Part shown: positions 1 to 64,000 of the stretch, piece by piece
Numbering within the stretch: the stretch's first letter is position 1
Layout: each line of letters opens with the position of its first letter
Source: Acidobacteriota bacterium
Lineage (GTDB): Bacteria; Acidobacteriota; Blastocatellia; Chloracidobacteriales; JADJPF01
Assembly: GCA_016213785.1 (NCBI GenBank)
Contig: JACQZQ010000077.1
Span: forward strand, 1-64,000
Length of the DNA: 64,000 nt
Direction: 5' to 3'
Notes under the pieces: model-generated
Told to the model about the DNA's origin: nothing
Database searches by the model: none
Seen by the model: the letters and a program-made list of their open reading frames with translations, nothing else
Program-made: the position numbers and the translations under genes

Positions 1-332
1 ACTATTGTTGTATTTGTTCTTGGCGTATTTGTTTCAGAGGCTTTTGTTTGTAATACTTCTATTACTCGCTGTTGTTTTTCTACTAACTCTTCTAATTTAC
101 GCACTTTCTCATTTAGTAAAAACATTTGTTCTTCTACAGAAGGAGTAGGGTTATTTACTTTTTCATCTTTGCCTTCTGTGTTGGCTTTATAATTAGAATT
201 TTTATTTTCCACCATTATATTTTTATCTTTTTCATCTTCGCTAGAATAGGCATAAGAAGAAGTATTAGTACCTATGGCAGCTATCCAGATTATTGCTAAT
301 ATGGTTGCAACTACTAAAGTCTTAAATCTCAT
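1..332 (-). CDS. N-terminal part of a secreted/periplasmic protein with signal peptide and coiled coil; runs off the window start
   Basis: Minus-strand ATG at 332 opens MRFKTLVVATILAIIWIAAIGTNTSSYAYSSEDEKDKN...EEQMFLLNEKVRKLEELVEKQQRVIEVLQTKASET, in frame to base 1; upstream GGAGG-like SD. Absent from the ORF track because it is truncated. Confidence 0.75.
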   Translation of the reverse strand, partial: MRFKTLVVATILAIIWIAAIGTNTSSYAYSSEDEKDKNIMVENKNSNYKANTEGKDEKVNNPTPSVEEQMFLLNEKVRKLEELVEKQQRVIEVLQTKASETNTPRTNTTI

Positions 333-413
333 GGTTTTCCTCCGGGGCTAATTTATATTTTCTACATCACTTAATATATTCTTAAAATGAAATGCTTATA
401 ATATAATATTTAC

Positions 414-1349
414 TTATTCGATATTAGGAATAATTAAAAGAGATTTTTCTATTTCAAAAGCTGCTAGTATAAACTTATTATTTAATAAGCTGTTTGTTTT
501 GCAGGCTTTATGTAAAATTGGCAAATTATAGACACTTACTTTGTTTCCTACAGGAAAAGCAACAAGTTCTCCTACTTTAAGTCCTCTAACTACTACTAAT
601 TTATTTACTGTGTTTAATTCAGTAGAAGTTTTTGTTAGACAATATCCAATATCTATAACTACAACAGGCTGATTATGATAAAGGATAAATCCCATAATAT
701 GTTTTGAGGCACAAGGAATAGGGTTTATTTTTGTTGTTTCGATAATTTCACATACTTGTGTAATACTTAATCCCATTAATATCTGTTTTTTATCTTCTGT
801 ATAAAGCCCTGTAGTTGAAAGAAAAATTTGTTTTTTGCTATTTGCCCAGATATTAGGATTAGATAGGTTTTGTAAATGTGTAAAATCTGTTTTGGGTAAA
901 TCATTATTACCGCTTAATTCTTCAACAATTTCTGTGTTTTGTGCCATTATTGATGTTGGATCAATATTTAAGAACAAGTCATTATTAATTTCTAAAATGC
1001 CATTGAAAAACTTATTAGTTGAATTAGAAAGAGTTTTTGGCAAATTATGAAACTTAGTTTGTTCTCTAGAGGCTATACCTAATATTTCTTTTAACATAAA
1101 AGCTTGTTTATGCTCGGGAGAATTTAGAACAATAATAGGCCCAATAGTAGTTTGTTTTTGCATAAACCGTTTAGCTAGACTATATACAATGATGGGTTTA
1201 GGTTTTGCGACTAACCAGCCTATTTGATCATTTGGGCCATTTTCTAACTGTAGAGATTCTGCCCCTAATATGCTGTAGACAGATGATAGCTCTAAAGAAA
1301 ACATTTGTTCGCCTAAAGTAAATTTTATTAATTGGTTATTGGTAGTCAT
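414..1349 (-). CDS. Tandem CheW-like chemotaxis coupling protein
   Basis: Two CheW-like halves (FTLGEQMFSLELSSVYSIL... and GLSITQVCEIIETTKINPIPCASKHIMGFILYHNQPVVVIDI); last gene of the che cluster. Confidence 0.7.
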   Translation of the reverse strand: MTTNNQLIKFTLGEQMFSLELSSVYSILGAESLQLENGPNDQIGWLVAKPKPIIVYSLAKRFMQKQTTIGPIIVLNSPEHKQAFMLKEILGIASREQTKFHNLPKTLSNSTNKFFNGILEINNDLFLNIDPTSIMAQNTEIVEELSGNNDLPKTDFTHLQNLSNPNIWANSKKQIFLSTTGLYTEDKKQILMGLSITQVCEIIETTKINPIPCASKHIMGFILYHNQPVVVIDIGYCLTKTSTELNTVNKLVVVRGLKVGELVAFPVGNKVSVYNLPILHKACKTNSLLNNKFILAAFEIEKSLLIIPNIE

Positions 1350-1352
1350 AAG

Positions 1353-2489
1353 CTAAATGTTTAGATTTTCTTTAGTAGAAATATTAAATTTAATGACCGA
1401 TAAAAGTTGTTTGACTAAAAGTGCTGCAATATCTTTAGGGCTAGCAATATGGTCAACAACTTTAAGTTCAATAGCGCTTTGAGGCATACCGTTAACCACA
1501 CAAGTTTCTGCACTTTGTGCAAAAGTAGTGCCCCCTTTTGAATGAATAGTTAATAATCCTTGAGAACCATCTTTACCCATACCAGTTAATAAAACCCCTT
1601 TAGTCAAGCGACCATACACTTGAGCAACAGCTTGCATAGTAACGTCAATAGAAGGTATATGGCTTTCTATTTCTATTCCGCTGGTAAGTTTTATCTGAGA
1701 ATCAGGAGTAATAATCATATGAGATCCTCCAGGCGCAACTAAAACTTGGCTGGCTTTTAATTTATCACCTTCTTGAGCTTCTTTGACTTCCATTGGTACT
1801 TGTTGATTTAGTTGTGCTGCCAAGACTTTTGTAAAACTAACTGGTATATGCTGAACAACTAATATTGCAGAAGGAAATGTGTCTGGTAGTTCAGCTAAAA
1901 GCTCTCTTATTGCAATTGGCCCTCCAGTAGAAGCTCCTATAACAACAACTCCTCCAGGCAAATAACTCTCGGACAAAAACTGTTTACTACTTGGCTCAAC
2001 TTTAAGTAAAGTACTTTTACTAGGACTATTATTTTTTGTTAGAGAATTAGCATCCTTAAGTTTATTTCTTAAAGAACGAATTAATTTAGTTTTTGCTGCT
2101 GCTTTTACTTTTAGAATAATTTCCCGAAATAATTCTTTGGGATTTAAGTTCAATCCAGGAACATACTTAAAAATAAAATCTACTGCCCCTAAATTAATGG
2201 CTTCTAGCGTAGTATTAGCTTCTTGTTTACTAACACCAGTAATTACAATAGTAGGAATAGGGGTTTCTGTCATAATCTTATCGATTGCTTCTAACCCGCT
2301 CATTATAGGCATTTCCAGGTCAAGAGTTATTACATCAGGGCGTAGTTCTTTTACCCTTTCTACAGCTTCTTTACCATTTTTAGCTACTCCTACTACTTCA
2401 ATTTCAGGATCAGACTGTAAATAGCTAGTCAACAGACTACAGATAAAACTAGAATCATCAGCAATTATTACTCGTATCTTGCTACTCAT
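1353..2489 (-). CDS. cheB: Chemotaxis response regulator protein-glutamate methylesterase CheB
   Basis: N-terminal REC (IRVIIADDSSFICSLLTSYL...DVITLDLEMPIMSGLEAI) plus CheB methylesterase (VVVIGASTGGPIAIRELLAELP...VLLTGMGKDGSQGLL). Confidence 0.95.
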   Translation of the reverse strand: MSSKIRVIIADDSSFICSLLTSYLQSDPEIEVVGVAKNGKEAVERVKELRPDVITLDLEMPIMSGLEAIDKIMTETPIPTIVITGVSKQEANTTLEAINLGAVDFIFKYVPGLNLNPKELFREIILKVKAAAKTKLIRSLRNKLKDANSLTKNNSPSKSTLLKVEPSSKQFLSESYLPGGVVVIGASTGGPIAIRELLAELPDTFPSAILVVQHIPVSFTKVLAAQLNQQVPMEVKEAQEGDKLKASQVLVAPGGSHMIITPDSQIKLTSGIEIESHIPSIDVTMQAVAQVYGRLTKGVLLTGMGKDGSQGLLTIHSKGGTTFAQSAETCVVNGMPQSAIELKVVDHIASPKDIAALLVKQLLSVIKFNISTKENLNI

Positions 2490-2497
2490 TAATTTAC

Positions 2498-5428
2498 TTA
2501 ATAGGAGACTTTAGCAGATAATTTTATAATTAAATTAATTAGTGTTTCTTCTTCATAAGGCTTAACTAAATATTCTGTAGCTCCAACTTCAAAAGCTTTT
2601 CTTCTATGTTTTTCTTCTGAGCGTGAAGTTAACATTATAATAGGAATATATTGATAAGAAGTATCTGCCCTTAAAACTGATGTAAGCTCATATCCATCCA
2701 TTCTAGGCATTTCTATATCTAAAATAATAATGTCTGGCTTTATCGCTAAAGACTGTATTAATTCTAAGGCTTCTACTCCATCCTTAGCTTCAGTTGAATT
2801 CCATCCCATTATTTTTACTAATTCTGAAAGTGCACGACGCATACTAAGAGAATCATCAACAATTAAAATATTTAAGGCTCTATTTTTAGGCTGTGAAATG
2901 GGTAAAAGGCTTTCTATTTTTCTTAGCTGAGCAGGTTTACTAGTAGCATCTTTAAGCAATTCATTTGGGTTAACTATCATTACTACAGTGCCATCACCCA
3001 TTAAAGTTGCACCAAAAACACCATAAACTTTTTTCAAAAGACTACCCATAGATTTGACAACTATTTCTTTTGCTTCTATAAGCTTATCTACTACTAGTGC
3101 AATAGTTCCTGAGCCTAGGTTAACAATTAGTACAGGCATTCGTTCAAAAGTTTCGCTATTACGTTGTCCTAGTTTTAATAAATCACTTAAATGGTGTAAT
3201 GGATATATTTCGCTTTCATCTTCTAACCTAAGAAATACTCGTTGCCCAATATTTTCTAATTGATTTTCTTCTATGCGTAAAATTCTTGTAACTGAAGAAA
3301 GAGGTACGGCTAGGGTTTGTTCACTAGATTTGACTAATATAACTTTGATTACAGCAAGCGTAAGAGGTAAACGGATAGTAAAAGTTGTCCCTTTGCCTAT
3401 TTGAGAGTCTAGGTTAATAGTGCCTTTCATCTTACTTACTTTGTTTTTCACAACATCTAACCCTACACCACGACCAGAAATCTCACTTATTTGTTGAGCA
3501 GTGCTAAATCCTGGAAAAAATAAAAAAGAGAAAAGTTCTTTATCAGTAAGGTTATTGGCTTCTGTTTCTGAAAGAAACCCTTTACTTATAGCTGTATTAC
3601 GAATGTTATTAGGATCTATTCCTTTGCCATCATCAATAATCTGAATAATAACTTGAGCCGAATCATAGTAAGTTTTGATTTTTATCTGACCTTTAGGAGA
3701 TTTACCAACAACTTGTCGTAATGCTGGAGGCTCTATCCCATGATCTACAGCATTTCTAAGAAGATGTAGGAAAGGATCTGCTAATTCCTCCAAAACCATT
3801 TTATCTATTTCTACTTTTTCACCTTCAAATAGAACACTAACTTGTTTTCCTTGAGTTTGAGCAGTCACTTTAGCCGTTCTTATTAGTTTGGATATAATAG
3901 TTGCAAAAGGAACCATCCTTAATTGCATCAATTTGTCTTGTATATCGCTATTTAACTGACCTGAGCTAGTAAGATAGCTATCAAAATCTGATGCAGTATT
4001 ATTAAGGTCATTAGATATAGAGTTCATATCTCCCATTGTTTCACTTAACTCTCTCATAATAATATGAAACTCTGTATATCTATCAAATTCTAATTCATCA
4101 AAACCATAAAAGCTATTTGAGGCGCTTACTAGATTATCTGTAGGCATTAAACCAGAAAAAGCAAACATTCCTCTCCCTAGAGTATTAGTCTCATATTCTT
4201 TTTCTAATTTACCTACTACACGATGTAGACGACCTATATTTAACTTTAACTCATCAATATCTTTAATAAGATTTCTAAAATATTGCTCAAAGCTGGAACG
4301 ATTAACTACACTTTCGCTAGCCAATTTAACTAAGTCATCTATTTTTCCTATAGCTACCCGAATATTATTAGAGTTATTTTGAAGCGAGTTAGAAATATCT
4401 TCAGATTTTTCTAGTTCTTCGGCATTAACAGTAGAGATAGTAAAGCTTTTTACTTGTTCGCTATCAATATTTGAGACCAAAGCTTTTAGTGGTAGCTCAT
4501 TTACTTGAGATTTATCCAAATATAAGTTCTCAATCAAGTCTACATAAGCAACATAAAGTTCTTCCATTTTTTCACTAAGGTTAGTGTCATTTTGATTAAA
4601 AGTATTTTCTAAAAATTCAGAAGTGCTTAGTAAAGTATTTAGAGCATCAGAAGAAAGAACAAGATTATGTTCATAAGTAATATCTAGCAAGTCTTCTGCT
4701 TTATGCAAAAGATGACTAAGTGAGTTAAACCCTGCTGTACCTGCGGCACCTTTAAGAGTATGAACTCTACGACGGAGTTCTTGAAGTAATTCTCTTTGGT
4801 CAGGTTTTTCTTCTAATAGTAAGACGATACTAGAAATGCTTTTTATATGTTCTTCTGCTTCTTCAAAAAATACTTCTAGTAGTTCTGGAACAATTTGTTC
4901 CATATCAACATTAAATTTGACTGGACTATTACTATTTATAGAAGGTTCTATATCAAAAACTTCAAGGTCTTGAGGCTTTATTGTTTCTAAATGACTGGGC
5001 AATAATTTTTCAAATTCTATTTCATCTAGTTCTGGTGTTAAGTTATTAAACCTTCGAAAACCTTTAAAGACTTCAAAAAAAATCCTTTTTTCATTTAAAC
5101 TATTTGTTGTAATACCGTCTAAATAAACTTCTATCTGAAAAATTGTTTGTTGTAAAAGATTAACTAAATTTTGGCTTAATATGGCTTGTCCATTAGCAAC
5201 TTTGTCTAAAATATCTTCAGCAAAATAAGCCATATGGCTTAAGGAAGAATAGCCTACCATAGAAGTTGAGCCTTTTATCAAATGAAAAAGTCTTTTAGCT
5301 TGGTCTAAATCATCTAATTTGGTTGGGTCTTTTTTAAAATTCTCAATAGAGTCAAGTATAGTAGGTAAATAACTTTTCACTTCCTCAATAAAACCTAGTA
5401 GCATTTCTTTGTCCATTTCATTAATCAT
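2498..5428 (-). CDS. cheA: Hybrid chemotaxis histidine kinase CheA with C-terminal receiver domain
   Basis: Two Hpt domains (LFHLIKGSTSMVGY; VHTLKGAAGTAGF), HATPase (HLLRNAVDHGIEPP; GRGVGLDVV), CheW-like domain, C-terminal REC (ILIVDDSLSMRRAL...DIIILDIEMPRMDGYEL). Confidence 0.95.
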   Translation of the reverse strand: MINEMDKEMLLGFIEEVKSYLPTILDSIENFKKDPTKLDDLDQAKRLFHLIKGSTSMVGYSSLSHMAYFAEDILDKVANGQAILSQNLVNLLQQTIFQIEVYLDGITTNSLNEKRIFFEVFKGFRRFNNLTPELDEIEFEKLLPSHLETIKPQDLEVFDIEPSINSNSPVKFNVDMEQIVPELLEVFFEEAEEHIKSISSIVLLLEEKPDQRELLQELRRRVHTLKGAAGTAGFNSLSHLLHKAEDLLDITYEHNLVLSSDALNTLLSTSEFLENTFNQNDTNLSEKMEELYVAYVDLIENLYLDKSQVNELPLKALVSNIDSEQVKSFTISTVNAEELEKSEDISNSLQNNSNNIRVAIGKIDDLVKLASESVVNRSSFEQYFRNLIKDIDELKLNIGRLHRVVGKLEKEYETNTLGRGMFAFSGLMPTDNLVSASNSFYGFDELEFDRYTEFHIIMRELSETMGDMNSISNDLNNTASDFDSYLTSSGQLNSDIQDKLMQLRMVPFATIISKLIRTAKVTAQTQGKQVSVLFEGEKVEIDKMVLEELADPFLHLLRNAVDHGIEPPALRQVVGKSPKGQIKIKTYYDSAQVIIQIIDDGKGIDPNNIRNTAISKGFLSETEANNLTDKELFSFLFFPGFSTAQQISEISGRGVGLDVVKNKVSKMKGTINLDSQIGKGTTFTIRLPLTLAVIKVILVKSSEQTLAVPLSSVTRILRIEENQLENIGQRVFLRLEDESEIYPLHHLSDLLKLGQRNSETFERMPVLIVNLGSGTIALVVDKLIEAKEIVVKSMGSLLKKVYGVFGATLMGDGTVVMIVNPNELLKDATSKPAQLRKIESLLPISQPKNRALNILIVDDSLSMRRALSELVKIMGWNSTEAKDGVEALELIQSLAIKPDIIILDIEMPRMDGYELTSVLRADTSYQYIPIIMLTSRSEEKHRRKAFEVGATEYLVKPYEEETLINLIIKLSAKVSY

Positions 5429-5443
5429 CTACTATTAACCTCC

Positions 5444-6289
5444 TTACTTGATACGTTGATAGATTAAACAATCATCAAATGCTAATTTTTGGAGATGCTC
5501 TGCTTTAAGTTCCACAATCTCTCCTGGGCCTAAAAATAGAAAACCACCTACTTTGAGTCTCTGGCCTAATTCTTTGACAACCTTGATTTGCTGTTGAGGT
5601 TGAAAATAGATCAAAACATTCTGACAAAAAATAATATCTTGTTCTAAAACAGGACAATCTATTAGCTTACTAAGATTGACTTTAGAAAATTTAACAGTGT
5701 TTTTTATTTCATCTTTAATTTTGTAAAAATGGTTAGACCCTTCTTTAACAAAATCTAGATATTTATCTTTATGATAGGGAGATATTTGTTTTAGTATTGC
5801 AGCTTTATAAATTCCATTTCTTGCTCTTTCTAAAACTAATTCACTAATATCTGTACCTAATACAACTACTTCTAAGTTATAAGTCTCTGAGAAGTCTAAT
5901 AATGTCATTACTAAGGAGTAAGCTTCTTCTCCTGTTGCACAACCTGCACTCCAAGCACTAATAGAGGTTTTGCTAGAGCTATTTATTAGCTTAGGAACAA
6001 TAGAATTGGCTAAAACATCAAAAGACGAAGTATGTCGGAAAAAACTAGTTTCATTAATTACTAATAACTCAACTAGTTTTTCCCACTCCTCTTTCCCTCT
6101 AGAGTTAAAAACAATATAGTTATAGTAGTTATTGTAAGTTTTGATACCTAATAATTCTGTTCTCTGCCAAAGTTTTGAACTTAAATAATCACTTTTGCTT
6201 TCTCTAAAATAAAGCCCACAACGTTCTTCAATTAACAATTGCCAGATCTTAAATTCATTATTAGATATCATTGGTTTAGGTAAAACCAT
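5444..6289 (-). CDS. cheR: Chemotaxis protein methyltransferase CheR
   Basis: CheR signatures: NETSFFRHTSSFDVL, SAWSAGCATGEEAYSLVMTL, IIFCQNVLIYFQPQQQ, GGFLFLGPGE. Confidence 0.94.
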   Translation of the reverse strand: MVLPKPMISNNEFKIWQLLIEERCGLYFRESKSDYLSSKLWQRTELLGIKTYNNYYNYIVFNSRGKEEWEKLVELLVINETSFFRHTSSFDVLANSIVPKLINSSSKTSISAWSAGCATGEEAYSLVMTLLDFSETYNLEVVVLGTDISELVLERARNGIYKAAILKQISPYHKDKYLDFVKEGSNHFYKIKDEIKNTVKFSKVNLSKLIDCPVLEQDIIFCQNVLIYFQPQQQIKVVKELGQRLKVGGFLFLGPGEIVELKAEHLQKLAFDDCLIYQRIK

Positions 6290-6325
6290 TGTTGTTAGAC
6301 CATTAATTCTAAACTAAGTTTTAGA

Positions 6326-8230
6326 TTAATAATGTGTACTACTATTACCATTACTTGAAATCTTAAATGTACTTACAGAAGAACGCAAATCTTCTGCTAG
6401 TTTAGAAAGTTCTTTCATAGAGCTAGCAGCCTGCTTAGTACCAGAAGCAGTTTGTTGAGTAATATCAGATATAGTATTCATAGAGCTATTGATAGACTCA
6501 GAGCCTCGGGCTTGTTGTTTAGCTGCCATTGAGATTGATTGCATCAGTTCTGCCAATCTATTAGAAACAACTTCGATTTCTGATAGGGATTTTCCAGCTT
6601 CATTAGCTAATTCAGAACCTAAAACTACTTCGCGGGTAGTAGATTCCATAGAAGAAATTGCTTCTTTAGTTTCACTTTGTACAGATTTAATCAAGGTTTC
6701 AATTCTCTTTGTTGCTTGTGCAGAGCGTTCGGCTAATCTCTCAACTTCTGCTGCTACTACGCCAAAGCCTCTACCAGCATCACCAGCCATCGCAGCTTGA
6801 ATTGAGGCATTAAGAGCTAAGATACTAGTACGGTCAGCAATGTCACTTATTAACTGAACGATTTCACCAATTTCTTGAGAACTTTCTCCTAAGCGCTTGA
6901 TTCTCTTAGCAGTTTCTTGTACTTGTTGGCGAATATTGTTCATTCCTGAAATGGTCTTTCGCACTACTTCTGCCCCTTGTTTAGCGTTAGTTCGTGCTTG
7001 TTCAGAGACGGTAGCAGATAAAACTGCATTCTCAGAAACGTGTTTAATAGAGGTAGCCATTTCTTCTACAGCAGCAGATGTATCTATAATTTGTGAGGCT
7101 TGAGATTCGCTACCTTCTGCTAGATGTTCTGCGGTTGCTTTGATCTCAGTGGCCGCTTTACTTACTCTTGAAGTAGTAGCTTGTACATTTTTAATAACAT
7201 TACGTAATTGAACAATCATAAAGTTAAAGGCATCTGCAATTGCCCCAGTCACATCTTCAGTTACTTTTGCTTGTTTTGTAAGATCGCCTCTTGCAACGTC
7301 TGAGATTTCTTCTAAAAGAACTTGTAAGCTTGTTTGTATTCCTTCTTTTTCTACTTCTACTTGTTCTTTCTCTTTTTCTATCAATTTCTTCTCTTCTTCA
7401 ATACGATTTTTTTCTACTTGCAGTAATTCTTTTTCCTCTTGAGATTGAATAAGCGATAATACGTTATCAAGCATAGCATTTAAGGTTTCGCTCATTTTAG
7501 CAATCTCATCACTACCCTCAGCTTGAACACGTGCATCATAATCACCCATACCTATTTGATTAAATAGATTCATAATCTTATTTATAGGTGTTGTAAGACT
7601 TCTAGTTATAAACACAGAGATTAACCCTGCTAAAACAAGAGCAACAAATATTAGTACAAATATTAGAGTCCTAGATGATTGATAGCTAGCTTTACTTTCA
7701 CCAACAGCCTGGTTAGTTAATTCACCCTGGTATTCGATAAAGGATTCCCATGCACTAATAAATTTATTCAAATTTGGCAACACTTCCCTTAATACTACAG
7801 CATTTGCCTCTTCTGCTTTTCCTTGTGAAACCATACTTACAGCTCTAGAAAAGCTTTCCACATAAGGTTTTCTGGCCTCTTTTACCGAAGTCAATAAGCT
7901 TTTTTCTTTATCAATTTCAAGACTTGCTTCGATTTTTTCAACAATCTTAGTAATTTCTAGTTTATTTTCTTCTTGTCGAGCTATTTCTTTATCAATTTCA
8001 GTTTTATCTTTTAACAAAAAGACTTCCATTGTTATACGTCCATTATCCTGAACACGGCTAATGGCGGCTCTAGTTAAATCCAGTTTAGCTAGCCGTTTAT
8101 CTACAATTATTTCTAGGTTTTTATTTACGCTAGCCATTTCATAAATCCCAAGCCCACCAACTGCTATTAAGATGAGAATTAAGAGACTATACCCTAGGAT
8201 TAATCTTACTCTAATCTGTAAGTTATTCAT
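6326..8230 (-). CDS. Methyl-accepting chemotaxis protein (4HB sensor, TM, HAMP, long coiled coil, MCP signalling domain)
   Basis: ISDIADRTSILALNASIQAAMAGDAGRGFGVVAAEVERLAERS hairpin tip. ORF track begins at 8263; the in-frame ATG at 8230 (MNNLQIRVRLIL) has a better SD (AGGGAG). Confidence 0.94.
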   Translation of the reverse strand: MNNLQIRVRLILGYSLLILILIAVGGLGIYEMASVNKNLEIIVDKRLAKLDLTRAAISRVQDNGRITMEVFLLKDKTEIDKEIARQEENKLEITKIVEKIEASLEIDKEKSLLTSVKEARKPYVESFSRAVSMVSQGKAEEANAVVLREVLPNLNKFISAWESFIEYQGELTNQAVGESKASYQSSRTLIFVLIFVALVLAGLISVFITRSLTTPINKIMNLFNQIGMGDYDARVQAEGSDEIAKMSETLNAMLDNVLSLIQSQEEKELLQVEKNRIEEEKKLIEKEKEQVEVEKEGIQTSLQVLLEEISDVARGDLTKQAKVTEDVTGAIADAFNFMIVQLRNVIKNVQATTSRVSKAATEIKATAEHLAEGSESQASQIIDTSAAVEEMATSIKHVSENAVLSATVSEQARTNAKQGAEVVRKTISGMNNIRQQVQETAKRIKRLGESSQEIGEIVQLISDIADRTSILALNASIQAAMAGDAGRGFGVVAAEVERLAERSAQATKRIETLIKSVQSETKEAISSMESTTREVVLGSELANEAGKSLSEIEVVSNRLAELMQSISMAAKQQARGSESINSSMNTISDITQQTASGTKQAASSMKELSKLAEDLRSSVSTFKISSNGNSSTHY

Positions 8231-8384
8231 ACTATTCTCCCTAAAGTTTGAATTTACTTTCAAACATTTTAAAACTATCTAGACTAGAATCTAGAACCAA
8301 ACGAATTAATTTTTATATAAAAATACCCTCTCCACTATTTATAGAGTACAAAGTATTTATTAAATAAGATTATTAGCAAAGTGA

Positions 8385-9716
8385 CTAAATATGCTCAAAT
8401 TGTCTTAAATCAGGAGATGCCAAGAAAAGTTCTATATCAAGTAGTACTAGCATTCCCTCTTCACTTTTGTAGACCCCTTTGAAAAAGGATTTTAATTTTT
8501 CTTCTAAGTAAAAATCTGGTAAAGATTTAATTTTAGAAACTGGTATTTCTCGTAAACCTTTTACTTCATCAACAATAATACCTGTAATAAGACTACTATT
8601 GTTATTTCGAATAACTAGCAATTTATCTTTATTACGTCTTTCTGAAATTGCTAAGCCTAGAAAAGAACGCATATCGATAACCGCTAGAATATCTCCTCTT
8701 AAATTGGTTACTCCTGTTATCCATTCTGTTACATTAGGAACAAAAGTTATTTTAGGAACTTTATTCATTTCTAATACATTATTAGCAGCAATAGCATAAT
8801 TAGTACCACCTAAGAAAAAAGATAGATAACGAGCTACTTCTAAACTAGAATTAGTATTAGAAGATTGAGCCATAATATCAAAATCTAAATAGCTGACATC
8901 CTTGTCAATATTGGCAATAACAGATTCTAGTTGACCGATTTTTGCAGCACTTCCATTGGACTTATTAAAATTAAATTCTATGACTTTAGTTGAAGAAGTG
9001 CTTTCTGATAAATCTTCCTGAGTAAAGACTTCCTCAGATTTATCTAGACTAGTTTCTATTGATGGTTGACCTAGAGAAGCTATTTCTGCTAGTAGGCTTT
9101 TTTCTTGGGGTTTTTGATTTTCGTTTGTAAGACTAGCGCTATCACTTAGATAGTGTGATTCATAAATATCTCGTATAAAAGAAGACTGTTGTAAAAACTC
9201 AGGCTCACCTATAGGAGATTCTAAAAAATTACTCTCTGTTTCTACATTTTTATTTTCTTCTTCTAAATTACTAGCTATATCAACACTTTCTTGCTCTTGA
9301 GAATATAAGCTAGCGGTTTGTTCTTCAAAAATTGGTTCTTGCAAAAACTCAGGCTCTTCCATAGGAGCTTCCAAAATAGAGTTTTCTGCTACAAAGCTCT
9401 GCTCTTGTGCAAAACTTCTAGTACTTTCAATGTCTTCTTGCTCTATAGGAGTGTTAACACTTTGTACTGCTTTAGTTTCTACACTATCAGAAAACCCTTC
9501 TGTGTTTTGGGATGCAAGGTCTAAGTCTAGCTCAGATACCTGAGAATCAGATGATAAAGAGCTATAATCTATTTGACTGTCGCTTTCAGTAGGAGGCTCT
9601 AATTCTAATGCCCAAGCAGGTAGACCCATTGGAGCTTCAAACACTGTCTCATCATCAACAAGTGGGTTTTCTAGGGAGGGGCGATTTTTATCTTTGTTTT
9701 CCGCCATATTAACCAC
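8385..9716 (-). CDS. CheW-domain protein with ~270-aa acidic, probably disordered N-terminal extension
   Basis: C-terminal CheW domain (YLSFFLGGTNYAIAANNVLEMNKVPKITFVPNVTEWITGVTNLRGDILAVIDMRSFLG); N-terminal low-complexity acidic region with repeated motifs. Confidence 0.88.
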   Translation of the reverse strand: MVNMAENKDKNRPSLENPLVDDETVFEAPMGLPAWALELEPPTESDSQIDYSSLSSDSQVSELDLDLASQNTEGFSDSVETKAVQSVNTPIEQEDIESTRSFAQEQSFVAENSILEAPMEEPEFLQEPIFEEQTASLYSQEQESVDIASNLEEENKNVETESNFLESPIGEPEFLQQSSFIRDIYESHYLSDSASLTNENQKPQEKSLLAEIASLGQPSIETSLDKSEEVFTQEDLSESTSSTKVIEFNFNKSNGSAAKIGQLESVIANIDKDVSYLDFDIMAQSSNTNSSLEVARYLSFFLGGTNYAIAANNVLEMNKVPKITFVPNVTEWITGVTNLRGDILAVIDMRSFLGLAISERRNKDKLLVIRNNNSSLITGIIVDEVKGLREIPVSKIKSLPDFYLEEKLKSFFKGVYKSEEGMLVLLDIELFLASPDLRQFEHI

Positions 9717-9732
9717 CAGATAGTATTAGCTA

Positions 9733-10098
9733 TTATTGTATGTGTTCTTTTAATAAAGTGACTAAATCATTATCTTCAAATGGTTTAGTCAAATACCCAT
9801 CAGCACCTTGTTTTAAGCCCCAGAAACGATCTGTTGACTGGCTTTTACTTGTAACCAAAATAACTGTTATATCTTTAGTCACAGGATCGGTCTTTATTTC
9901 TCGGCAAACTTGAAACCCATTCTTTTTGGGCAGCATAATATCTAGTAATACTAAATCGGGTTTGTCCTCTGACACAATCTCTAAAGCTTTTTCTCCATCT
10001 GTAGCAGTAGAAATTGAGTAACCTTTACTCTTAAGGAATAATGTTAGACGTTTCATATCGGTAGGACTATCATCCACTACTAATATCTTCTTTGACAT
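9733..10098 (-). CDS. Single-domain response regulator (CheY/PilG/PilH-like)
   Basis: KKILVVDDSPTDMKRLTLFLKSKGY...DLVLLDIMLPKKNGFQVCREIK...ILVTSKS...GYLTKPF; SD AAGGAG precedes the ATG at 10098 (ORF track start is 10128). Confidence 0.93.
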   Translation of the reverse strand: MSKKILVVDDSPTDMKRLTLFLKSKGYSISTATDGEKALEIVSEDKPDLVLLDIMLPKKNGFQVCREIKTDPVTKDITVILVTSKSQSTDRFWGLKQGADGYLTKPFEDNDLVTLLKEHIQ

Positions 10099-10176
10099 AA
10101 TTATCTCCTTAACTAAACTAAAAGGCATTACTAATAAACCACTTACAATGTGCGTTATAGCATTATAAATAAACTT

Positions 10177-11043
10177 TCAAAAACTTATTTTGTCCAAAGT
10201 TTTTTTTAGATCTGCCATTAAAACTCCTCTTGTTTCTTCCACTTCATCTTTTAAGTTTGCTAAGCGTAAAGAATTAACTAAAAAGGAAAAGTAATAATCT
10301 AATAACTCAACCATTACATATGAAATTTGACGAAGAGTATGTTTTCTATCAGAAGCATTACTTATCCAACCTGACCACCCTGAATAAAGGTTTATTAAGG
10401 ATTGTACAGACAAACGATTATTATCTATGTGGAGTAGTCGAGCTTGTGGGTATCGCTCATTTAATTTTGCAAAAATATTTCTTAGGGAAACGGCATTTTG
10501 GTCATACCTAGTTACTAGCTCAACCTGTACTAGAACTTGATGTACCATATCTTTAAGTAACTCTATAGCAAAAGTTGGCCGTTTAGTTATTTTCTTATCA
10601 GAAAATTTAGGAATATATTGTTCAAGCTGTGCAATTAGTAAAATTATGTTGTCTCTTAAAGCTGTATCGCGTTCTATATCTGCTTGAGAAAGAATAGGAG
10701 ACATATCTCCACTTGGAGGAAGTTCAAGCTCGTTTTTGCGTTCGTCAATACGACGCATACCTTCCATTAATAAATGATTCCAATTAATAGCAATCGTCTT
10801 AGTAATAACTGTTACTTTATCTGTTATTCTAAAATTACCATCTGTCCAAGATAGCATACCAAAAAGGGCTTCTTCTCCTATGAGACTGTCTAACTTAGCG
10901 TGTACAATTTCACCTTTTTCAAAAAAAATTACTCCTTCTTGGCCTCTTCTTGCCAAAACTAGCTCCCCTGTTTTCCTTTCTAAACAAATTATTTGTACTA
11001 ATCCTGTAAGACTAATATTTTTAAGATCACCTTCTACAGCCAT
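10177..11043 (-). CDS. DUF4388 (PATAN-like) domain protein
   Basis: GDLKNISLTGLVQIICLERKTGELVLARRGQEGVIFFEKGEIVHAKLDSLIGEEALFGMLSWTDGNFRI matches the DUF4388 pattern. Confidence 0.85.
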   Translation of the reverse strand: MAVEGDLKNISLTGLVQIICLERKTGELVLARRGQEGVIFFEKGEIVHAKLDSLIGEEALFGMLSWTDGNFRITDKVTVITKTIAINWNHLLMEGMRRIDERKNELELPPSGDMSPILSQADIERDTALRDNIILLIAQLEQYIPKFSDKKITKRPTFAIELLKDMVHQVLVQVELVTRYDQNAVSLRNIFAKLNERYPQARLLHIDNNRLSVQSLINLYSGWSGWISNASDRKHTLRQISYVMVELLDYYFSFLVNSLRLANLKDEVEETRGVLMADLKKTLDKISF

Positions 11044-11076
11044 AACTAATTCCTTTTATACACTGTAACTTAAAAA

Positions 11077-12144
11077 TCATTTATTAGTAACAACATGTTT
11101 TTGAACCATTGCTAAGAGTGTACCTGGGTCTACTGGTTTAGAAATGTGTCCAGAAGAGCCTGCTAATCTTGCCCTTACTTTATCAATAAAACCATCTTTG
11201 CCTGAAAGCATTAAAATAGGGATATGTTTAGTTTTTGTGTCGCTTTTTAATAATTTGCAAACTTGATAACCATCCATATATGGCATACTAATATCAAGTA
11301 AAATTAGATCTGGAACGGTTTCTTCAATCTTTGCTAAAGACTGAACTCCATCAGATACAGCAATTACTCTATAACCAACTCGCTCTAAGGTAATAGCAAC
11401 TAATTTTCGAACCGTTGGACTATCATCTATTATCATTACTATTTTTTCTTGTTTTTGACTTGGAGATCTTCCTCGCTCTTTAATCTGTTTCAAAATACTT
11501 ATTAAAGCCTCAACTTGTGTACGCAAATTTGCATCTTCGTGCAAATAAAGTGCATTTTGCAAATGGAGTAAGCCTTTATCTAAAACTTTCATGTTTAAGT
11601 AAACTAACCCCATATTGATATGAAATTCTGCTTCTGAATGTGAACCACTAGAACGTATTTCGCCGCTATAAACTATATTTTCAAACCGTTCTGCTGCTTG
11701 GTTTAATATGCTTTTGTCTACATCTTCATTACTTAATATTTGGTTTATATCGCTTAATAAGATAATAGAACGACAATTTGGACACTTACTTTCTTTTGTT
11801 GGAAAATTTACTAGACATATAGGGCATTTCCAAACAGGAGTTTCTTGAGCTTTATGATGTCTAATTTTATTTAACCATTGTATTGCTTGTTGATTTGCAG
11901 CATTTAATTCCAAAACTTTTTCTAAATAAAGCACAGCTTCTTTAGGAGATTCTGCAATCCAGGCTAACCATAGCCAAGCCATTTCGCTATTAGAATTTAA
12001 GCTTAAAGACTGAAGTAACAAAGAACGTGCTTGTGCTTTATTACCTGACTTTGCATTTGCTATTCCTTCTTTTAACAAATCTATTGCACTTACTGAGGTA
12101 GTTTCAGTATTGGCTAAGAAGTCTCTTGCATGCTGTTCTACCAT
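11077..12144 (-). CDS. TPR / zinc-ribbon / C-terminal response-regulator protein
   Basis: TPR-like N-terminus, CxxC...CxxC zinc ribbon (WKCPICLVNFPTKESKCPNCRS), REC (VMIIDDSPTVRKLVAITLERVGY...LILLDISMPYMDGYQVC). Confidence 0.88.
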   Translation of the reverse strand: MVEQHARDFLANTETTSVSAIDLLKEGIANAKSGNKAQARSLLLQSLSLNSNSEMAWLWLAWIAESPKEAVLYLEKVLELNAANQQAIQWLNKIRHHKAQETPVWKCPICLVNFPTKESKCPNCRSIILLSDINQILSNEDVDKSILNQAAERFENIVYSGEIRSSGSHSEAEFHINMGLVYLNMKVLDKGLLHLQNALYLHEDANLRTQVEALISILKQIKERGRSPSQKQEKIVMIIDDSPTVRKLVAITLERVGYRVIAVSDGVQSLAKIEETVPDLILLDISMPYMDGYQVCKLLKSDTKTKHIPILMLSGKDGFIDKVRARLAGSSGHISKPVDPGTLLAMVQKHVVTNK

Positions 12145-12356
12145 GTATTATCTCCAAAAATTTATTATGGCAATTTTGCAATATAGGGCTATTAGGCAAT
12201 CTATCGTTTAGGCAAAACAATAAATTGCCATATTGTTTAATGGTTTTGCGATGCTATTAGATTCTAGATTAAAACGTAAGATTTTACTTCTATTTAACTA
12301 ACTAATCACTGTGTAAGAAAACTAAATTGGAGTTTTTATTCTTAACCCCAACAACC

Positions 12357-12374
12357 AGCCCTGAAGGGCTGGAA
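12357..12374. repeat. 18-bp palindromic extragenic repeat CCAGCCCTGAAGGGCTGG
   Basis: Near-perfect inverted repeat between convergent/unrelated genes. Confidence 0.5.
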
Positions 12375-12513
12375 TTTATCTTTAGCTAAACTAAAAATTG
12401 CCAGAGCAGTTTTTAGTAGGTTTTATTTAAAAATTAAATAGATAGCACAATTTGGGGAACTAACTTTTGCTAAGTAAAATTTTTTTATTATTTCTTATTG
12501 GCTTAACTAATTA

Positions 12514-12681
12514 TTATTTTTTATCTTTATCTTTTTGAAATTGATCTATGCCTTCTTCTTTCCAAATTTTTAAAGTAGCCTGGTCTTTAGGATCTATTTT
12601 TACACCAATTGCATTTACAGGTACATCATGTTTTTTTTGTATTTCAACCCAGTTTTTTTTGACAAGAGGATTTAAACCCAT
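12514..12681 (-). CDS. Small 55-aa charged hypothetical protein
   Basis: ATG at 12681: MGLNPLVKKNWVEIQKKHDVPVNAIGVKIDPKDQATLKIWKEEGIDQFQKDKDKK*, preceded by SD AAGGAG; below the ORF track cutoff. Confidence 0.6.
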   Translation of the reverse strand: MGLNPLVKKNWVEIQKKHDVPVNAIGVKIDPKDQATLKIWKEEGIDQFQKDKDKK

Positions 12682-12700
12682 AATAAAACTCCTTTTATAA

Positions 12701-12740
12701 TTTTTGTGATTTTTTGTGATTTTTTGTGATTTTTTGTGAT
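12701..12740. repeat. Tandem repeat, 4 x TTTTTGTGAT (10 bp)
   Basis: Four exact contiguous copies, directly upstream of the small ORF 12514-12681. Confidence 0.95.
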
Positions 12741-13175
12741 TGATGTTAGCAATATTTTACTAATAATCTTTTTAATTGCAACAACGTTTAGGAATTTTTA
12801 ATGTATTTTTTGTAAAAAATTTATACCTTAGCAATATAGGACATAGATATTATTAATAATATCTATATTAAGCAAAGTTTTTTAAATAGAAACATAAGCT
12901 AGTAATGGTCTATCTATCTTATTTTTCAATATATTAGATAATAATATGAATTTGACTTACGCCAATAGATTAAGTGTTTTAAGAAGGTTCAACTAATATT
13001 TAGAGATTTGTTAAATCAACCATATTTTTATCCACAAATAGACCAATATTTTTATATAATAGAACTATTTATATACCATATGATCGCAGAGTTTCTATAA
13101 CAGTAAAATTTTTCCAAAAATATACTTACATTTTTATTTTATTTTTATAAATCCTAATAGTTTTTAGATAAAGTA

Positions 13176-14462
13176 CTAGTTATTTATCTCTAACAATTTT
13201 GTGAGCTTATCTATTGAAATATGTTTGTCCAGATTAGGGCCCATTATTACTAAGGTTGCAGTAGAAAGACTAGGATAAAAGTTTGTTTGAAGGAAATTTT
13301 GTAAGCTTTCTACTTCAATGTTTTCAATAGCGGCTGTTATCTCATTTGTATCAATATATCGGTGAAAGTATAATTCTTGTGTTGCTAGTCTACTCATTCG
13401 AGTATCTACATTTTCACCAGAAATAATATGTTGTCCTTTTAAGTGTCTCTTAGCTATTAAAAGTTCTTCATCATCTATAGCTTCATTACAAGAAAACAAA
13501 TTTTTTAATTCTAGAATAATCTGTTCTAAAACAACCTGTAAATATTCAGGAATGGTACTACCTTCAACAATTAAAACTCCGTCCTCAAAGTATGCTAAGT
13601 ATTCAGAACCGATGTTATAAACTAGACCTCGTTCCTCACGGATTTTGCGAAATAATCTAGAACTTATCCCTCCACCAAGAATTTTATTAATTACATGTAC
13701 TAAATATCTATTATTATCAGCATAACAACATGCTCTAACGCCTAATGAGAAATAAGTTTGAGATACAGGTAAAGATTCTGTGACTATTTTTAGTTCAGTG
13801 TTTGGTGAGCTATAAGATATAGAGCTTTTTTCCCCTATCATTCTCCAAAAAGCGTCTCTAACCTGTGTAACAAAATCTTGATGAACAACATTCCCAGACG
13901 CAGCAACAATAATTTTATTAGGTAAGTAATTCTGATGGACAAAATAGATAATATCATCCCTAGTTAAATTGCTAACTGTATGATTATATCCTGCAATTGG
14001 ATAGCCTAAAGAGTGATTAGGCCATCTAGTAGCTCGAAATAAGTTTGCAGTACGAACATCAGGTTGATCTTGTGCTGCTTCAATTTCACAAAGAACACTT
14101 TCTTTTTCTTTTGCCAAGCTATCTTTAGAAAATATAGAGTTAAGCAGCATATCTCCAAAAAGATCCACTACATATGTAGTGTAATCAGAAAGCACAGTAG
14201 CAGAATAACAAGTATAATCCCGGTTAGTAAACCCACCCATATACCCTCCAGCACCATCCATTAATTGCGCTATTTGAAGAGCATTACGGCTACTTGTACC
14301 TTGAAACATTAAATGCTCTGATAAATGAGCTGCTCCACATTTTTCTATTGTTTCATCTCTTGGGCCAGTTTCTATTAACACACAAATAGAAACAGAGTTA
14401 AATATATCTATTTGTTCTGTTATTACACGAATGCCGTTTTCTAGAATAGTTTTTTTATACAC
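13176..14462 (-). CDS. M16 family zinc metallopeptidase (processing-protease-like)
   Basis: Inverted zinc motif GAAHLSEHLMFQGT (HxxEH) and M16 C-terminal GGGISSRLFRKIREERGLVYNI. Confidence 0.94.
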   Translation of the reverse strand: MYKKTILENGIRVITEQIDIFNSVSICVLIETGPRDETIEKCGAAHLSEHLMFQGTSSRNALQIAQLMDGAGGYMGGFTNRDYTCYSATVLSDYTTYVVDLFGDMLLNSIFSKDSLAKEKESVLCEIEAAQDQPDVRTANLFRATRWPNHSLGYPIAGYNHTVSNLTRDDIIYFVHQNYLPNKIIVAASGNVVHQDFVTQVRDAFWRMIGEKSSISYSSPNTELKIVTESLPVSQTYFSLGVRACCYADNNRYLVHVINKILGGGISSRLFRKIREERGLVYNIGSEYLAYFEDGVLIVEGSTIPEYLQVVLEQIILELKNLFSCNEAIDDEELLIAKRHLKGQHIISGENVDTRMSRLATQELYFHRYIDTNEITAAIENIEVESLQNFLQTNFYPSLSTATLVIMGPNLDKHISIDKLTKLLEINN

Positions 14463-14998
14463 TGAAACCTCTGATTTTGAGTTAGTTTAATGAGCAAAAA
14501 GAAGAAAAGTATAAAGATAATTAATATAGTATTCTCCCAAAGGAAACACCAGTAAAGCTACCGAATAGATATAGAGTAACCCTAATAGAAAAAGAACTTT
14601 AAAACCTATCAGACCCCTTTTAGACATTGACATTGGCTAAAAGTATTTTATTCTAACATTCTGTTTTTCAGCTTAGCATTACATTTTCTACTCCATTAAC
14701 TTTTCCTCGATACACAGTTTTTTTGATTGCAAAAGTTTGTCTAAAATTAAAAAATATTTGCTTAAATAATCAAAAACTAATATTATAGCAATAGCAATAA
14801 CAATAACATGAATACCTAATAATTATACAATAATCTAAATTATAATATTATACTTTTAATATACTTTTATCTGCGTATTCATCTAAACATATAACAACCT
14901 AGTATAATCTTTCTAAATAATCACACTAGCCAAAAATTTTATTTTAACTAATTCAAAACTAATAATTTATACCAACAAAATATTTATGGTGATTAGTT

Positions 14999-16924
14999 AT
15001 GGTGAATGCTGAAGAATTTTTATTAGTGCCAGAACTATTTATTAGTAGTGCTTTAGACTCTCTCTCTACTCATATTGCTATTTTAGATGCTAAAGGTACT
15101 ATTATTTCTGTAAATAAATCCTGGAAAACTTTTGCTCAAGAAAATTATGGTTATTTAAGTAAACTCTTACCTGGAGTAAATTATTTTCAAGTCTGTAGTA
15201 CTTTAACAGGAAAAGATGCACTTCATACAAAAACTTTTGTTCAAAATATCAAAGATATAATTATTGGTATCAACTCAGAATTTCAAATAGAACAACCTTA
15301 TTTCTCAACAACAAAACAATATTGGTTCTTAAGTAAAGTAACTAGATTTTGTATTGGACAAGAAGTTTTTTTAGTAGTTGTTTATGAAGATATAACTAGA
15401 CTTAAATTTATAGAGCAAAAATTTATAGAAACCCAAGTCCAACTAAATAGCCTAGTAGAATCTAATATAATCGGGCTAACTAATTGGCAGCTAGATGGAG
15501 GCATAACTAAAGCTAACAATGCATTCTTAAAAATGACTGGCTATACAGAAGATGATGTATTAGCTGGAAAGATTAATTGTAAAGCCCTAACTCCTCCAGA
15601 ATACTCTGAGCTTGATAAACTTGCCTTCAAAGAACTAAAAGAGTATGGCCGTTACAGTCCATTTGAAAAAGAATATTTTTGTAAAGATGGTAGTAAAATA
15701 CCTGTATTAGTTGTTGGAGCAATGTTTTTTAATAGCAAAGAAACAGGCTTTTCTTATATTTTAGATCTTAGAGAGCTAAAAGCCTTACAAGCTCAATTAA
15801 TACAAGCTCAAAAAATGGAAAGTATTGCAACCTTAGCTAGTGGTATTGCTCATGACCTAAATAATATTTTAAGCCCAGTGTTAATGTTTTTACATTTACT
15901 TAGAAAAAAACTTACCCAACCCAAAGACCTTAAAACTATAACTACTATTGAAAATACTGTTAAACGAGGTTCAGACTTAGTTCGTCAAGTGCTTTCTCTA
16001 ACACGTAAAAATGAAGCAAACAAAGAGAGAATAGACTTTTATAAGTTACTTACAGAACTAAAATTATTGATTAGAGAAACTTTTCCTAAATCTATTAATC
16101 TAAATATTGATATGGAAAAAAACCTATCTAGTGTAGTAGGTAATAATACAGAAATTCATCAAGTAATATTAAATTTATGTATTAATGCTCGTGATGCAAT
16201 GCCTCAAGGAGGACAATTAGTTATAACAGTAAAAAATGTTTTTATTGATGAATCTTACCAGCTAAAAAACTGTGATTCTGGAATTGGAGAACATGTTTTA
16301 ATATCTATTGCTGATACTGGAACAGGTATTTCACCTGATAACTTAGATAAAATATTTACTCCATTTTTTACTACCAAAAGCTCAGAAAAAGGAACCGGCT
16401 TAGGGCTACCTATTGTTTTAAGAATAATCAAAAATCATGGTGGCTTTATCAATGTTAATACTGAAATAGAACTAGGTAGTGAATTTAATATTTACCTACC
16501 TGTTTATAAGCAAACTACGGCTGAGAGATTGCAAATAACAGAAGAAGAGATTATAGCAGGACAAGGAGAGACAATTTTAGTAGTAGATGATGAAGAAACA
16601 CTACGTGAACTTACTAAAATGATATTAGAACTATACCAATACAAAGTATTAACAGCAAGTAATGGAGCAGATGCAGTAGCAACTTATGCAATAAACAAAG
16701 ATAAAGTATCTTTAGTAATAACAGATTTAATGATGACAGATATGGAAGGTCTTGATGCAATAAATGCTTTAAGAAAAATCAACCCACAACTAAAAATAAT
16801 GGTAATTACTGGCTCAGTACCCACTTATCTAATGGAACAATTTAAGGAACAAAACATCCCTTTTTTAACAAAACCTTTTACAGCACAAAAACTGCTTAAA
16901 AATATTCATAATCTCTTGCTCTAA
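14999..16924 (+). CDS. PAS-PAS hybrid sensor histidine kinase with C-terminal receiver
   Basis: HisKA H-box (LASGIAHDLNNILSPVL), HATPase (NARDAMPQGGQL; DTGTGISPDNLDKIFTPFFTTK; GTGLGLPIV), REC (ILVVDDEETLRELTKMIL). Confidence 0.94.
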   Translation: MVNAEEFLLVPELFISSALDSLSTHIAILDAKGTIISVNKSWKTFAQENYGYLSKLLPGVNYFQVCSTLTGKDALHTKTFVQNIKDIIIGINSEFQIEQPYFSTTKQYWFLSKVTRFCIGQEVFLVVVYEDITRLKFIEQKFIETQVQLNSLVESNIIGLTNWQLDGGITKANNAFLKMTGYTEDDVLAGKINCKALTPPEYSELDKLAFKELKEYGRYSPFEKEYFCKDGSKIPVLVVGAMFFNSKETGFSYILDLRELKALQAQLIQAQKMESIATLASGIAHDLNNILSPVLMFLHLLRKKLTQPKDLKTITTIENTVKRGSDLVRQVLSLTRKNEANKERIDFYKLLTELKLLIRETFPKSINLNIDMEKNLSSVVGNNTEIHQVILNLCINARDAMPQGGQLVITVKNVFIDESYQLKNCDSGIGEHVLISIADTGTGISPDNLDKIFTPFFTTKSSEKGTGLGLPIVLRIIKNHGGFINVNTEIELGSEFNIYLPVYKQTTAERLQITEEEIIAGQGETILVVDDEETLRELTKMILELYQYKVLTASNGADAVATYAINKDKVSLVITDLMMTDMEGLDAINALRKINPQLKIMVITGSVPTYLMEQFKEQNIPFLTKPFTAQKLLKNIHNLLL

Positions 16925-17006
16925 TGCTTTAACAACTAACCTATATAACGTCCTAAAGCTATTTTTGCCTATGTAAACTACCATCTATCCTATGTACAGG
17001 TCTATA

Positions 17007-17492
17007 CTATTTTTGCTTAAGAAACTCTTTTAGATCTTTTCCTTGTTTGAAATACACAATCTGCTTAGAAGCAACATCTACAGATTCACCAGTTTTAGGA
17101 TTTCGACCTCGCCTAGCTCGCCTTGTGCGAAGGCGAAATGAACCAAAACCTCTAATTTCAATTTCTTCACTATTTTTAAGAGAATCAACCATAGTAGAAA
17201 TAATCTCAGAAACAATAGACTCAGCATCACGATTAGTTATTTCCATATACTGACCCACTGCTTTTGCTACTGATTGAGCTAGTTCGCTTCTACTTATTGT
17301 ATTTGGCTTGGGTTCTACTTTTTTTACTTTAGGATAAGCCTTTGTCTTTGCTTCTCTATTTACTTTATTTACTTTATTTACTTTATTTACTAGCTTAGAA
17401 CTTTCTCCTATTATACCATCTCTTTTCTTATTTGTAGATTTAGCCTCTTTGACTTCTTCAATTTTGGTAGTTTCTTTCTTAGTAGTTGGCAT
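17007..17492 (-). CDS. HU/IHF-family DNA-binding protein with basic N-terminal extension
   Basis: HU/IHF core (SRSELAQSVAKAVG...EIEIRGFGSFRLRTRRARRGRNPKTGESVDVASKQIVYFKQGKDLKEFL); likely start MPTTKK at 17492, ORF track start 17510. Confidence 0.92.
   Translation of the reverse strand: MPTTKKETTKIEEVKEAKSTNKKRDGIIGESSKLVNKVNKVNKVNREAKTKAYPKVKKVEPKPNTISRSELAQSVAKAVGQYMEITNRDAESIVSEIISTMVDSLKNSEEIEIRGFGSFRLRTRRARRGRNPKTGESVDVASKQIVYFKQGKDLKEFLKQK
17355..17392. repeat. In-frame 9-bp tandem repeat TTTACTTTA encoding (VNK)n
   Basis: tttactttatttactttatttactttatttact inside the HU-like gene; protein LVNKVNKVNKVN. Coordinates approximate by a few bases. Confidence 0.85.
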
Positions 17493-17700
17493 TATTAATA
17501 AAAACCTCACTAGATTTATTCAATATTATATATAAGCATAAAAGTTACTATAATTTAGCGTAGTCAAATAATCAAGTAGTTAGTATTTATTTACTAAACT
17601 ATAGTAACTTTCATAGCATTTAGGCTGTTAAATTAAAACCCGGAAAAATATTTACCGAAAGTGTGATTTTTTGATGGTGGAAAAACGACTAGTATAGTAA

Positions 17701-17796
17701 GGATGGTGCTTTAGGTTGAGACTCAAAGCTATAATCTAAGCCAAAAGGAATATCTTGGAAATGTCCCTTTTTCTCTTTAGAGCATAGTCACCATCC
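17701..17796 (+). ncRNA. Candidate structured ncRNA or leader closed by GGATGGTG/CACCATCC
   Basis: 8-bp closing stem 96 nt apart; internal complementary segments TTAGGTT/AATCTAA (G-U) and AAAAGG/CCTTTT; promoter-like TTGATG-16-TATAGT upstream; T-rich after the 3' arm. Strand uncertain. Confidence 0.35.
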
Positions 17797-17923
17797 ATCT
17801 ATCTTTTATTCTTACTTACTATATTTTACTCCAAAGTTTTTATTGAATTTTTATATCGTCTTGGTTTATTAAAATTTTTATAGTCAAAATAACTAATATA
17901 TTATAACAGGGAAATAAAAGTTA

Positions 17924-19726
17924 ATGATTGAGTGCAGTAATAAAAATATACATTTATTCTTTAAGTACGTTAAAAGTGAGTTAACAAGAAAAGAAGAGTA
18001 TTCCATTGATCGTCACCTTCAAAGTTGTGAAGACTGTTTATTTAACTTTGCTTATGTAGAGGAAATTTATACAAAAGAACATCTTCTTTCTTCTGATGAA
18101 AAAACTTTATTTATCAAATACCTTTCTGATCCTATCTGGAAAAATGAACTTGAAAAAATAAAGAAAGAAATTAAGCAAGAAATAATAGAAACAATTTATA
18201 AAAACAATATAACAAAATCTGATACAGTATTAACTAGTATAAAATTACAATCTATTGATTCTAATAAAGTAACTCTCAAAAAACCAAAAAATATTTATAA
18301 TACCTATAGCAATTTTCCTAGTAACAATAAATATTTAGCAGTAGCATTTATCCTTATATTTACTAGTCTCTCTACTAGTATCTACTTAGTAATAAATAAA
18401 GACAGTAACCAATCTAATCAATTATCAATAGTTGCTCCTTATTCAATTTCTAGCAATAACAACACTAGCAATTCCATTGGCAATATTTATAAGGAAATTG
18501 CTAATAATAACTCTGTCAGTAATAATCTTTATCAAGAGCTAGACCTAGCGATTGATGAGTATTTAGAGTACCGAGATATTTCTTCTATTAAGAAAGCTAG
18601 AGAGATTGCTACTGAGATTGATAAAAAGCATGGTGATAAGTATGGAATGGATTTAGTTAAGTTTTATGAGTCTGTTTCACCTCAGTTAATAAGTAAATTG
18701 TCCAAAAGTCACCAAAAAATCAAATCATTAATGGCAGAAGTTAATGGAGACTATTACAACAACAAAATAAATCAAGCCAAAGAACTAGAGCAAGAACTAT
18801 TATCAATGGGTGCAATCATTGATGCTTATAAGACAAAACTCTTTATTTCTAAGATGCAGGTTAAAAAACTTGATTTCCAGTCCGCCAAAGTTATTTTTCA
18901 AGAAGGTTTGTCTTTTTCTAATAAAAACAATTACCTTTTATTAAAAGCTTATTTCTTAATGTGGCAATCAAAAAGTGAAAGCGACTTAGCTAATTTTAGT
19001 CAAGCACAAATTGGGCTAGAAGAAGTTATTAGCACTGGCACAGAATTAGGAATTAACGAGTTAGTTGTTAGTTCAACTATCTCGTTAGCCGCAATTTACC
19101 ATCTAACGAATGAAGATAAAAAAGCTTTAGAGCTATCACAAAGTATTTTAGCTAAGCCCTTTTCTTTTACTCAAGAACAAACCATTTCTTTATTACAAAT
19201 AAGTGGAATGTCTGCTTTTAAGTTAAAGTTTTATACTTTAGCAGATACTTATTTTTATAATTCTATTAGTTTATCCAAAAAAATAAACAACGATTTTTTC
19301 TTAGCCTTATCTTATGTTTTTCTAGCAACAACATTAGCTGAAAGACATTACTTTACTAAAGCAGATGACTATTACACAAAAGCTATAACTTTGAGCGAAA
19401 CCATCAAGGATAAAACTAGCAAAATGGATTTATTATCAAGGATAAAAGGCTATCAAGCCAAGAATAAGCTTTTGGCAGGAGAATTTGATCAATCTGCCAA
19501 TTTGTATCAAGAAACTTTAAGAATAATGCAAGCCTTAAAGCTTGAAAACAACTTAGAACTTAGTCAGTTAAATGAAGGCTTAGCAATATGTTTAGAAAAA
19601 ATCTCAGATAGCTCTAAAGCCAAAGAATATTTTGCTAAAGCAAACTATTATAAACAAATTGCCAATGATAAAAATGAAAGTGTTAATTGTTTACTCTCTT
19701 TTCTACCAAACAATTGCAGCTATTAA
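17924..19726 (+). CDS. zf-HC2-like, single-TM, TPR-repeat protein
   Basis: N-terminal SIDRHLQSCEDCLFNFAYVEE (H-x3-C-x2-C), TM YLAVAFILIFTSLSTSIYLVI, C-terminal TPR-like helices. Confidence 0.75.
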   Translation: MIECSNKNIHLFFKYVKSELTRKEEYSIDRHLQSCEDCLFNFAYVEEIYTKEHLLSSDEKTLFIKYLSDPIWKNELEKIKKEIKQEIIETIYKNNITKSDTVLTSIKLQSIDSNKVTLKKPKNIYNTYSNFPSNNKYLAVAFILIFTSLSTSIYLVINKDSNQSNQLSIVAPYSISSNNNTSNSIGNIYKEIANNNSVSNNLYQELDLAIDEYLEYRDISSIKKAREIATEIDKKHGDKYGMDLVKFYESVSPQLISKLSKSHQKIKSLMAEVNGDYYNNKINQAKELEQELLSMGAIIDAYKTKLFISKMQVKKLDFQSAKVIFQEGLSFSNKNNYLLLKAYFLMWQSKSESDLANFSQAQIGLEEVISTGTELGINELVVSSTISLAAIYHLTNEDKKALELSQSILAKPFSFTQEQTISLLQISGMSAFKLKFYTLADTYFYNSISLSKKINNDFFLALSYVFLATTLAERHYFTKADDYYTKAITLSETIKDKTSKMDLLSRIKGYQAKNKLLAGEFDQSANLYQETLRIMQALKLENNLELSQLNEGLAICLEKISDSSKAKEYFAKANYYKQIANDKNESVNCLLSFLPNNCSY

Positions 19727-19734
19727 AATCAAAA

Positions 19735-20544
19735 TTAATTTATTATTGATTTTCCTAAGACCATTGCACCACAAAGAAAAGGTCTTGGGCTAAGAGTAGC
19801 TTTTTTTACAACAATAGGCATAAACCTAGGAACATCAGTTTTAAGAACATCATAGTAAAAGCCAAAATGGTCAATATTTGCCATCTCTTTAGGTGGTAGA
19901 TTAGTGATATTTATACTGTAAGAAAGATTTGAGGAATAAGGAAGTAGAATGTCTTTACCTAAACCAGTAATGAGTAAAGAATTACCTTTTTCTAAAGTTA
20001 AATGAGCAGCAGGTGCTCCTATCTCTCTCTTAAATGGATGGATTTTACTACCAGTAACAAACTGATATTTATCATCTGTAACATGATCAGTAACAAACTC
20101 TCCTACTTGAAAATTAATCTTGTAGTAAAATTTATCTTCTTTCAAATAAAGTTGTTTTTGAAAAAGGTCATTTTCAATATCTAAACACCAACGAAAATCA
20201 CTAGTATCTTTATTCATATCAGGAGAATAATAACGTGTTGGCTTATGTGGATTGTTAGGCATTGAGATATTTAACACTTTTTTATAAAGATCTTTTCCTT
20301 CAAAATTAGCAATTACTTTTTCTCTACCTTTCTGAACCTCTTTTATTTCAAGTTTAGGAGTATGGTGATGAACATCTAGAATACCATCAGTTACTTTATT
20401 AGGATTGCCAAATGCTATTGTTTGTAAGCCATCAAACATAAACTTTACTTCACATTTATTTGATGCATTTATACCAACATTATTTACCATCATTGTTGCT
20501 ACACATATACACACAAATACCACTAAAATAGATACTTTTTTCAT
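19735..20544 (-). CDS. Secreted hypothetical protein
   Basis: Signal peptide MKKVSILVVFVCICVATMMVNNVG; SD AAAGGAGAG just upstream of the ATG at 20544 (ORF track start 20580). Confidence 0.7.
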   Translation of the reverse strand: MKKVSILVVFVCICVATMMVNNVGINASNKCEVKFMFDGLQTIAFGNPNKVTDGILDVHHHTPKLEIKEVQKGREKVIANFEGKDLYKKVLNISMPNNPHKPTRYYSPDMNKDTSDFRWCLDIENDLFQKQLYLKEDKFYYKINFQVGEFVTDHVTDDKYQFVTGSKIHPFKREIGAPAAHLTLEKGNSLLITGLGKDILLPYSSNLSYSINITNLPPKEMANIDHFGFYYDVLKTDVPRFMPIVVKKATLSPRPFLCGAMVLGKSIIN

Positions 20545-20900
20545 ATTTTTCTCTCCTTTAAGAAAGGGGCTATTACCCAACTATTTCTAGACTTATTTTG
20601 ATTAATTAATTATTAACCATTGTGTTTAACTTAACATATCAATATATAAGTTTTTCACGTAATTTATTTACTTATGTATTTTCAATAGCTTACAAGATTT
20701 ATTTTTCAGATCAATTTTAGATTAGTTAACAAAATACTTAATTTTTACTTTCTTATAGTAATTATCTTCTGGAAATACACCTAGTTAGTCTTGCTATATT
20801 ACTAGGAATTATTCTTAGCTAAATATGGAAAATAAAAGTTCTGGAAAGTTAAAGAAAAAAATTGTCTTGCAAATCAATTTAAAACCCAATTTAGTTTTTT

Positions 20901-20956
20901 CTCTTTTTCTCTTTTTCTCTTTTTCTCTTTTTCTCTTTTTCTCTTTTTCTCTTTTT
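20901..20956. repeat. Tandem repeat, 7 x CTCTTTTT (8 bp), pure pyrimidine strand
   Basis: Seven exact contiguous copies in the intergenic region upstream of the met operon. Confidence 0.95.
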
Positions 20957-21101
20957 ACATCTTTTCGGTACAGGAAAAAAAATTGCAGATAAGTTTGACA
21001 AACCTCTATAAAATTCAATACACTATCCTGCAAATTAGAAATACAACACACTTACATAAAATAGCCTAGCGAAATTTATGAGCTATTGTGTAACCCTAGT
21101 A

Positions 21102-21143
21102 ATTTTCTAATAGAAAATATATTATGTACTGAAGTACATAATA
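21102..21143. promoter_or_regulatory. Two adjacent dyad-symmetric sites (ATTTTCTA-A-TAGAAAAT and TATTATGTACT-GA-AGTACATAATA)
   Basis: Arms of 8 and 11 bp, both perfect; centres about 21.5 bp apart; immediately 5' of the riboswitch-like leader. Confidence 0.45.
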
Positions 21144-21161
21144 ACGATCTTAATAATTTAT

Positions 21162-21212
21162 ACGTGGCGATTTAAGGCGACTTGCTCCACATAAAAAACA
21201 GCTAAAGAACCA
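21162..21212 (+). promoter_or_regulatory. SAM-II riboswitch candidate
   Basis: ACGUGGCGAUUUAAGGCGACUUGCUCCACAUAAAAAACAGCUAAAGAACC: P1 GUGG/CCAC, GAUUU, CUUGC and GCUAAA elements in SAM-II order and spacing; upstream of Cys/Met-PLP genes. Confidence 0.8.
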
Positions 21213-21245
21213 TTTGATCTCATCAAATTCCTTTCAATAAAGGAG

Positions 21246-21294
21246 ATCTCATGCATTCTTAGCGTGAGATACTTCTTGCGCTAAAAAAGCTGCC
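21246..21294 (+). promoter_or_regulatory. Second H-type pseudoknot in the leader (SAM-V-like or unclassified)
   Basis: Stem AUCUCA/UGAGAU; loop segment UUAGCG (21259-21264) perfectly complementary to downstream CGCUAA (21279-21284). Confidence 0.45.
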
Positions 21295-21309
21295 AATTAG
21301 CCTTTCCTC

Positions 21310-21340
21310 GCCATGCAGACTTAAAGGAGACTGCAATGGC
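21310..21340 (+). promoter_or_regulatory. RBS hairpin holding the SD in its loop and the start codon in its stem
   Basis: GCCAUGCAG-acuuAAAGGAGa-CUGCAAUGGC: 9-bp stem with one bulged A; AUG at 21336. Confidence 0.55.
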
Positions 21341-22511
21341 AAATAATTACAAACTTACCAATGAATACTATTCTCTAGATACAGTGGCTCTTCATTCAGG
21401 TACAGAACCAGACCCAACAACAGGTTCTATTCTTACCCCTATTTACCAAACAACTACTTATCGTCAAGAGGCAGTAGGTGTACATAAAGGTTTCACTTAC
21501 AGCCGAGCTAGTAACCCTACAGTTACAGCATTAGAAAAACGTCTAGCCGCTATAGAAGGTGCATCATTTGCTACTTGCTATGCTACAGGATTAGCAGCAA
21601 CTACGGCATTATGTCTAGCAGTACTTAAATCAGGTGATCGTGTGATTGTTTCACAAGCAGTTTATGGTGGAACAGTAAGGTTATTGCGTCAAATATTTTT
21701 TAAGTTTGGCGTAGAAGCAGATTTTGTAGATACATCTAATATAGAAGCGCTTTCTCTAGCTTTAACTCGGCCAACTCGTTTTATCTTTATTGAAACACCA
21801 GCAAATCCTACTCTTAAGCTTACCGACATAGCTTTAGTAGCAGGTCTTGCCCATAAAGTAGGCGCTTTACTAATTGTTGATAACACACTTCTAACGCCTG
21901 TGCTTCAACGGCCTTTTGAGTTTGGAGCCGATATTGTTTTACATTCTACTACTAAATTTATTGAAGGCCATAATGCTACAGTTGGAGGAGCATTAATTAC
22001 TAATGATCCAGAATTACAAGAACTCTTTACTTTAACACGAACTGCAACAGGCGTTATTCAGGCACCTTTCCCTGCTTGGTTAACACTTCAAGGGGTTAAA
22101 ACACTTCCCCTTCGTATGATACGCCATTCAGAAAATGCTCTACAAATTGCTAGATTTCTAGAAAAACATCCAAAAATAAGTAATTTAGCTTATCCTGGCT
22201 TAGAATCCTTTCCTCAATATGAGCTAGCTAAACGTCAACAACGAACTGGTGGAGCACTTATCACATTTGAAGTAGTTGGTGGTGTTAAAGCAGGTATTCA
22301 GCTAATGAACTCTGTACACTTATGTGCTTTAGCTGAAAACTTAGGCTCAGCAGAAACTCTTATTACTCATCCTGTTTCAATGACACATGCTTCAGTTCCA
22401 GTAGAACAGCGAGTTGCAGCAGGTATTACTGATGGTCTAGTAAGATTATCAGTAGGATTAGAGTGCCCAAATGATGTAATTAACGACCTTAAACAAGCCT
22501 TGTGCAAATAA
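21336..22511 (+). CDS. Cys/Met-metabolism PLP enzyme (cystathionine gamma-synthase/lyase-like)
   Basis: YSRASNPTVTALEKRLAAIEG, ATGLAATTAL, LLIVDNTLLTPVLQRPFEFGADIVLHSTTKFIEGHNATVGG (PLP lysine motif). Confidence 0.93.
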   Translation: MANNYKLTNEYYSLDTVALHSGTEPDPTTGSILTPIYQTTTYRQEAVGVHKGFTYSRASNPTVTALEKRLAAIEGASFATCYATGLAATTALCLAVLKSGDRVIVSQAVYGGTVRLLRQIFFKFGVEADFVDTSNIEALSLALTRPTRFIFIETPANPTLKLTDIALVAGLAHKVGALLIVDNTLLTPVLQRPFEFGADIVLHSTTKFIEGHNATVGGALITNDPELQELFTLTRTATGVIQAPFPAWLTLQGVKTLPLRMIRHSENALQIARFLEKHPKISNLAYPGLESFPQYELAKRQQRTGGALITFEVVGGVKAGIQLMNSVHLCALAENLGSAETLITHPVSMTHASVPVEQRVAAGITDGLVRLSVGLECPNDVINDLKQALCK

Positions 22512-22532
22512 TAAAACTAGGAGGATATAACT

Positions 22533-24494
22533 TTGTTTACAACATCTAGGTTACTTATCTTAAAATTTGGTAGTTCAGTACTGCGTTCAGAAACAGATCT
22601 TCCCCAAGTAGTGCAAGAGATATATCATGTTTGGCGTGGTGGAAATAAGGTTTTAGTAGTAGTTTCAGCATTTGGTAATACAACAGACACGCTTTTACAA
22701 CGAGCTTATAATCTTTGTAAAGAACCTGAACCTATCGCACTAGCAAACTTACTAGCAACCGGAGAAACTACCGCATCCATTTTACTTGGGCTTGCATTAA
22801 ATAAGGCTGGTATTGCAACTAAAACTTTAGACGCTACTCAAGCAGGACTAGTTACTACAGAAAATCCTTTAGACTCAGAACTTATCTCTGCAAATACTGA
22901 ATATATTCAAAAAGAGCTAGAAAATTTTGTTGTTGTTATACCTGGTTTTATTGGTAAAGATAGCAGAGGAAATACTACTCTATTAGGCCGAGGTGGCTCT
23001 GATTTTACAGCAATTTTTCTTAGCCAACAATTAAAGGGGCATTGTATCTTAGTTAAAGATGTTGATGGTCTTTATACTAGCGATCCTGCTCTAGTAGAGT
23101 CTCAAGCATTACGTTTTTCTAAAGTTAAATGGGAAACAGCCTGCGAAATTGGAGGCAAAGTAGTACAATCTAAAGCTGTTCAATTTGCTGCTAGTCAAGG
23201 GCTTTCATTTACAATAAAATCTATAAACTCTAATGAAGGTACAGAAGTAGGCTTAGGCCCAGATCAATTCTTTCCCCTTAAACCTTTAACCTTATCTAAG
23301 GAAAATAAACACATAAAAATCCCTACTTGTTGTGTGCATATTAACCTAGAAAATACTTCTTATAATGATCTTTACAACCCTTCTGTTCCACCAATTTACC
23401 AAACTGCAACTTTTCGCCAAACTTCAGCTACAAAATTTGGGGCTTATGATTACTCTCGTACAGCAAACCCAACTCGTACACTATTAGAAGAACAACTTGC
23501 TCAACTAGAAGGAGGAAGTTATGCAAGTGCCTTTTCTAGCGGTATGGCAGCCTTAACTGCTCTTACAAGATTAGTTAAACCTGGAGAGGAAATAATTGCA
23601 AGTAACGATCTTTATGGAGGAACTGTAAGACTGCTAAATCAATTACTTACACATTATGCTATTGGTATACATTATGTAGATACTAGTAATATTGCAGAAA
23701 TAGCTAAAGCACTTAATCCAAAAACAAAGTTGATCATTGTAGAAACCCCAACAAATCCTTTTCTAAGAATTTGCGATATTAGAGCAATTGCACAGCTAGC
23801 TAAAAATGCTGGTGTATTACTTGCTGTTGATAATTCTATGCTCTCTCCTTGTTTTCAACAGCCTTTAAGACTAGGTGCAGATATAGTAGTACATTCTGCA
23901 ACTAAATTCCTTGGTGGGCATGGTGATTTAATTGCAGGTGCAGTAATTACAAGTAATGCAGAATTAAACCGCAAAATAGCTTTTCAACAAAATGCCGAAG
24001 GGTCAGGTCTTAGCCCTTTTGAATCCTGGCTTTTGATGAGGGGCATTAAAACACTGGCATTAAGAGCAGAAAAACAAAATATATCTGCTAGAAAAGTAGC
24101 AGAATATCTAAATAATCATCCTTTAGTAAAAAAGGTTTATTATCCAGGATTATCTACTCATTCTGGTTATGATATTCATCGCCAACAAGCAACAGGCGAT
24201 GGTGCAGTAATTAGTTTTACTAGTAACAATAAAGACTTTTCTGAACGAATAGTTCAACAAACTAAACTCTTTAGTACTGCTGTAAGTTTTGGTTCTGTTT
24301 ATTCAACAATAAGTTTGCCTTATAATATGTCTCACTTAAGTATTCCCTTAGAGCTTAAAAACCAGCTTGCCCCTCCATCTGACCTAGTACGAATATCTGT
24401 AGGAATTGAAGATGTTGAAGATCTTATGGAAGATTTGGACGAAGCTATTCGTCTAGCACTAGAGGAAGATGCTACACCTTTGCTTGCTCTTTAA
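22533..24494 (+). CDS. Fusion protein: ACT-less aspartokinase domain + Cys/Met-metabolism PLP enzyme
   Basis: N-terminus LILKFGSSV...VVVSAFGNTTDTLL...LLGRGGSDFTAIFLSQQL...VKDVDGLYTSDPALV; C-terminus YDYSRTANPTRTLLEEQLAQLEGG...VDNSMLSPCFQQPLRLGADIVVHSATKFLGGHGD. TTG start with AGGAGG SD. Confidence 0.92.
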   Translation: MFTTSRLLILKFGSSVLRSETDLPQVVQEIYHVWRGGNKVLVVVSAFGNTTDTLLQRAYNLCKEPEPIALANLLATGETTASILLGLALNKAGIATKTLDATQAGLVTTENPLDSELISANTEYIQKELENFVVVIPGFIGKDSRGNTTLLGRGGSDFTAIFLSQQLKGHCILVKDVDGLYTSDPALVESQALRFSKVKWETACEIGGKVVQSKAVQFAASQGLSFTIKSINSNEGTEVGLGPDQFFPLKPLTLSKENKHIKIPTCCVHINLENTSYNDLYNPSVPPIYQTATFRQTSATKFGAYDYSRTANPTRTLLEEQLAQLEGGSYASAFSSGMAALTALTRLVKPGEEIIASNDLYGGTVRLLNQLLTHYAIGIHYVDTSNIAEIAKALNPKTKLIIVETPTNPFLRICDIRAIAQLAKNAGVLLAVDNSMLSPCFQQPLRLGADIVVHSATKFLGGHGDLIAGAVITSNAELNRKIAFQQNAEGSGLSPFESWLLMRGIKTLALRAEKQNISARKVAEYLNNHPLVKKVYYPGLSTHSGYDIHRQQATGDGAVISFTSNNKDFSERIVQQTKLFSTAVSFGSVYSTISLPYNMSHLSIPLELKNQLAPPSDLVRISVGIEDVEDLMEDLDEAIRLALEEDATPLLAL

Positions 24495-24508
24495 TTGTTA
24501 TAATTTTA

Positions 24509-24597
24509 GGTCGTGTTGTGAAAAAGTTGATACTAGATTTCTATATCCATTTAATAAAAGGCTGCAACTAAATTGCCAACTTTACTGCAACACGACC
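24509..24597. repeat. 89-bp segment bounded by perfect 10-bp inverted repeats GGTCGTGTTG/CAACACGACC
   Basis: Terminal inverted repeats seen directly; no ORF inside; MITE-like. Confidence 0.5.
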
Positions 24598-24601
24598 GTT
24601 C

Positions 24602-26131
24602 TTAAGAAGCATAGTAAGCATAATCTGGGTATGATAAGACACTGAATACTTCTTTCAATGAATAAATAGTAAAAAAACAAGCTCCCAATACAAAACCTAA
24701 TGAAGCATAATAACTATCAAAAATATGACTAAAAAAGTAACCTAAAAATAAATTTATTAAAAATCCAGGTATTATTGCTTTTAATACTAAAATAGGTCGA
24801 GCAAGACTAAATAAAATCATGCTATTTAATAAGCCTAATGTAAAAATAAAATACCCTACTAAGCCAATAATAGCTACTTCAATTGTTTTACTAGTCAAAA
24901 TATATTTATTAGAAAAATAGGAAATTACCATACTTCCTAATATCAAATATAGAGAAAAAATTGCTATATTTATCAAGAAATAATATCTATATAAGTTCTT
25001 TGATAAATCTTGGATATTATCTTTAGAAACTATTTCTGTTTTTTTATACCAGTAGTGCATAAATTTATAATGCATATATTCAGTAATAGCAATTAAGACT
25101 AAAAAATTTAACAAGGCTAGATCCATCCCTGTTTTATACTCTAAATTTATTGCAAAATTTAGTCCTGAGGAAAAAGAAATAGCTGAACCTGCACTAATTC
25201 GATCTGCAAAGAGAAAACTAAAATATATTACTCCATAAGAAAAATAAGGGATTAAAGTATAAAAAAGTAAAGCAATCCTAGGCATCTGCATTTTTATATT
25301 ATCCTTATTTTTAAGACTAAACTTAAAACGCACTGCCAGTAGTCCAAAAATTAGAGATAAACTAAAAATCAAAGCTATAATCTGTCCAATAAAGGCACTT
25401 ACTCTTAAATAAATTAGCACTACATAAAGTAAACCACTAAGGAGAAAAATTAGGGGAATATGCCACACAGGTTTTTTTAGAGAAATTACCCCACATAGCA
25501 TCCAGATTAAGCTTAAAATTAAATAATAAATAGCTGAAACAATTAAATAATTATCTGGAAATAAGCTACGATAAAATCCAAATAATAGCCCTATAAACCC
25601 TATAACTATACTAATAAAAAGCCCAATAATTACAAATTGCCCACAGGCTTTTTTTGCTAATTCTATTTCTCCTAAATTAATATAAATTTGCCCTTGTCTA
25701 GAAATTATTTGAATAAAGCCCCCACCAATAATTAAACTCATCATCAAAGCTAAACTCAAGGGCGCAGCTAAATCAGGAGGTAAAACTAAGAATTTATTAT
25801 TGTAGTCGCTATGTTCAAAAATAAACATTGCTATCCAAGGAATAGCATAAATAAAACTGTGAGAAAATTGTTCTAAAAAATATTGAAGTTCTGTATAAAA
25901 AATATTGAATAAAGAATTATTTTCCTTAGGTTTTGTAGGAAACTCTTTATCAATAAGCTCATAAATATTTTGTGCAAGGGCTAGGACGTTTGGAAAACCA
26001 AATTCTGTTTGGACAATATAATCAGTATAACCTAGAGATTCTATAATAGCAGTAACTTCCCAATAGTTTAATGGGTAAGGATTAATGCTAATAACACTTT
26101 TAGTTATTTCTAGTAACTTATTTTGCTGCAT
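24602..26131 (-). CDS. Multi-spanning integral membrane protein of unknown function
   Basis: About 12 hydrophobic segments; soluble ~100-aa N-terminus; directly downstream of aceK. Confidence 0.7.
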   Translation of the reverse strand: MQQNKLLEITKSVISINPYPLNYWEVTAIIESLGYTDYIVQTEFGFPNVLALAQNIYELIDKEFPTKPKENNSLFNIFYTELQYFLEQFSHSFIYAIPWIAMFIFEHSDYNNKFLVLPPDLAAPLSLALMMSLIIGGGFIQIISRQGQIYINLGEIELAKKACGQFVIIGLFISIVIGFIGLLFGFYRSLFPDNYLIVSAIYYLILSLIWMLCGVISLKKPVWHIPLIFLLSGLLYVVLIYLRVSAFIGQIIALIFSLSLIFGLLAVRFKFSLKNKDNIKMQMPRIALLFYTLIPYFSYGVIYFSFLFADRISAGSAISFSSGLNFAINLEYKTGMDLALLNFLVLIAITEYMHYKFMHYWYKKTEIVSKDNIQDLSKNLYRYYFLINIAIFSLYLILGSMVISYFSNKYILTSKTIEVAIIGLVGYFIFTLGLLNSMILFSLARPILVLKAIIPGFLINLFLGYFFSHIFDSYYASLGFVLGACFFTIYSLKEVFSVLSYPDYAYYAS

Positions 26132-26140
26132 TTACAGAAT

Positions 26141-27853
26141 CTATTTAATATTCTCCCTAACAAATCGCTGACTTCCTTTATAAGGAAAAATATCTAATAC
26201 CTCGCCTGCTTTTATTCTATTTTGTAAATCTAGCCAAAATTTTACATTAAATAAATCTCCATGTAATTTAAGTAGTACTTCTCTTAGCTCGCCTTCTAAG
26301 TCAATAAAAGATTTAAACTCTTCTGGAAAAATATCATTTTCACCTACATGGAACCAAGGCTCAGAATCAAGCTCATCATAATAGTTTCTTGCTGGAGGAA
26401 TAGCTCGGAAATTACATTCCGTAATTAGACAAAGCTCATCATAATCATAAAAGATCACTCTCCCATGTCTAGTCACTCCAAAATTCTTTAGTAAAATATC
26501 ACCAGGAAAAATATTTGCTGCTACTAAATCCTTAATAGCATTTCCGTAATCTTGAATTGCTTCTGTAGCAAGAACTAAGGGCATTTCTTTAATAAAAATA
26601 TTAAGAGGTATAAGTTTTCGTTCGGTATAAAGATGTTTAATAACAACATTTTCCCCTTCAATAAAAACTGTCTTAGCAGCAACTTTTAAGAGTTCTGCTA
26701 AGAGATCTTCAGAAAAGCGGCTTTTTTCAAATTCTAGATGTTCAAATTCCTGAGCATCAACTAAACGTCCTGCGCGGTCATGAGTAAAAACTAAGTTATA
26801 TTTATCAATTACATCTTGACGAGTGCTCTTTTTTGGAAACTCAGGTTTATCTTTAATAATCTTAAAAACCACATCATAAGAAGGGAGAGTAAAAACAGAC
26901 ATTACCATTCCTTTTTTACCCTTAGCAAACTCAAATTTATCTGAGGATCTCTCCAAGTGATCTAGTAAATCTCTATAAAGCTCTGTTTTACCATGTTTAT
27001 TAAACCCAATAGATATATATAATTCAGCTACAGGTTTTAATGGCATAATAGATTTTAAGAAACTCACCATTTCCTGAGGCCGCTCAACTTCAACATGAAA
27101 ATAAGAACGGGTAAAACTAAAAACAATACTTATTTCATTTTGAGTTAATAAAGCAGCATCTACTATCATTCCCCCTTCTTTATTAAGTAGTACTATTGCT
27201 AGAGGAACATAAGTATATTCATAACAAATTCTACCAATTATATAAGCCTTTTTGTTGCGATAAAAAATAGACTTTAATACTTCTATTTTAGGAGCATAAT
27301 ATCCAACTTCTTGGGTAATTTTTTCAGCTATTAATTTAGAATCTAGCAGTACATCTTCATAATAAATATTAAAGTTATAGCCTCCTAATATTTCTTTAAT
27401 TGTACTAACTAAATCACTTACTTTATATGTGTAATAAATCGGTTTTTCAGACGGTGGAGGAAAGGTTTCAAAGTCAGAAGCCACATATTCTATATCTGGG
27501 TCTACTCCTGTAGTAGTAAATATTTTTCTAGTAATAGAATTAAAAAAAGTTTCAGCAATTTCTAAATCACCTCGTTTAGAAATTATTTTTGTATAATTCT
27601 TTTTTATATTAACCCAAATTTCCTTTTTTTCAGTATTTTCTGATAGATTTTCTTTTAATTGTTTTACTATTTGCATTACAGACTGAGTATAAAGATCTAG
27701 TCTCTCATTAGCATCATTATAAAAGCCATAAGTGTTACGAGTTTCAAATCTATTTTTAGCTCGACGGGTAATTTCTTTAAATTTTTCATTAAAAGTCTTA
27801 AACCCACTTATAATTATTTCTGCATTGTTTATAGCAAGTTCTTCTATATTCAC
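26141..27853 (-). CDS. aceK: Isocitrate dehydrogenase kinase/phosphatase
   Basis: AceK-type sequence throughout (FETRNTYGFYNDANERLDLYTQSV; GVDPDIEYVASDFETFPPP; ERKLIPLNIFIKEMP; ILLKNFGVTRHGRVIFYDYDELCLITECNFR). Confidence 0.93.
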   Translation of the reverse strand: MNIEELAINNAEIIISGFKTFNEKFKEITRRAKNRFETRNTYGFYNDANERLDLYTQSVMQIVKQLKENLSENTEKKEIWVNIKKNYTKIISKRGDLEIAETFFNSITRKIFTTTGVDPDIEYVASDFETFPPPSEKPIYYTYKVSDLVSTIKEILGGYNFNIYYEDVLLDSKLIAEKITQEVGYYAPKIEVLKSIFYRNKKAYIIGRICYEYTYVPLAIVLLNKEGGMIVDAALLTQNEISIVFSFTRSYFHVEVERPQEMVSFLKSIMPLKPVAELYISIGFNKHGKTELYRDLLDHLERSSDKFEFAKGKKGMVMSVFTLPSYDVVFKIIKDKPEFPKKSTRQDVIDKYNLVFTHDRAGRLVDAQEFEHLEFEKSRFSEDLLAELLKVAAKTVFIEGENVVIKHLYTERKLIPLNIFIKEMPLVLATEAIQDYGNAIKDLVAANIFPGDILLKNFGVTRHGRVIFYDYDELCLITECNFRAIPPARNYYDELDSEPWFHVGENDIFPEEFKSFIDLEGELREVLLKLHGDLFNVKFWLDLQNRIKAGEVLDIFPYKGSQRFVRENIK

Positions 27854-27956
27854 CTTTTTCTTATACCTCTTTTAAGCTATTATTTTGAGTAAAGAAGTGC
27901 TGATATTACAAATAATTAGGCTTTGAGTATAGTCAAGTTAGAGCATAGGGGGAATA

Positions 27957-28520
27957 ATGAAAAAATCTACTTACAAAATAGCTTCTATTCTAGTAACTAT
28001 ACTAGTAGTGATATTGGCTAATTTTTCAACCGTAAGCAGTAATAATAGGTTTTCAGAAAAAGACTTATGGCAGTATAAAAAATGGACAAAAGTTAATAAA
28101 GAGCCGCTAAAAATAAATGATATTGTGGCAACCCTTTGTGCCTCAAGATTTCCTATTGATAAATCACCAGAAAAAAACCCTCATAGAGATAAATTTATTA
28201 CTGTTTATGTAAATGATATAGGTAAAGAAGCTATGTTTGCTAAAATCCCTAAATTCGCTATAGGCTCAGTTATTGTAAAAGAAAAGCTTCCAACTCCAAT
28301 AGATAAAGCAGAATTAATGACAGTTATGATAAAAAGGGAAAAAGGGTTTAATCCTGAGAGTGGAGACTGGGAATATCTTGTGCTAGACCCTATTAAAACT
28401 ACCATAATCGAGCGTGGAAAACTTGAGCATTGTCAAAAATGTCATTTAGCGCAAAAAGATAGAGATTTTATTTTTAGAACTTATTATTATGACTATGCTC
28501 CCATAAAACTCACTAATTAA
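27957..28520 (+). CDS. Secreted cytochrome P460-like haem protein
   Basis: Signal peptide, WQYKKWTKVNKEPLKIN and C-terminal CxxCH (HCQKCHLAQKDRDFIFRTYY). Confidence 0.75.
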   Translation: MKKSTYKIASILVTILVVILANFSTVSSNNRFSEKDLWQYKKWTKVNKEPLKINDIVATLCASRFPIDKSPEKNPHRDKFITVYVNDIGKEAMFAKIPKFAIGSVIVKEKLPTPIDKAELMTVMIKREKGFNPESGDWEYLVLDPIKTTIIERGKLEHCQKCHLAQKDRDFIFRTYYYDYAPIKLTN

Positions 28521-28620
28521 TTTTAGTTTTTAGATTTTTTTACAAAGTTTTTATAAGTTCTTTCATAAAACTACTTAATAAAAGATTATTTTAGAATCTA
28601 AAATTTTAAGCTAAAAACAA

Positions 28621-28648
28621 AAAAGAGGACTAAAATTAGTCCTCTTTT
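28621..28648. terminator. Bidirectional rho-independent terminator
   Basis: AAAAGAGGACTAA-AA-TTAGTCCTCTTTT between convergent genes. Confidence 0.85.
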
Positions 28649-28689
28649 CTAGACCTCTTTTTAAAAAGCCAGTTTATTCTTACGGAAGC

Positions 28690-30369
28690 TTACGGGAGAT
28701 TGTTTGCCATAACTCTTTGAAGGTCAGCCCTAGCCTTATTGTAATCAGTCTTTGCTCTTAATTCATTTCCTCTAGCAACAGAAAGTTCGTTTTGACGCTG
28801 AAGGACAAAGAAAGTAGTGGAAAGACCTGCGGCAAATTTTTGCTCTTCGCCTCTAAGTTGTTCTTCTGCTGCTTTTACTGAAGCTTTTGCAGCTTCAACA
28901 CGTTGAAGTGAAGAATCAACAGCTTGTAAGGCATTACGGACATCTGTAACAATTGAAAGTACCATTTGACGTTTTTGATTATCTAATTGTCTAGTAACTA
29001 CTTCTGTACGAGCAAGATTGGCTTTAGCAGTAGTATTTTTATAGGGTAGAGTAATTGAAACTCCTGCTTGATAAGTTGGAAACTTAAATAATTCTATAAG
29101 TGAACGCCCCAATCCACCATCAAACTCACTACCTTTTAAGCCTACAGGAACACCTTGCACAATTATTGGAGGGCCAGGTTCACCAGCTAAACCTTGTAAA
29201 GAAAAGCTACTAACTAAATCTACTTGGGGTTTAAGTTGGTTTTTGAAAAACTCTATATCAACTTTATTTACTTCGTTTTGTACTTCTAATTGTTTAATTT
29301 CAGGTCTACGATCCATTGCAATACCAATAGCAGCATTAAGATCTATTTTATCTCCTGTAACATCAATAATATCAGTAGGAAGGATTTGGTAATTCATCAA
29401 ATCACTAATAGGGTCATCTAATAAAAGAAGTTTTAGTGCATTTTCAGATTGGGTAATTGGTACAAGAGAAGAAATTGCCGCATCTTTACGACGTTCAAGT
29501 TCTGCTTGTGCAGAAACAATATCTATTGGGGCAGCAGTTCCAGCTTTTACCTGTATTTCATTATTACGAAGTTGTACTGCGGCTAATTCCACAGATTCGC
29601 GTTGAATTTCAGCATTTTTAATAGCAAAACCTAAGTCGTAATAAGCTGATTGTACACGAGCAACCAAGTCTATAAGCTTTTGTCTAAAAGCTAAGTCGGC
29701 TAAGTCTAGTTTTTTCTTTAGCGCTTGGATATTACGAGTATTTTGGTTAATTCTAAAGTTTTTCATCAGAGGTTGACGAAACTTTACTTCAAATTTAGGT
29801 TCAAACTTAGGGCTTAACCCTGAGGAGTTACTATTAGTAGTAGAACGACTAACATCAAATGTAGCCTCTCCACTAGAACCATTAGTAAATTGTTTAGAAG
29901 CATTTAAGTTAAAGCTAAAGGCTTGAACTGTAACAGCATTAGATCCTCCAGAACCAGCATTAAATGGGTTGGCCGAAGGTATATTAGTACGGAAAAAAGA
30001 TGTCCCACCACCAACAATAGGATCATAAACGCCTTGAGAAGCTTCTAGGTCAAATTGTGCAAGCTTAATATTGTCTTGTTCGCTTTTAATTCCTAGATTG
30101 CGCTCTAGTGCCATTGTTACAGCTTCTTGGAGAGAAAGTTTCATTACTTTAGTAGGATCAACCCCTGTTCTTAAAGTAGGAAGATCAACTTTTGGCATTG
30201 GTAGTTGTTTTACTTGTGGGCTAGAATTTTGCCCAGATGATTGATTATCTTGCGTAAGATTTACTATTCCTGTTCCTTCTACGGGGTTTTGTGCTTTGGT
30301 AACTGCAACAAAATTACCAAACATTAAAGTTAACATTCCAAAACTCACTATACGTTTATGCCAAGACAT
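28690..30369 (-). CDS. TolC-family outer membrane efflux protein
   Basis: Signal peptide; OEP repeats (LSLQEAVTMALERNLGIKSEQDNIKLAQFDLEASQGVYDP; QAGVSITLPYKNTTAKANLARTE). Confidence 0.92.
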   Translation of the reverse strand: MSWHKRIVSFGMLTLMFGNFVAVTKAQNPVEGTGIVNLTQDNQSSGQNSSPQVKQLPMPKVDLPTLRTGVDPTKVMKLSLQEAVTMALERNLGIKSEQDNIKLAQFDLEASQGVYDPIVGGGTSFFRTNIPSANPFNAGSGGSNAVTVQAFSFNLNASKQFTNGSSGEATFDVSRSTTNSNSSGLSPKFEPKFEVKFRQPLMKNFRINQNTRNIQALKKKLDLADLAFRQKLIDLVARVQSAYYDLGFAIKNAEIQRESVELAAVQLRNNEIQVKAGTAAPIDIVSAQAELERRKDAAISSLVPITQSENALKLLLLDDPISDLMNYQILPTDIIDVTGDKIDLNAAIGIAMDRRPEIKQLEVQNEVNKVDIEFFKNQLKPQVDLVSSFSLQGLAGEPGPPIIVQGVPVGLKGSEFDGGLGRSLIELFKFPTYQAGVSITLPYKNTTAKANLARTEVVTRQLDNQKRQMVLSIVTDVRNALQAVDSSLQRVEAAKASVKAAEEQLRGEEQKFAAGLSTTFFVLQRQNELSVARGNELRAKTDYNKARADLQRVMANNLP

Positions 30370-30640
30370 TATCCGTTCTCCTAAATATTAATTTGCTAAG
30401 ATTTAGCAAGCTAACAAGATATATATATTTTATAAGTAAATAAACAAGGGTTGTTTTTTGATTTAGTATTGTTGGCTTATACGCTCAACTTTTTTTGTAG
30501 TTTCAATAAATTTCCGTCTAACGGTTCAAATAATTGTCAACTTACCTTCTTATAATAGTAGACTTATAAAAATAAAACTATTATCCTGCATTTTAACTTT
30601 TAATCGCCTGCAATTTCACCTAATTTTAGAGGAAAAATTT

Positions 30641-31018
30641 ATGTATGAAGTAATGATTCAAACAGAGTTTTCATCAGCACATGCTTTAAGAAATTATTGT
30701 GGAAAGTGTGAAAACCTGCATGGTCATAACTGGAAAGTAGAGGTCTTTGTTCGAGGTAACAAACTAGACCAAGCAGGATTACTTATTGACTTTAAGGAAC
30801 TAAAACTTGCTACTAAAAATGTTATGGAGAGAATTGACCATAAAGTTCTAAATGAGATCCCGCCTTTTGATGAAGCCTGTAACCCTTCTTCAGAAAACAT
30901 TGCTCGTTTTGTTTTGGAAGAAGTAGGAGCACAAATCAATAATCAACACCGTATGGTCTATAAAGTTCGTGCCTGGGAAACACCTACTACAGCAGCTACT
31001 TATCAAGTTCCAGAATAG
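30641..31018 (+). CDS. queD: 6-carboxy-5,6,7,8-tetrahydropterin synthase / PTPS family
   Basis: FSSAHALRNYCGKCENLHGHNWKVEVFVRG...GLLIDFKELK...DHKVLNEIPPF...PSSENIARF. Confidence 0.93.
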   Translation: MYEVMIQTEFSSAHALRNYCGKCENLHGHNWKVEVFVRGNKLDQAGLLIDFKELKLATKNVMERIDHKVLNEIPPFDEACNPSSENIARFVLEEVGAQINNQHRMVYKVRAWETPTTAATYQVPE

Positions 31019-31038
31019 AAGCTTTAATAAAACTAAAT

Positions 31039-31103
31039 TGGGAGCACAGTTGTTTTAACTATAATATTTTCAGTAGTATGTAAGCAAAATCTTTGTGCTC
31101 CCA
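31039..31103. repeat. 10-bp inverted repeat TGGGAGCACA...TGTGCTCCCA with 45-nt spacer
   Basis: Between convergent queD and the aconitase-family gene; terminator-like or miniature element. Confidence 0.4.
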
Positions 31104-31115
31104 GGATTATTAAGT

Positions 31116-33137
31116 CTATTCTTCTACTAACTCTAATACTTTATACTCAGTAATTTTTCCAGCAATTGCCGATGCAGCAACAGTATAAGGGCTAGCTAGA
31201 TACATTTGTCCTGGGCCACTACGACCTGGAAAATTACGATTAATCGCGCTAATTGTAATTTGTTCTTTTAGTGTACTAATACCAGGCCCAGCATTGATAC
31301 AAGCTCCACAACTTGGTTCAATTATATGAACCCCAACACGATCAAAAACATCCATATAGCCTTTTGATAAACAGTATTCTCTAACTTCTTGAGAACCAAA
31401 TTGAATAAAACACCTAACACTAGGGTGGACTTTTTGCCCCATTTCTAAAGCATCCTTAAAAACCTTAGCATACATATCCATATCTTCAGCCTTACCACCA
31501 GTACAAGAACCACCATAGGCAATATCTACTTTGACATCTTTACCAAGTTCATCAATAAAAATACCATTCCCAGGATCGCCAGGTAGAGCAATCATCGGTT
31601 TTAAGCTACTAGCATCTATTTCAATTGTATAAACATATTCTGCATCTTTATCAGAGTAAAGACCTTCACAGTATTTTATAGCCTCTTCTTTAGATATTGC
31701 TCGTTGAGAGACTAAATAATCAATTGTCTTTTCATCTGGGGCAACAATGCCTGTAAAAGCACCTACTTCTGCCGCCATATTAGTCATAGTTGCGCGTTCA
31801 TCAATATTTAGCTCAGATACAGCTTGACCGCAATATTCAACAATCTTTCCAATTGCTTCACCGTTCTTAACATATGGCTCACGTAGTATTGCTAGCATAA
31901 AATCTTTAGCAGTAATATTATCTGGTTTATGACCATTAACAATTACTCTAATTGATTCTGGGACTTTAACCCTAACATCTTTAGTAATCCAAGAGTTAAA
32001 AATGTCTGTAGTCCCAACTCCAAAAGCAATACAGCCTATAGCGCCTGAGTGTGGAGTATGAGAATCTGACCCAATAATTAATTGTCCTGGCAGAGCATAA
32101 GACTGTAAAATTTTACTATGACAAATTGCTTCAGAGCCTTTTCGGTCAGAGAGTTCACCATGTAAGGTAATTCCTTGCTCTTTAGCAAAGGTTTCTTGTT
32201 TAATTTTTAGCTGAGTTGCAACATCCAAAAGCCCCATAGCCTTTCGTTCACTAGACATAACATCATCTAAGAAGGTTAAATGATCACGGAAAAAGTAGAT
32301 GGATTCAGGGTCTTTTACTTTTTCATTCTCACCTACGTATTTTTGAAAGAAAATAGCTGACATTGGGGTAACATATTCGTGAGAAAACCTAATATCAGTT
32401 TGAACAAAACCTGCATCTCCTGGTTTTACAGCCTCTACACCAATTTTATCTGTTGCTAAATCTACAACAAAATGACGAGCAAAAATTTTCTCAGCTAAAG
32501 TCATTGGACGTTTTTTTGTAGTTATTTCTGGAACACTAGCTTTTCCTTGAAGTCTTGCAAGATTGAAACTAAAAAGCCCTCCATATTCAATAATTTGCTT
32601 AGTAATTTCATCTGTATCAGCAGTAAATTCACTAAGAGATATTTCTTCGCCCTTTTTAAGTTTTTCAAGAAGTGCAAAGTTTGTTGAAGTTAGTAGTCCT
32701 AGATTTTGACAGTTTTGGTTATAGATTCGTTCAATATTTTCAGCAATAACAACCTGAATACCAGCACACATTTCAGCATAAGGAGATTGCTCACGACTAG
32801 AGCCTTTACCACGACGTTTTCCTGATACAGAAGCAACAAAATTCCCTTTTCTTACACTTGCGCGAACTAAAGGAAATTCTTCTCCAGCCTTTAGCCCTAG
32901 GTAAGGAAAATCGCCTAAAGTATCATCAAAATAATAACAAATATAAGCCGGGGTGATCTCGTCAGTGCTAATATTATCTCGTAATTTCATAGACTCATCC
33001 CAGGCTAGATCTTCACCATTTAATTGCTGTTTAATTAGCTCAGGGCTTTCGGTTAAAAAAAGTATTCGTCCAGAAAATTTAACTTTGTTAGGACGTTTTT
33101 GCACATCACGAGTTAACAGGCTATCAGACATAAACAT
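31116..33137 (-). CDS. Aconitase/isopropylmalate dehydratase-family protein with N-terminal swivel domain
   Basis: N-terminal LeuD-like swivel (LRDNISTDEI, GSSREQSPYAEMCAG, IYNQNCQNLGLL) then LeuC-like domain (IIGSDSHTPHSGAIGCIAFGVGTTD, YGGSCTGGKAEDM, EPSCGACINAGPG, NRNFPGRSGPGQMYLASP). Confidence 0.92.
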   Translation of the reverse strand: MFMSDSLLTRDVQKRPNKVKFSGRILFLTESPELIKQQLNGEDLAWDESMKLRDNISTDEITPAYICYYFDDTLGDFPYLGLKAGEEFPLVRASVRKGNFVASVSGKRRGKGSSREQSPYAEMCAGIQVVIAENIERIYNQNCQNLGLLTSTNFALLEKLKKGEEISLSEFTADTDEITKQIIEYGGLFSFNLARLQGKASVPEITTKKRPMTLAEKIFARHFVVDLATDKIGVEAVKPGDAGFVQTDIRFSHEYVTPMSAIFFQKYVGENEKVKDPESIYFFRDHLTFLDDVMSSERKAMGLLDVATQLKIKQETFAKEQGITLHGELSDRKGSEAICHSKILQSYALPGQLIIGSDSHTPHSGAIGCIAFGVGTTDIFNSWITKDVRVKVPESIRVIVNGHKPDNITAKDFMLAILREPYVKNGEAIGKIVEYCGQAVSELNIDERATMTNMAAEVGAFTGIVAPDEKTIDYLVSQRAISKEEAIKYCEGLYSDKDAEYVYTIEIDASSLKPMIALPGDPGNGIFIDELGKDVKVDIAYGGSCTGGKAEDMDMYAKVFKDALEMGQKVHPSVRCFIQFGSQEVREYCLSKGYMDVFDRVGVHIIEPSCGACINAGPGISTLKEQITISAINRNFPGRSGPGQMYLASPYTVAASAIAGKITEYKVLELVEE

Positions 33138-33301
33138 AGCTCCTAGATAAAATTTTAGTTAAGCGGTAAAATTCCATTTTCTATTTTTTTGCTTTTATAG
33201 GTCAACCATCTAAGCCTGTTAATTAGCAAATATCTAATAAAACATAACTTATGGCTTAATTAAAATTTTTAGCTACAAATTGATACAATTTTAGTAATAG
33301 C

Positions 33302-33334
33302 AAATAGCCTCAGAAAAAACTTCTGAGGCTATTT
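33302..33334. terminator. Terminator hairpin downstream of dps
   Basis: AAATAGCCTCAGAA-AAAAC-TTCTGAGGCTATTT. Confidence 0.8.
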
Positions 33335-33354
33335 AAAAGCCCCTTTCTTAATGA

Positions 33355-33828
33355 TTATTCCTCTAAAAAAGCTCTAATCATCCAAGCCATTTTTTCATGT
33401 TGCTCCATTAAGCCTGTAAGAAAATCTCCTGTTCCTACGTCACCAAGGTCATTACAAGTTTGTAAGTCTTTACGTAAGTTAGTAATAATTAATTCATGGT
33501 CTATTAATAAATTACCTAACATAGCTTCTGCTTTAGGATATTCACTAGGTCGTTCACTTAAGCGAGTCTTTTCTGAAAACTCACGTAAGGTAGCAATAGT
33601 TTTGCTACCTAAAGCTCTAACTCTTTCTGCAACTTCATCAATTATTGTATCTAGTTCTTCATATTGTGCTTCAAAGAATTTATGAAGATCGTTAAAATGA
33701 TTTCCAGTTACATTCCAGTGATAATTTCTAGTTTTAGTGTAGAGTACATACTCATCTGAAAGTAATAGATGAAGAATATCTACTACGCCTGAACGTTGTT
33801 CATCATTTAATCCTATATTTGGTCGCAT
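33355..33828 (-). CDS. dps: Dps-family DNA-binding ferritin-like protein
   Basis: LLSDEYVLYTKTRNYHWNVTGNHFNDLHKFFEAQYEELDTIIDEVAERVRALG; SD AAGGAG before MRPN at 33828 (ORF track start 33849). Confidence 0.94.
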   Translation of the reverse strand: MRPNIGLNDEQRSGVVDILHLLLSDEYVLYTKTRNYHWNVTGNHFNDLHKFFEAQYEELDTIIDEVAERVRALGSKTIATLREFSEKTRLSERPSEYPKAEAMLGNLLIDHELIITNLRKDLQTCNDLGDVGTGDFLTGLMEQHEKMAWMIRAFLEE

Positions 33829-33852
33829 TTTTATCTCCTTAAGAATCATATA

Positions 33853-34542
33853 TTAAGCTAAATCAAATAATAAAATCTCAGCGTCTTCTTTAGCTAAGAA
33901 GTTTAGAGAAGTATTTTCACCAGTAGCGGCTCCATCACCAGATTCTAAAAGCTTTTCATTAATTAAAACCTTACCTTTAGCAATTTGTATCCAAGTATAA
34001 CGGCCTAAGTTAGGTTGATAGTCTAGCGTATTATCTTTATTTAACTTAGCTAAAAAAAGTTTTATATCTTGATGCACAGTTATAGAGTTTTCATCCCCAT
34101 TTTGAGAAGCAATTAAATGCCATTTATTAAATGTTTTAGAGATAGATTTTTGCTCATAACCTGGGCTAAGCCCTTTTTTTTCTGGAATAATCCATATTTG
34201 AAGAAAATGCACTGGTTCAAGCTCTGAGCCATTATATTCGCTATGGCTAATACCTGTACCAGCGCTCATACGCTGAATTTCACCAGGATGAATTATAGAG
34301 CCATTCCCTAGGCTATCTTTATGCTCTAGTTTACCTGATAAAATATAGGTAATAATTTCCATATTTTGATGAGAATGAGTAGGAAAACCCCCTCCTTCTT
34401 TTACATAATCCTCATTAATTACTCTTAAACTGCGAAAATGTATGTGTGTGGGGTCATAGTAAGTATTAAAGGAAAAACTATGATAACTCTTTAACCAATC
34501 AATTTCTGTTTTTCCTCTTTCATTGTGATGTCGAATTTTCAT
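33853..34542 (-). CDS. Pirin-family protein (YhhW-like)
   Basis: SFSFNTYYDPTHIHFRSLRVINEDYV...GGGFPTHSHQNMEIITYILSGKLEHKDSLGNGSIIHPGEIQRMSAGTGISHSE. Confidence 0.94.
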   Translation of the reverse strand: MKIRHHNERGKTEIDWLKSYHSFSFNTYYDPTHIHFRSLRVINEDYVKEGGGFPTHSHQNMEIITYILSGKLEHKDSLGNGSIIHPGEIQRMSAGTGISHSEYNGSELEPVHFLQIWIIPEKKGLSPGYEQKSISKTFNKWHLIASQNGDENSITVHQDIKLFLAKLNKDNTLDYQPNLGRYTWIQIAKGKVLINEKLLESGDGAATGENTSLNFLAKEDAEILLFDLA

Positions 34543-34868
34543 AAAGCCTCCTATTTTAGAATCATTCTAATTCTAAAATAAATTTTGTCAAGACACTTTT
34601 AGCAGATAGAGAAAGATTTCAGTTATTCATTAAGTATAAATGTGTGATAATAGAGTTAGACAATTACAATAGATTTTGAAATTTGTACGTTTTTTTCTCC
34701 CTAAAGCGTCTTAGGTAAAAGTAAAAGTAAAAATAAAAGCAAATAAAACCCTATAACGCCCCAAAATAGCAAAATTCTTAGTGACTAAAGCCTTTAGAGT
34801 GTGAATAATACTATAAATTTTACCGCCATAATAAAACACATATATTTACTTAAGTGGGAGGAAATAAA

Positions 34869-36098
34869 ATGGACAAAGACCTAGTATTTTCAAATGTAGC
34901 GGGTTGTACAGATGTAGGAATGGTAAGGGATAATAATGAAGATGCATTTATTATGGCAGATCTTGTTTTAGGCCGCACTTTACCTGATACTTTTCATGTT
35001 AGCCATAAATTAGGAGAAAATTCTTTATTATTTGTAGTCTCAGATGGTGTTGGTGGTTCTAATGGAGGTGAAGTAGCAAGCGACCTAACAGTTTTAGCGA
35101 TTAAGGATGCTTTGCTTCGCTTACCAAAAACTGTTTCCCCTTATGATAGACTAGTTGCAGCAATAGAAGAAGCTAATCATTTAGTTTGGAATGAAAGACA
35201 AAATAGTCCTACACTAAAAAATATGTCTGCTACAGTTGTTGCAGCGCTTATTGAAAGTAACCAAGTTTATATTGCTGAAGTAGGTGACTCAAGAGCTTAT
35301 CTTATCCGTAAGAATAACATTAAACAAGTTACTACAGATCAATCATTTGTGGCTCAGTTAGTAATGAGAGGTATTCTTAAGCCAGAGCAAGCTGTAAAAC
35401 ACCCTCGTCGTAATGTAATTTTGCAATCTGTTGGAAATAAAGAGGCTGTAAAAGTTGCTGTTAGTATGTTTCAGCTACAACGCAATGACATAATAATACT
35501 TTGTACAGATGGATTATCTAATTTAGTTCGTTCAGAGGAAATATTACAGATTTCTAGCTCTTTAAGCCCAGAAAACGCTTGTTGGCGTATGATCCAATTA
35601 GCCAAAGAACGCGGGGGACAAGATAATATAACATTAATCTTAGGCAGGTTTTATGGCGATAGCTTAACTAGCGATGTTTCTGCTAGTAGGCTCACTCAAG
35701 CAGTAAAACCTTTAGCAGTCTATGACCCTGATGAAGTAGTAGAAAAAAGCCATAAACGTACTAAATATTTAGGTAGTGCGTCTATTGTAAGTAAATTATA
35801 TGGCTCAAGCGAGTTTCAACATTTACCTAGACTTACTCCAACAGAGACGCTATCTAATTTTCCTAATGCAAGTATTATTAAGCAAGAATGTAAGATGTTA
35901 ATTGAGCATCTAGATTATTGTTATCAAATACTTGCATTAAAACCTGAGCAAGTTGAACAAGCGGCACAATGGCTAGAGTCTAATGGAATGCAGTATACAA
36001 AACGAGATGTTATGTTAAAACAACTTCAGGAAAATTTAGAGCAACTTAAAAAAGTAACTGATACCATAGCTCAACTACGTAAAGAATGGGACAGATAG
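34869..36098 (+). CDS. PP2C-family serine/threonine phosphatase
   Basis: GMVRDNNEDAF, VVSDGVGGSNGGEVAS, VGDSRAYLI, DIIILCTDGLSNLV, GGQDNITLIL; SD GGGAGG before ATG 34869 (ORF track start 34854). Confidence 0.94.
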   Translation: MDKDLVFSNVAGCTDVGMVRDNNEDAFIMADLVLGRTLPDTFHVSHKLGENSLLFVVSDGVGGSNGGEVASDLTVLAIKDALLRLPKTVSPYDRLVAAIEEANHLVWNERQNSPTLKNMSATVVAALIESNQVYIAEVGDSRAYLIRKNNIKQVTTDQSFVAQLVMRGILKPEQAVKHPRRNVILQSVGNKEAVKVAVSMFQLQRNDIIILCTDGLSNLVRSEEILQISSSLSPENACWRMIQLAKERGGQDNITLILGRFYGDSLTSDVSASRLTQAVKPLAVYDPDEVVEKSHKRTKYLGSASIVSKLYGSSEFQHLPRLTPTETLSNFPNASIIKQECKMLIEHLDYCYQILALKPEQVEQAAQWLESNGMQYTKRDVMLKQLQENLEQLKKVTDTIAQLRKEWDR

Positions 36099-36141
36099 CA
36101 TCTATAAATTTTATAAAAGAAATGTTTTCACATAATCGCTA

Positions 36142-36175
36142 AAAAATAGGCTAGAATAACTCCTAGCCTATTTTT
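36142..36175. terminator. Bidirectional terminator hairpin
   Basis: AAAAATAGGCTAG...CTAGCCTATTTTT between convergent genes. Confidence 0.8.
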
Positions 36176-36258
36176 AACTTTATTTTCTACAACTATTAGT
36201 TTTAGTTGCTTATGATAGGTATAAGAAATAAGGCTTAGCGCCATACTTAAATTATTAA

Positions 36259-37296
36259 TTAAAATCTGACAACTACATCTGGGGCTTGGTTTAATTTAAT
36301 ACTATCAATAAATCTTACATAATGAGGCAAAGTAGTCATAATTAAGGATTGTGTTCTAATCCCATCACCAAAAAATCTAACACCTTTAAGCATATTACCG
36401 CTAGTAACACCAGCAGCGGCAAAGATAATATTTTTTCCTGGGGCTAAGTCATTTGTTGTATAAACTTTTTTAGGGTCTTGAATACCCATTGATTTCATTC
36501 TTTCAATAGTTTGGTTATCGTCAGTAACTTTGTCTAGATCTTCTTGGGCTAGTTGATCTTTAAGTACAAAGCGAGCTTGTATTTCACCATTTAAGCAACG
36601 CATTGCAGCCGCAGTTAATACACCCTCTGGAGCACCACCAATACCCATAACGGCATGAACGCCTGAGCCAGCTACTGCCGCGCTTATACCAGCAGATAAA
36701 TCACCATCTCCTATAAGCTGAATTCTAGCACCTGCTGCTCTAATATCTTCCATTAGCTTTTGGTGTCTTGGTCTATCTAGCACAATGACTACTAAATCTG
36801 TAACATCACGATTTAATCGACGAGCAATAATTTTTAGGTTTTCTTTTACTGGAGCATCAATATCAACATGTCCTTTTGCAGCAGGCCCAACTACAAGCTT
36901 ATTCATATACATATCTGGGGCATTAAGTAAACCTCCTCGCTCAGCAGCAGCAAGAACAGCAATAGAATTTGGTGCACCTGTTGCACAAAGATTTGTTCCT
37001 TCTAAAGGATCAACTGCAATATCAACCTCTGGATATTCTTCAGGATTAGTTGAGTCAAAATCTTTTCCAACTTTTTCACCAATATAAAGCATTGGTGCTT
37101 TATCTCTCTCACCTTCACCTATAACAATTTCTCCTCGAATTGGTACATTTTTTAATTCCTCACGCATTTTTTCTACGGCTACTTTATCAGAGTATTTTCG
37201 TTTCCCCTGTCCCATAGTTCTTGCAGCAGCAATAGCAGCAGCCTCAACTACATGCAGAAAATCTAATGACAACTCATGTCCCATAGTTCGCGGCAT
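36259..37296 (-). CDS. glpX: Class II fructose-1,6-bisphosphatase
   Basis: [67 protein letters not shown]. Confidence 0.96.
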
Positions 37297-37465
37297 AAGT
37301 AATGTTCCTCTCTTATAATGAATTTAAATTATTTGATTTTTCGGTATTGGATAACTTCTTATCCGATAGATTAGGAAATTTTGCAAGCCTTTTTTCTAGA
37401 CCTACCTAATTAAAAGCTAACTGAAAGCTAATTGAAAGCTAATTGAGAATAAGACCTCTAAGCGC

Positions 37466-38815
37466 TTATTTAGCGCCTATTAGTAATTGGCAGATGATTT
37501 TAATATGTTGATCTAATGCGCCCCGGTTATTTTCAATAACTTGATAAGCTTGTTTGCCTAGCTGACTACAAATATCATTATTTTCTAATAAATAAATAAA
37601 TTTCTCTGCTAGCGTATTTATAAGCTCTTCTTTTTCTAATATAGGAAGTTGAACTAGAGCTTGAGCAGATAGAAAGTCTGTAGCAATTTTCTGAAAATTA
37701 TTCATATAAGGGCCTGTAATAATCGCTCTTTTATAAAGGGCTGGTTCTAAAATATTATGCCCTCCATAAGGAACAAGACTTCCTCCAACAAAAACTACTT
37801 GCCCATAACGATAAATTGCTGCTAATTCCCCAATGCTATCTAATAAAATTATCCTCTCAGCCTTGTTATTGCTAACACCATTATTAGTAAAACTATTATC
37901 AGACGAAATTTTAGATCTACGAATAAAAATTAGATCATTTTTTACAAGTAAATTTGCAACTTCATCAAAGCGTTCTGGGCGGCGAGGTGCAATTAAAAGT
38001 CTAGTATTAGATAAATTTGTTTTTTTTATGGTTTGAAGATAAGCGGCTATTAATATTTCTTCTTCTCCTGGAGTAGTACTACCTGCAAGTATTAATGGAG
38101 AGTTTTTTTCTAAGTGAAGTTTTTTTCCTAAATCTAAAGCAAGTTTATCTAAGCGATCGGCTTGAGAAGACATTCCTAAATCATATTTAATATTTCCACA
38201 AATCTTAACTTTTTCTTCTTTTGCACCTAGGGCTAAGATTCTATCGGCATCTTGGCTAGATTGCATCATAAAGCAAGTAACAGAATCTAAAACACTTTTT
38301 AGTAAGAATTTTATTTTGTTATACCTAGAAAATGATTTATCAGAAATACGACCATTGGCAATAAATAAAGGGATTTTTTTTTCTTTTGCAAGACGAAAGA
38401 AATTCGGCCAAATTTCTGTCTCCATTATTACAATAGCTTTAGGTTCAAGTTGCTTAAGAAATCTGTTTACAGAAAAAGAAAAATCTAAAGGAAAATAACA
38501 AATGCAAGCAAATTTACTAGCGCGTTCTTGAGCTAGTTTTTGTCCTGTTATTGTTGTTGTAGAAATTATTAATTTATACTCAGGTAAGCTTTTATGGAGT
38601 TTTTCAATTAAAGGCTCTGCGGCTACAAATTCCCCTACGGAAACGCAATGAATAAGGATTTTTGGTTGTGGAAAAGAAGCATTGTCTATTTGGCGAAACC
38701 CTAATCTAGTAGATAGATTAGCTAAATATTTTTTATAAACTATAGCCTGATAAAGAAGGTAAGGTGCAGCTAGTATTAAAACTAGTAAGAGAGCTAAATT
38801 ATATAAAATATACAT
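37466..38815 (-). CDS. waaA: 3-deoxy-D-manno-octulosonic acid transferase
   Basis: KILIHCVSVGEFVAAEPLIEKL, IVIMETEIWPNFFRLAKEKKIPLFIANGRISDKS, GSTTPGEEEILI, FVGGSLVPYGGHNILEPA. Confidence 0.95.
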   Translation of the reverse strand: MYILYNLALLLVLILAAPYLLYQAIVYKKYLANLSTRLGFRQIDNASFPQPKILIHCVSVGEFVAAEPLIEKLHKSLPEYKLIISTTTITGQKLAQERASKFACICYFPLDFSFSVNRFLKQLEPKAIVIMETEIWPNFFRLAKEKKIPLFIANGRISDKSFSRYNKIKFLLKSVLDSVTCFMMQSSQDADRILALGAKEEKVKICGNIKYDLGMSSQADRLDKLALDLGKKLHLEKNSPLILAGSTTPGEEEILIAAYLQTIKKTNLSNTRLLIAPRRPERFDEVANLLVKNDLIFIRRSKISSDNSFTNNGVSNNKAERIILLDSIGELAAIYRYGQVVFVGGSLVPYGGHNILEPALYKRAIITGPYMNNFQKIATDFLSAQALVQLPILEKEELINTLAEKFIYLLENNDICSQLGKQAYQVIENNRGALDQHIKIICQLLIGAK

Positions 38816-38857
38816 AAGAAGATATTATAATACTAGCTGCAAATGACTGATAAATGA

Positions 38858-39418
38858 CTATTTATTAACACGTTCCATATATTTATTTTCTGCTGTATCA
38901 ATACGAACAAGATCGCCTTCACGAACAAAAGGAGGAACTTGAACAGCTAAACCTGTTTCTAGTTTAGCAGGTTTATTTGAGTTACTAGCAGTAGCGCCTT
39001 TTAATTCTGGCTCTGTTTCTACCACTTTAAGTGTAACCGAAGAAGGAAGTTGGATTCCTATAGGCTTACTATCATAAAATTCTACTTGAATAGTTAAGTC
39101 AGGAATTAAGTAATATGTCCCATCACCTAAGGCTTCATCATCTAGCTCTATTTGTTCATAATTTTCTTCATTCATAAAGTAATGGGTGTTATTATCGCTA
39201 TAAAGATACTTAAACATATGTTGTTCAAGTGTTGCGCGATCAACATCTTCAGTAGCACTAAAACGGGTTTCTAAAGAAGCCCCTGTAAGAATATTACGTA
39301 ATTTAGTTTGCATCATTGCACGTAAATTTCCTGGGGTATGGTGACGTGCATCCATAACACGATGTGGCACGCCATTAAAAAGAATAATCATCCCACGTCG
39401 AATTAAATTCGCTCTCAT
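38858..39418 (-). CDS. efp: Elongation factor P (tip residue Asn)
   Basis: MRANLIRRGMIILFNGVPHRVMDARHHTPGNLRAMMQTKLRNILTG... ETEPELKGATASNSNKPAKLETGLAVQVPPFVREGD; SD AAGGAG before ATG 39418 (ORF track start 39445). Confidence 0.94.
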   Translation of the reverse strand: MRANLIRRGMIILFNGVPHRVMDARHHTPGNLRAMMQTKLRNILTGASLETRFSATEDVDRATLEQHMFKYLYSDNNTHYFMNEENYEQIELDDEALGDGTYYLIPDLTIQVEFYDSKPIGIQLPSSVTLKVVETEPELKGATASNSNKPAKLETGLAVQVPPFVREGDLVRIDTAENKYMERVNK

Positions 39419-39659
39419 TGAAGTACTTTCTCCTTGCTTGCACAATCAAAGCTTTTAGAAACTTTTAATAGTCCTTTAATTTATCTTAAATACTATTACT
39501 AGCTTCTACTAATCAAAATGCAATAAATAAATAATAGTTAATTGGTTAATTAATAATTTTTTGCAAAAATAAGAAAGAAAATATGCCTTTTCTGCAAAAC
39601 GCTATAGACTACTAGAAATGTTTTTAGTGGTCAAGTTAGGTAAGCAATTATAGGGTCAT

Positions 39660-39880
39660 TCAGTTCTCTTAACCACGTAGCGGCTGTATAATTTTAGCCC
39701 TGGGCATAAGCCCTAGATTATCAGATAATTAGCCTTTAGAGCTGTGTAGTAACGGCATAATAAATACCTAATCTAAATTATTGTGTCGTCGCTAAACGAC
39801 TCTAAAATTAACTTATTATATTTCCATGGTTTAGGTCATTAGTTACAATTATGTCGTGCCTTCGGCACTTTAAGATTTCC
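39660..39880. repeat. Cluster of palindromic extragenic repeat units
   Basis: TTGTGTCGTCGCTAAACGACTCTAAAA (39781-39807), TTATGTCGTGCCTTCGGCACTTTAAG (39849-39874), plus AGCCCTGGGCATAAGCCCT. Confidence 0.5.
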
Positions 39881-40050
39881 GAGAACTAAAAGACACTTCT
39901 GTCCCTATTTTAACTTACAGACTTTTAAACAGTCCTGTAGGCAGTTATCATAACTTGCCTTTATTGGTAATACAGAGTTAGACTTTTCCCTATTTGTTAT
40001 CAAAAATTCTCTTTATCAACCAATTATTTCCTTAATTTAGGTATAAGTTT

Positions 40051-41562
40051 ATGGATCAATATATTCTTGCACTTGACCAAGGCACAACTAGCTCACGTGC
40101 TGTTATTTTCAATAAAAAAGCTGATATTATCTCAATTGTCCAACAGCCTTTTTCTCAACATTATCCACAACCTAGTTGGGTTGAACATGACGCTATGGAA
40201 ATCTGGGCAACACAGCTAGGATCAGCACAAATGGCTATTGCTAAAGCAAATATCTCGCCTACTCAAATTGCTGCTATAGGAATTACAAATCAACGTGAAA
40301 CAGTAGTTTTATGGGATAGAGAGACTGGAATGCCTTTACATAATGCTATTGTTTGGCAATGTAGACGTACAGCAAGTTTTTGTGACGAATTGCGTTTACA
40401 AGGACATGAAGAGCTTATCCAGAAAAAAACAGGGCTTTTGATAGATGCTTACTTTAGTGCTAGTAAAATTCGCTGGTTACTAGATAATGTCCCTGGTGCC
40501 AGGGAACAAGCAAAAGAAGGAAAACTAGCTGTGGGAACTATAGATAGCTGGCTGATTTGGCGACTCTCTCAAGGAAAACTACATGTTACTGACCCATCAA
40601 ATGCTAGTAGAACAATGCTCTTTAATATCCATAATATGGTTTGGGATGACGAGTTACTTGATTTATTTGATATTCCCCACTTGATATTACCTAAAGTAGT
40701 TCCATCTAGCGCAATTGTTGGAGAAACGGCTGTAGAGGTTTTAGGAGCAAGTATTGCGATTGCTGGAATTGCAGGAGATCAGCAAGCAGCGCTTTTTGGA
40801 CAAGGGTGTTTAAGTCGAGGACAGGCAAAAAATACTTATGGTACTGGTTGTTTTATGCTCTTAAATACAGGAGATGAGCCTATTAAATCTACTCAAAAGC
40901 TATTAACTACAGTTGCTTGGCAAATTGCTGGTCAAAAGCCTCAATATGCTTTAGAAGGGTCTGTTTTTATTGCTGGTGCAGCAATTCAATGGTTAAGAGA
41001 TGAAATGCAGATTATTAACTCAGCAGCAGAATCAGAGGTTCTAGCATCTTCTGTGGCCGATACAGGGGGGGTTTTTGTTGTTCCTGCTTTTGTTGGGCTG
41101 GGTGCACCTTATTGGGATCAATACGCTAGAGGTATAATAATTGGAATTACTCGTGGAACAAACCGTGCTCATATTGCTAGAGCAACGCTTGAATCAATAG
41201 CTTATCAGACATGTGATTTAGTAAAAGCTTTATGTGTTGATGCTAATTGTAAAGTTAAAGAATTAAGAGTAGATGGAGGAGCAACTTCTAATAATCTTCT
41301 TTTACAAATACAGGCAGATATTTTAGGGACTAGAGTAATACGGCCTAAAATGGTAGAAAGCACTGTTGCAGGGGCTGCATATTTAGCTGGATTAGCTTGT
41401 AAATACTGGGCTGGCACTGACGAGCTAGCATCATTAATAAGTTCAGAAGCAACTTATTTTGAGCCTAAATTATCTTTGGAAATTCGTGTGGCTAATTATA
41501 AAAAATGGCAACGTGCTGTAAAAAGGGCTTCTAGTTGGGATGTAGCAGAAGATTATAGTTGA
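40051..41562 (+). CDS. glpK: Glycerol kinase
   Basis: [88 protein letters not shown]. Confidence 0.97.
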
Positions 41563-41576
41563 GGTTATATAAATTT

Positions 41577-42488
41577 ATGAAAGTTATAATGTTAGGAACA
41601 AGTTCAGGCACACCAACTAAAGAGCGTAATGTTTCTTCACTAGCAATTTTTATTAATGGTCATTGGCTATTATTTGACTGTGGTGAAGGAACACAATATA
41701 GGCTTTTACGCGCTCCTGTAAGGCTTGGACAGCTAGATGCTATATTTTTAACTCATGTGCATGGAGATCATATTTTTGGGCTTCCTGGACTTTTAGCTAC
41801 ATTAAGTATGCAGCATCGTCCTAATCCACTTTATGTTTATGGCCCTCGTGGAATTAAAGATTTTATTACAATGAGCTTAAAACTCTCTGTTACTAGGCTA
41901 AGTTATGAATTAAAAATTACTGAAGTTGAAGCAGGGATAGTACGTAAGGCTGACGGATATACGGTTAATTGCCTACCTTTAGATCACCAAGTTTTAGATT
42001 TTGGCTATGCAGTTATTGAAAATGATCATCCTGGAAAATTTGATTTAGAAAAAGCTCGTGCCTTAGGTATTGCTCCAGGGCCGCTTTATGGAAAGTTACA
42101 ATCAGGCCAAGATATTATTTTAGAAGATGGTAGAGAGATTAAAAGTAGCGATATAGTTGGGCTACCTAGAAAAGGACGTAAAGTAGTTTATTGCACAGAC
42201 ACACGTCCTTGTCAAAACAGTGTTGAGCTTGCACGTAATGCTGATTTATTAATTCATGAATCGACTTATGCTGAGGATTTAGCTGAAGAAGCGCCTCCAA
42301 GGGGCCACTCTACAGCTATTCAAGCAGCAACTATTGCAGAAAAAGCCCAAGTAGAAAGACTATTAATTACACATTTTAGCCCACGTTATTTAGATAATAG
42401 TGTTTTACTTAGTGAAGCTCGAAGTATTTTTCCTAATACTGATGCTGCAAGGGATTTTTTAGAAGTAGAAGTTTCTAGAAAAGAGTAA
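41577..42488 (+). CDS. rnz: Ribonuclease Z
   Basis: MLGTSSGTPTKERNVSSLAI, FDCGEGTQYRLL, FLTHVHGDHIFGLPGLL, YCTDTRP, HESTYAED, GHSTAIQAATIAEKA; ATG at 41577 favoured over ORF track start 41559. Confidence 0.95.
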   Translation: MKVIMLGTSSGTPTKERNVSSLAIFINGHWLLFDCGEGTQYRLLRAPVRLGQLDAIFLTHVHGDHIFGLPGLLATLSMQHRPNPLYVYGPRGIKDFITMSLKLSVTRLSYELKITEVEAGIVRKADGYTVNCLPLDHQVLDFGYAVIENDHPGKFDLEKARALGIAPGPLYGKLQSGQDIILEDGREIKSSDIVGLPRKGRKVVYCTDTRPCQNSVELARNADLLIHESTYAEDLAEEAPPRGHSTAIQAATIAEKAQVERLLITHFSPRYLDNSVLLSEARSIFPNTDAARDFLEVEVSRKE

Positions 42489-42588
42489 AAATGAAACAAA
42501 AACCTTTTTGAGTAGTTATATAATTGAGTCTTGTTTCTGGTAGGTTCTTAACTAAAACAAATAAAACTTTTTACTGAGGATTTAATTT

Positions 42589-43779
42589 ATGTACCGCATA
42601 ACAATTAGACAACTAATTTTGCTTTCTCTTATTTCTGCTCTACTAGCAGGAACATTTGTTGCAGTTTATGACCGTTATGGTAAAAAAGCACTCCCTACAG
42701 CAATTGCTACTTCTGATGAAACAGCATTGAGCGCTACAGAGGGAGAAAAGGCTAAAGCTCAGAAAAATGAGTCAATGTCTTGGGATGAAAAAAACAATAT
42801 AGATGTTTATGAAACTATCAGCCCTGGTGTAGTTAATATCACTAGCACTACTTATGTAGAAGACTTTTGGGGCTTTGAAGCAGACCCACAACAAGGTACG
42901 GGTTCAGGCTCAATTATTGATAAACAAGGACATATTCTTACAAATGTCCATGTTGTTAAAGGTGCTCAAGAATTAACCGTTACGCTTGCAGATAAAACAA
43001 CTTATCCTGCCAAAGTTGTTGGAACAGACCCTGATAATGACCTTGCTGTTATTAAAATAAGCGCTCCAGCAGAAAAATTGCATGTTGTGCCATTAGGGAC
43101 TTCTCAAGAACTGCATATTGGTCAAAAGGTTCTAGCCATTGGTAATCCTTTTGGTTTAGATAGAACTTTAACTAGTGGAATTATTTCTGGGTTAGGTCGC
43201 CCTCTTAAAACAGCAAATGGTCGTACAGTAGATAATGTTATTCAAACAGATGCATCAATTAATCCTGGAAATTCTGGTGGGCCGCTACTTAATTCTAAAG
43301 GTGAAATGATAGGGGTAAACACTGCTATTTATAGCCCTTCTGGCGGTTCGGTAGGAATTGGGTTTGCTGTTCCAGTAGATATTGCTAAACGTATTATCCC
43401 AGAGTTAATTAACTATGGACAAGTTCTAAGACCTTGGTTAGGAATTGGAACTAGAACTATCACGCCTCAGCTTGCTAGTGCTGTTGATATGGGAGTTAAA
43501 GAGGGTTTGATTATTACAGGAACTCTTCCTGAAGGCCCAGCAGGACGTGCTGGAATTAAAGGAAGCACAAATGTAACTCGTAAAGGTAATCGCTATTATT
43601 TAGAAGCAGATGTATTAACTAAAGTAGGTGATACCCGTGTTAAAAGCGAAGAAGACCTTTATCGTGCGCTAAATAATTATAAACCTACTGATACAATACA
43701 GGTAGAAATATATCGTAATGGTCAACCTATGAATATAAGTGTAAAACTTGAACCAAGACCTAAACTTTATAACCGTTAA
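42589..43779 (+). CDS. HtrA/DegP-family trypsin-like serine protease with PDZ domain
   Basis: GSIIDKQGHILTNVHVVKGA (His), DNDLAVIKI (Asp), QTDASINPGNSGGPLLNSKGEMIGVNTAI (Ser), C-terminal PDZ. Confidence 0.96.
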   Translation: MYRITIRQLILLSLISALLAGTFVAVYDRYGKKALPTAIATSDETALSATEGEKAKAQKNESMSWDEKNNIDVYETISPGVVNITSTTYVEDFWGFEADPQQGTGSGSIIDKQGHILTNVHVVKGAQELTVTLADKTTYPAKVVGTDPDNDLAVIKISAPAEKLHVVPLGTSQELHIGQKVLAIGNPFGLDRTLTSGIISGLGRPLKTANGRTVDNVIQTDASINPGNSGGPLLNSKGEMIGVNTAIYSPSGGSVGIGFAVPVDIAKRIIPELINYGQVLRPWLGIGTRTITPQLASAVDMGVKEGLIITGTLPEGPAGRAGIKGSTNVTRKGNRYYLEADVLTKVGDTRVKSEEDLYRALNNYKPTDTIQVEIYRNGQPMNISVKLEPRPKLYNR

Positions 43780-43818
43780 ATAATCGCTAAGTCAAACCTT
43801 AAACCTTTTTTAGTCATA

Positions 43819-43858
43819 AAAAAATTAGGCTACCCAAATTTGGGTAGCCTAATTTTTT
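43819..43858. terminator. Perfect 40-bp palindromic bidirectional terminator
   Basis: AAAAAATTAGGCTACCCAAATTTGGGTAGCCTAATTTTTT between convergent htrA-like gene and tkt. Confidence 0.9.
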
Positions 43859-43874
43859 GTATACTAACTAATAG

Positions 43875-45941
43875 CTAGTCAATATTAAGTCCTGGAATAT
43901 TGGGTAATAGTCTAGTTCCTGTTGTAGGAGCTTGATGACTAATTAAGGCTTTAGCTTCACGAACTACATCATCTACAGTAAAACCAAAATGTTTAAGTAG
44001 TTCTTTTAGTGGAGCAGAAGCACCAAATTCGCGACGTGCAATAACAGCACCTTCAAAGCCTACATAGCGTCTCCATCCAATTGATGCACCAGCTTCAACG
44101 GCTACACGAGCACGACAGCTAGAAGGAAGTACCGACTCACGATATGCATCATCTTGATCTTCAAAGAGTTCCCAAGATGGCATACTAACTACACGAGCTT
44201 TAATTCCTTCGGCAGTAAGTTTTTCATAAGCACCCACACACCATTGAACTTCTGAACCTGTGCTAATCAAAATTACTTGTGGAGCACCATCGCAATCTGC
44301 AAGTATATAAGCGCCTTTATGCGTACCTTTAGCAGACCCAAACTTAGTGCGATCATAAGTAGGTAGAGCTTGACGGCTAAGAATTAAGGCTACGGGCCGA
44401 TTATTATGTTCCATAATGTAGCGCCAAGATTCTGTTACTTCATTAGCATCGGCAGGTCTTAACACTACAATATAAGGGATAGCTCGAATAGATGAGAGTT
44501 GTTCTATTGGCTGGTGTGTTGGCCCGTCTTCCCCTACACCAATGGAGTCATGAGTATAAATAAATGTAACAGGTAGTTCCATTAAAGCAGCAAGTCTCAT
44601 TGTAGGACGAGAATAATCTGAGAAAATTAAAAACCCTGCTCCATATGGACGAAGCTTAGTAAGAGCCATACCATTAAGAATTGAACCCATAGCGTGTTCA
44701 CGTACACCAAAGTGTAAATTACGTCCACCATAGCTTTCTTTTTGGAATTCACCTGCGTTAGGAATGCGGGTTTTAGTTGATGGGGCTAAGTCAGCAGCAC
44801 CACCTAAGAACCATGGAACACTTTTAGCGACAGCTTCTAGGACTTTAGAAGAGGATTCACGGCTAGCTAAACCTTTTGGATCAGCAGGAAATTCAGGTAA
44901 AGTGCTCTCCCAACCTTCAGGAAGTTTGCCTGCTTGCATTGTTTCCCATTCTTTAGCAAGTTCTGGATGGGCTTCTTTATAAGCAGCAAATTTAACATTC
45001 CAGGCATTTTCTTGTTCCTGACCGCGAGAAATACACATATTTCTATATTCGTCTAGACGCTCAGGGACTAAAAATTTTTCATCTTCAGGCCAACCATAGC
45101 GGCGTTTGGTAAGTTTAATTTCTTCATCTCCTAATGGTTCACCGTGAGCGCCGTGTGTATCTTGTTTATTAGGAGCACCCCAAGCAATATGACTATCAAC
45201 AATAATCATAGTTGGTCGTTCCTTTTCTTTATTAGCTAAGTCTAGAGCTTTAGCTAACATTTCTGTATCATTAGCATCACTAACGCGTAAAACATTCCAA
45301 TGATAAGCCATAAAACGAGCACCAACATCTTCTGTAAATGCAAGTGCGGTATTACCTTCAATAGTTATATGGTTATTGTCATAAATCCAAACAATATTGG
45401 ATAAACCTAAGTGTCCAGCTAGTGAAGCGGCTTCACCAGAAACACCTTCCATCATACAACCATCACCAGCAATAGCATAAATTTTATAATCAACAATTTC
45501 ATGGCCGGGGCGATTAAAATGGCTAGCTAACCAGCGTTGGGCAATTCCCATACCAACGGAATTGGCTACCCCTTGACCTAATGGGCCTGTAGTCGTTTCT
45601 ACTCCAGGAGTAAGATGATACTCTGGATGCCCTGGGGTTTTACTATCCCACTGCCGGAAGTTCTTAAGTTCTTCTAACGGTAAATCATACCCAGAAATAT
45701 GTAGAATGCTATAGAGCAACATAGATGCGTGACCAGCAGAAAGCACAAATCGATCTCTATTAGCCCAATGGGGGTTTTTGGGGTTAAAGTGCATAAACTT
45801 GTTAAATAGAGTATAGGCAACAGGGGCTAGTGCCATTGGTGTGCCTGGGTGACCAGAGTTTGCTTTCTGAACACCATCCATGGCTAGAGTACGAACCGTA
45901 GTTATACATAACTCATCTAAAGACATTTTATCAAGAGACAT
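43875..45941 (-). CDS. tkt: Transketolase
   Basis: TTVRTLAMDGVQKANSGHPGTPMALAPVAY, GPLGQGVANSVGMGIAQR, GDGCMMEGVSGEA, HDSIGVGEDGPTHQPIEQL; SD AAGGAG before ATG 45941 (ORF track start 45992). Confidence 0.97.
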   Translation of the reverse strand: MSLDKMSLDELCITTVRTLAMDGVQKANSGHPGTPMALAPVAYTLFNKFMHFNPKNPHWANRDRFVLSAGHASMLLYSILHISGYDLPLEELKNFRQWDSKTPGHPEYHLTPGVETTTGPLGQGVANSVGMGIAQRWLASHFNRPGHEIVDYKIYAIAGDGCMMEGVSGEAASLAGHLGLSNIVWIYDNNHITIEGNTALAFTEDVGARFMAYHWNVLRVSDANDTEMLAKALDLANKEKERPTMIIVDSHIAWGAPNKQDTHGAHGEPLGDEEIKLTKRRYGWPEDEKFLVPERLDEYRNMCISRGQEQENAWNVKFAAYKEAHPELAKEWETMQAGKLPEGWESTLPEFPADPKGLASRESSSKVLEAVAKSVPWFLGGAADLAPSTKTRIPNAGEFQKESYGGRNLHFGVREHAMGSILNGMALTKLRPYGAGFLIFSDYSRPTMRLAALMELPVTFIYTHDSIGVGEDGPTHQPIEQLSSIRAIPYIVVLRPADANEVTESWRYIMEHNNRPVALILSRQALPTYDRTKFGSAKGTHKGAYILADCDGAPQVILISTGSEVQWCVGAYEKLTAEGIKARVVSMPSWELFEDQDDAYRESVLPSSCRARVAVEAGASIGWRRYVGFEGAVIARREFGASAPLKELLKHFGFTVDDVVREAKALISHQAPTTGTRLLPNIPGLNID

Positions 45942-46097
45942 TATAAATAGCTCCTTCCGTTGGGTATTTTGTTTATTAGGCTTGTCTATCAAGGATTTAG
46001 AGATATTACTGGGCGCGAACTATAACATACCAAATAGGTAAAAACAACCAATGGACACTGCTTCTTAAGGTAAGAAGTTAACTCATTTTTTATACAT

Positions 46098-47220
46098 CTA
46101 GAGGGTTTCACTAGTAGTTGCCATTTTTTGACGAGAATTTTGTAATAAATATTCCTTAATAAAATCATCTATTTCACCATCTAAAACAGCATCTACATCA
46201 CTTACTTCGTATTTAGTACGAGCATCTTTTACTAAACGATAGGGTTGTAGGACATAGTTACGAATTTGTGAGCCAAAACTAATATCCATTTTGGCAGCTT
46301 CTTGTTTAGCTAGCTCTTCTCGTTTTTTTTGCATTTCTAGTTCATAGAGTCTTGCGCGTAAAACCTTAAAAGCAACTTCACGGTTTTGATGTTGTGAGCG
46401 TTGATTTTGACAGCTAACCACAATACCTGTTGGAAAATGGGTAATACGAACAGCAGAATCAGTGGTATTAATATGTTGACCGCCTGCACCTGAGGAGCGA
46501 TATGTGTCTACACGAATATCTTTTTCATTAATTTCTATTTGGATTTCATCATCTATTTCAGGGACTACATCAACTGAGGCAAAACTTGTTTCACGGCTAT
46601 GAGCCGTATTAAATGGAGAGTTACGGACAAGGCGATGTACCCCGCTTTCAGATTTTAGTAACCCATAGGCATAATCTCCTGTAACAGTAAAATAGGCTGA
46701 TTTAATTCCAGCTTCTTTACCCGCTTGTTCATCTAAGAGTTCTGTCTTAAAACCTTTTCTCTCAGCCCAGCGAAGATATAGCCTAAGTAACATTTCTGCC
46801 CAATCTTGAGCATCTACTCCCCCTGCGCCTGATTTAATTTCTACAATGGCATTTGCGCTATCATTTTCACCAGAAAATAGCATTTCGGTTTCTGTATCAG
46901 CTAGGGTTTTTTCTAGTTTAGATAAGGTTTTTCGTAGTTCTACTAAAGAATGTTCATCCTCTTCAGCAAATTCAAGTAGGACTTCAATATCTCCTAACAT
47001 TCTATCTATTTCTTGGGATAGTTGGACATGATTTTCTAAACGGCGGCGTTTTTGTAAAATCTTTTGTGCTCGTGATTGGTCATTCCAAAAGTCTTGGGCA
47101 GAGGCTTGTTCTTCAATTTTTATTAGCTCTTTTTGTTTACTTTCAACATCAAAGGAACCTCCTTAGCTCTAGAACACGGCTATGGAGGCTTTCATAGTCT
47201 TGTTTAAGCTCATCTATCAT
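46098..47220 (-). CDS. prfB: Peptide chain release factor 2, expressed by programmed +1 frameshift at CUU-UGA
   Basis: ORF track lists only 46098-47000. A 23-codon leader ORF from ATG 47220 ends AGG AGG TTC CTT TGA (TGA 47149-47151), and the +1 frame continues DVESKQKELIKIEEQASAQDFWNDQSRAQKILQKRRRLENHVQL... into the RF2 body (GGQHINTTDSAVRITHFPTGIVVSCQNQRSQHQNR). Confidence 0.96.
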
Positions 47221-48792
47221 TTAAGCTTTCCTCCTAACAAATATTTTTGAAGCGGGTAATATTAGCAGTAAGGTTATTAAGATACAAGCAAATGCAAACA
47301 CATCTCCAAAACGAGTGTAAAAAGTAAGTGGAAGTTTTTCTTTTACTTTTTCTATTTGCCAGAGTCTTAGTGCAGTTTCAAAAACTGGTGTTTCATCTTT
47401 AATTTGACCATTTTGGTCAATATAAGCAGAAATCCCAACATTTGTGACTCTTAAAAGAGGTCGATTTGTCTCTACTGCTCGCATAACAACATGGGCTAAA
47501 TGCTGGCGAGAAATAGGTGTTTTGCCAAACCATCCATCATTAGCAACATTTATAAAAGCTGTTGCCCCGCTACGAGCGGTTTCGCGAGTAATGTCTGGAA
47601 AAACTGACTCAAAACAGATAAATACTCCTATCTTTATTCCTTCTATTTCTACTGTAGAATAATTATTAGCGGGTGTGTAATCCCCTGCTAAAGCAGGGAT
47701 TCGGTCAATAAGCGGCAAATAACCTCTCATTGGAACATATTCACCAAAAGGAAGAAGATGAATCTTATTATACTGTCCAACACGATCACCTTCTGGGCTT
47801 ATAAGCATTACGCTATTATACTGACCTTTAGCATTTTCTGTTTCAGCCTCGCCATTAAATAAAAGATAGACTTTATGTTTTTGGGTAAATTCTCTAAATA
47901 TATTTTTCCAATCTGAATCACTATCATAAGCAAAATTAAAGGGGGCTTCAGGCCAAGCAACTAAAATGGTCTGAGACTCACTATTTTTCAAATCTCTAAG
48001 TTTTGTTATACCTTGAAGACTTAAATCTATTTGACGTGAAAGGCTTTCGCTAAGCTCTTCTTGAGGGACATTAACAGGCGCTAGAGCCTGGGCAGCAACC
48101 ACGTTTATTAAACTTTTTGAATCTTTTTCTAGTGCAACTTCTTTAATATAAATTTTGCCAATTATAGGAACTGCTAAACAAACTAAAAGACTTATTGAAG
48201 AAACTAAAATGGTTAAACGGGTTCGTTTACAAATAAGTAAAGTGATTGCAGCACTAGACAAGACAACTAGAGTACTAATTAAAAATACTCCTCCAAAACG
48301 TGAAGGCCAAATTATGCTAGGAGAAAAGCTCTGTGAATAGCCTAAAGCATTCCACCCTACGCCAGAAACATGTAACCTAAGATACTCTACTGCTGACCAA
48401 ATAATAGGAGCAAAAATTAAAGCTTCTATTCCTAGTTTTCTTACTATGTAATTAAAAGAGGCTGAAAATATTGCAGGAAAAAGAGAAACAATAGCTACTA
48501 GAATTAATGCTAATAGATGAGCAATTAATACTGGTAATTCGCCATAATTTATCATTGAATAAGTTATCCAATAACAAGTGCCATAAAAATAAACTATGCC
48601 AAATAATTCACCTAATAAAAAAGCAAATATAGTTTTTTGAACTGTGGAGAGTGCGTAAAGTAATGGGATTAAAGAAAACCAAGTTAGAAAAGAGAAACCA
48701 AAGTTGGGAAAAGAAAAAACCGTAAGAATACCTGAAAGTAGGGCAAGCAAAATAGAGACTAAGATTGGTGGTTGGTTGAAAGCATTTGTCAT
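47221..48792 (-). CDS. lnt: Apolipoprotein N-acyltransferase
   Basis: N-terminal TM bundle; CN-hydrolase domain (VAWPEAPFNF, YNKIHLLPFGEYVPMR, GVFICFESVFPDITRE, NVANDGWFGKT). Confidence 0.94.
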   Translation of the reverse strand: MTNAFNQPPILVSILLALLSGILTVFSFPNFGFSFLTWFSLIPLLYALSTVQKTIFAFLLGELFGIVYFYGTCYWITYSMINYGELPVLIAHLLALILVAIVSLFPAIFSASFNYIVRKLGIEALIFAPIIWSAVEYLRLHVSGVGWNALGYSQSFSPSIIWPSRFGGVFLISTLVVLSSAAITLLICKRTRLTILVSSISLLVCLAVPIIGKIYIKEVALEKDSKSLINVVAAQALAPVNVPQEELSESLSRQIDLSLQGITKLRDLKNSESQTILVAWPEAPFNFAYDSDSDWKNIFREFTQKHKVYLLFNGEAETENAKGQYNSVMLISPEGDRVGQYNKIHLLPFGEYVPMRGYLPLIDRIPALAGDYTPANNYSTVEIEGIKIGVFICFESVFPDITRETARSGATAFINVANDGWFGKTPISRQHLAHVVMRAVETNRPLLRVTNVGISAYIDQNGQIKDETPVFETALRLWQIEKVKEKLPLTFYTRFGDVFAFACILITLLLILPASKIFVRRKA

Positions 48793-48871
48793 TAAAAAAA
48801 TTTAATTTATGCCCAGAAGCATCTCCTGGGCAGTTTGCTATATTTTAAAGTCTTTGGACATAATTTAAGAC

Positions 48872-49423
48872 TTATTGTTTTTCAGTTGGTCGGGGCATAA
48901 CTTGTATGCCTTTGAAATTGTGTTCTTGTTGTAATTCTTCTGCCACTTGGCGTGCTGTATCTACATCATAAGGGCCTACTCTTACAACATAAAATTGAGC
49001 CACAGAGTTTGGTTGTGGGGCAATAAGATGTACACTATCTATTTTAATTTTACGTAATGTTTCTACTATCTTATCAGCATCTTCTTGAGAAGAAGCTGAA
49101 GCAACTTGAATATAGTACTTTTCGCTATTATCTGGAAGAAAGTCTTTTTTCTGTTCAATAAAAGCTTTTTCTGATGTTTCTGCTCTATTTTCTATGGTTG
49201 GGTTAGGGTCAAGTCTTTTACTTGGAATAGGGTCTTTTGTAGTGATAGAAGATGTATTAGCGCTTGTTGTAATGGAATTATTATTAGACCAACGACCAAC
49301 AAAAATCCCTAACACATAAAAGCTTAAACATAAAATTAATAAAACAACAAAGCTAACTACCCCTTGGAATTCCGTCCAAGGAGGAAGTTCTCTTTCACGA
49401 GTACGTCCTCTGTCTTTATCCAC
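48872..49423 (-). CDS. SPOR-domain membrane protein
   Basis: One TM and C-terminal SPOR domain (KYYIQVASASSQEDADKIVETLRKIKIDSVHLI...FYVVRVGPYDVDTARQVAEEL). Confidence 0.88.
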   Translation of the reverse strand: MDKDRGRTRERELPPWTEFQGVVSFVVLLILCLSFYVLGIFVGRWSNNNSITTSANTSSITTKDPIPSKRLDPNPTIENRAETSEKAFIEQKKDFLPDNSEKYYIQVASASSQEDADKIVETLRKIKIDSVHLIAPQPNSVAQFYVVRVGPYDVDTARQVAEELQQEHNFKGIQVMPRPTEKQ

Positions 49424-49436
49424 TGATGTAAACCTC

Positions 49437-49474
49437 TTTAGTATTTTTAGTATTTTTAGTATTTTTAGTATTTC
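49437..49474. repeat. 9-bp tandem repeat GTATTTTTA, about 4 copies
   Basis: ttta-gtattttta-gtattttta-gtattttta-gtattt just upstream of the SPOR gene start. Confidence 0.9.
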
Positions 49475-49557
49475 CTTAATGAATTTTGTAGGGGGGCTAA
49501 ATAGTGGTTAATCTTAGCATAGAGAAAAAAGTAGAGCTAACTTTTTTTGACAACAAT

Positions 49558-49839
49558 TTAAGTCAAAATAACTTCTACTTCAAGTAAAACTCCTTTTGTA
49601 CCAATAACTTTCACTTTTGAGCCTTTAAGTATTTTATCGCTAGTAATCGCTTTCCAAACTTCCCCAGATATTAGCACTAATCCTAGTGGATCAAGATCTG
49701 TTTCTGCTATTGCAGTTCTACCAACTAAATTTCTATCATCACTTTTCAATTTATGTTGTCTAGAACTAATGGCTATATATAGTAGTAATCCTATAAATAG
49801 AATAGTTAAAAATAAAGCTAGAAAAAATATTATTTTCAT
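49558..49839 (-). CDS. NfeD-like C-terminal (OB-fold) single-TM protein
   Basis: N-terminal TM then LVGRTAIAETDLDPLGLVLISGEVWKAITSDKILKGSKVKVIGTKGVLLEVE. Confidence 0.82.
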   Translation of the reverse strand: MKIIFFLALFLTILFIGLLLYIAISSRQHKLKSDDRNLVGRTAIAETDLDPLGLVLISGEVWKAITSDKILKGSKVKVIGTKGVLLEVEVILT

Positions 49840-49855
49840 TTAATAGCTAAAAATT

Positions 49856-51517
49856 TTACTTATTTTCAGGCTCGATTAAGCGTTGTAAGGCTAGGGCATC
49901 GCGGTCTTGAGGGCTTAAGCTAAGAGCTTGTTTAAGATGTGTTTTAGCTTGAACCAGATCATTTTTTTGAAAATAAATTCTCCCTAATAAAACATGGGCA
50001 GGGACTAGTTTAGGGTTCCAAAAAATAGCAGCTTTAAGCGAAGTAATAGCTGCGTCGATATTAGCATTACGCTCATGTAGTCTTCCTATCAAAAGATGAG
50101 CCTCAGAATTATCTGGAGCGGTTTTTAATATATCGTTTAAGCTTGCAATAGCTTCTTTATCACGGCCTGCAATAAAAAACCCTTGAGCTTTGGCTAAAAG
50201 CGTATCTATTTGTTCAGCTTGTTTAGCAAGAGTTGTATTAGCTCTTGTGTCACGGCTACGAACAAGCCTTAAATAAGCTGTTCGGCTAAAATGATCTTTA
50301 AGACGCATTAAAATAGGAATTTTTCCACTTGTTTCCCATTTAGCAAAATCTGGTAAATTCTTTTTTGCCTCATCTACTGCAAGACTAGCTTCAGAGCTTT
50401 GATTCATCTTTTCCAAGCTTTTAGCCAAAATATAATAAGCTTGACCATCTTTAGTTTCTCGTTTTATAAGCTGGTTAAGCTGATTAGCAGCAGCACTATA
50501 TTGTCCAGCACGCCAAAAAGTATAGCCATAGTTAAAAAGTAGATCATTATCGCGAGGAGAGGCTTGGATAGCTAATCCTAATAGCTTAATAGCCTCATCA
50601 TAGTTAAATTTTCTTAATTCTAAGGCTGCGGCATTATTAAAAACTTCATAAAGAGGTAAAAGGTTTGTAAGAGGTTTTAGTATGGTAGAAGCTTTTTCAT
50701 TATCTCCTAATTGTAGACAAGCAACAGCACGATAAAATTGTGCTTCTAGGTAAAAATTATCTTTTTCACCAACTTTATCTAACCAATTTAGACCATCTTT
50801 GTAGTTAGCTTCATCATAATAAAGATGACCTAGAGTAAATACTGCATCAGGATATTGACCTCCTGTTGCTTGTTGGTATTCAGATATAGCACGAAAAAGG
50901 AATTTAACTTTATCGTCTCTATTAGAAGTAAGAGAGGCTTTAACATAGCTTTCAAAGGCATTTGAAGGAACAACTGTTGCTCTATTAATAATTTGTTCTC
51001 GTGAAAAAGCAAAACCAGAAATACGATTAGAAAGAACTTCCCAGGCTAATTTTCCTTGGATAACTTGTAGATCATTAATTGTCCCATTAAAAGTATAGTC
51101 ATTACCAATTGCTCTACCTTCACGTAGATCAATCATTCTAGAAGTAACAATGATTGTACGGCTTTTTCCCTCACCTAAAATATTATAGTTACCAATTAGA
51201 ATAATATCTGCACCTGCTTTTTCTCCTATTTTAATGGCACTAGCTCTAGTAAGTACTACAGTAGGAGAAAGTCCTAATCTTTCATAGGCTAAGTTACGTT
51301 CTTCAACATCTAGTGGAGTCAAGCCTAAATTATTGAGTAAGTTAGATATTGATATAGAGAATCCTTCTCCAATCCAGTTATATTCTGTTCTGCCCGAAAT
51401 ATTTTCAAAGGGAAGTGCTAGTATTGCCTCACCAGCATAGCTAAAAGTTGCTTGTGAAAGGATAAAAAGTAGTGTGAAAGAAATTAAGCGTAAAACAAAA
51501 CAAAATTTGGCTAACAT
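49856..51517 (-). CDS. Secreted TPR protein with FlgO/CsgG-like N-terminal domain
   Basis: Signal peptide; ILALPFENISGRTEYNWIGEGFSISISNLLNN...IKIGEKAGADIILIGNYNI; multiple TPRs. Confidence 0.8.
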   Translation of the reverse strand: MLAKFCFVLRLISFTLLFILSQATFSYAGEAILALPFENISGRTEYNWIGEGFSISISNLLNNLGLTPLDVEERNLAYERLGLSPTVVLTRASAIKIGEKAGADIILIGNYNILGEGKSRTIIVTSRMIDLREGRAIGNDYTFNGTINDLQVIQGKLAWEVLSNRISGFAFSREQIINRATVVPSNAFESYVKASLTSNRDDKVKFLFRAISEYQQATGGQYPDAVFTLGHLYYDEANYKDGLNWLDKVGEKDNFYLEAQFYRAVACLQLGDNEKASTILKPLTNLLPLYEVFNNAAALELRKFNYDEAIKLLGLAIQASPRDNDLLFNYGYTFWRAGQYSAAANQLNQLIKRETKDGQAYYILAKSLEKMNQSSEASLAVDEAKKNLPDFAKWETSGKIPILMRLKDHFSRTAYLRLVRSRDTRANTTLAKQAEQIDTLLAKAQGFFIAGRDKEAIASLNDILKTAPDNSEAHLLIGRLHERNANIDAAITSLKAAIFWNPKLVPAHVLLGRIYFQKNDLVQAKTHLKQALSLSPQDRDALALQRLIEPENK

Positions 51518-51720
51518 TTAAGATTCTCTCCTTAGAGCAATATTACTTGAGAGACTTTTTAGACAAAAACAAAAAAGCCGCCTAAAAAGCTTCTATCCTC
51601 AAAATGATTTGCTTATTTTTAAGGAGATGCATTATTAGAGCAGCGCGTTTGTTTAGAAAAATAAGTAAAGCTTTTCCTTAAACTTTATAATTTCTATAAA
51701 CTTTTAAGGAAAAGCTTAAC

Positions 51721-51794
51721 GTCTCGGACGGGATTCGAACCCGTGTCGCCGCCGTGAAAGGGCGGTATCCTGAGCCGGACTAGATGACCGAGAC
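51721..51794 (-). tRNA. tRNA-Glu (anticodon UUC)
   Basis: GTCTCGG...CCGAGAC acceptor stem, CCGCC-CTTTCAC-GGCGG anticodon arm, GGGTTCGAATCCC T arm. Confidence 0.96.
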
Positions 51795-51816
51795 TTAATT
51801 ATTAATTGTAAGAGGT

Positions 51817-51888
51817 GAGCCGTGGTGGGCTCGAACCACCGACCCTTTGGTTAAAAGCCAAATGCTCTACCGGCTGAGCTAACGGCCC
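51817..51888 (-). tRNA. tRNA-Lys (anticodon UUU)
   Basis: GGGCCGT...ACGGCTC acceptor stem, anticodon loop CTTTTAA, GGTGGTTCGAGCCCACC T arm. Confidence 0.95.
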
Positions 51889-52130
51889 CCAAGATTTAGA
51901 ACTTTCAAAAATCCTTTGCATTAGGAAAGTGCTATTATTAAACCTGGCTTTTCTAAATGTCAAGCTTTTCTTTAAAAACTTTTCCGGGTTAGAAAAATAC
52001 TCTTTTGCTCCACCTAGGATAAAATAGGGCTTTCTTCTTTGCCCAAAATAATTTATTTATGTTAGTATCTTACAAAATTTACGTATATTAGCTTTAGTTT
52101 TCTATACTCTAATATCTGAAGAATCAATTA

Positions 52131-52380
52131 GTTGTCACTTACCTAGTCCTAAAGGACTAGGCTTATTAGGGTAAAAGCTAATAAGTCCACGTGACCAAAC
52201 TAAGCTGTATGTGAAGCTACGTTATTAGAAGAGTTAAAGAACACACCTTGGAATGCGTGCCAGTTCCAAGCGCTGTAACCAGTAAGCTAAACAACTGCAA
52301 GGGGTATAGTGGTAATGCTTATTGGATATACTAACTAATAACTTTGTCGAGGCAGACTTACCCCAGTAATGGGAGATTTG
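52131..52380. ncRNA. Highly structured non-coding region; candidate omega-RNA/HEARO-like relic
   Basis: GTCAC...GTGAC enclosing CCTAGTCC-TAAA-GGACTAGG and CTTATTAG-N8-CTAATAAG; TTGGAA-N10-TTCCAA; CAGTT/AACTG; GGGGTA...TACCCC. No ORF in the region. Confidence 0.45.
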
Positions 52381-52453
52381 TAGAGTAATCTACTAATTTT
52401 TTGGGGAAGAGTTTTTCTCTTCTCTCTTTATCTTTTTTCTTTTTCAATAGAGG

Positions 52454-52495
52454 CGGCAATTCCTCCGCAACCTAAAGTTTGCGGTCTCTTTGCCG
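52454..52495 (+). promoter_or_regulatory. Double stem-loop in the leader of the PilZ gene
   Basis: CGGCAA-ttcct-CCGCAA-cctaaagt-TTGCGG-tctct-TTGCCG: two perfect 6-bp stems with a symmetric 5x5 internal loop, ending 7 nt before the ATG at 52503. Confidence 0.5.
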
Positions 52496-52502
52496 AAGAT
52501 TG

Positions 52503-52874
52503 ATGAAAAAACCTAATCAAATCAAAGATCAACAAGTACGCATTAGTCAAACTATTCCTATAATAATAAAAGGGAAAAATGTTGAAGACAAAGCCTACTT
52601 AGAAAAAACTACTGCCGAAGATGTTACTCGTCGAGGTGTTTTCTTTTCTACCCAACAACATTTGATCCCTGGTTCTTCTGTACGCCTTTATTCAGTAAAT
52701 GACCCTACTAAAACTATTGCTAAAGTTGAAGTTGTTTGGGTTCGTAACGAACCTTCTTCAGGTGTTGGCACTAAATTAATAGGTAGTAATCGTAGCTGGA
52801 TGAAATTTTTGTTAGAAAATTCTATCTCTGTCGTAGAAGAAGAAACCAAAACTCAAACTAAAGACGAAATTTAA
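52503..52874 (+). CDS. PilZ-domain protein
   Basis: QVRISQTIPIIIKGKN...TTAEDVTRRGVFFSTQQHLIPGSSVRLYS...AKVEVVWVRNEPSSGVGTKLIG; ATG 52503 favoured over TTG 52479. Confidence 0.8.
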   Translation: MKKPNQIKDQQVRISQTIPIIIKGKNVEDKAYLEKTTAEDVTRRGVFFSTQQHLIPGSSVRLYSVNDPTKTIAKVEVVWVRNEPSSGVGTKLIGSNRSWMKFLLENSISVVEEETKTQTKDEI

Positions 52875-52931
52875 ATTTATACTGATTAAGTAAAATAGAT
52901 TAACACATATTAACTAGAAATTGTATTAAGT

Positions 52932-55502
52932 ATGTATAAAGTATTAGTTTCTTTACTTTTTATCCTATCACTAGTTTTTTCCTCTTTTGCTAACCCACAA
53001 GCAGCAAAACTAAAAGGTGTAGTAAACCGCTTAGAGCCTGATGGAACCAAAACTGCGTTGCCTGGAGTTACCTTAAAACTAACAGGTGCTCTTATATCAT
53101 CTAACGCCCCGCTAGAGGCTGTTTCTGATGAAGAAGGCCGCTTTGCTATATTAGACCTTCTTCCAGGAGATTATACTGTTAATGTAGAGCTTGAAGGGTT
53201 TGAAGCCTATTCTAAAGCTTATAAGCTGCTTCCAGGAACAGTTGGAGAACTTGATATATCGCTTAAAATTAGCGCTGTTGGCTCAGATACAGTAGAAGTC
53301 CTAGCTAATGATGATAACAAGATCAATTCTTCGGAAACTACCAATATTGGAGCAGTCAAACAAAAAGAATTAAAAAATGCGCCACTTGTAAATGAGCGAT
53401 TCCAAGATGCTTTGCCTCTTTTACCTGGTGTAGTTCGCGGGCCAGATGGTTTACTTAATATTAAAGGAGCAAGATCTGGTCAAAGTGGGTTACTAGTTAA
53501 TAGCACTAATGTAACAGATCCTGTTACAGGAGATTTTGCTATTAGCCTACCAATTGAAGCTATTGAGTCGGTTTCTGTTCTTGCTAGCCCATATTCAGCA
53601 GAATATGGCAAATTTAGCGGTGCTGTTACAGCAATTGGAACTCGTTCAGGTGGAGATAGTTATAAGTTTCTATTTACTAACTTCTTTCCTCGTTTACGTA
53701 AACGAGAAGATCCTATTACAGGAGAAAAGAAAATTGTTGGACTAGAATCTTTTACTCCTAGGTTTATTATTACTGGCCCAATAATTAAAAAGAAATTAAC
53801 TTTCTCACAATCACTTGAATATAGATTTATCCGTACTCGTATCCCCTCTTTACCTGACTTACGCAATGATACGAAATTAGAAACTTTTGACTCATTTACT
53901 CAAGTTGATTATACAGTAAATGAACGTAATCGTATAACTTTTAACTTTTCTGTTTTCCCTCAAAATCTATCATTTATTAACTTAAATACTTTTAACAGTA
54001 TGGAAGTTACTCCAAACTTTCGCCAAAGAGGATTTTTTGGGGCTGTTGCTGAAAGAGTAGCGTTTGAAAATGGTAGTTTTTTAGAAGTGATTTTTGGGGC
54101 TAAAAAGTTTGATGCTTTTATTTTCCCTCAAGATGATAAACAGATGTTTATCACCCAAGATAGAAATTTAGGTAATTTCTTTAATCGCCAAGATCGTTTT
54201 ACTGATCGTTATGACACTCAACTAAATTATAGCCTTCCTGCATTTAATTTTAAGGGAACACATTCTGTTAAAATTGGAACTTTAATTAGCTTTAATACTT
54301 ATAACGGGCAAGATCAAAATTCTACAATTTTAGTAGGCAGTGAACTTAAACCCCCTGTAATAATTGGGAGTTTTGGAAATAGCCCATTTCCTAGCGTAAA
54401 AGACTTTACAGGCAACACAGTGTTTTTACGTAGAAGCCAACAAATTAATTTTGTAGGTAATGGTCGTTTAGATAGAGGTAATGCTGAGCAAGCTTTCTAT
54501 ATACAAGATAAATATAACATTACCTCTAAATTAATTTTTGATATAGGCCTGCGTTATGACCACGATGATATAGCAGGTGGAGTTAACTTTGCTCCTAGGT
54601 TTGGCTTTCTTTTTATTCCTGGAAGTGATGGAAAAACGGCTATTCGCGGAGGTGTTGGGCGCTTTTATGATAAAGTCCAACTTGGTGTTGGTGCATTTGA
54701 GCAACTCCAAAGCCGTAGTGTAACGACTTTTGCAAGCAATGGAATTACAGTAATTGATAGAGATAGAGTTTTTCTTAATAAATTTGCTAATGATTTAAGA
54801 ACTCCTTATAGTATCTCTACTACATTTGAAGTAGATAGAGAATTAATTAAAGGTCTATTTTTACGTTTTGGTTATCAACGTCGTGAAGGTAGAGATGAAT
54901 TTATAGTAGATCCTACTAGCACTCCAACAGGCTCGTTTTTATTTTTATCTAATGGCGGTCGTTCTCGTTATCAAGAATTTCAATTTACCTCTCGTTATAA
55001 AGTTAACCAAGGTAATGAAGTGTTATTTTCTTATGTACGTTCTAGAGCAACAGGTGATCTTAATGATTTTAATACTTATTTTGGGAATTTCCGAAACCCA
55101 ATTATTCGTGCTAATGAGCGATCAAGACAGCCCTTTGATACGCCAAATCGGTTTTTAATTACTGGAAGTCTTAAACTTCCCTTTGATTTAATGGCTTTTC
55201 CTGTTCTTGACCTTCGCACAGGGTTTCCTTTCTCAAAAATTGATGATGATCAGAACTTTGTTGGTACTCGTAACTCAGAAAGATTCCCTAGATTTGCATC
55301 TCTTGATATGCAAATCACAAAAGGAATAAAAATTCCTGTTCTAGGAAAAAAATATAAAACTAAGGTTGGGGTAAAAATATTTAATATAACTAATCATTTT
55401 AACCCTAGAGATGTACAGTCAAATATTGATAGTTTTAATTTTAGAGTTTTTTCTAATAGTGTTAGCAGAACATTTAGAGGGAAATTTGAGTTTGATTTCT
55501 AA
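52932..55502 (+). CDS. TonB-dependent receptor with N-terminal carboxypeptidase-regulatory-like domain
   Basis: Signal peptide; LKGVVNRLEPDGTKTALPGVTLKLTG...YTVNVELEGFEAYSKAYKL; plug (PLVNERFQDALPLLPGVVRGPDGLLNIKGARSGQSGLLVNSTNVTDP); beta-barrel to C-terminal FEFDF. Confidence 0.9.
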   Translation: MYKVLVSLLFILSLVFSSFANPQAAKLKGVVNRLEPDGTKTALPGVTLKLTGALISSNAPLEAVSDEEGRFAILDLLPGDYTVNVELEGFEAYSKAYKLLPGTVGELDISLKISAVGSDTVEVLANDDNKINSSETTNIGAVKQKELKNAPLVNERFQDALPLLPGVVRGPDGLLNIKGARSGQSGLLVNSTNVTDPVTGDFAISLPIEAIESVSVLASPYSAEYGKFSGAVTAIGTRSGGDSYKFLFTNFFPRLRKREDPITGEKKIVGLESFTPRFIITGPIIKKKLTFSQSLEYRFIRTRIPSLPDLRNDTKLETFDSFTQVDYTVNERNRITFNFSVFPQNLSFINLNTFNSMEVTPNFRQRGFFGAVAERVAFENGSFLEVIFGAKKFDAFIFPQDDKQMFITQDRNLGNFFNRQDRFTDRYDTQLNYSLPAFNFKGTHSVKIGTLISFNTYNGQDQNSTILVGSELKPPVIIGSFGNSPFPSVKDFTGNTVFLRRSQQINFVGNGRLDRGNAEQAFYIQDKYNITSKLIFDIGLRYDHDDIAGGVNFAPRFGFLFIPGSDGKTAIRGGVGRFYDKVQLGVGAFEQLQSRSVTTFASNGITVIDRDRVFLNKFANDLRTPYSISTTFEVDRELIKGLFLRFGYQRREGRDEFIVDPTSTPTGSFLFLSNGGRSRYQEFQFTSRYKVNQGNEVLFSYVRSRATGDLNDFNTYFGNFRNPIIRANERSRQPFDTPNRFLITGSLKLPFDLMAFPVLDLRTGFPFSKIDDDQNFVGTRNSERFPRFASLDMQITKGIKIPVLGKKYKTKVGVKIFNITNHFNPRDVQSNIDSFNFRVFSNSVSRTFRGKFEFDF

Positions 55503-55602
55503 AAATTTCTCTAAAAACCTTTATTAAAACCCTTAAATTTTGCGGTATTTTTTCAGATATAATGTAGTAAAAATCTATTTCTCTTGCTCGGTCTAAGTAG
55601 TA

Positions 55603-57219
55603 ATGATAGAAGCACTTTATAAGCGTAGACTAGTTCTTTTAGTACTAATCACATTGCTTGCCTTTGCCCTCAGGTTCTATAGACTGGATGCAGCAGGTTT
55701 AAGTGAAGATGAAACCCATAAAATAGATGCTGTAGCAGCTTATCAAGTAGGGGATTATACAGCTAATGCTGAACATCCGATGCTAATGAAAGCGCTTTCT
55801 GCTGTTTGTGTAATAACGGTAGAGCGTCTTGATCTGCCTATCTCTCCAGAAACAGCATTACGTCTCCCAAATGTAATATTTGGTTCTCTTACTTGTATAA
55901 TCTTATATCTCTTTTTTACAGAGTTATTTAGTTTTCGTATTGGGATTTTAACGTCTCTAATTTGGGCAATAAACCCTCATGCAATTTTAATAAACCGTGT
56001 AGCAAAAGAAGATACGCTACTAGTCTTTTTTCTTTGGCTAGGATATTACTTAGCTCGTCGTGCTAAAAAAGCTACTGAGTCAGAGAGTTTTTCTAAAATA
56101 GCTTTTTGGGGCGGTAGTGGAGCAAGTTTTGGTCTAATGCTAGCTTCTAAGTATTTTCCTCATTATTTTGGACTAAACTTCCTTTATTATCATTTAGTTG
56201 GCCCTAATAAATGGAATAACCCTATTAAAGGAAAACATCTTTTACTTTTCTTTATCACAATGCCAGTAGTATTTCTTATTGCTAGTCCCGCAATCTTAAT
56301 GCCAGGGACTATTTCATATATGGCACAGTATTCTAGAACTTTAACAGTTACTCATCATGGTTACTGGATGATGGGAGAACTTTATCAAAATGATGCTGCA
56401 ATCCCCTTAACAGGACTGCCTATTTATTTCTATTTATTAGCTTTAGCAATAAAAACCCAACTCCCTCTTTTAATAGCTTTTATTATTGGTGCAATAGAGG
56501 TTTTTCGTAAACGTACAGATGAGCCATATTTCTTTTTACGCTTTATGCTTTTGGTTTGGCTAATCCCCTACTCAATTTTTGGAGCTAAATGGTTAAGATA
56601 TATTTTAGCCTTTATGCCTCAAGTTTGTGCAACTATGGCTATAGGCTTAAGTGTTACTTATGATGCTCTAAAACTTTGGTGGGAAAAAAACCCCCAGTTT
56701 AATATTAATACTCGACTAGCTTTTACTAGTATAGTTTCTATACTATTTTTATTAGTACCCACAATCAATATAGCTATAACAGCACCTTTCTACTCTCTTT
56801 ATCTAAATGCTTTGGGAAAAAATAAGATTGGTTATTATTTTCCACATGATGAGTTTTATGATCTAGGACTACGTGAAGCAGTTAAGTATGTGGCTGAAGT
56901 AGCCGAACCTAAGGCAATAATTGCTAATGAAGCTGAGAGCGTAATAATCTACTACTCAAAAAGGTTTAACCGTCCTGATCTAAGATCTCAAATGATGTCT
57001 AACAAAGACTTTAAGTTCTCTGATGAAGCCACTACATATGTTTTATTACAAGATGGAAGAAGGTATTTTGAAAATAAACAGTATTTTGACTTATTAGAAA
57101 ATAATTATATTCCTATAAAAGAAATAAAAGTTATGGGAGCAACAGCAGTAAAAATCTATAAAGTCACTAAAAATCTTCCTTCAAAACCAATAAAAAGCGA
57201 TATTTTAGTAATTCAATGA
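55603..57219 (+). CDS. GT39 (ArnT/PMT-like) glycosyltransferase
   Basis: LVLITLLAFALRFYRLDAAGLSEDETHKIDAVAAYQVGDYTANAEHPMLMKAL; multiple TMs; LIWAINPHAILINRVAKEDTLLVFF. Confidence 0.88.
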   Translation: MIEALYKRRLVLLVLITLLAFALRFYRLDAAGLSEDETHKIDAVAAYQVGDYTANAEHPMLMKALSAVCVITVERLDLPISPETALRLPNVIFGSLTCIILYLFFTELFSFRIGILTSLIWAINPHAILINRVAKEDTLLVFFLWLGYYLARRAKKATESESFSKIAFWGGSGASFGLMLASKYFPHYFGLNFLYYHLVGPNKWNNPIKGKHLLLFFITMPVVFLIASPAILMPGTISYMAQYSRTLTVTHHGYWMMGELYQNDAAIPLTGLPIYFYLLALAIKTQLPLLIAFIIGAIEVFRKRTDEPYFFLRFMLLVWLIPYSIFGAKWLRYILAFMPQVCATMAIGLSVTYDALKLWWEKNPQFNINTRLAFTSIVSILFLLVPTINIAITAPFYSLYLNALGKNKIGYYFPHDEFYDLGLREAVKYVAEVAEPKAIIANEAESVIIYYSKRFNRPDLRSQMMSNKDFKFSDEATTYVLLQDGRRYFENKQYFDLLENNYIPIKEIKVMGATAVKIYKVTKNLPSKPIKSDILVIQ

Positions 57220-58106
57220 AAAAACTATTGATTGTAAATGCTGATGATTATGGTCAGGCAACAGGAATTAATATAGGTATTATAGAAGGACACTTAAGAG
57301 GAATTATTACTAGTACAACCATAATGGCTTCAGGGCGAGCACTTAATGATGGTCTAGCACGCTTAAAAGATACACCAAATTTAGGCTTAGGTTGTCACCT
57401 CGTCTTAATTGGCGAAGAGCCTGTAGCAAAAGCTAGTCAAATCCGTTCGTTAGTAAATAGTAAGGGAGAATTTCCTAAAACCTTAACAGACTTTATGTGG
57501 CTTATGACTTCAGGCCAGGCTAAATACTCAGAAATTGTTACTGAACTGCGTGCTCAACTAGATAAACTTTTTAATTTAGGGTTAACTATCTCCCATTGTG
57601 ATTCTCATAAACATTCACATGCTCACCCTAAAGTACTAGATGCTGTAATTCAAGTCGTAGAAGAATATAAAATTAACTATATTCGTAAGCCTTTTGAAAA
57701 ATGCAAAATTAAACAGCTTCGTCAAATGTTTGGAAAATACCCTAGTTTAGACATTAGTAAAAAATATCTTTTAAGTAGAATGTTAGACTATTATCACTCA
57801 ATTTTTCTTAAACAAATGTCTAAAACAAGCTTACACTATCCTGACTATTTTCAAGGCTTTATTGCTACAGGAAGTCTAACACCTGAAATAATGCCTAAGC
57901 TTTTAGCAGGGCTTAGTGATGGAGTAACCGAATTAATGTGCCATCCTGCACGCTTAGATGAAGATCTAAATAGAACTCAAACTAGACTAAAACAATCTCG
58001 CGAAAGCGAATTATCAGCAGTTATGTCTGACGAAGCTTTTAAGGTTATTAAATCAGAATCCATTGAACTTACGTCCTTTCGCCAATTAGCAAAACAACTT
58101 TTCTAG
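57216..58106 (+). CDS. YdjC/ChbG/HpnK-family carbohydrate deacetylase
   Basis: LLIVNADDYGQATGINIGIIEGHLRGIITSTTIMASG...LGLGCHLVLIGEEPV...ISHCDSHKHSHAHPKVLDAV...ELMCHPA; ATGA overlap with the upstream gene. Confidence 0.93.
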   Translation: MKKLLIVNADDYGQATGINIGIIEGHLRGIITSTTIMASGRALNDGLARLKDTPNLGLGCHLVLIGEEPVAKASQIRSLVNSKGEFPKTLTDFMWLMTSGQAKYSEIVTELRAQLDKLFNLGLTISHCDSHKHSHAHPKVLDAVIQVVEEYKINYIRKPFEKCKIKQLRQMFGKYPSLDISKKYLLSRMLDYYHSIFLKQMSKTSLHYPDYFQGFIATGSLTPEIMPKLLAGLSDGVTELMCHPARLDEDLNRTQTRLKQSRESELSAVMSDEAFKVIKSESIELTSFRQLAKQLF

Positions 58107-58117
58107 GAGCATTATTT

Positions 58118-59188
58118 ATGAAAGAAACCGCTAGTCAACCCTACTGTAGCAAAAATAAATATACTAGCAATCTTACCTATTCCGTAGTCGTTCCATTTCA
58201 CAATGAAGAAGATAGTATTCCAGAACTTTATAAAAGAATTGTAGAAGTTATGGAAGGCCGTTATGAGCCATTTGAGATGGTTTTTATTGATGATGATAGT
58301 AGAGATGCTACTTATCGTTTGCTAAAAGATTTAGCAGCTTGTGATAAGCGAGTTTCTGTAATTAAACTAAAGCGTAACTATGGTCAAACTCCTGCTTTAG
58401 CTGCTGGCTTTCATTATGCAGAAGGCGAAATTATTATTTCTATGGATGGTGATTTACAACATGATCCTGCTGATATTCCTGCCCTAGTAGAAAAACTACA
58501 TGAAGGGTATGATTTAATTTCTGGTTGGCGAAAAAAGAGAGTCGATAACTTAATTTTAAGACGTATTCCCTCACGTATCGCCAATATGATGATGGAAAAA
58601 CTCTCAGGCGTAAAACTCCATGACTTTGGAACTACTTTTAAGGTTTATCGCAAAGACACTATTAAACGAGTTAAGCTTTATGGAGAACTCCACCGCTTTA
58701 TCCCTGCCTTAGCTTCCTGGAATGGTGCTCGTATTGCAGAAGTCCCAATTAAAAATATTGACCGCGAAAGCGGGAAATCACATTATGGGATTTCCCGTAC
58801 TTTTAGAGTAATGTTTGATCTAATCACAGTACGTTTTCTTCTTAAGTATGTTACTAGACCACTACATTTCTTTGGCCCCATTGGGTTAATTGGTATGTTA
58901 GGAGGAGGGTTTTTAAGCTTCTTTCTTTTAATTAAAAAACTATTTTTTAGTACAGATCTTTTTACCGAACATGGGCCATTAATGATTTTAGCAATGATGA
59001 TGTTTTTGGCAGGAATACAATTAGTTTGTACAGGTTTAATCGCCGAACTTTTAGCTAGAACTTATTTTGAATCACAAAACCAAACTATCTATACAATTGA
59101 AAAAATTATTCGTGGCAAACGCTTACCTGAAGTAGAAGAAGAAAACCAAGGGGTTTTTGGTGAAGCAACCATTAAAACGAATAATTAA
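58118..59188 (+). CDS. GT2 polyprenyl-phosphate glycosyltransferase (DPMS/ArnC/GtrB-like) with C-terminal TMs
   Basis: YSVVVPFHNEEDSIPELYKRI...EMVFIDDDSRDATYRLL...IISMDGDLQHDPADIPALVEKLHEGYDLISGWRKKR; two C-terminal TMs. Confidence 0.93.
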   Translation: MKETASQPYCSKNKYTSNLTYSVVVPFHNEEDSIPELYKRIVEVMEGRYEPFEMVFIDDDSRDATYRLLKDLAACDKRVSVIKLKRNYGQTPALAAGFHYAEGEIIISMDGDLQHDPADIPALVEKLHEGYDLISGWRKKRVDNLILRRIPSRIANMMMEKLSGVKLHDFGTTFKVYRKDTIKRVKLYGELHRFIPALASWNGARIAEVPIKNIDRESGKSHYGISRTFRVMFDLITVRFLLKYVTRPLHFFGPIGLIGMLGGGFLSFFLLIKKLFFSTDLFTEHGPLMILAMMMFLAGIQLVCTGLIAELLARTYFESQNQTIYTIEKIIRGKRLPEVEEENQGVFGEATIKTNN

Positions 59189-60053
59189 ACTCTTACTAAC
59201 ACTTGTAGTTTTAGGGTTACTTTTTACTCAAGTTGACTTAAAAACTCTTTTAACAGTTATTTCAAAAGTAAAACTAGAATGGATTTTCTTTGCTATAACC
59301 TTAAGTACTCTAATGGTTATAGTCCGTTGGTTTAACTGGCATTTACTTGTAAAAACTGGGTTTGGCGAGACAGATTATAAAGAAACTTTTGCCTCACTTC
59401 TTGGTAGCATGTCTTTTGCCTTAGTTACTCCAGCTAGAGTAGGGGATCTTAGTCGAGTAGCTTTTCTAAAAAGCGGTCGTCGTCTTGAGGCAAGCGGATT
59501 AGTTTTAGTTGACCGCTTTATAGATCTTTCTGTAGTGCTTATTTTAGGCACTATTGGGATGTTGATTTTTTTTGGTACTAAAACCCTACCACTACTTCTA
59601 TTTGCAAATATCTTCCTTTTTGTAGGAATATTTAAGCTCGATTTTTTTCTTAAGCTAGGTGCAAAGCTAATCCCTCATAAAAAAATTCAATCCATTACTA
59701 GCGACGCTATTCTAGGGCTTAGTAGGCTATCTCTAAGAGCACTAGCAATTAACCTTTCTCTAACAGTTATACTTAATCTCTTAGATATTTTATCGCTTTA
59801 TGTTTTAGTTCGCGCCCTAGGTATAAATAATTTTAAGGCAGTAGTATTTGCCTACCCTCTAGTAATGCTCTCTACACTGCTTCCAATTACTATAAGTGGC
59901 ATAGGAGTACGTGAAAGTACTTCTGTAGCATTATTTGCACTATTTTCTATTGCAAAGGAAGTAGCTTTTAATGCTACTTTTCTTGCCTATTTGATTAACT
60001 CACTTTTTCCTGCGCTTGTTGGTCTTTATTTCTTTCGTCAACTTAATAAATAA
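59157..60053 (+). CDS. Lysylphosphatidylglycerol synthase TM region / flippase-like membrane protein (UPF0104)
   Basis: Polytopic; ATPARVGDLSRVAFLKSGRRLEASGLVLVDRFIDL, ITISGIGVRESTSVALFAL; TTG/GTG start overlaps the upstream gene. Confidence 0.87.
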   Translation: MVKQPLKRIIKLLLTLVVLGLLFTQVDLKTLLTVISKVKLEWIFFAITLSTLMVIVRWFNWHLLVKTGFGETDYKETFASLLGSMSFALVTPARVGDLSRVAFLKSGRRLEASGLVLVDRFIDLSVVLILGTIGMLIFFGTKTLPLLLFANIFLFVGIFKLDFFLKLGAKLIPHKKIQSITSDAILGLSRLSLRALAINLSLTVILNLLDILSLYVLVRALGINNFKAVVFAYPLVMLSTLLPITISGIGVRESTSVALFALFSIAKEVAFNATFLAYLINSLFPALVGLYFFRQLNK

Positions 60054-60599
60054 AATTTAACTTAATAAGCTTAAAGATCTTCACTATATTAACTGCTAAT
60101 TTTTCTTGCAATTTATTCTAAGCACAATATTTTTAGCAAATTTTTCATTTTCTAGCAAAAGCTGGTGAGAGAGTCTAGAAATATTAACCAAATGAATGTT
60201 TATAGGGTAACTTGGCCTCTATTTGTCTTTGCTAGTGCATTTAGACAATGGTTTAAAGCCTGTTTCTATAAGTCCTTTTCTTTCCATTATATTAAAATAC
60301 GTTTACCTTAGATTTTAGAAATGCTTAAGAGCTTATAAAATCTAGGTCTATATATTATCAATTCTTATTAAACCCTCTTAGGCTCAGATAGTCTTGGCCT
60401 AAATTCCATATATAAAACTAACGCTTTAAAACATTGCTAGAAATTCCTCTGTTTTGCCGCCTTTTCAGAACTTTTTTGACTTATATTCGTTAACGATGTT
60501 ATATTACTTAACATTGTTAAGTAACTTTTAAATAACTAAAAACTTTTAACCGATAAATAACAGTTTATAACTTAATTGTTGTAAAGAAGGAGAATTGAG

Positions 60600-61091
60600 A
60601 TGAAAAAGAGAACATTACAAATTGCATTAGTAACATTGCTAGCATTAGGGTTAAGTTTTACTCAAAGCCTAGCTCAAGAACCAACAGTAGTAATAAAAGG
60701 AAAAGCATCTCAAAGCTTTGTTCAAGAAAACAAACAGGCAATAGTAAAAGGCCAATGGGCTTTTCAAACTCAAGCTAATGGCAAAATTTTAACAATCCAT
60801 ACTTTTTTTAAGAAAAACAACAAAGGATTTGTTGTTGGAGGTAGTGAAGGAACATTACCATTAATTTACAACCAGAAGGGCAATAATTTAACTGCCACAT
60901 TCCAAACACCTTGGCTATTTGATTACCCTAATGTAACTATTCTCTTTAATGGAACTTTGTCTGACGACAATAATATTAGCGGTACTGCCACTATCATAAC
61001 TAGTCAAGAAGATCTTTCTAGTCCAAATGGGTTCTTTACTTTTACAACTTCAGTTATTGGTCAAAGAGAGAGTTTCTTTAGTAAGAATTAA
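60600..61091 (+). CDS. Secreted hypothetical protein
   Basis: Signal peptide MKKRTLQIALVTLLALGLSFTQSLAQ; SD AAGGAG. Confidence 0.7.
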   Translation: MKKRTLQIALVTLLALGLSFTQSLAQEPTVVIKGKASQSFVQENKQAIVKGQWAFQTQANGKILTIHTFFKKNNKGFVVGGSEGTLPLIYNQKGNNLTATFQTPWLFDYPNVTILFNGTLSDDNNISGTATIITSQEDLSSPNGFFTFTTSVIGQRESFFSKN

Positions 61092-61170
61092 TAAGTGCTA
61101 GGCTTAAGATAAGCCTTTAGTTATACTCTTGAGGGAAATATTTTTATGTTTGTTTGTTAAAAAGTGCGAT

Positions 61171-61206
61171 GGAAAATAAGGCTGCTTTAGAGTAGCCCTA
61201 TTTTCC
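61171..61206. terminator. Terminator hairpin
   Basis: GGAAAATA-A-GGCT...AGCC-C-TATTTTCC. Confidence 0.7.
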
Positions 61207-61224
61207 TCTATACAGAAATACTTA

Positions 61225-61338
61225 CTAAGGAGCTATTACATAACCAAGTAAAATCCCGGTGTAGTCACTGCCACCACCACCGCAGCAGCAATATAAAATT
61301 CCCAGAGTAATAAAAGTATATATACTAATATTTTGCAT
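61225..61338 (-). CDS. 37-aa Cys/Gly-cluster small peptide
   Basis: ATG at 61338: MQNISIYTFITLGILYCCCGGGGSDYTGILLGYVIAP*, SD-like GAAAGG upstream; below ORF track cutoff. Confidence 0.45.
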   Translation of the reverse strand: MQNISIYTFITLGILYCCCGGGGSDYTGILLGYVIAP

Positions 61339-61401
61339 AGAAAAGCCTTTCAAATAAAATATTTAGAAAAATATCACTGCTAAGTATTAATGCTATTAAT
61401 C

Positions 61402-61848
61402 TTATTTATGTAAAGGATTACTGCCACTAGTAGGATTACCAGTATATAAAGGATTACTAGCTACATTTACATTAGCTGAGCCTCCAGCAACAATGTTTAA
61501 GGCGGAAGAATCATTAGGAGTATTGTTATTAGTAGTAGAAATAGCGCTTTCAACTTCAAGACCAGAAGCATCAGGGCTATTGCTTGTATCGCTACTAGAT
61601 GAACTGCTTGTGCTTTGATTTGCTAACTTACCAAGACTAGCATTAAGCAAACTTGCACTATAACTTGCACTAAAAGCTGATTCCATAGCTTTAATATTAC
61701 CGCTATATGTTGAATTATTACTAGTTATACTACTAATTCCATCTGTATCAAGAGTGGAACTAGTAGTTTGAGAAACTTTTTCATCAACATTAGAAACTGT
61801 CTCAATACTTGTATTAATACTGATATTAGAATTTATTCCTATTGTCAT
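61402..61848 (-). CDS. Ser/Asn/Thr-rich low-complexity protein of unknown function
   Basis: 148-aa ORF with SD GAGGAG before the ATG; C-terminal SNPLYTGNPTSGSNPLHK. Confidence 0.55.
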   Translation of the reverse strand: MTIGINSNISINTSIETVSNVDEKVSQTTSSTLDTDGISSITSNNSTYSGNIKAMESAFSASYSASLLNASLGKLANQSTSSSSSSDTSNSPDASGLEVESAISTTNNNTPNDSSALNIVAGGSANVNVASNPLYTGNPTSGSNPLHK

Positions 61849-61984
61849 TTTTTCTCCTCTTCAATTTTATTGTGTTTTATAAGTTATTTTAAGAATAGCT
61901 TCATTTACTAGTGACAATTTTGGAAAAATATATCAACACTTTTCATTAAGTTAATATTAAATACTCAGTAAACCAAAAAAACTT

Positions 61985-62205
61985 AGATTCTTACACTCTT
62001 AAGCCCCAAGGGGGCGAAAGAATTGTAGCCAAGGGTGTATAGAAAGAGTTCACAGAAAAAGCCGCAAAGCGGCGAAAGAATAAAAAAATAGCTTAGCATG
62101 TTTATTATGTCGCCCCGCTGGGGCTTGAAGCTAACTAACTGAAAACCCAGTGCTTACGCACTGGGCTACAAATATTTCGCCCCCTTGGGGCTTAAGAATT
62201 AAGAG
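61985..62205. repeat. Cluster of palindromic extragenic repeats
   Basis: AGCCCCAAGGGGGCGAAAGAAT, AAGCCGCAAAGCGGCGAAAGAAT, TTATGTCGCCCCGCTGGGGCTTGAAG (62105-62130), CCCAGTGC-TTAC-GCACTGGG (62146-62165), TTTCGCCCCCTTGGGGCTTAAG. Confidence 0.8.
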
Positions 62206-62273
62206 TCCATAAAGCTTAGGAGTTAAGACCCTATACTTTTTTAGTTTACAGAGTATTAAAGATACTAGTCTGA

Positions 62274-62720
62274 TTAACTCTCAGTAGAATTAGAATAAAA
62301 AGATTCTAAACGTTCAATATACCATTGTGGAAAAAGAAATTCTTTTGCAGGTAAAACAATACGCTTAACATAATCTTTATTAGCTTGTCTAGAAACCATA
62401 TTATGACAGATATAACATAAAGCTGGTCTATGTTTATTATCTAAAGTCTCAACAATAACAGCTTGAGGTAAGTAGATTTCGCCTAAAACATTTTCTGCAT
62501 GAGAATAAAGGCGGGCTAGTTCTTGATGTGTTGCCCTAGAAACTATGCCATAAACACAATGTTGATTGGAATAAACTAAGTTAGCACGAGGTTCTATTTT
62601 TATATCAAACCCATTTAATCTAGCAACTTCCCATTGATCTAATACTAAGTCTACTTCCTTAAGAACATTAAAATTCATATAAGAACCATAAAAAAATACA
62701 TCCACTTTTGGTTGTGTCAT
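62274..62720 (-). CDS. Gamma-glutamylcyclotransferase (AIG2/GGCT)-like protein
   Basis: VDVFFYGSYMNFNVL (YGS motif), VYGIVSRATHQELARLYSHAENVLGEIYLPQAVIVETLD. Confidence 0.7.
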   Translation of the reverse strand: MTQPKVDVFFYGSYMNFNVLKEVDLVLDQWEVARLNGFDIKIEPRANLVYSNQHCVYGIVSRATHQELARLYSHAENVLGEIYLPQAVIVETLDNKHRPALCYICHNMVSRQANKDYVKRIVLPAKEFLFPQWYIERLESFYSNSTES

Positions 62721-62906
62721 TTAATAAATTTCCTTTAATTTATGGGTTTTAAAGCCGAAAATAAGAGATTTAGGGAGTTATCTTTGTTGTTGTTTTTAGT
62801 AGGGCAAAAGAGTTGAAAATACAAATTTAGAGTTCTACTTATATATTATCCATACTTAATATTTAATACTTAATACTTATATTTCAAGGTTTCTAAAAAA
62901 TTTATT

Positions 62907-63470
62907 TTATCCCTCTGTGTCTTTATTTGAAGATTGAACAAAGGTTCCTTGTCTTAATTCCTTTGTAGTATGTTCAGTTACACTGGAAGGGGAATATTTA
63001 TCAAAATTATAGATATTTTCCTGGGGTAATGCTTTTATTTCAACATTTTGGATCTCTTGGTTTTCTTCTATAAGTAATTCTGCTATTGCTAGATCGGTAG
63101 TTTTTGAGCGAAATTTTATTCTTCCATAAGAAATAATCATAATACCTGCAATTAAAAATAAGGCCCCAAAAATTGAAAGATCCTTTAATAGTCGCCCTAC
63201 ATCAACATTAAAATATTTTTTTATAAGAAATCCGATGATAAAAATTGCAGCAGAATATAAAAGACCTATGCAAATTACTATCAAGCCTTTACTTAAAAAA
63301 TTATTCCATTCTTTTTCTAATATAAAAGACTGTTTTATTTGATCTAGATTAACTATATTTGAGTTTTTAGCAAGAATTATTGTTTTTTTAACAAAACTTA
63401 TGTTTGTACCACAAACATTGCAGAAATTACGCTCATCATTACATTGTGTTCCACAACTTGGACAATACAT
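62907..63470 (-). CDS. Zinc-ribbon membrane protein (two TMs)
   Basis: MYCPSCGTQCNDERNFCNVCGTNI then two hydrophobic helices. Confidence 0.8.
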   Translation of the reverse strand: MYCPSCGTQCNDERNFCNVCGTNISFVKKTIILAKNSNIVNLDQIKQSFILEKEWNNFLSKGLIVICIGLLYSAAIFIIGFLIKKYFNVDVGRLLKDLSIFGALFLIAGIMIISYGRIKFRSKTTDLAIAELLIEENQEIQNVEIKALPQENIYNFDKYSPSSVTEHTTKELRQGTFVQSSNKDTEG

Positions 63471-63558
63471 AATTACTCCTTAAGTGTTTTTATAGGGTAA
63501 AACTATTTTCTATACGCAACATTATAACTTTAAGATTTACTTTTTGCCGCTAAATAAT

Positions 63559-63588
63559 TAAAGCCTAACAATATATTGCTAGGCTTTA
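63559..63588. terminator. Terminator hairpin downstream of accA
   Basis: TAAAGCCTA...TAGGCTTTA. Confidence 0.6.
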
Positions 63589-63619
63589 GGCTTAAAATAT
63601 ATAAACTAAGATATTAGCT

Positions 63620-64000
63620 TTATGATAAAAGTCTTTCCTCAAAAGCTCCCATACGTCGAAATTTTTCATAGCGCTGTTCCAACAATTCATCAGTAGACAA
63701 ACACCGAACAGTTGAAAGGGCTTGTGCTAAATATTCTCCTAAAATTTGAGCCATTGCTTTATGGTCTTTATGTGCACCTCCCTTTGGTTCAGGGATAATT
63801 TCATCAACAATGCCTAAAGCTTTAAGGTCTTGTGCGGTTACTCTCATACTTTGAGCAGCTTTATCTGACTTAGCCGCGTCTTTCCATAAAATTGCTGCAC
63901 AGCCTTCAGGAGAAATAACAGAGTAAACTGCATTTTCTAAAATATAGACTACATCTCCAACACCTATGGCTAAAGCACCTCCAGATCCGCCTTCACCTGT
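63620..64000 (-). CDS. accA: Acetyl-CoA carboxylase carboxyltransferase subunit alpha (C-terminal part; runs off window end)
   Basis: Reading frame is open to 64000: TGEGGSGGALAIGVGDVVYILENAVYSVISPEGCAAILWKDAAKSDKAAQSMRVTAQDLKALGIVDEIIPEPKGGAHKDHKAMAQILGEYL. ORF track shows only an internal ATG start. Confidence 0.95.
   Translation of the reverse strand, partial: TGEGGSGGALAIGVGDVVYILENAVYSVISPEGCAAILWKDAAKSDKAAQSMRVTAQDLKALGIVDEIIPEPKGGAHKDHKAMAQILGEYLAQALSTVRCLSTDELLEQRYEKFRRMGAFEERLLS

Follow-up and report, generated by a model that had tools for sequence, protein, structure and literature searches.

The SAM-II riboswitch family (SAM_alpha, Rfam RF00521) is built of a P1 helix and an H-type pseudoknot, P2, with a GAUUU/UUGC/GCUAAA core, lies before met genes, and is frequently accompanied by intrinsic terminators (PMC1273637, PMC2258182); all these features are also present in the lineage described here. 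The pocket positions U10–U12, U20–C23, and G42–A47 are described as conserved in SAM-II, and the base-triple positions G8-C23-G42, U11-U21-A45, and U12-U20-A46 are common to the metX SAM-II structure (2QWY) and the present element (PMC3764141). The 2QWY aptamer is a translational switch with the Shine-Dalgarno sequence in P2a (PMC6061858), whereas P2a has no such sequence here and terminators follow most copies. The related SAM-V, whose ligand contacts are described, has the same binding core and pseudoknot but works at the level of translation, with its Shine-Dalgarno sequence placed within P2a or next to it (PMC6061858); no such sequence is present in the element described here. A further relative is the SAM-II long loop family (RF01726) of Bacteroidetes and marine origin (PMC2864571). 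Tandem SAM-II arrangements are already known from 44 cases (PMC9481103).

According to a 2007 statement, no mechanism of SAM-II control had been established by experiment (PMC2258182); few leaders are covered by subsequent studies (PMC9373788). A literature search, mainly of papers outside subscription, gave no mention of SAM-II in Acidobacteria.

The Element in the Window

The window, that is, the whole analysed stretch of 64,000 nucleotides, has a GC content of 33% and belongs to an AT-rich genome. On its + strand a SAM-II-type aptamer is located at 21160–21215, where the lineage model R1 described below gives 70.1 bits, the copy itself being part of the R1 training set. The original prediction of a SAM-II riboswitch was based on a leader of 50 letters, which is present at 21162–21211 of the + strand together with the described pairings. 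The P1 helix is formed by GUGG (21164–21167) and CCAC (21187–21190), both invariant in 117 aligned copies, and encloses the L1 triplex strand GAUUU (21169–21173; G8, A9, U10, U11, and U12 in the metX SAM-II numbering, PMC3764141), the P2a 5′ strand GG (21176–21177), and the invariant P2b 5′ strand UUGC (21182–21185; U20, U21, G22, and C23). Then the A-rich L3 leads to the P2b 3′ strand with the ligand layer, GCUAAA (21201–21206; G42, C43, U44, A45, A46, and A47, assigned by the family alignment), and to the P2a 3′ strand CC (21210–21211), both P2a strands being assigned by family covariation and all parts lying on the + strand.

Thus the predicted order of P1, GAUUU, UUGC, CCAC, A-rich linker, and GCUAAA is present, with the reservation that the outer P1 pair C21163/A21191 is mismatched and P1 has 4 bp. 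In P2a a GG/CC pseudoknot pairing is possible and is followed by a mismatch of C21178 opposite A21209. The outer pair of P1 and the inner pair of P2a are formed in most relatives but not in the window copy; at every published SAM-II pocket position (U10–U12, U20–C23, and G42–A47) it carries the standard base.

In a routine RNA-family search at the Rfam gathering cut-offs the window element was not matched. The best single Rfam match of this copy was RF01726, although the loops here are short, with 23.0 bits against a cut-off of 44 (E 0.056 in 601 nt and 0.14 genome-wide), and in the sensitive scan RF00521 gave 17.0 bits against a cut-off of 36, so the significant cmsearch match that had been proposed as a check was not reached by the window copy alone. 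Family-level evidence was therefore needed. A regular expression for the core, made after the fact, matched once in the window and in 0 of 200 shuffles. Weak RF01726 matches elsewhere in the same genome were mostly noise, since 10 of 14 control genomes gave such matches too, and one of them (L001) proved on inspection not to be the motif. For SAM-I and other riboswitch classes the Rfam scans gave no match. SAM-V did not match the window element up to E 10 in the sensitive Rfam scan and was rejected; no Shine-Dalgarno sequence lies within the element, and the operon start codon is about 125 nt further on.

Distribution and Class Assignment

A 216-nt leader query was compared at the DNA level with 100 related genomes; 76 of them gave matches, and the significant ones were almost all confined to the element (query positions about 19–88), a conservation far beyond chance. 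Altogether 117 distinct copies were aligned, and model R1 was built from them. With this model at least one copy was found in 156 of 165 Blastocatellia genomes (99 of 104 among the good ones); in a phylum sample of 297 genomes copies outside Blastocatellia occurred in only 3 of roughly 264 genomes sampled. Exact-pattern matches were also obtained in subdivision-2/Terriglobia MAGs. SAM-II-like copies from other families of the phylum (L165, L166, and L167) have a different but complementary P1 (CGUCG/CGACG, CCUGG/CCAGG). One copy (L224) in a MAG labelled Betaproteobacteria is nearly identical to the acidobacterial L227, and this MAG is probably mis-binned or mislabelled. In G001–G005 the genes for the nearest Cys/Met enzymes are 46–52% identical to that of the window and maybe not true orthologues; the element was seen in none of their five leaders.

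When RF00521 was run over the phylum, several copies of the same lineage scored above its cut-off: 52.5 bits in G058, 50.5 and 49.1 bits in G027, and, among tandem partners with a compact one-base joint, 40.2 bits in G022, 37.3 bits in G026, and 36.3 bits in G018. The two G027 copies are outside the R1 training set, and R1 finds both at E about 3e-10. The window-type copies, which score about 17–33 bits against the RF00521 cut-off of 36, thus grade into above-cut-off copies, which argues for a divergent SAM-II and not for a separate class. The differences from the RF00521 consensus are a joint before the P1 3′ strand of one base (U) in most copies instead of two and shorter L1 and L3.

According to these data the window element is very probably a member of the SAM-II riboswitches, from a compact acidobacterial lineage that is largely missed by the Rfam cut-offs, with SAM as the putative ligand. 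The SAM-II reading of the original prediction is thereby supported by the retained pocket positions, the covarying family pseudoknot, the fitting genes, and the same-class paralogues above the Rfam SAM-II cut-off. The guess of an acidobacterial host was right (class Blastocatellia, the order of Chloracidobacterium); such a host is less surprising for SAM-II than had been supposed, since RF00521 as it stands already places several copies from acidobacteria over its cut-off.

Covariation and Conservation of the Pocket

The inner P1 pairs GUGG/CCAC are formed in 117 of 117 copies, and the outer pair switches among C-G, A-U, and U-G. Because P2b and the inner P1 pairs are always formed and never vary in these copies, neither gives covariation support. 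P2a takes the forms GGC/GCC, GGU/ACC, AGC/GCU, CGAC/GUCG, CAAC/GUUG, UGACU/AGUCG, and others, so the claim of a compensatory GG/CC-for-CC/GG change was right in kind, the additional C21178/A21209 mismatch of the window copy set aside. The P2a covariation score of the 117 copies was 0.121 versus 0.074 ± 0.005 in shuffles (0 of 500), and P2a of at least 3 bp was formed in 96 of 117 copies versus 82.8 ± 3.2 with tails swapped (0 of 1000); relatedness between genomes is only partly removed by both tests. A conserved DNA element, such as an operator or a mobile repeat, would fit the high conservation of the primary sequence without an RNA switch; this explanation is disfavoured by the covariation in P2a and in the anti-pseudoknot pairing and by the Rfam-level SAM-II scores of close paralogues, and it is extremely unlikely.

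Among the pocket bases of the SAM-II-type aptamer G8, U11, U12, U20–C23, and C43–A46 are invariant in 117 copies. Position 10 is U in 99 copies and G in 18, position 47 is A in 112, G in 4, and C in 1, and these changes are found in sublineages. Hence the standard pocket positions (PMC3764141) and the SAM-V contacts (PMC6061858) are kept in the family except U10 and A47.

Downstream Genes

An aspartokinase/Cys-Met operon had been proposed downstream of the leader. The genes are indeed methionine genes, but the Cys/Met-metabolism PLP enzyme comes first (21336–22511, + strand; best match to a cystathionine gamma-synthase model, below the curated cut-off), and the aspartokinase makes up the N-terminal portion of the gene after it (22533–24494, + strand), in which profile matches indicate fusion of an aspartokinase domain with a PLP enzyme resembling cystathionine beta-lyase. 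In this fusion the aspartokinase part covers residues 7–222, with no ACT domain matched, and the cystathionine beta-lyase-like part residues 269–639.

About 111 of 116 assigned copies lie upstream of methionine, homocysteine, or sulfur genes, the gene identities being taken from cluster representatives and not from each member and tandem copies being counted separately. The first gene encodes a Cys/Met PLP enzyme in 41 cases, MetH or a methyltransferase-MTHFR protein in 36, a ThrC-like protein in 22, an SDR heading an SDR-ThrC-like-ThiS operon in 6, a nitrite/sulfite reductase-like protein in 3, MetX in 2, and an aspartokinase in 1; the remainder are peroxiredoxin (2), DinB-like (2), and one gene without assignment. 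Compared with the proteobacterial set of metY, metA, metX, hom, and metC (PMC4239095), the targets here add metH, methyltransferase-MTHFR, and ThrC-like/ThiS operons. The genome of the window also holds a second copy (L091; G000:C31:181332–181387), which has a canonical terminator and precedes a DinB/mycothiol-transferase-like gene, as does L086 in G002, and the copies L082 and L168 are upstream of a peroxiredoxin gene.

Downstream of the “threonine synthase” genes led by SAM-II lies a sulfur carrier of the ThiS family (L068:1440–3004, L221:587–3338, L254:2490–6592, L206, L230, and others). The carrier is situated at most 200 nt from the ThrC-like gene in 41 of 61 loci, most others running off the locus, and most carriers end in ...P(A/S)I(A/S)GG or few residues beyond; L221 adds a ThiF-rhodanese protein, and L254 adds MetE-like and rhodanese proteins. 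This gene context suggests that the ThrC-like enzyme may depend on the carrier and make homocysteine or cysteine.

Variants of the Pocket

A pattern search was run on 164 genomes of the class. The G10 form, in which GAUUU has become GAGUU, occurred together with a two-base joint in 110 of them, which all belong to one family and mostly have two copies each (loci L094, L096, L102–L118, L147–L154, L157–L164, L171, L172, and L303–L332); the U10 form with a two-base joint occurred in six genomes. Position 10 belongs to the layer that holds the adenine of SAM. Of 39 two-base-joint loci examined, 36 are before MetH or methyltransferase-MTHFR genes and 3 are without assignment, whichever base is at position 10. 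In L033, L069, and L088 (both copies) A47, the base contacting the amino-acid end of SAM, is changed to G (CUAAGG), with a matching complement retained in the terminator loops.

The G10 copies raise the question of a SAM-II fold with another ligand, SAH or another sulfur metabolite, given that a sublineage has replaced U10, for which complete conservation in SAM-II is reported (PMC3764141), and that SAM-I variants are known to switch ligand (PMC10853860). The pocket of the window copy is nevertheless standard, the genes fit the expectation for feedback by SAM, and the same two genes stand downstream of U10 and G10 copies, which argues for the same signal; another ligand is accordingly judged highly improbable. 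A wider proposal, also held to be unlikely, is a class-wide split of the lineage by target, with compact U10 copies before metB, metY, metX, and ThrC-like genes, two-base-joint copies before metH and methyltransferase-MTHFR genes, and, within the latter copies, replacement of U10 by G in the majority of one family's genomes; the G10 form may bind another ligand or SAM in a different way.

Expression Platform and Proposed Switch

An intrinsic terminator is present 3′ of the copy in 109 of 117 cases, and across the family a sequence complementary to the aptamer GCUAAAN strand lies in the terminator loop and 3′ arm. The complementarity of the loop to its own aptamer was 15.4 versus 13.35 ± 0.24 with copies swapped (0 of 300). 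Of 145 cases, 113 show a Watson-Crick pair between the first variable base after CUAAA and its partner base in the terminator; among 80 non-redundant copies there are 59 such pairs versus 30.4 expected (0 of 20000 shuffles). As for P2a, these comparisons correct in part for the relatedness between genomes. In folds the antiterminator was formed by the free leader in 86 of 113 copies, and the terminator in 104 with the aptamer masked. Thus one and the same strand would be captured in P2 by SAM and, in the absence of SAM, would disrupt the terminator, and the lineage is probably a transcriptional OFF switch, the direction of which is read from sequence.

In the window leader the longest inverted repeat (I1) is the antiterminator, whose 5′ arm (21201–21221, + strand) overlaps the aptamer 3′ strand and whose 3′ arm (21243–21263, + strand) contains AUUCUUAGC, complementary to GCUAAAGAA with one bulge; the pairing is indicated by the fold and by family covariation. 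The competing hairpin in the terminator position, AUCUCAUGC-AUUCUUA-GCGUGAGAU (21246–21270, + strand), is followed by the weak U-tract ACUUCUUG, and both alternative states appear in folds. According to the proposed mechanism, abundant SAM would bind between L1 and P2b and lock the strand GCUAAAGAACC into the pseudoknot, so that the 21246–21270 hairpin could fold and block or impede expression. At low SAM, GCUAAAGAACC would pair with the hairpin loop and 3′ arm (21243–21263), the hairpin would be broken up, and the two-gene methionine operon would be expressed.

No canonical terminator was called in the window leader, where the tail after the hairpin is ACUUCUUG. Due to this poor U-tract and the two mismatches the read-out of the window copy is less certain; transcription attenuation by this copy is likely but not certain and is the least certain part of the reading. 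It is possible, at a rather low probability, that the same aptamer works in the window mainly on translation or via Rho, where a 15-bp hairpin of the SAM-bound state would bury AAAGGAG together with the AUG start of a mini-ORF of three codons (21251–21262) and a separate hairpin at 21310–21340 would hold the operon start codon. Besides the missing canonical terminator, the extended hairpin in the masked-aptamer fold and the stability of the start-codon hairpin (−13.4 kcal/mol) are consistent with such control, but the mini-ORF may be accidental and recognisable terminators are found in the great majority of the aligned copies and in L091 of the same genome.

It is also unlikely that the window copy is a decaying relic with its regulation lost. 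The outer P1 and inner P2a mismatches and the poor U-tract would fit such decay, as would the result for the genus-mate G001 (87% complete), where the R1 search found no copy at E ≤ 1e-4; on the other hand, the pocket bases and both alternative helices are all kept in an AT-rich genome, where unselected leaders should drift.

Several other features were observed in the same region. A promoter-like TTGACA-18-TACACT lies at 20995–21024 of the + strand (10 of 12 matches), such sites being about as many as chance expects. The hairpin at 21310–21340, GCCAUGCAG...CUGCAAUGGC, has the start codon in the stem and AAAGGAG in the loop, and a resembling sequence also stands before related genes, for example, in L025. 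Just upstream of the aptamer (21120–21143) are the perfect 11-nt inverted-repeat arms TATTATGTACT/AGTACATAATA, and upstream of the leader (20896–20956) is a perfect 8-base tandem repeat of TTTTTCTC in 7.6 copies. Further Rfam matches in the window (52134–52361, 62146–62192, and 51720–51888) are HEARO RNA (117.7 bits), Acido-Lenti-1 RNA, and two tRNAs.

Conclusions

In summary, judged by sequence and gene context, the lineage is a real SAM-II, ordinary in kind and poorly annotated. Control of methionine synthesis by putative SAM-II riboswitches appears to be near universal in one acidobacterial class, and its compact copies are below the Rfam cut-offs, so that routine annotation misses them. 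A large set of natural aptamers with a covarying transcriptional expression platform is thereby added to the family. Two leads from this set are a natural mutant of the pocket, G10, and genes under putative SAM-II control that are possibly mis-named in function.

Follow-up and report, generated by a model that had tools for sequence, protein, structure and literature searches.

In the present study, we describe an open reading frame (ORF) in which an ACT-less aspartokinase (AK) domain is joined in frame to a cystathionine beta-lyase (CBL). It lies in a 64,000-nucleotide stretch of DNA from an acidobacterium (the whole stretch is called the window here). The fusion ORF was confirmed as it is read in the assembly, and, as judged from the sequence, the enzymes for the first step and for a late step of methionine synthesis form a single protein in this one acidobacterial genome. 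We regard the fusion, with good confidence, as the scar of a deletion within a methionine operon under SAM control; the deletion itself, the lateral acquisition of the operon, both enzyme activities and the binding of SAM are what we infer on this reading.

The ORF begins 21 nt past the stop codon of the preceding gene, and a Shine-Dalgarno sequence (AGGAGG) was found about 9 nt upstream of its start codon (Table 1). The Pfam search gave AA_kinase at residues 7-222 with 114 bits and Cys_Met_Meta_PP at residues 269-639 with 458 bits, both far over the cut-off. The first-pass annotation had claimed that an aspartokinase is joined to a Cys/Met PLP enzyme in one ORF of 653 residues, and this was borne out by the ORF and its Pfam domains. 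Furthermore, no stop codon separates the AK and CBL domains in the sequence as assembled, a break which that annotation had named as counter-evidence. In the AlphaFold model of the fusion, the AK part has a confident fold (pLDDT ~95) and the PLP part a mostly confident one (mean pLDDT 81), and the linker at residues ~250-296 is disordered (pLDDT <50).

The PLP part had been described broadly as a cystathionine synthase/lyase-like domain. It is a complete domain and can be refined as CBL-like, because its best NCBIfam model is TIGR01329 (CBL), at 463.5 just under the cut-off of 487.5, and cystathionine lyases head the matches among solved structures, the first of them, by sequence as well as by fold, being the Arabidopsis CBL 1IBJ, to which the PLP domain is 51% identical when the folds are compared. 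The Cys_Met_Meta_PP fold carries the PLP lysine (K458, in HSATKF) and the other PLP-site motifs, which are the same in the Arabidopsis-type enzyme; the window protein differs from the latter by its N-terminal AK. The identity to the separate CBL genes of relatives is 56-65%. Directly after the stop codon of the fusion gene, a 90-nt imperfect inverted repeat (GGTCGTGTTGT...GCAACACGACC) occupies window positions 24509-24597. Since it folds strongly (z -4.9) and has 4 further partial copies elsewhere in the genome (77-88% identity), it resembles a small dispersed element of the MITE type. Two Rfam RNAs were also recognized on the forward strand of the window, the HEARO RNA (RF02033) at 52134-52361 with 117.7 bits and the Acido-Lenti-1 RNA (RF01687) at 62146-62192 with 43.1 bits.

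Table 1. Positions in the window of the fusion gene, its parts and the operon in which it lies
Feature	Position	Strand	Remarks
Candidate SAM-II / SAM_alpha-like riboswitch, operon leader, ~120 nt upstream of CGS	21158..21215	+	Rfam, below gathering score
CGS-like gene (391 aa), opening the operon	21336..22511	+	Cys_Met_Meta_PP, 457 bits
AK-CBL fusion gene	22533..24494	+	653 aa, TTG start
ACT-less aspartokinase domain, residues 1-246	22533..23270	+	Pfam AA_kinase 7-222; alignments
Short linker, residues 247-260	23271..23312	+	Without homology to AK or CBL (alignments); within the disordered stretch of the model
AAGGAA, possible relic RBS of a once separate CBL gene	23298..23303	+	Inferred; ~10 nt before ATA
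ATA (Ile261), aligned with the start codon of the relatives' separate CBL genes (MK.(S/A)T.CV)	23313..23315	+	Alignment
Cystathionine beta-lyase domain, residues 261-653	23313..24491	+	NCBIfam, PDB, alignments

A search of the class with the kinase domain recovered close relatives, at ~47-60% identity, in 14 other genomes among 165. Where the loci were read in detail, the kinase forms one protein of ~570-590 aa with a homoserine dehydrogenase (HSD), preceded by a cystathionine gamma-synthase (CGS) gene and followed by a separate CBL gene; in two of the 14 genomes (G127 and G145) the AK-HSD frame is broken in their assemblies. The ACT-less AK-HSD proteins of Pyrinomonadaceae, Planctomycetota, Brevundimonas, Maricaulis and others (~570-630 aa) are the direct homologues of the AK half of the window protein, which is up to 56-60% identical to the AK halves of AK-HSD proteins. 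In the AK tree, the window AK was placed inside the acidobacterial AK-HSD clade (SH-aLRT 98, and 94 in a second row set). The CGS and CBL of the window likewise nest among the versions of the same genomes (Pyrinomonadaceae); the CGS shares 77% identity with the gene that opens the G027 cluster and falls within that clade. These acidobacterial relatives have the same operon and leader, but they carry the HSD catalytic domains where the window has CBL; the C-terminal HSD domains (PF03447 and PF00742) present in the relatives are absent from the window protein, which is thus not an AK-HSD of the ThrA/MetL type. Because gene order, leader and three enzyme parts are alike, all of this is best read as one ancestral operon from which the HSD has gone in the window. 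The ancestral order would have been riboswitch, CGS, ACT-less AK fused to HSD, and CBL, and the loss of the HSD part together with its stop codon and the CBL start would have left AK running on in frame into the first CBL codons.

The junction agrees with such a history in its details. The AK homology stops near residue 246 and the CBL homology begins at 261, exactly where the separate CBL genes of the relatives have their start codon. The stretch from residue 206 to residue 310 holds a single in-frame ATG, GTG or TTG, namely a GTG at 268, which has no Shine-Dalgarno sequence, and since this is the sole in-frame start, the CBL is probably made solely as part of the fusion. It might be argued that the true locus is CGS - [AK-HSD] - CBL and that about 1 kb was lost in assembly, given that the fusion is known from one genome and one assembly, the genome being in 132 contigs, and that the relatives show exactly the longer arrangement. 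However, the join is in frame, the junction linker is found in neither partner, and the codon at the CBL start is now ATA; such a decayed start codon counts against an assembly gap, because a simple gap between intact genes would keep the codon intact. In addition, no HSD of the AK-HSD clade was found elsewhere in this genome, where the family search gave just two HSD genes, both of other types, on contigs C97 and C6. Taken together, we consider the assembly artefact very unlikely. The C6 HSD groups with the HSDs of the window's own kin and not with AK-HSD, in a tree that was built without the C97 HSD and used for placing the C6 HSD alone. Loss of the HSD part from the operon may have been tolerated because these two other genes remain in the genome, and they would supply the HSD activity.

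With regard to the origin of the operon, it was not found in the 3 other genomes of the window's own family, nor in the searched rest of the order. In the congener G001, different DNA replaces the 3' end of the operon, up to the contig end. Since the cluster was not found in sequenced close kin, lateral acquisition from a Pyrinomonadaceae-like donor, before the HSD was lost, is probably the simplest reading. The GC and third-position GC contents do not mark the operon as foreign, and base composition is neutral on lateral acquisition.

The kinase domain has kept the motifs of the aspartokinase family (KFGSSV, SAF, TGE, GRGGSD, DVDGLYTSDP and GGKV..K). ACT domains gave no Pfam match in the fusion protein, where the kinase ends near 246 and the CBL starts at 261, and the two ACT domains that follow the kinase in ThrA-type and LysC-type enzymes are thus missing; as a positive control, the LysC of the same genome gave ACT_7, ACT_9 and ACT in the same scan. 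The first-pass annotation was therefore right that the fusion is without ACT domains, but the tie which it drew between the fusion and a loss of ACT feedback was not supported, as the AK-HSD relatives are already without ACT domains. Because these relatives lack them too, the ACT loss is, on the sequence comparison, ancestral and older than the fusion, and no product of it.

We also weighed whether the AK is a decaying remnant, so that the protein is in effect just a CBL with an N-terminal passenger. The HSD has been lost, a complete LysC with ACT domains is encoded elsewhere in the genome, and a Lys replaces the usual ATP-site Thr of 'TDVDG' in the window AK. Nevertheless, the same Lys is common to the acidobacterial AK-HSD clade, the AK domain is open over its full length with its main motifs (KFG, SA, TGE, GRGGSD, DVDG and GGKV..K), and it folds confidently in the AlphaFold model. 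Furthermore, the three enzyme parts are stretched to a similar degree in their trees, the terminal branch of the AK (0.59, with 0.25-0.29 for its closest kin) being no more lengthened than those of CGS (0.37 against 0.11-0.28 in kin) and CBL (0.60 against 0.23-0.49). A decaying AK is therefore improbable in our view. Given this similar lengthening of the branches and the retention of the principal AK and PLP motifs, it is likely that both parts of the protein are active. The AK would feed aspartyl phosphate to the aspartate pathway and the CBL would cleave cystathionine to homocysteine, the two being tied by a floppy linker and each acting independently.

A further possibility is that the fusion was selected as a functional device, for example because it keeps the two activities at equal dosage, holds them in one place or lets the pathway entry and the formation of homocysteine influence each other. 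The AK and the CBL share a pathway and an operon, and in genome G506 (L202, 284-3590) the order is CGS, stand-alone AK and CBL, the AK stop overlapping the CBL start by 4 nt, with no HSD between the CGS, AK and CBL genes. On the other hand, the linker is disordered, and because the AK and CBL steps are not consecutive, channelling is not expected and the fusion is read as a deletion scar and not as a channelling device. Of the architecture on which the first-pass annotation had focused, AK with a Cys/Met PLP domain, no second AK-CBL example was found in 165 genomes of the class, in 396 genomes of the phylum or among at least 50 loci of GTDB representative genomes, and we consider the functional device quite improbable. 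The GTDB scan used an alignment of the ACT-less kinase type, and the loci listed (at least 50) include Acidobacteriota, Planctomycetota, Gemmatimonadota, Alpha- and Gammaproteobacteria and Krumholzibacteria; among the matches listed, the readable architectures were AK-HSD or stand-alone kinases of ~256-270 aa, and none was AK-CBL. Among plasmids, the search matched nothing but ordinary aspartokinases and kinases like them; every match was under 60% identity, and those listed were at ~31-35%. The literature search for a fusion of AK to a cystathionine enzyme found nothing relevant in the papers searched. A path to the fusion through a G506-like arrangement is possible, although the window AK nests inside AK-HSD. 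G506 was also considered as an independent case of HSD loss, which was rejected as its AK branches outside the AK-HSD group. Another ORF, of 735 aa, in an acidobacterial MAG (L141, 3767-5974) combines Abhydrolase_1, possibly MetX-like, with a CGS-like PLP domain and adjoins a stand-alone ACT-less aspartokinase.

The deletion reading places the fusion in an operon whose leader resembles a SAM-II riboswitch. The best NCBIfam model for the first gene is the CGS model PRK07811, at a score below the cut-off of that model. Upstream of it, Rfam gave SAM-II at 23.0 bits (E 0.39) against 44 for SAM-II long loop and SAM_alpha at 17 against 36, both below the gathering score. Each of the seven relatives scanned has a match of the same kind, also below gathering, upstream of its CGS gene, and in all seven the leader core (GATTTAAGGCGACTTGCTCCAC...AAAAA.CTGCTAAAG..) is nearly identical and lies in the same place. 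The 10 SAM-II-like pairs are nearly invariant and 97.5% formed, so conserved that they give no covariation support for the pairing. The conserved P1, the pseudoknot and the GCUAAA core upstream of methionine genes correspond to SAM-II (SAM_alpha) riboswitches, with which the leader shares the motif order GATTT...TTGC...GCTAAA and the P1/pseudoknot pairing; it differs from them in its score below Rfam gathering and in its host, an acidobacterium. SAM_alpha control of methionine genes, including hom-metXC, has been described in Alphaproteobacteria (PMC4239095). The SAM-sensing leader proposed in the first-pass annotation has thus been located as a candidate that is conserved with the operon, although below the Rfam threshold. 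A run of TCTTTT-type pyrimidine repeats (window 20895-20955) lies in the intergenic DNA upstream of the operon.

In the previous studies, MetL of E. coli and V. natriegens was described as being without ACT domains and feedback, and metBL as methionine-repressed, in E. coli via MetJ-SAM (PMC12925634). The window operon is like E. coli metBL in that an AK stands in a methionine operon beside CGS, with no working ACT feedback and, as is expected for the window operon, with expression control linked to SAM (PMC12925634); they are unlike in that the partner is HSD and the regulator the MetJ repressor in E. coli, against CBL and a would-be RNA leader here. Control of the operon is accordingly expected at the RNA level, through a SAM-binding leader and not through ACT feedback, and SAM binding there would control the operon as MetJ-SAM controls metBL. 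The suggestion that a SAM leader replaces ACT feedback is therefore plausible and fits metBL, but it would be a trait of the ancestral operon and not of the fusion.

As for the route to methionine, the searches of the window's genome and of the tested AK-HSD carriers revealed no known homoserine acyltransferase. Despite their CGS and CBL genes, MetA (PF04204) gave no convincing match in G000, G027, G066, G061, G157 and G161, and MetX (TIGR01392) none in G000, G027 and G066; a MetX-like match on contig C112 was rejected, as its 31.9 bits come from only ~60 model residues and the protein resembles a different alpha/beta hydrolase. The window's genome, G003, G027 and G157 each gave a clear homoserine kinase (ThrB), and the matches in G066, G061 and G161 were weak or partial. 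Because the genome and its AK-HSD-carrying relatives are without recognisable MetA or MetX, our guess is that the CGS substrate is O-phosphohomoserine, as in plants. That the protein is a bifunctional AK/CBL in a plant-like route controlled by a SAM riboswitch, with CGS using O-phosphohomoserine, and that such an architecture is previously undescribed, is a doubtful proposal as a whole. The apparent absence of MetA and MetX makes the substrate of CGS a directly testable question.

Overall, the fusion suggests that a multidomain biosynthetic enzyme can swap partners through an intra-operon deletion; relatives still display the donor arrangement. The ACT-less AK-HSD family is widely spread in methionine clusters, with SAM-II-like leaders in some lineages. 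It would be a naturally occurring counterpart of E. coli metBL, and it may serve as a source of aspartokinases that are expected to be feedback-free.
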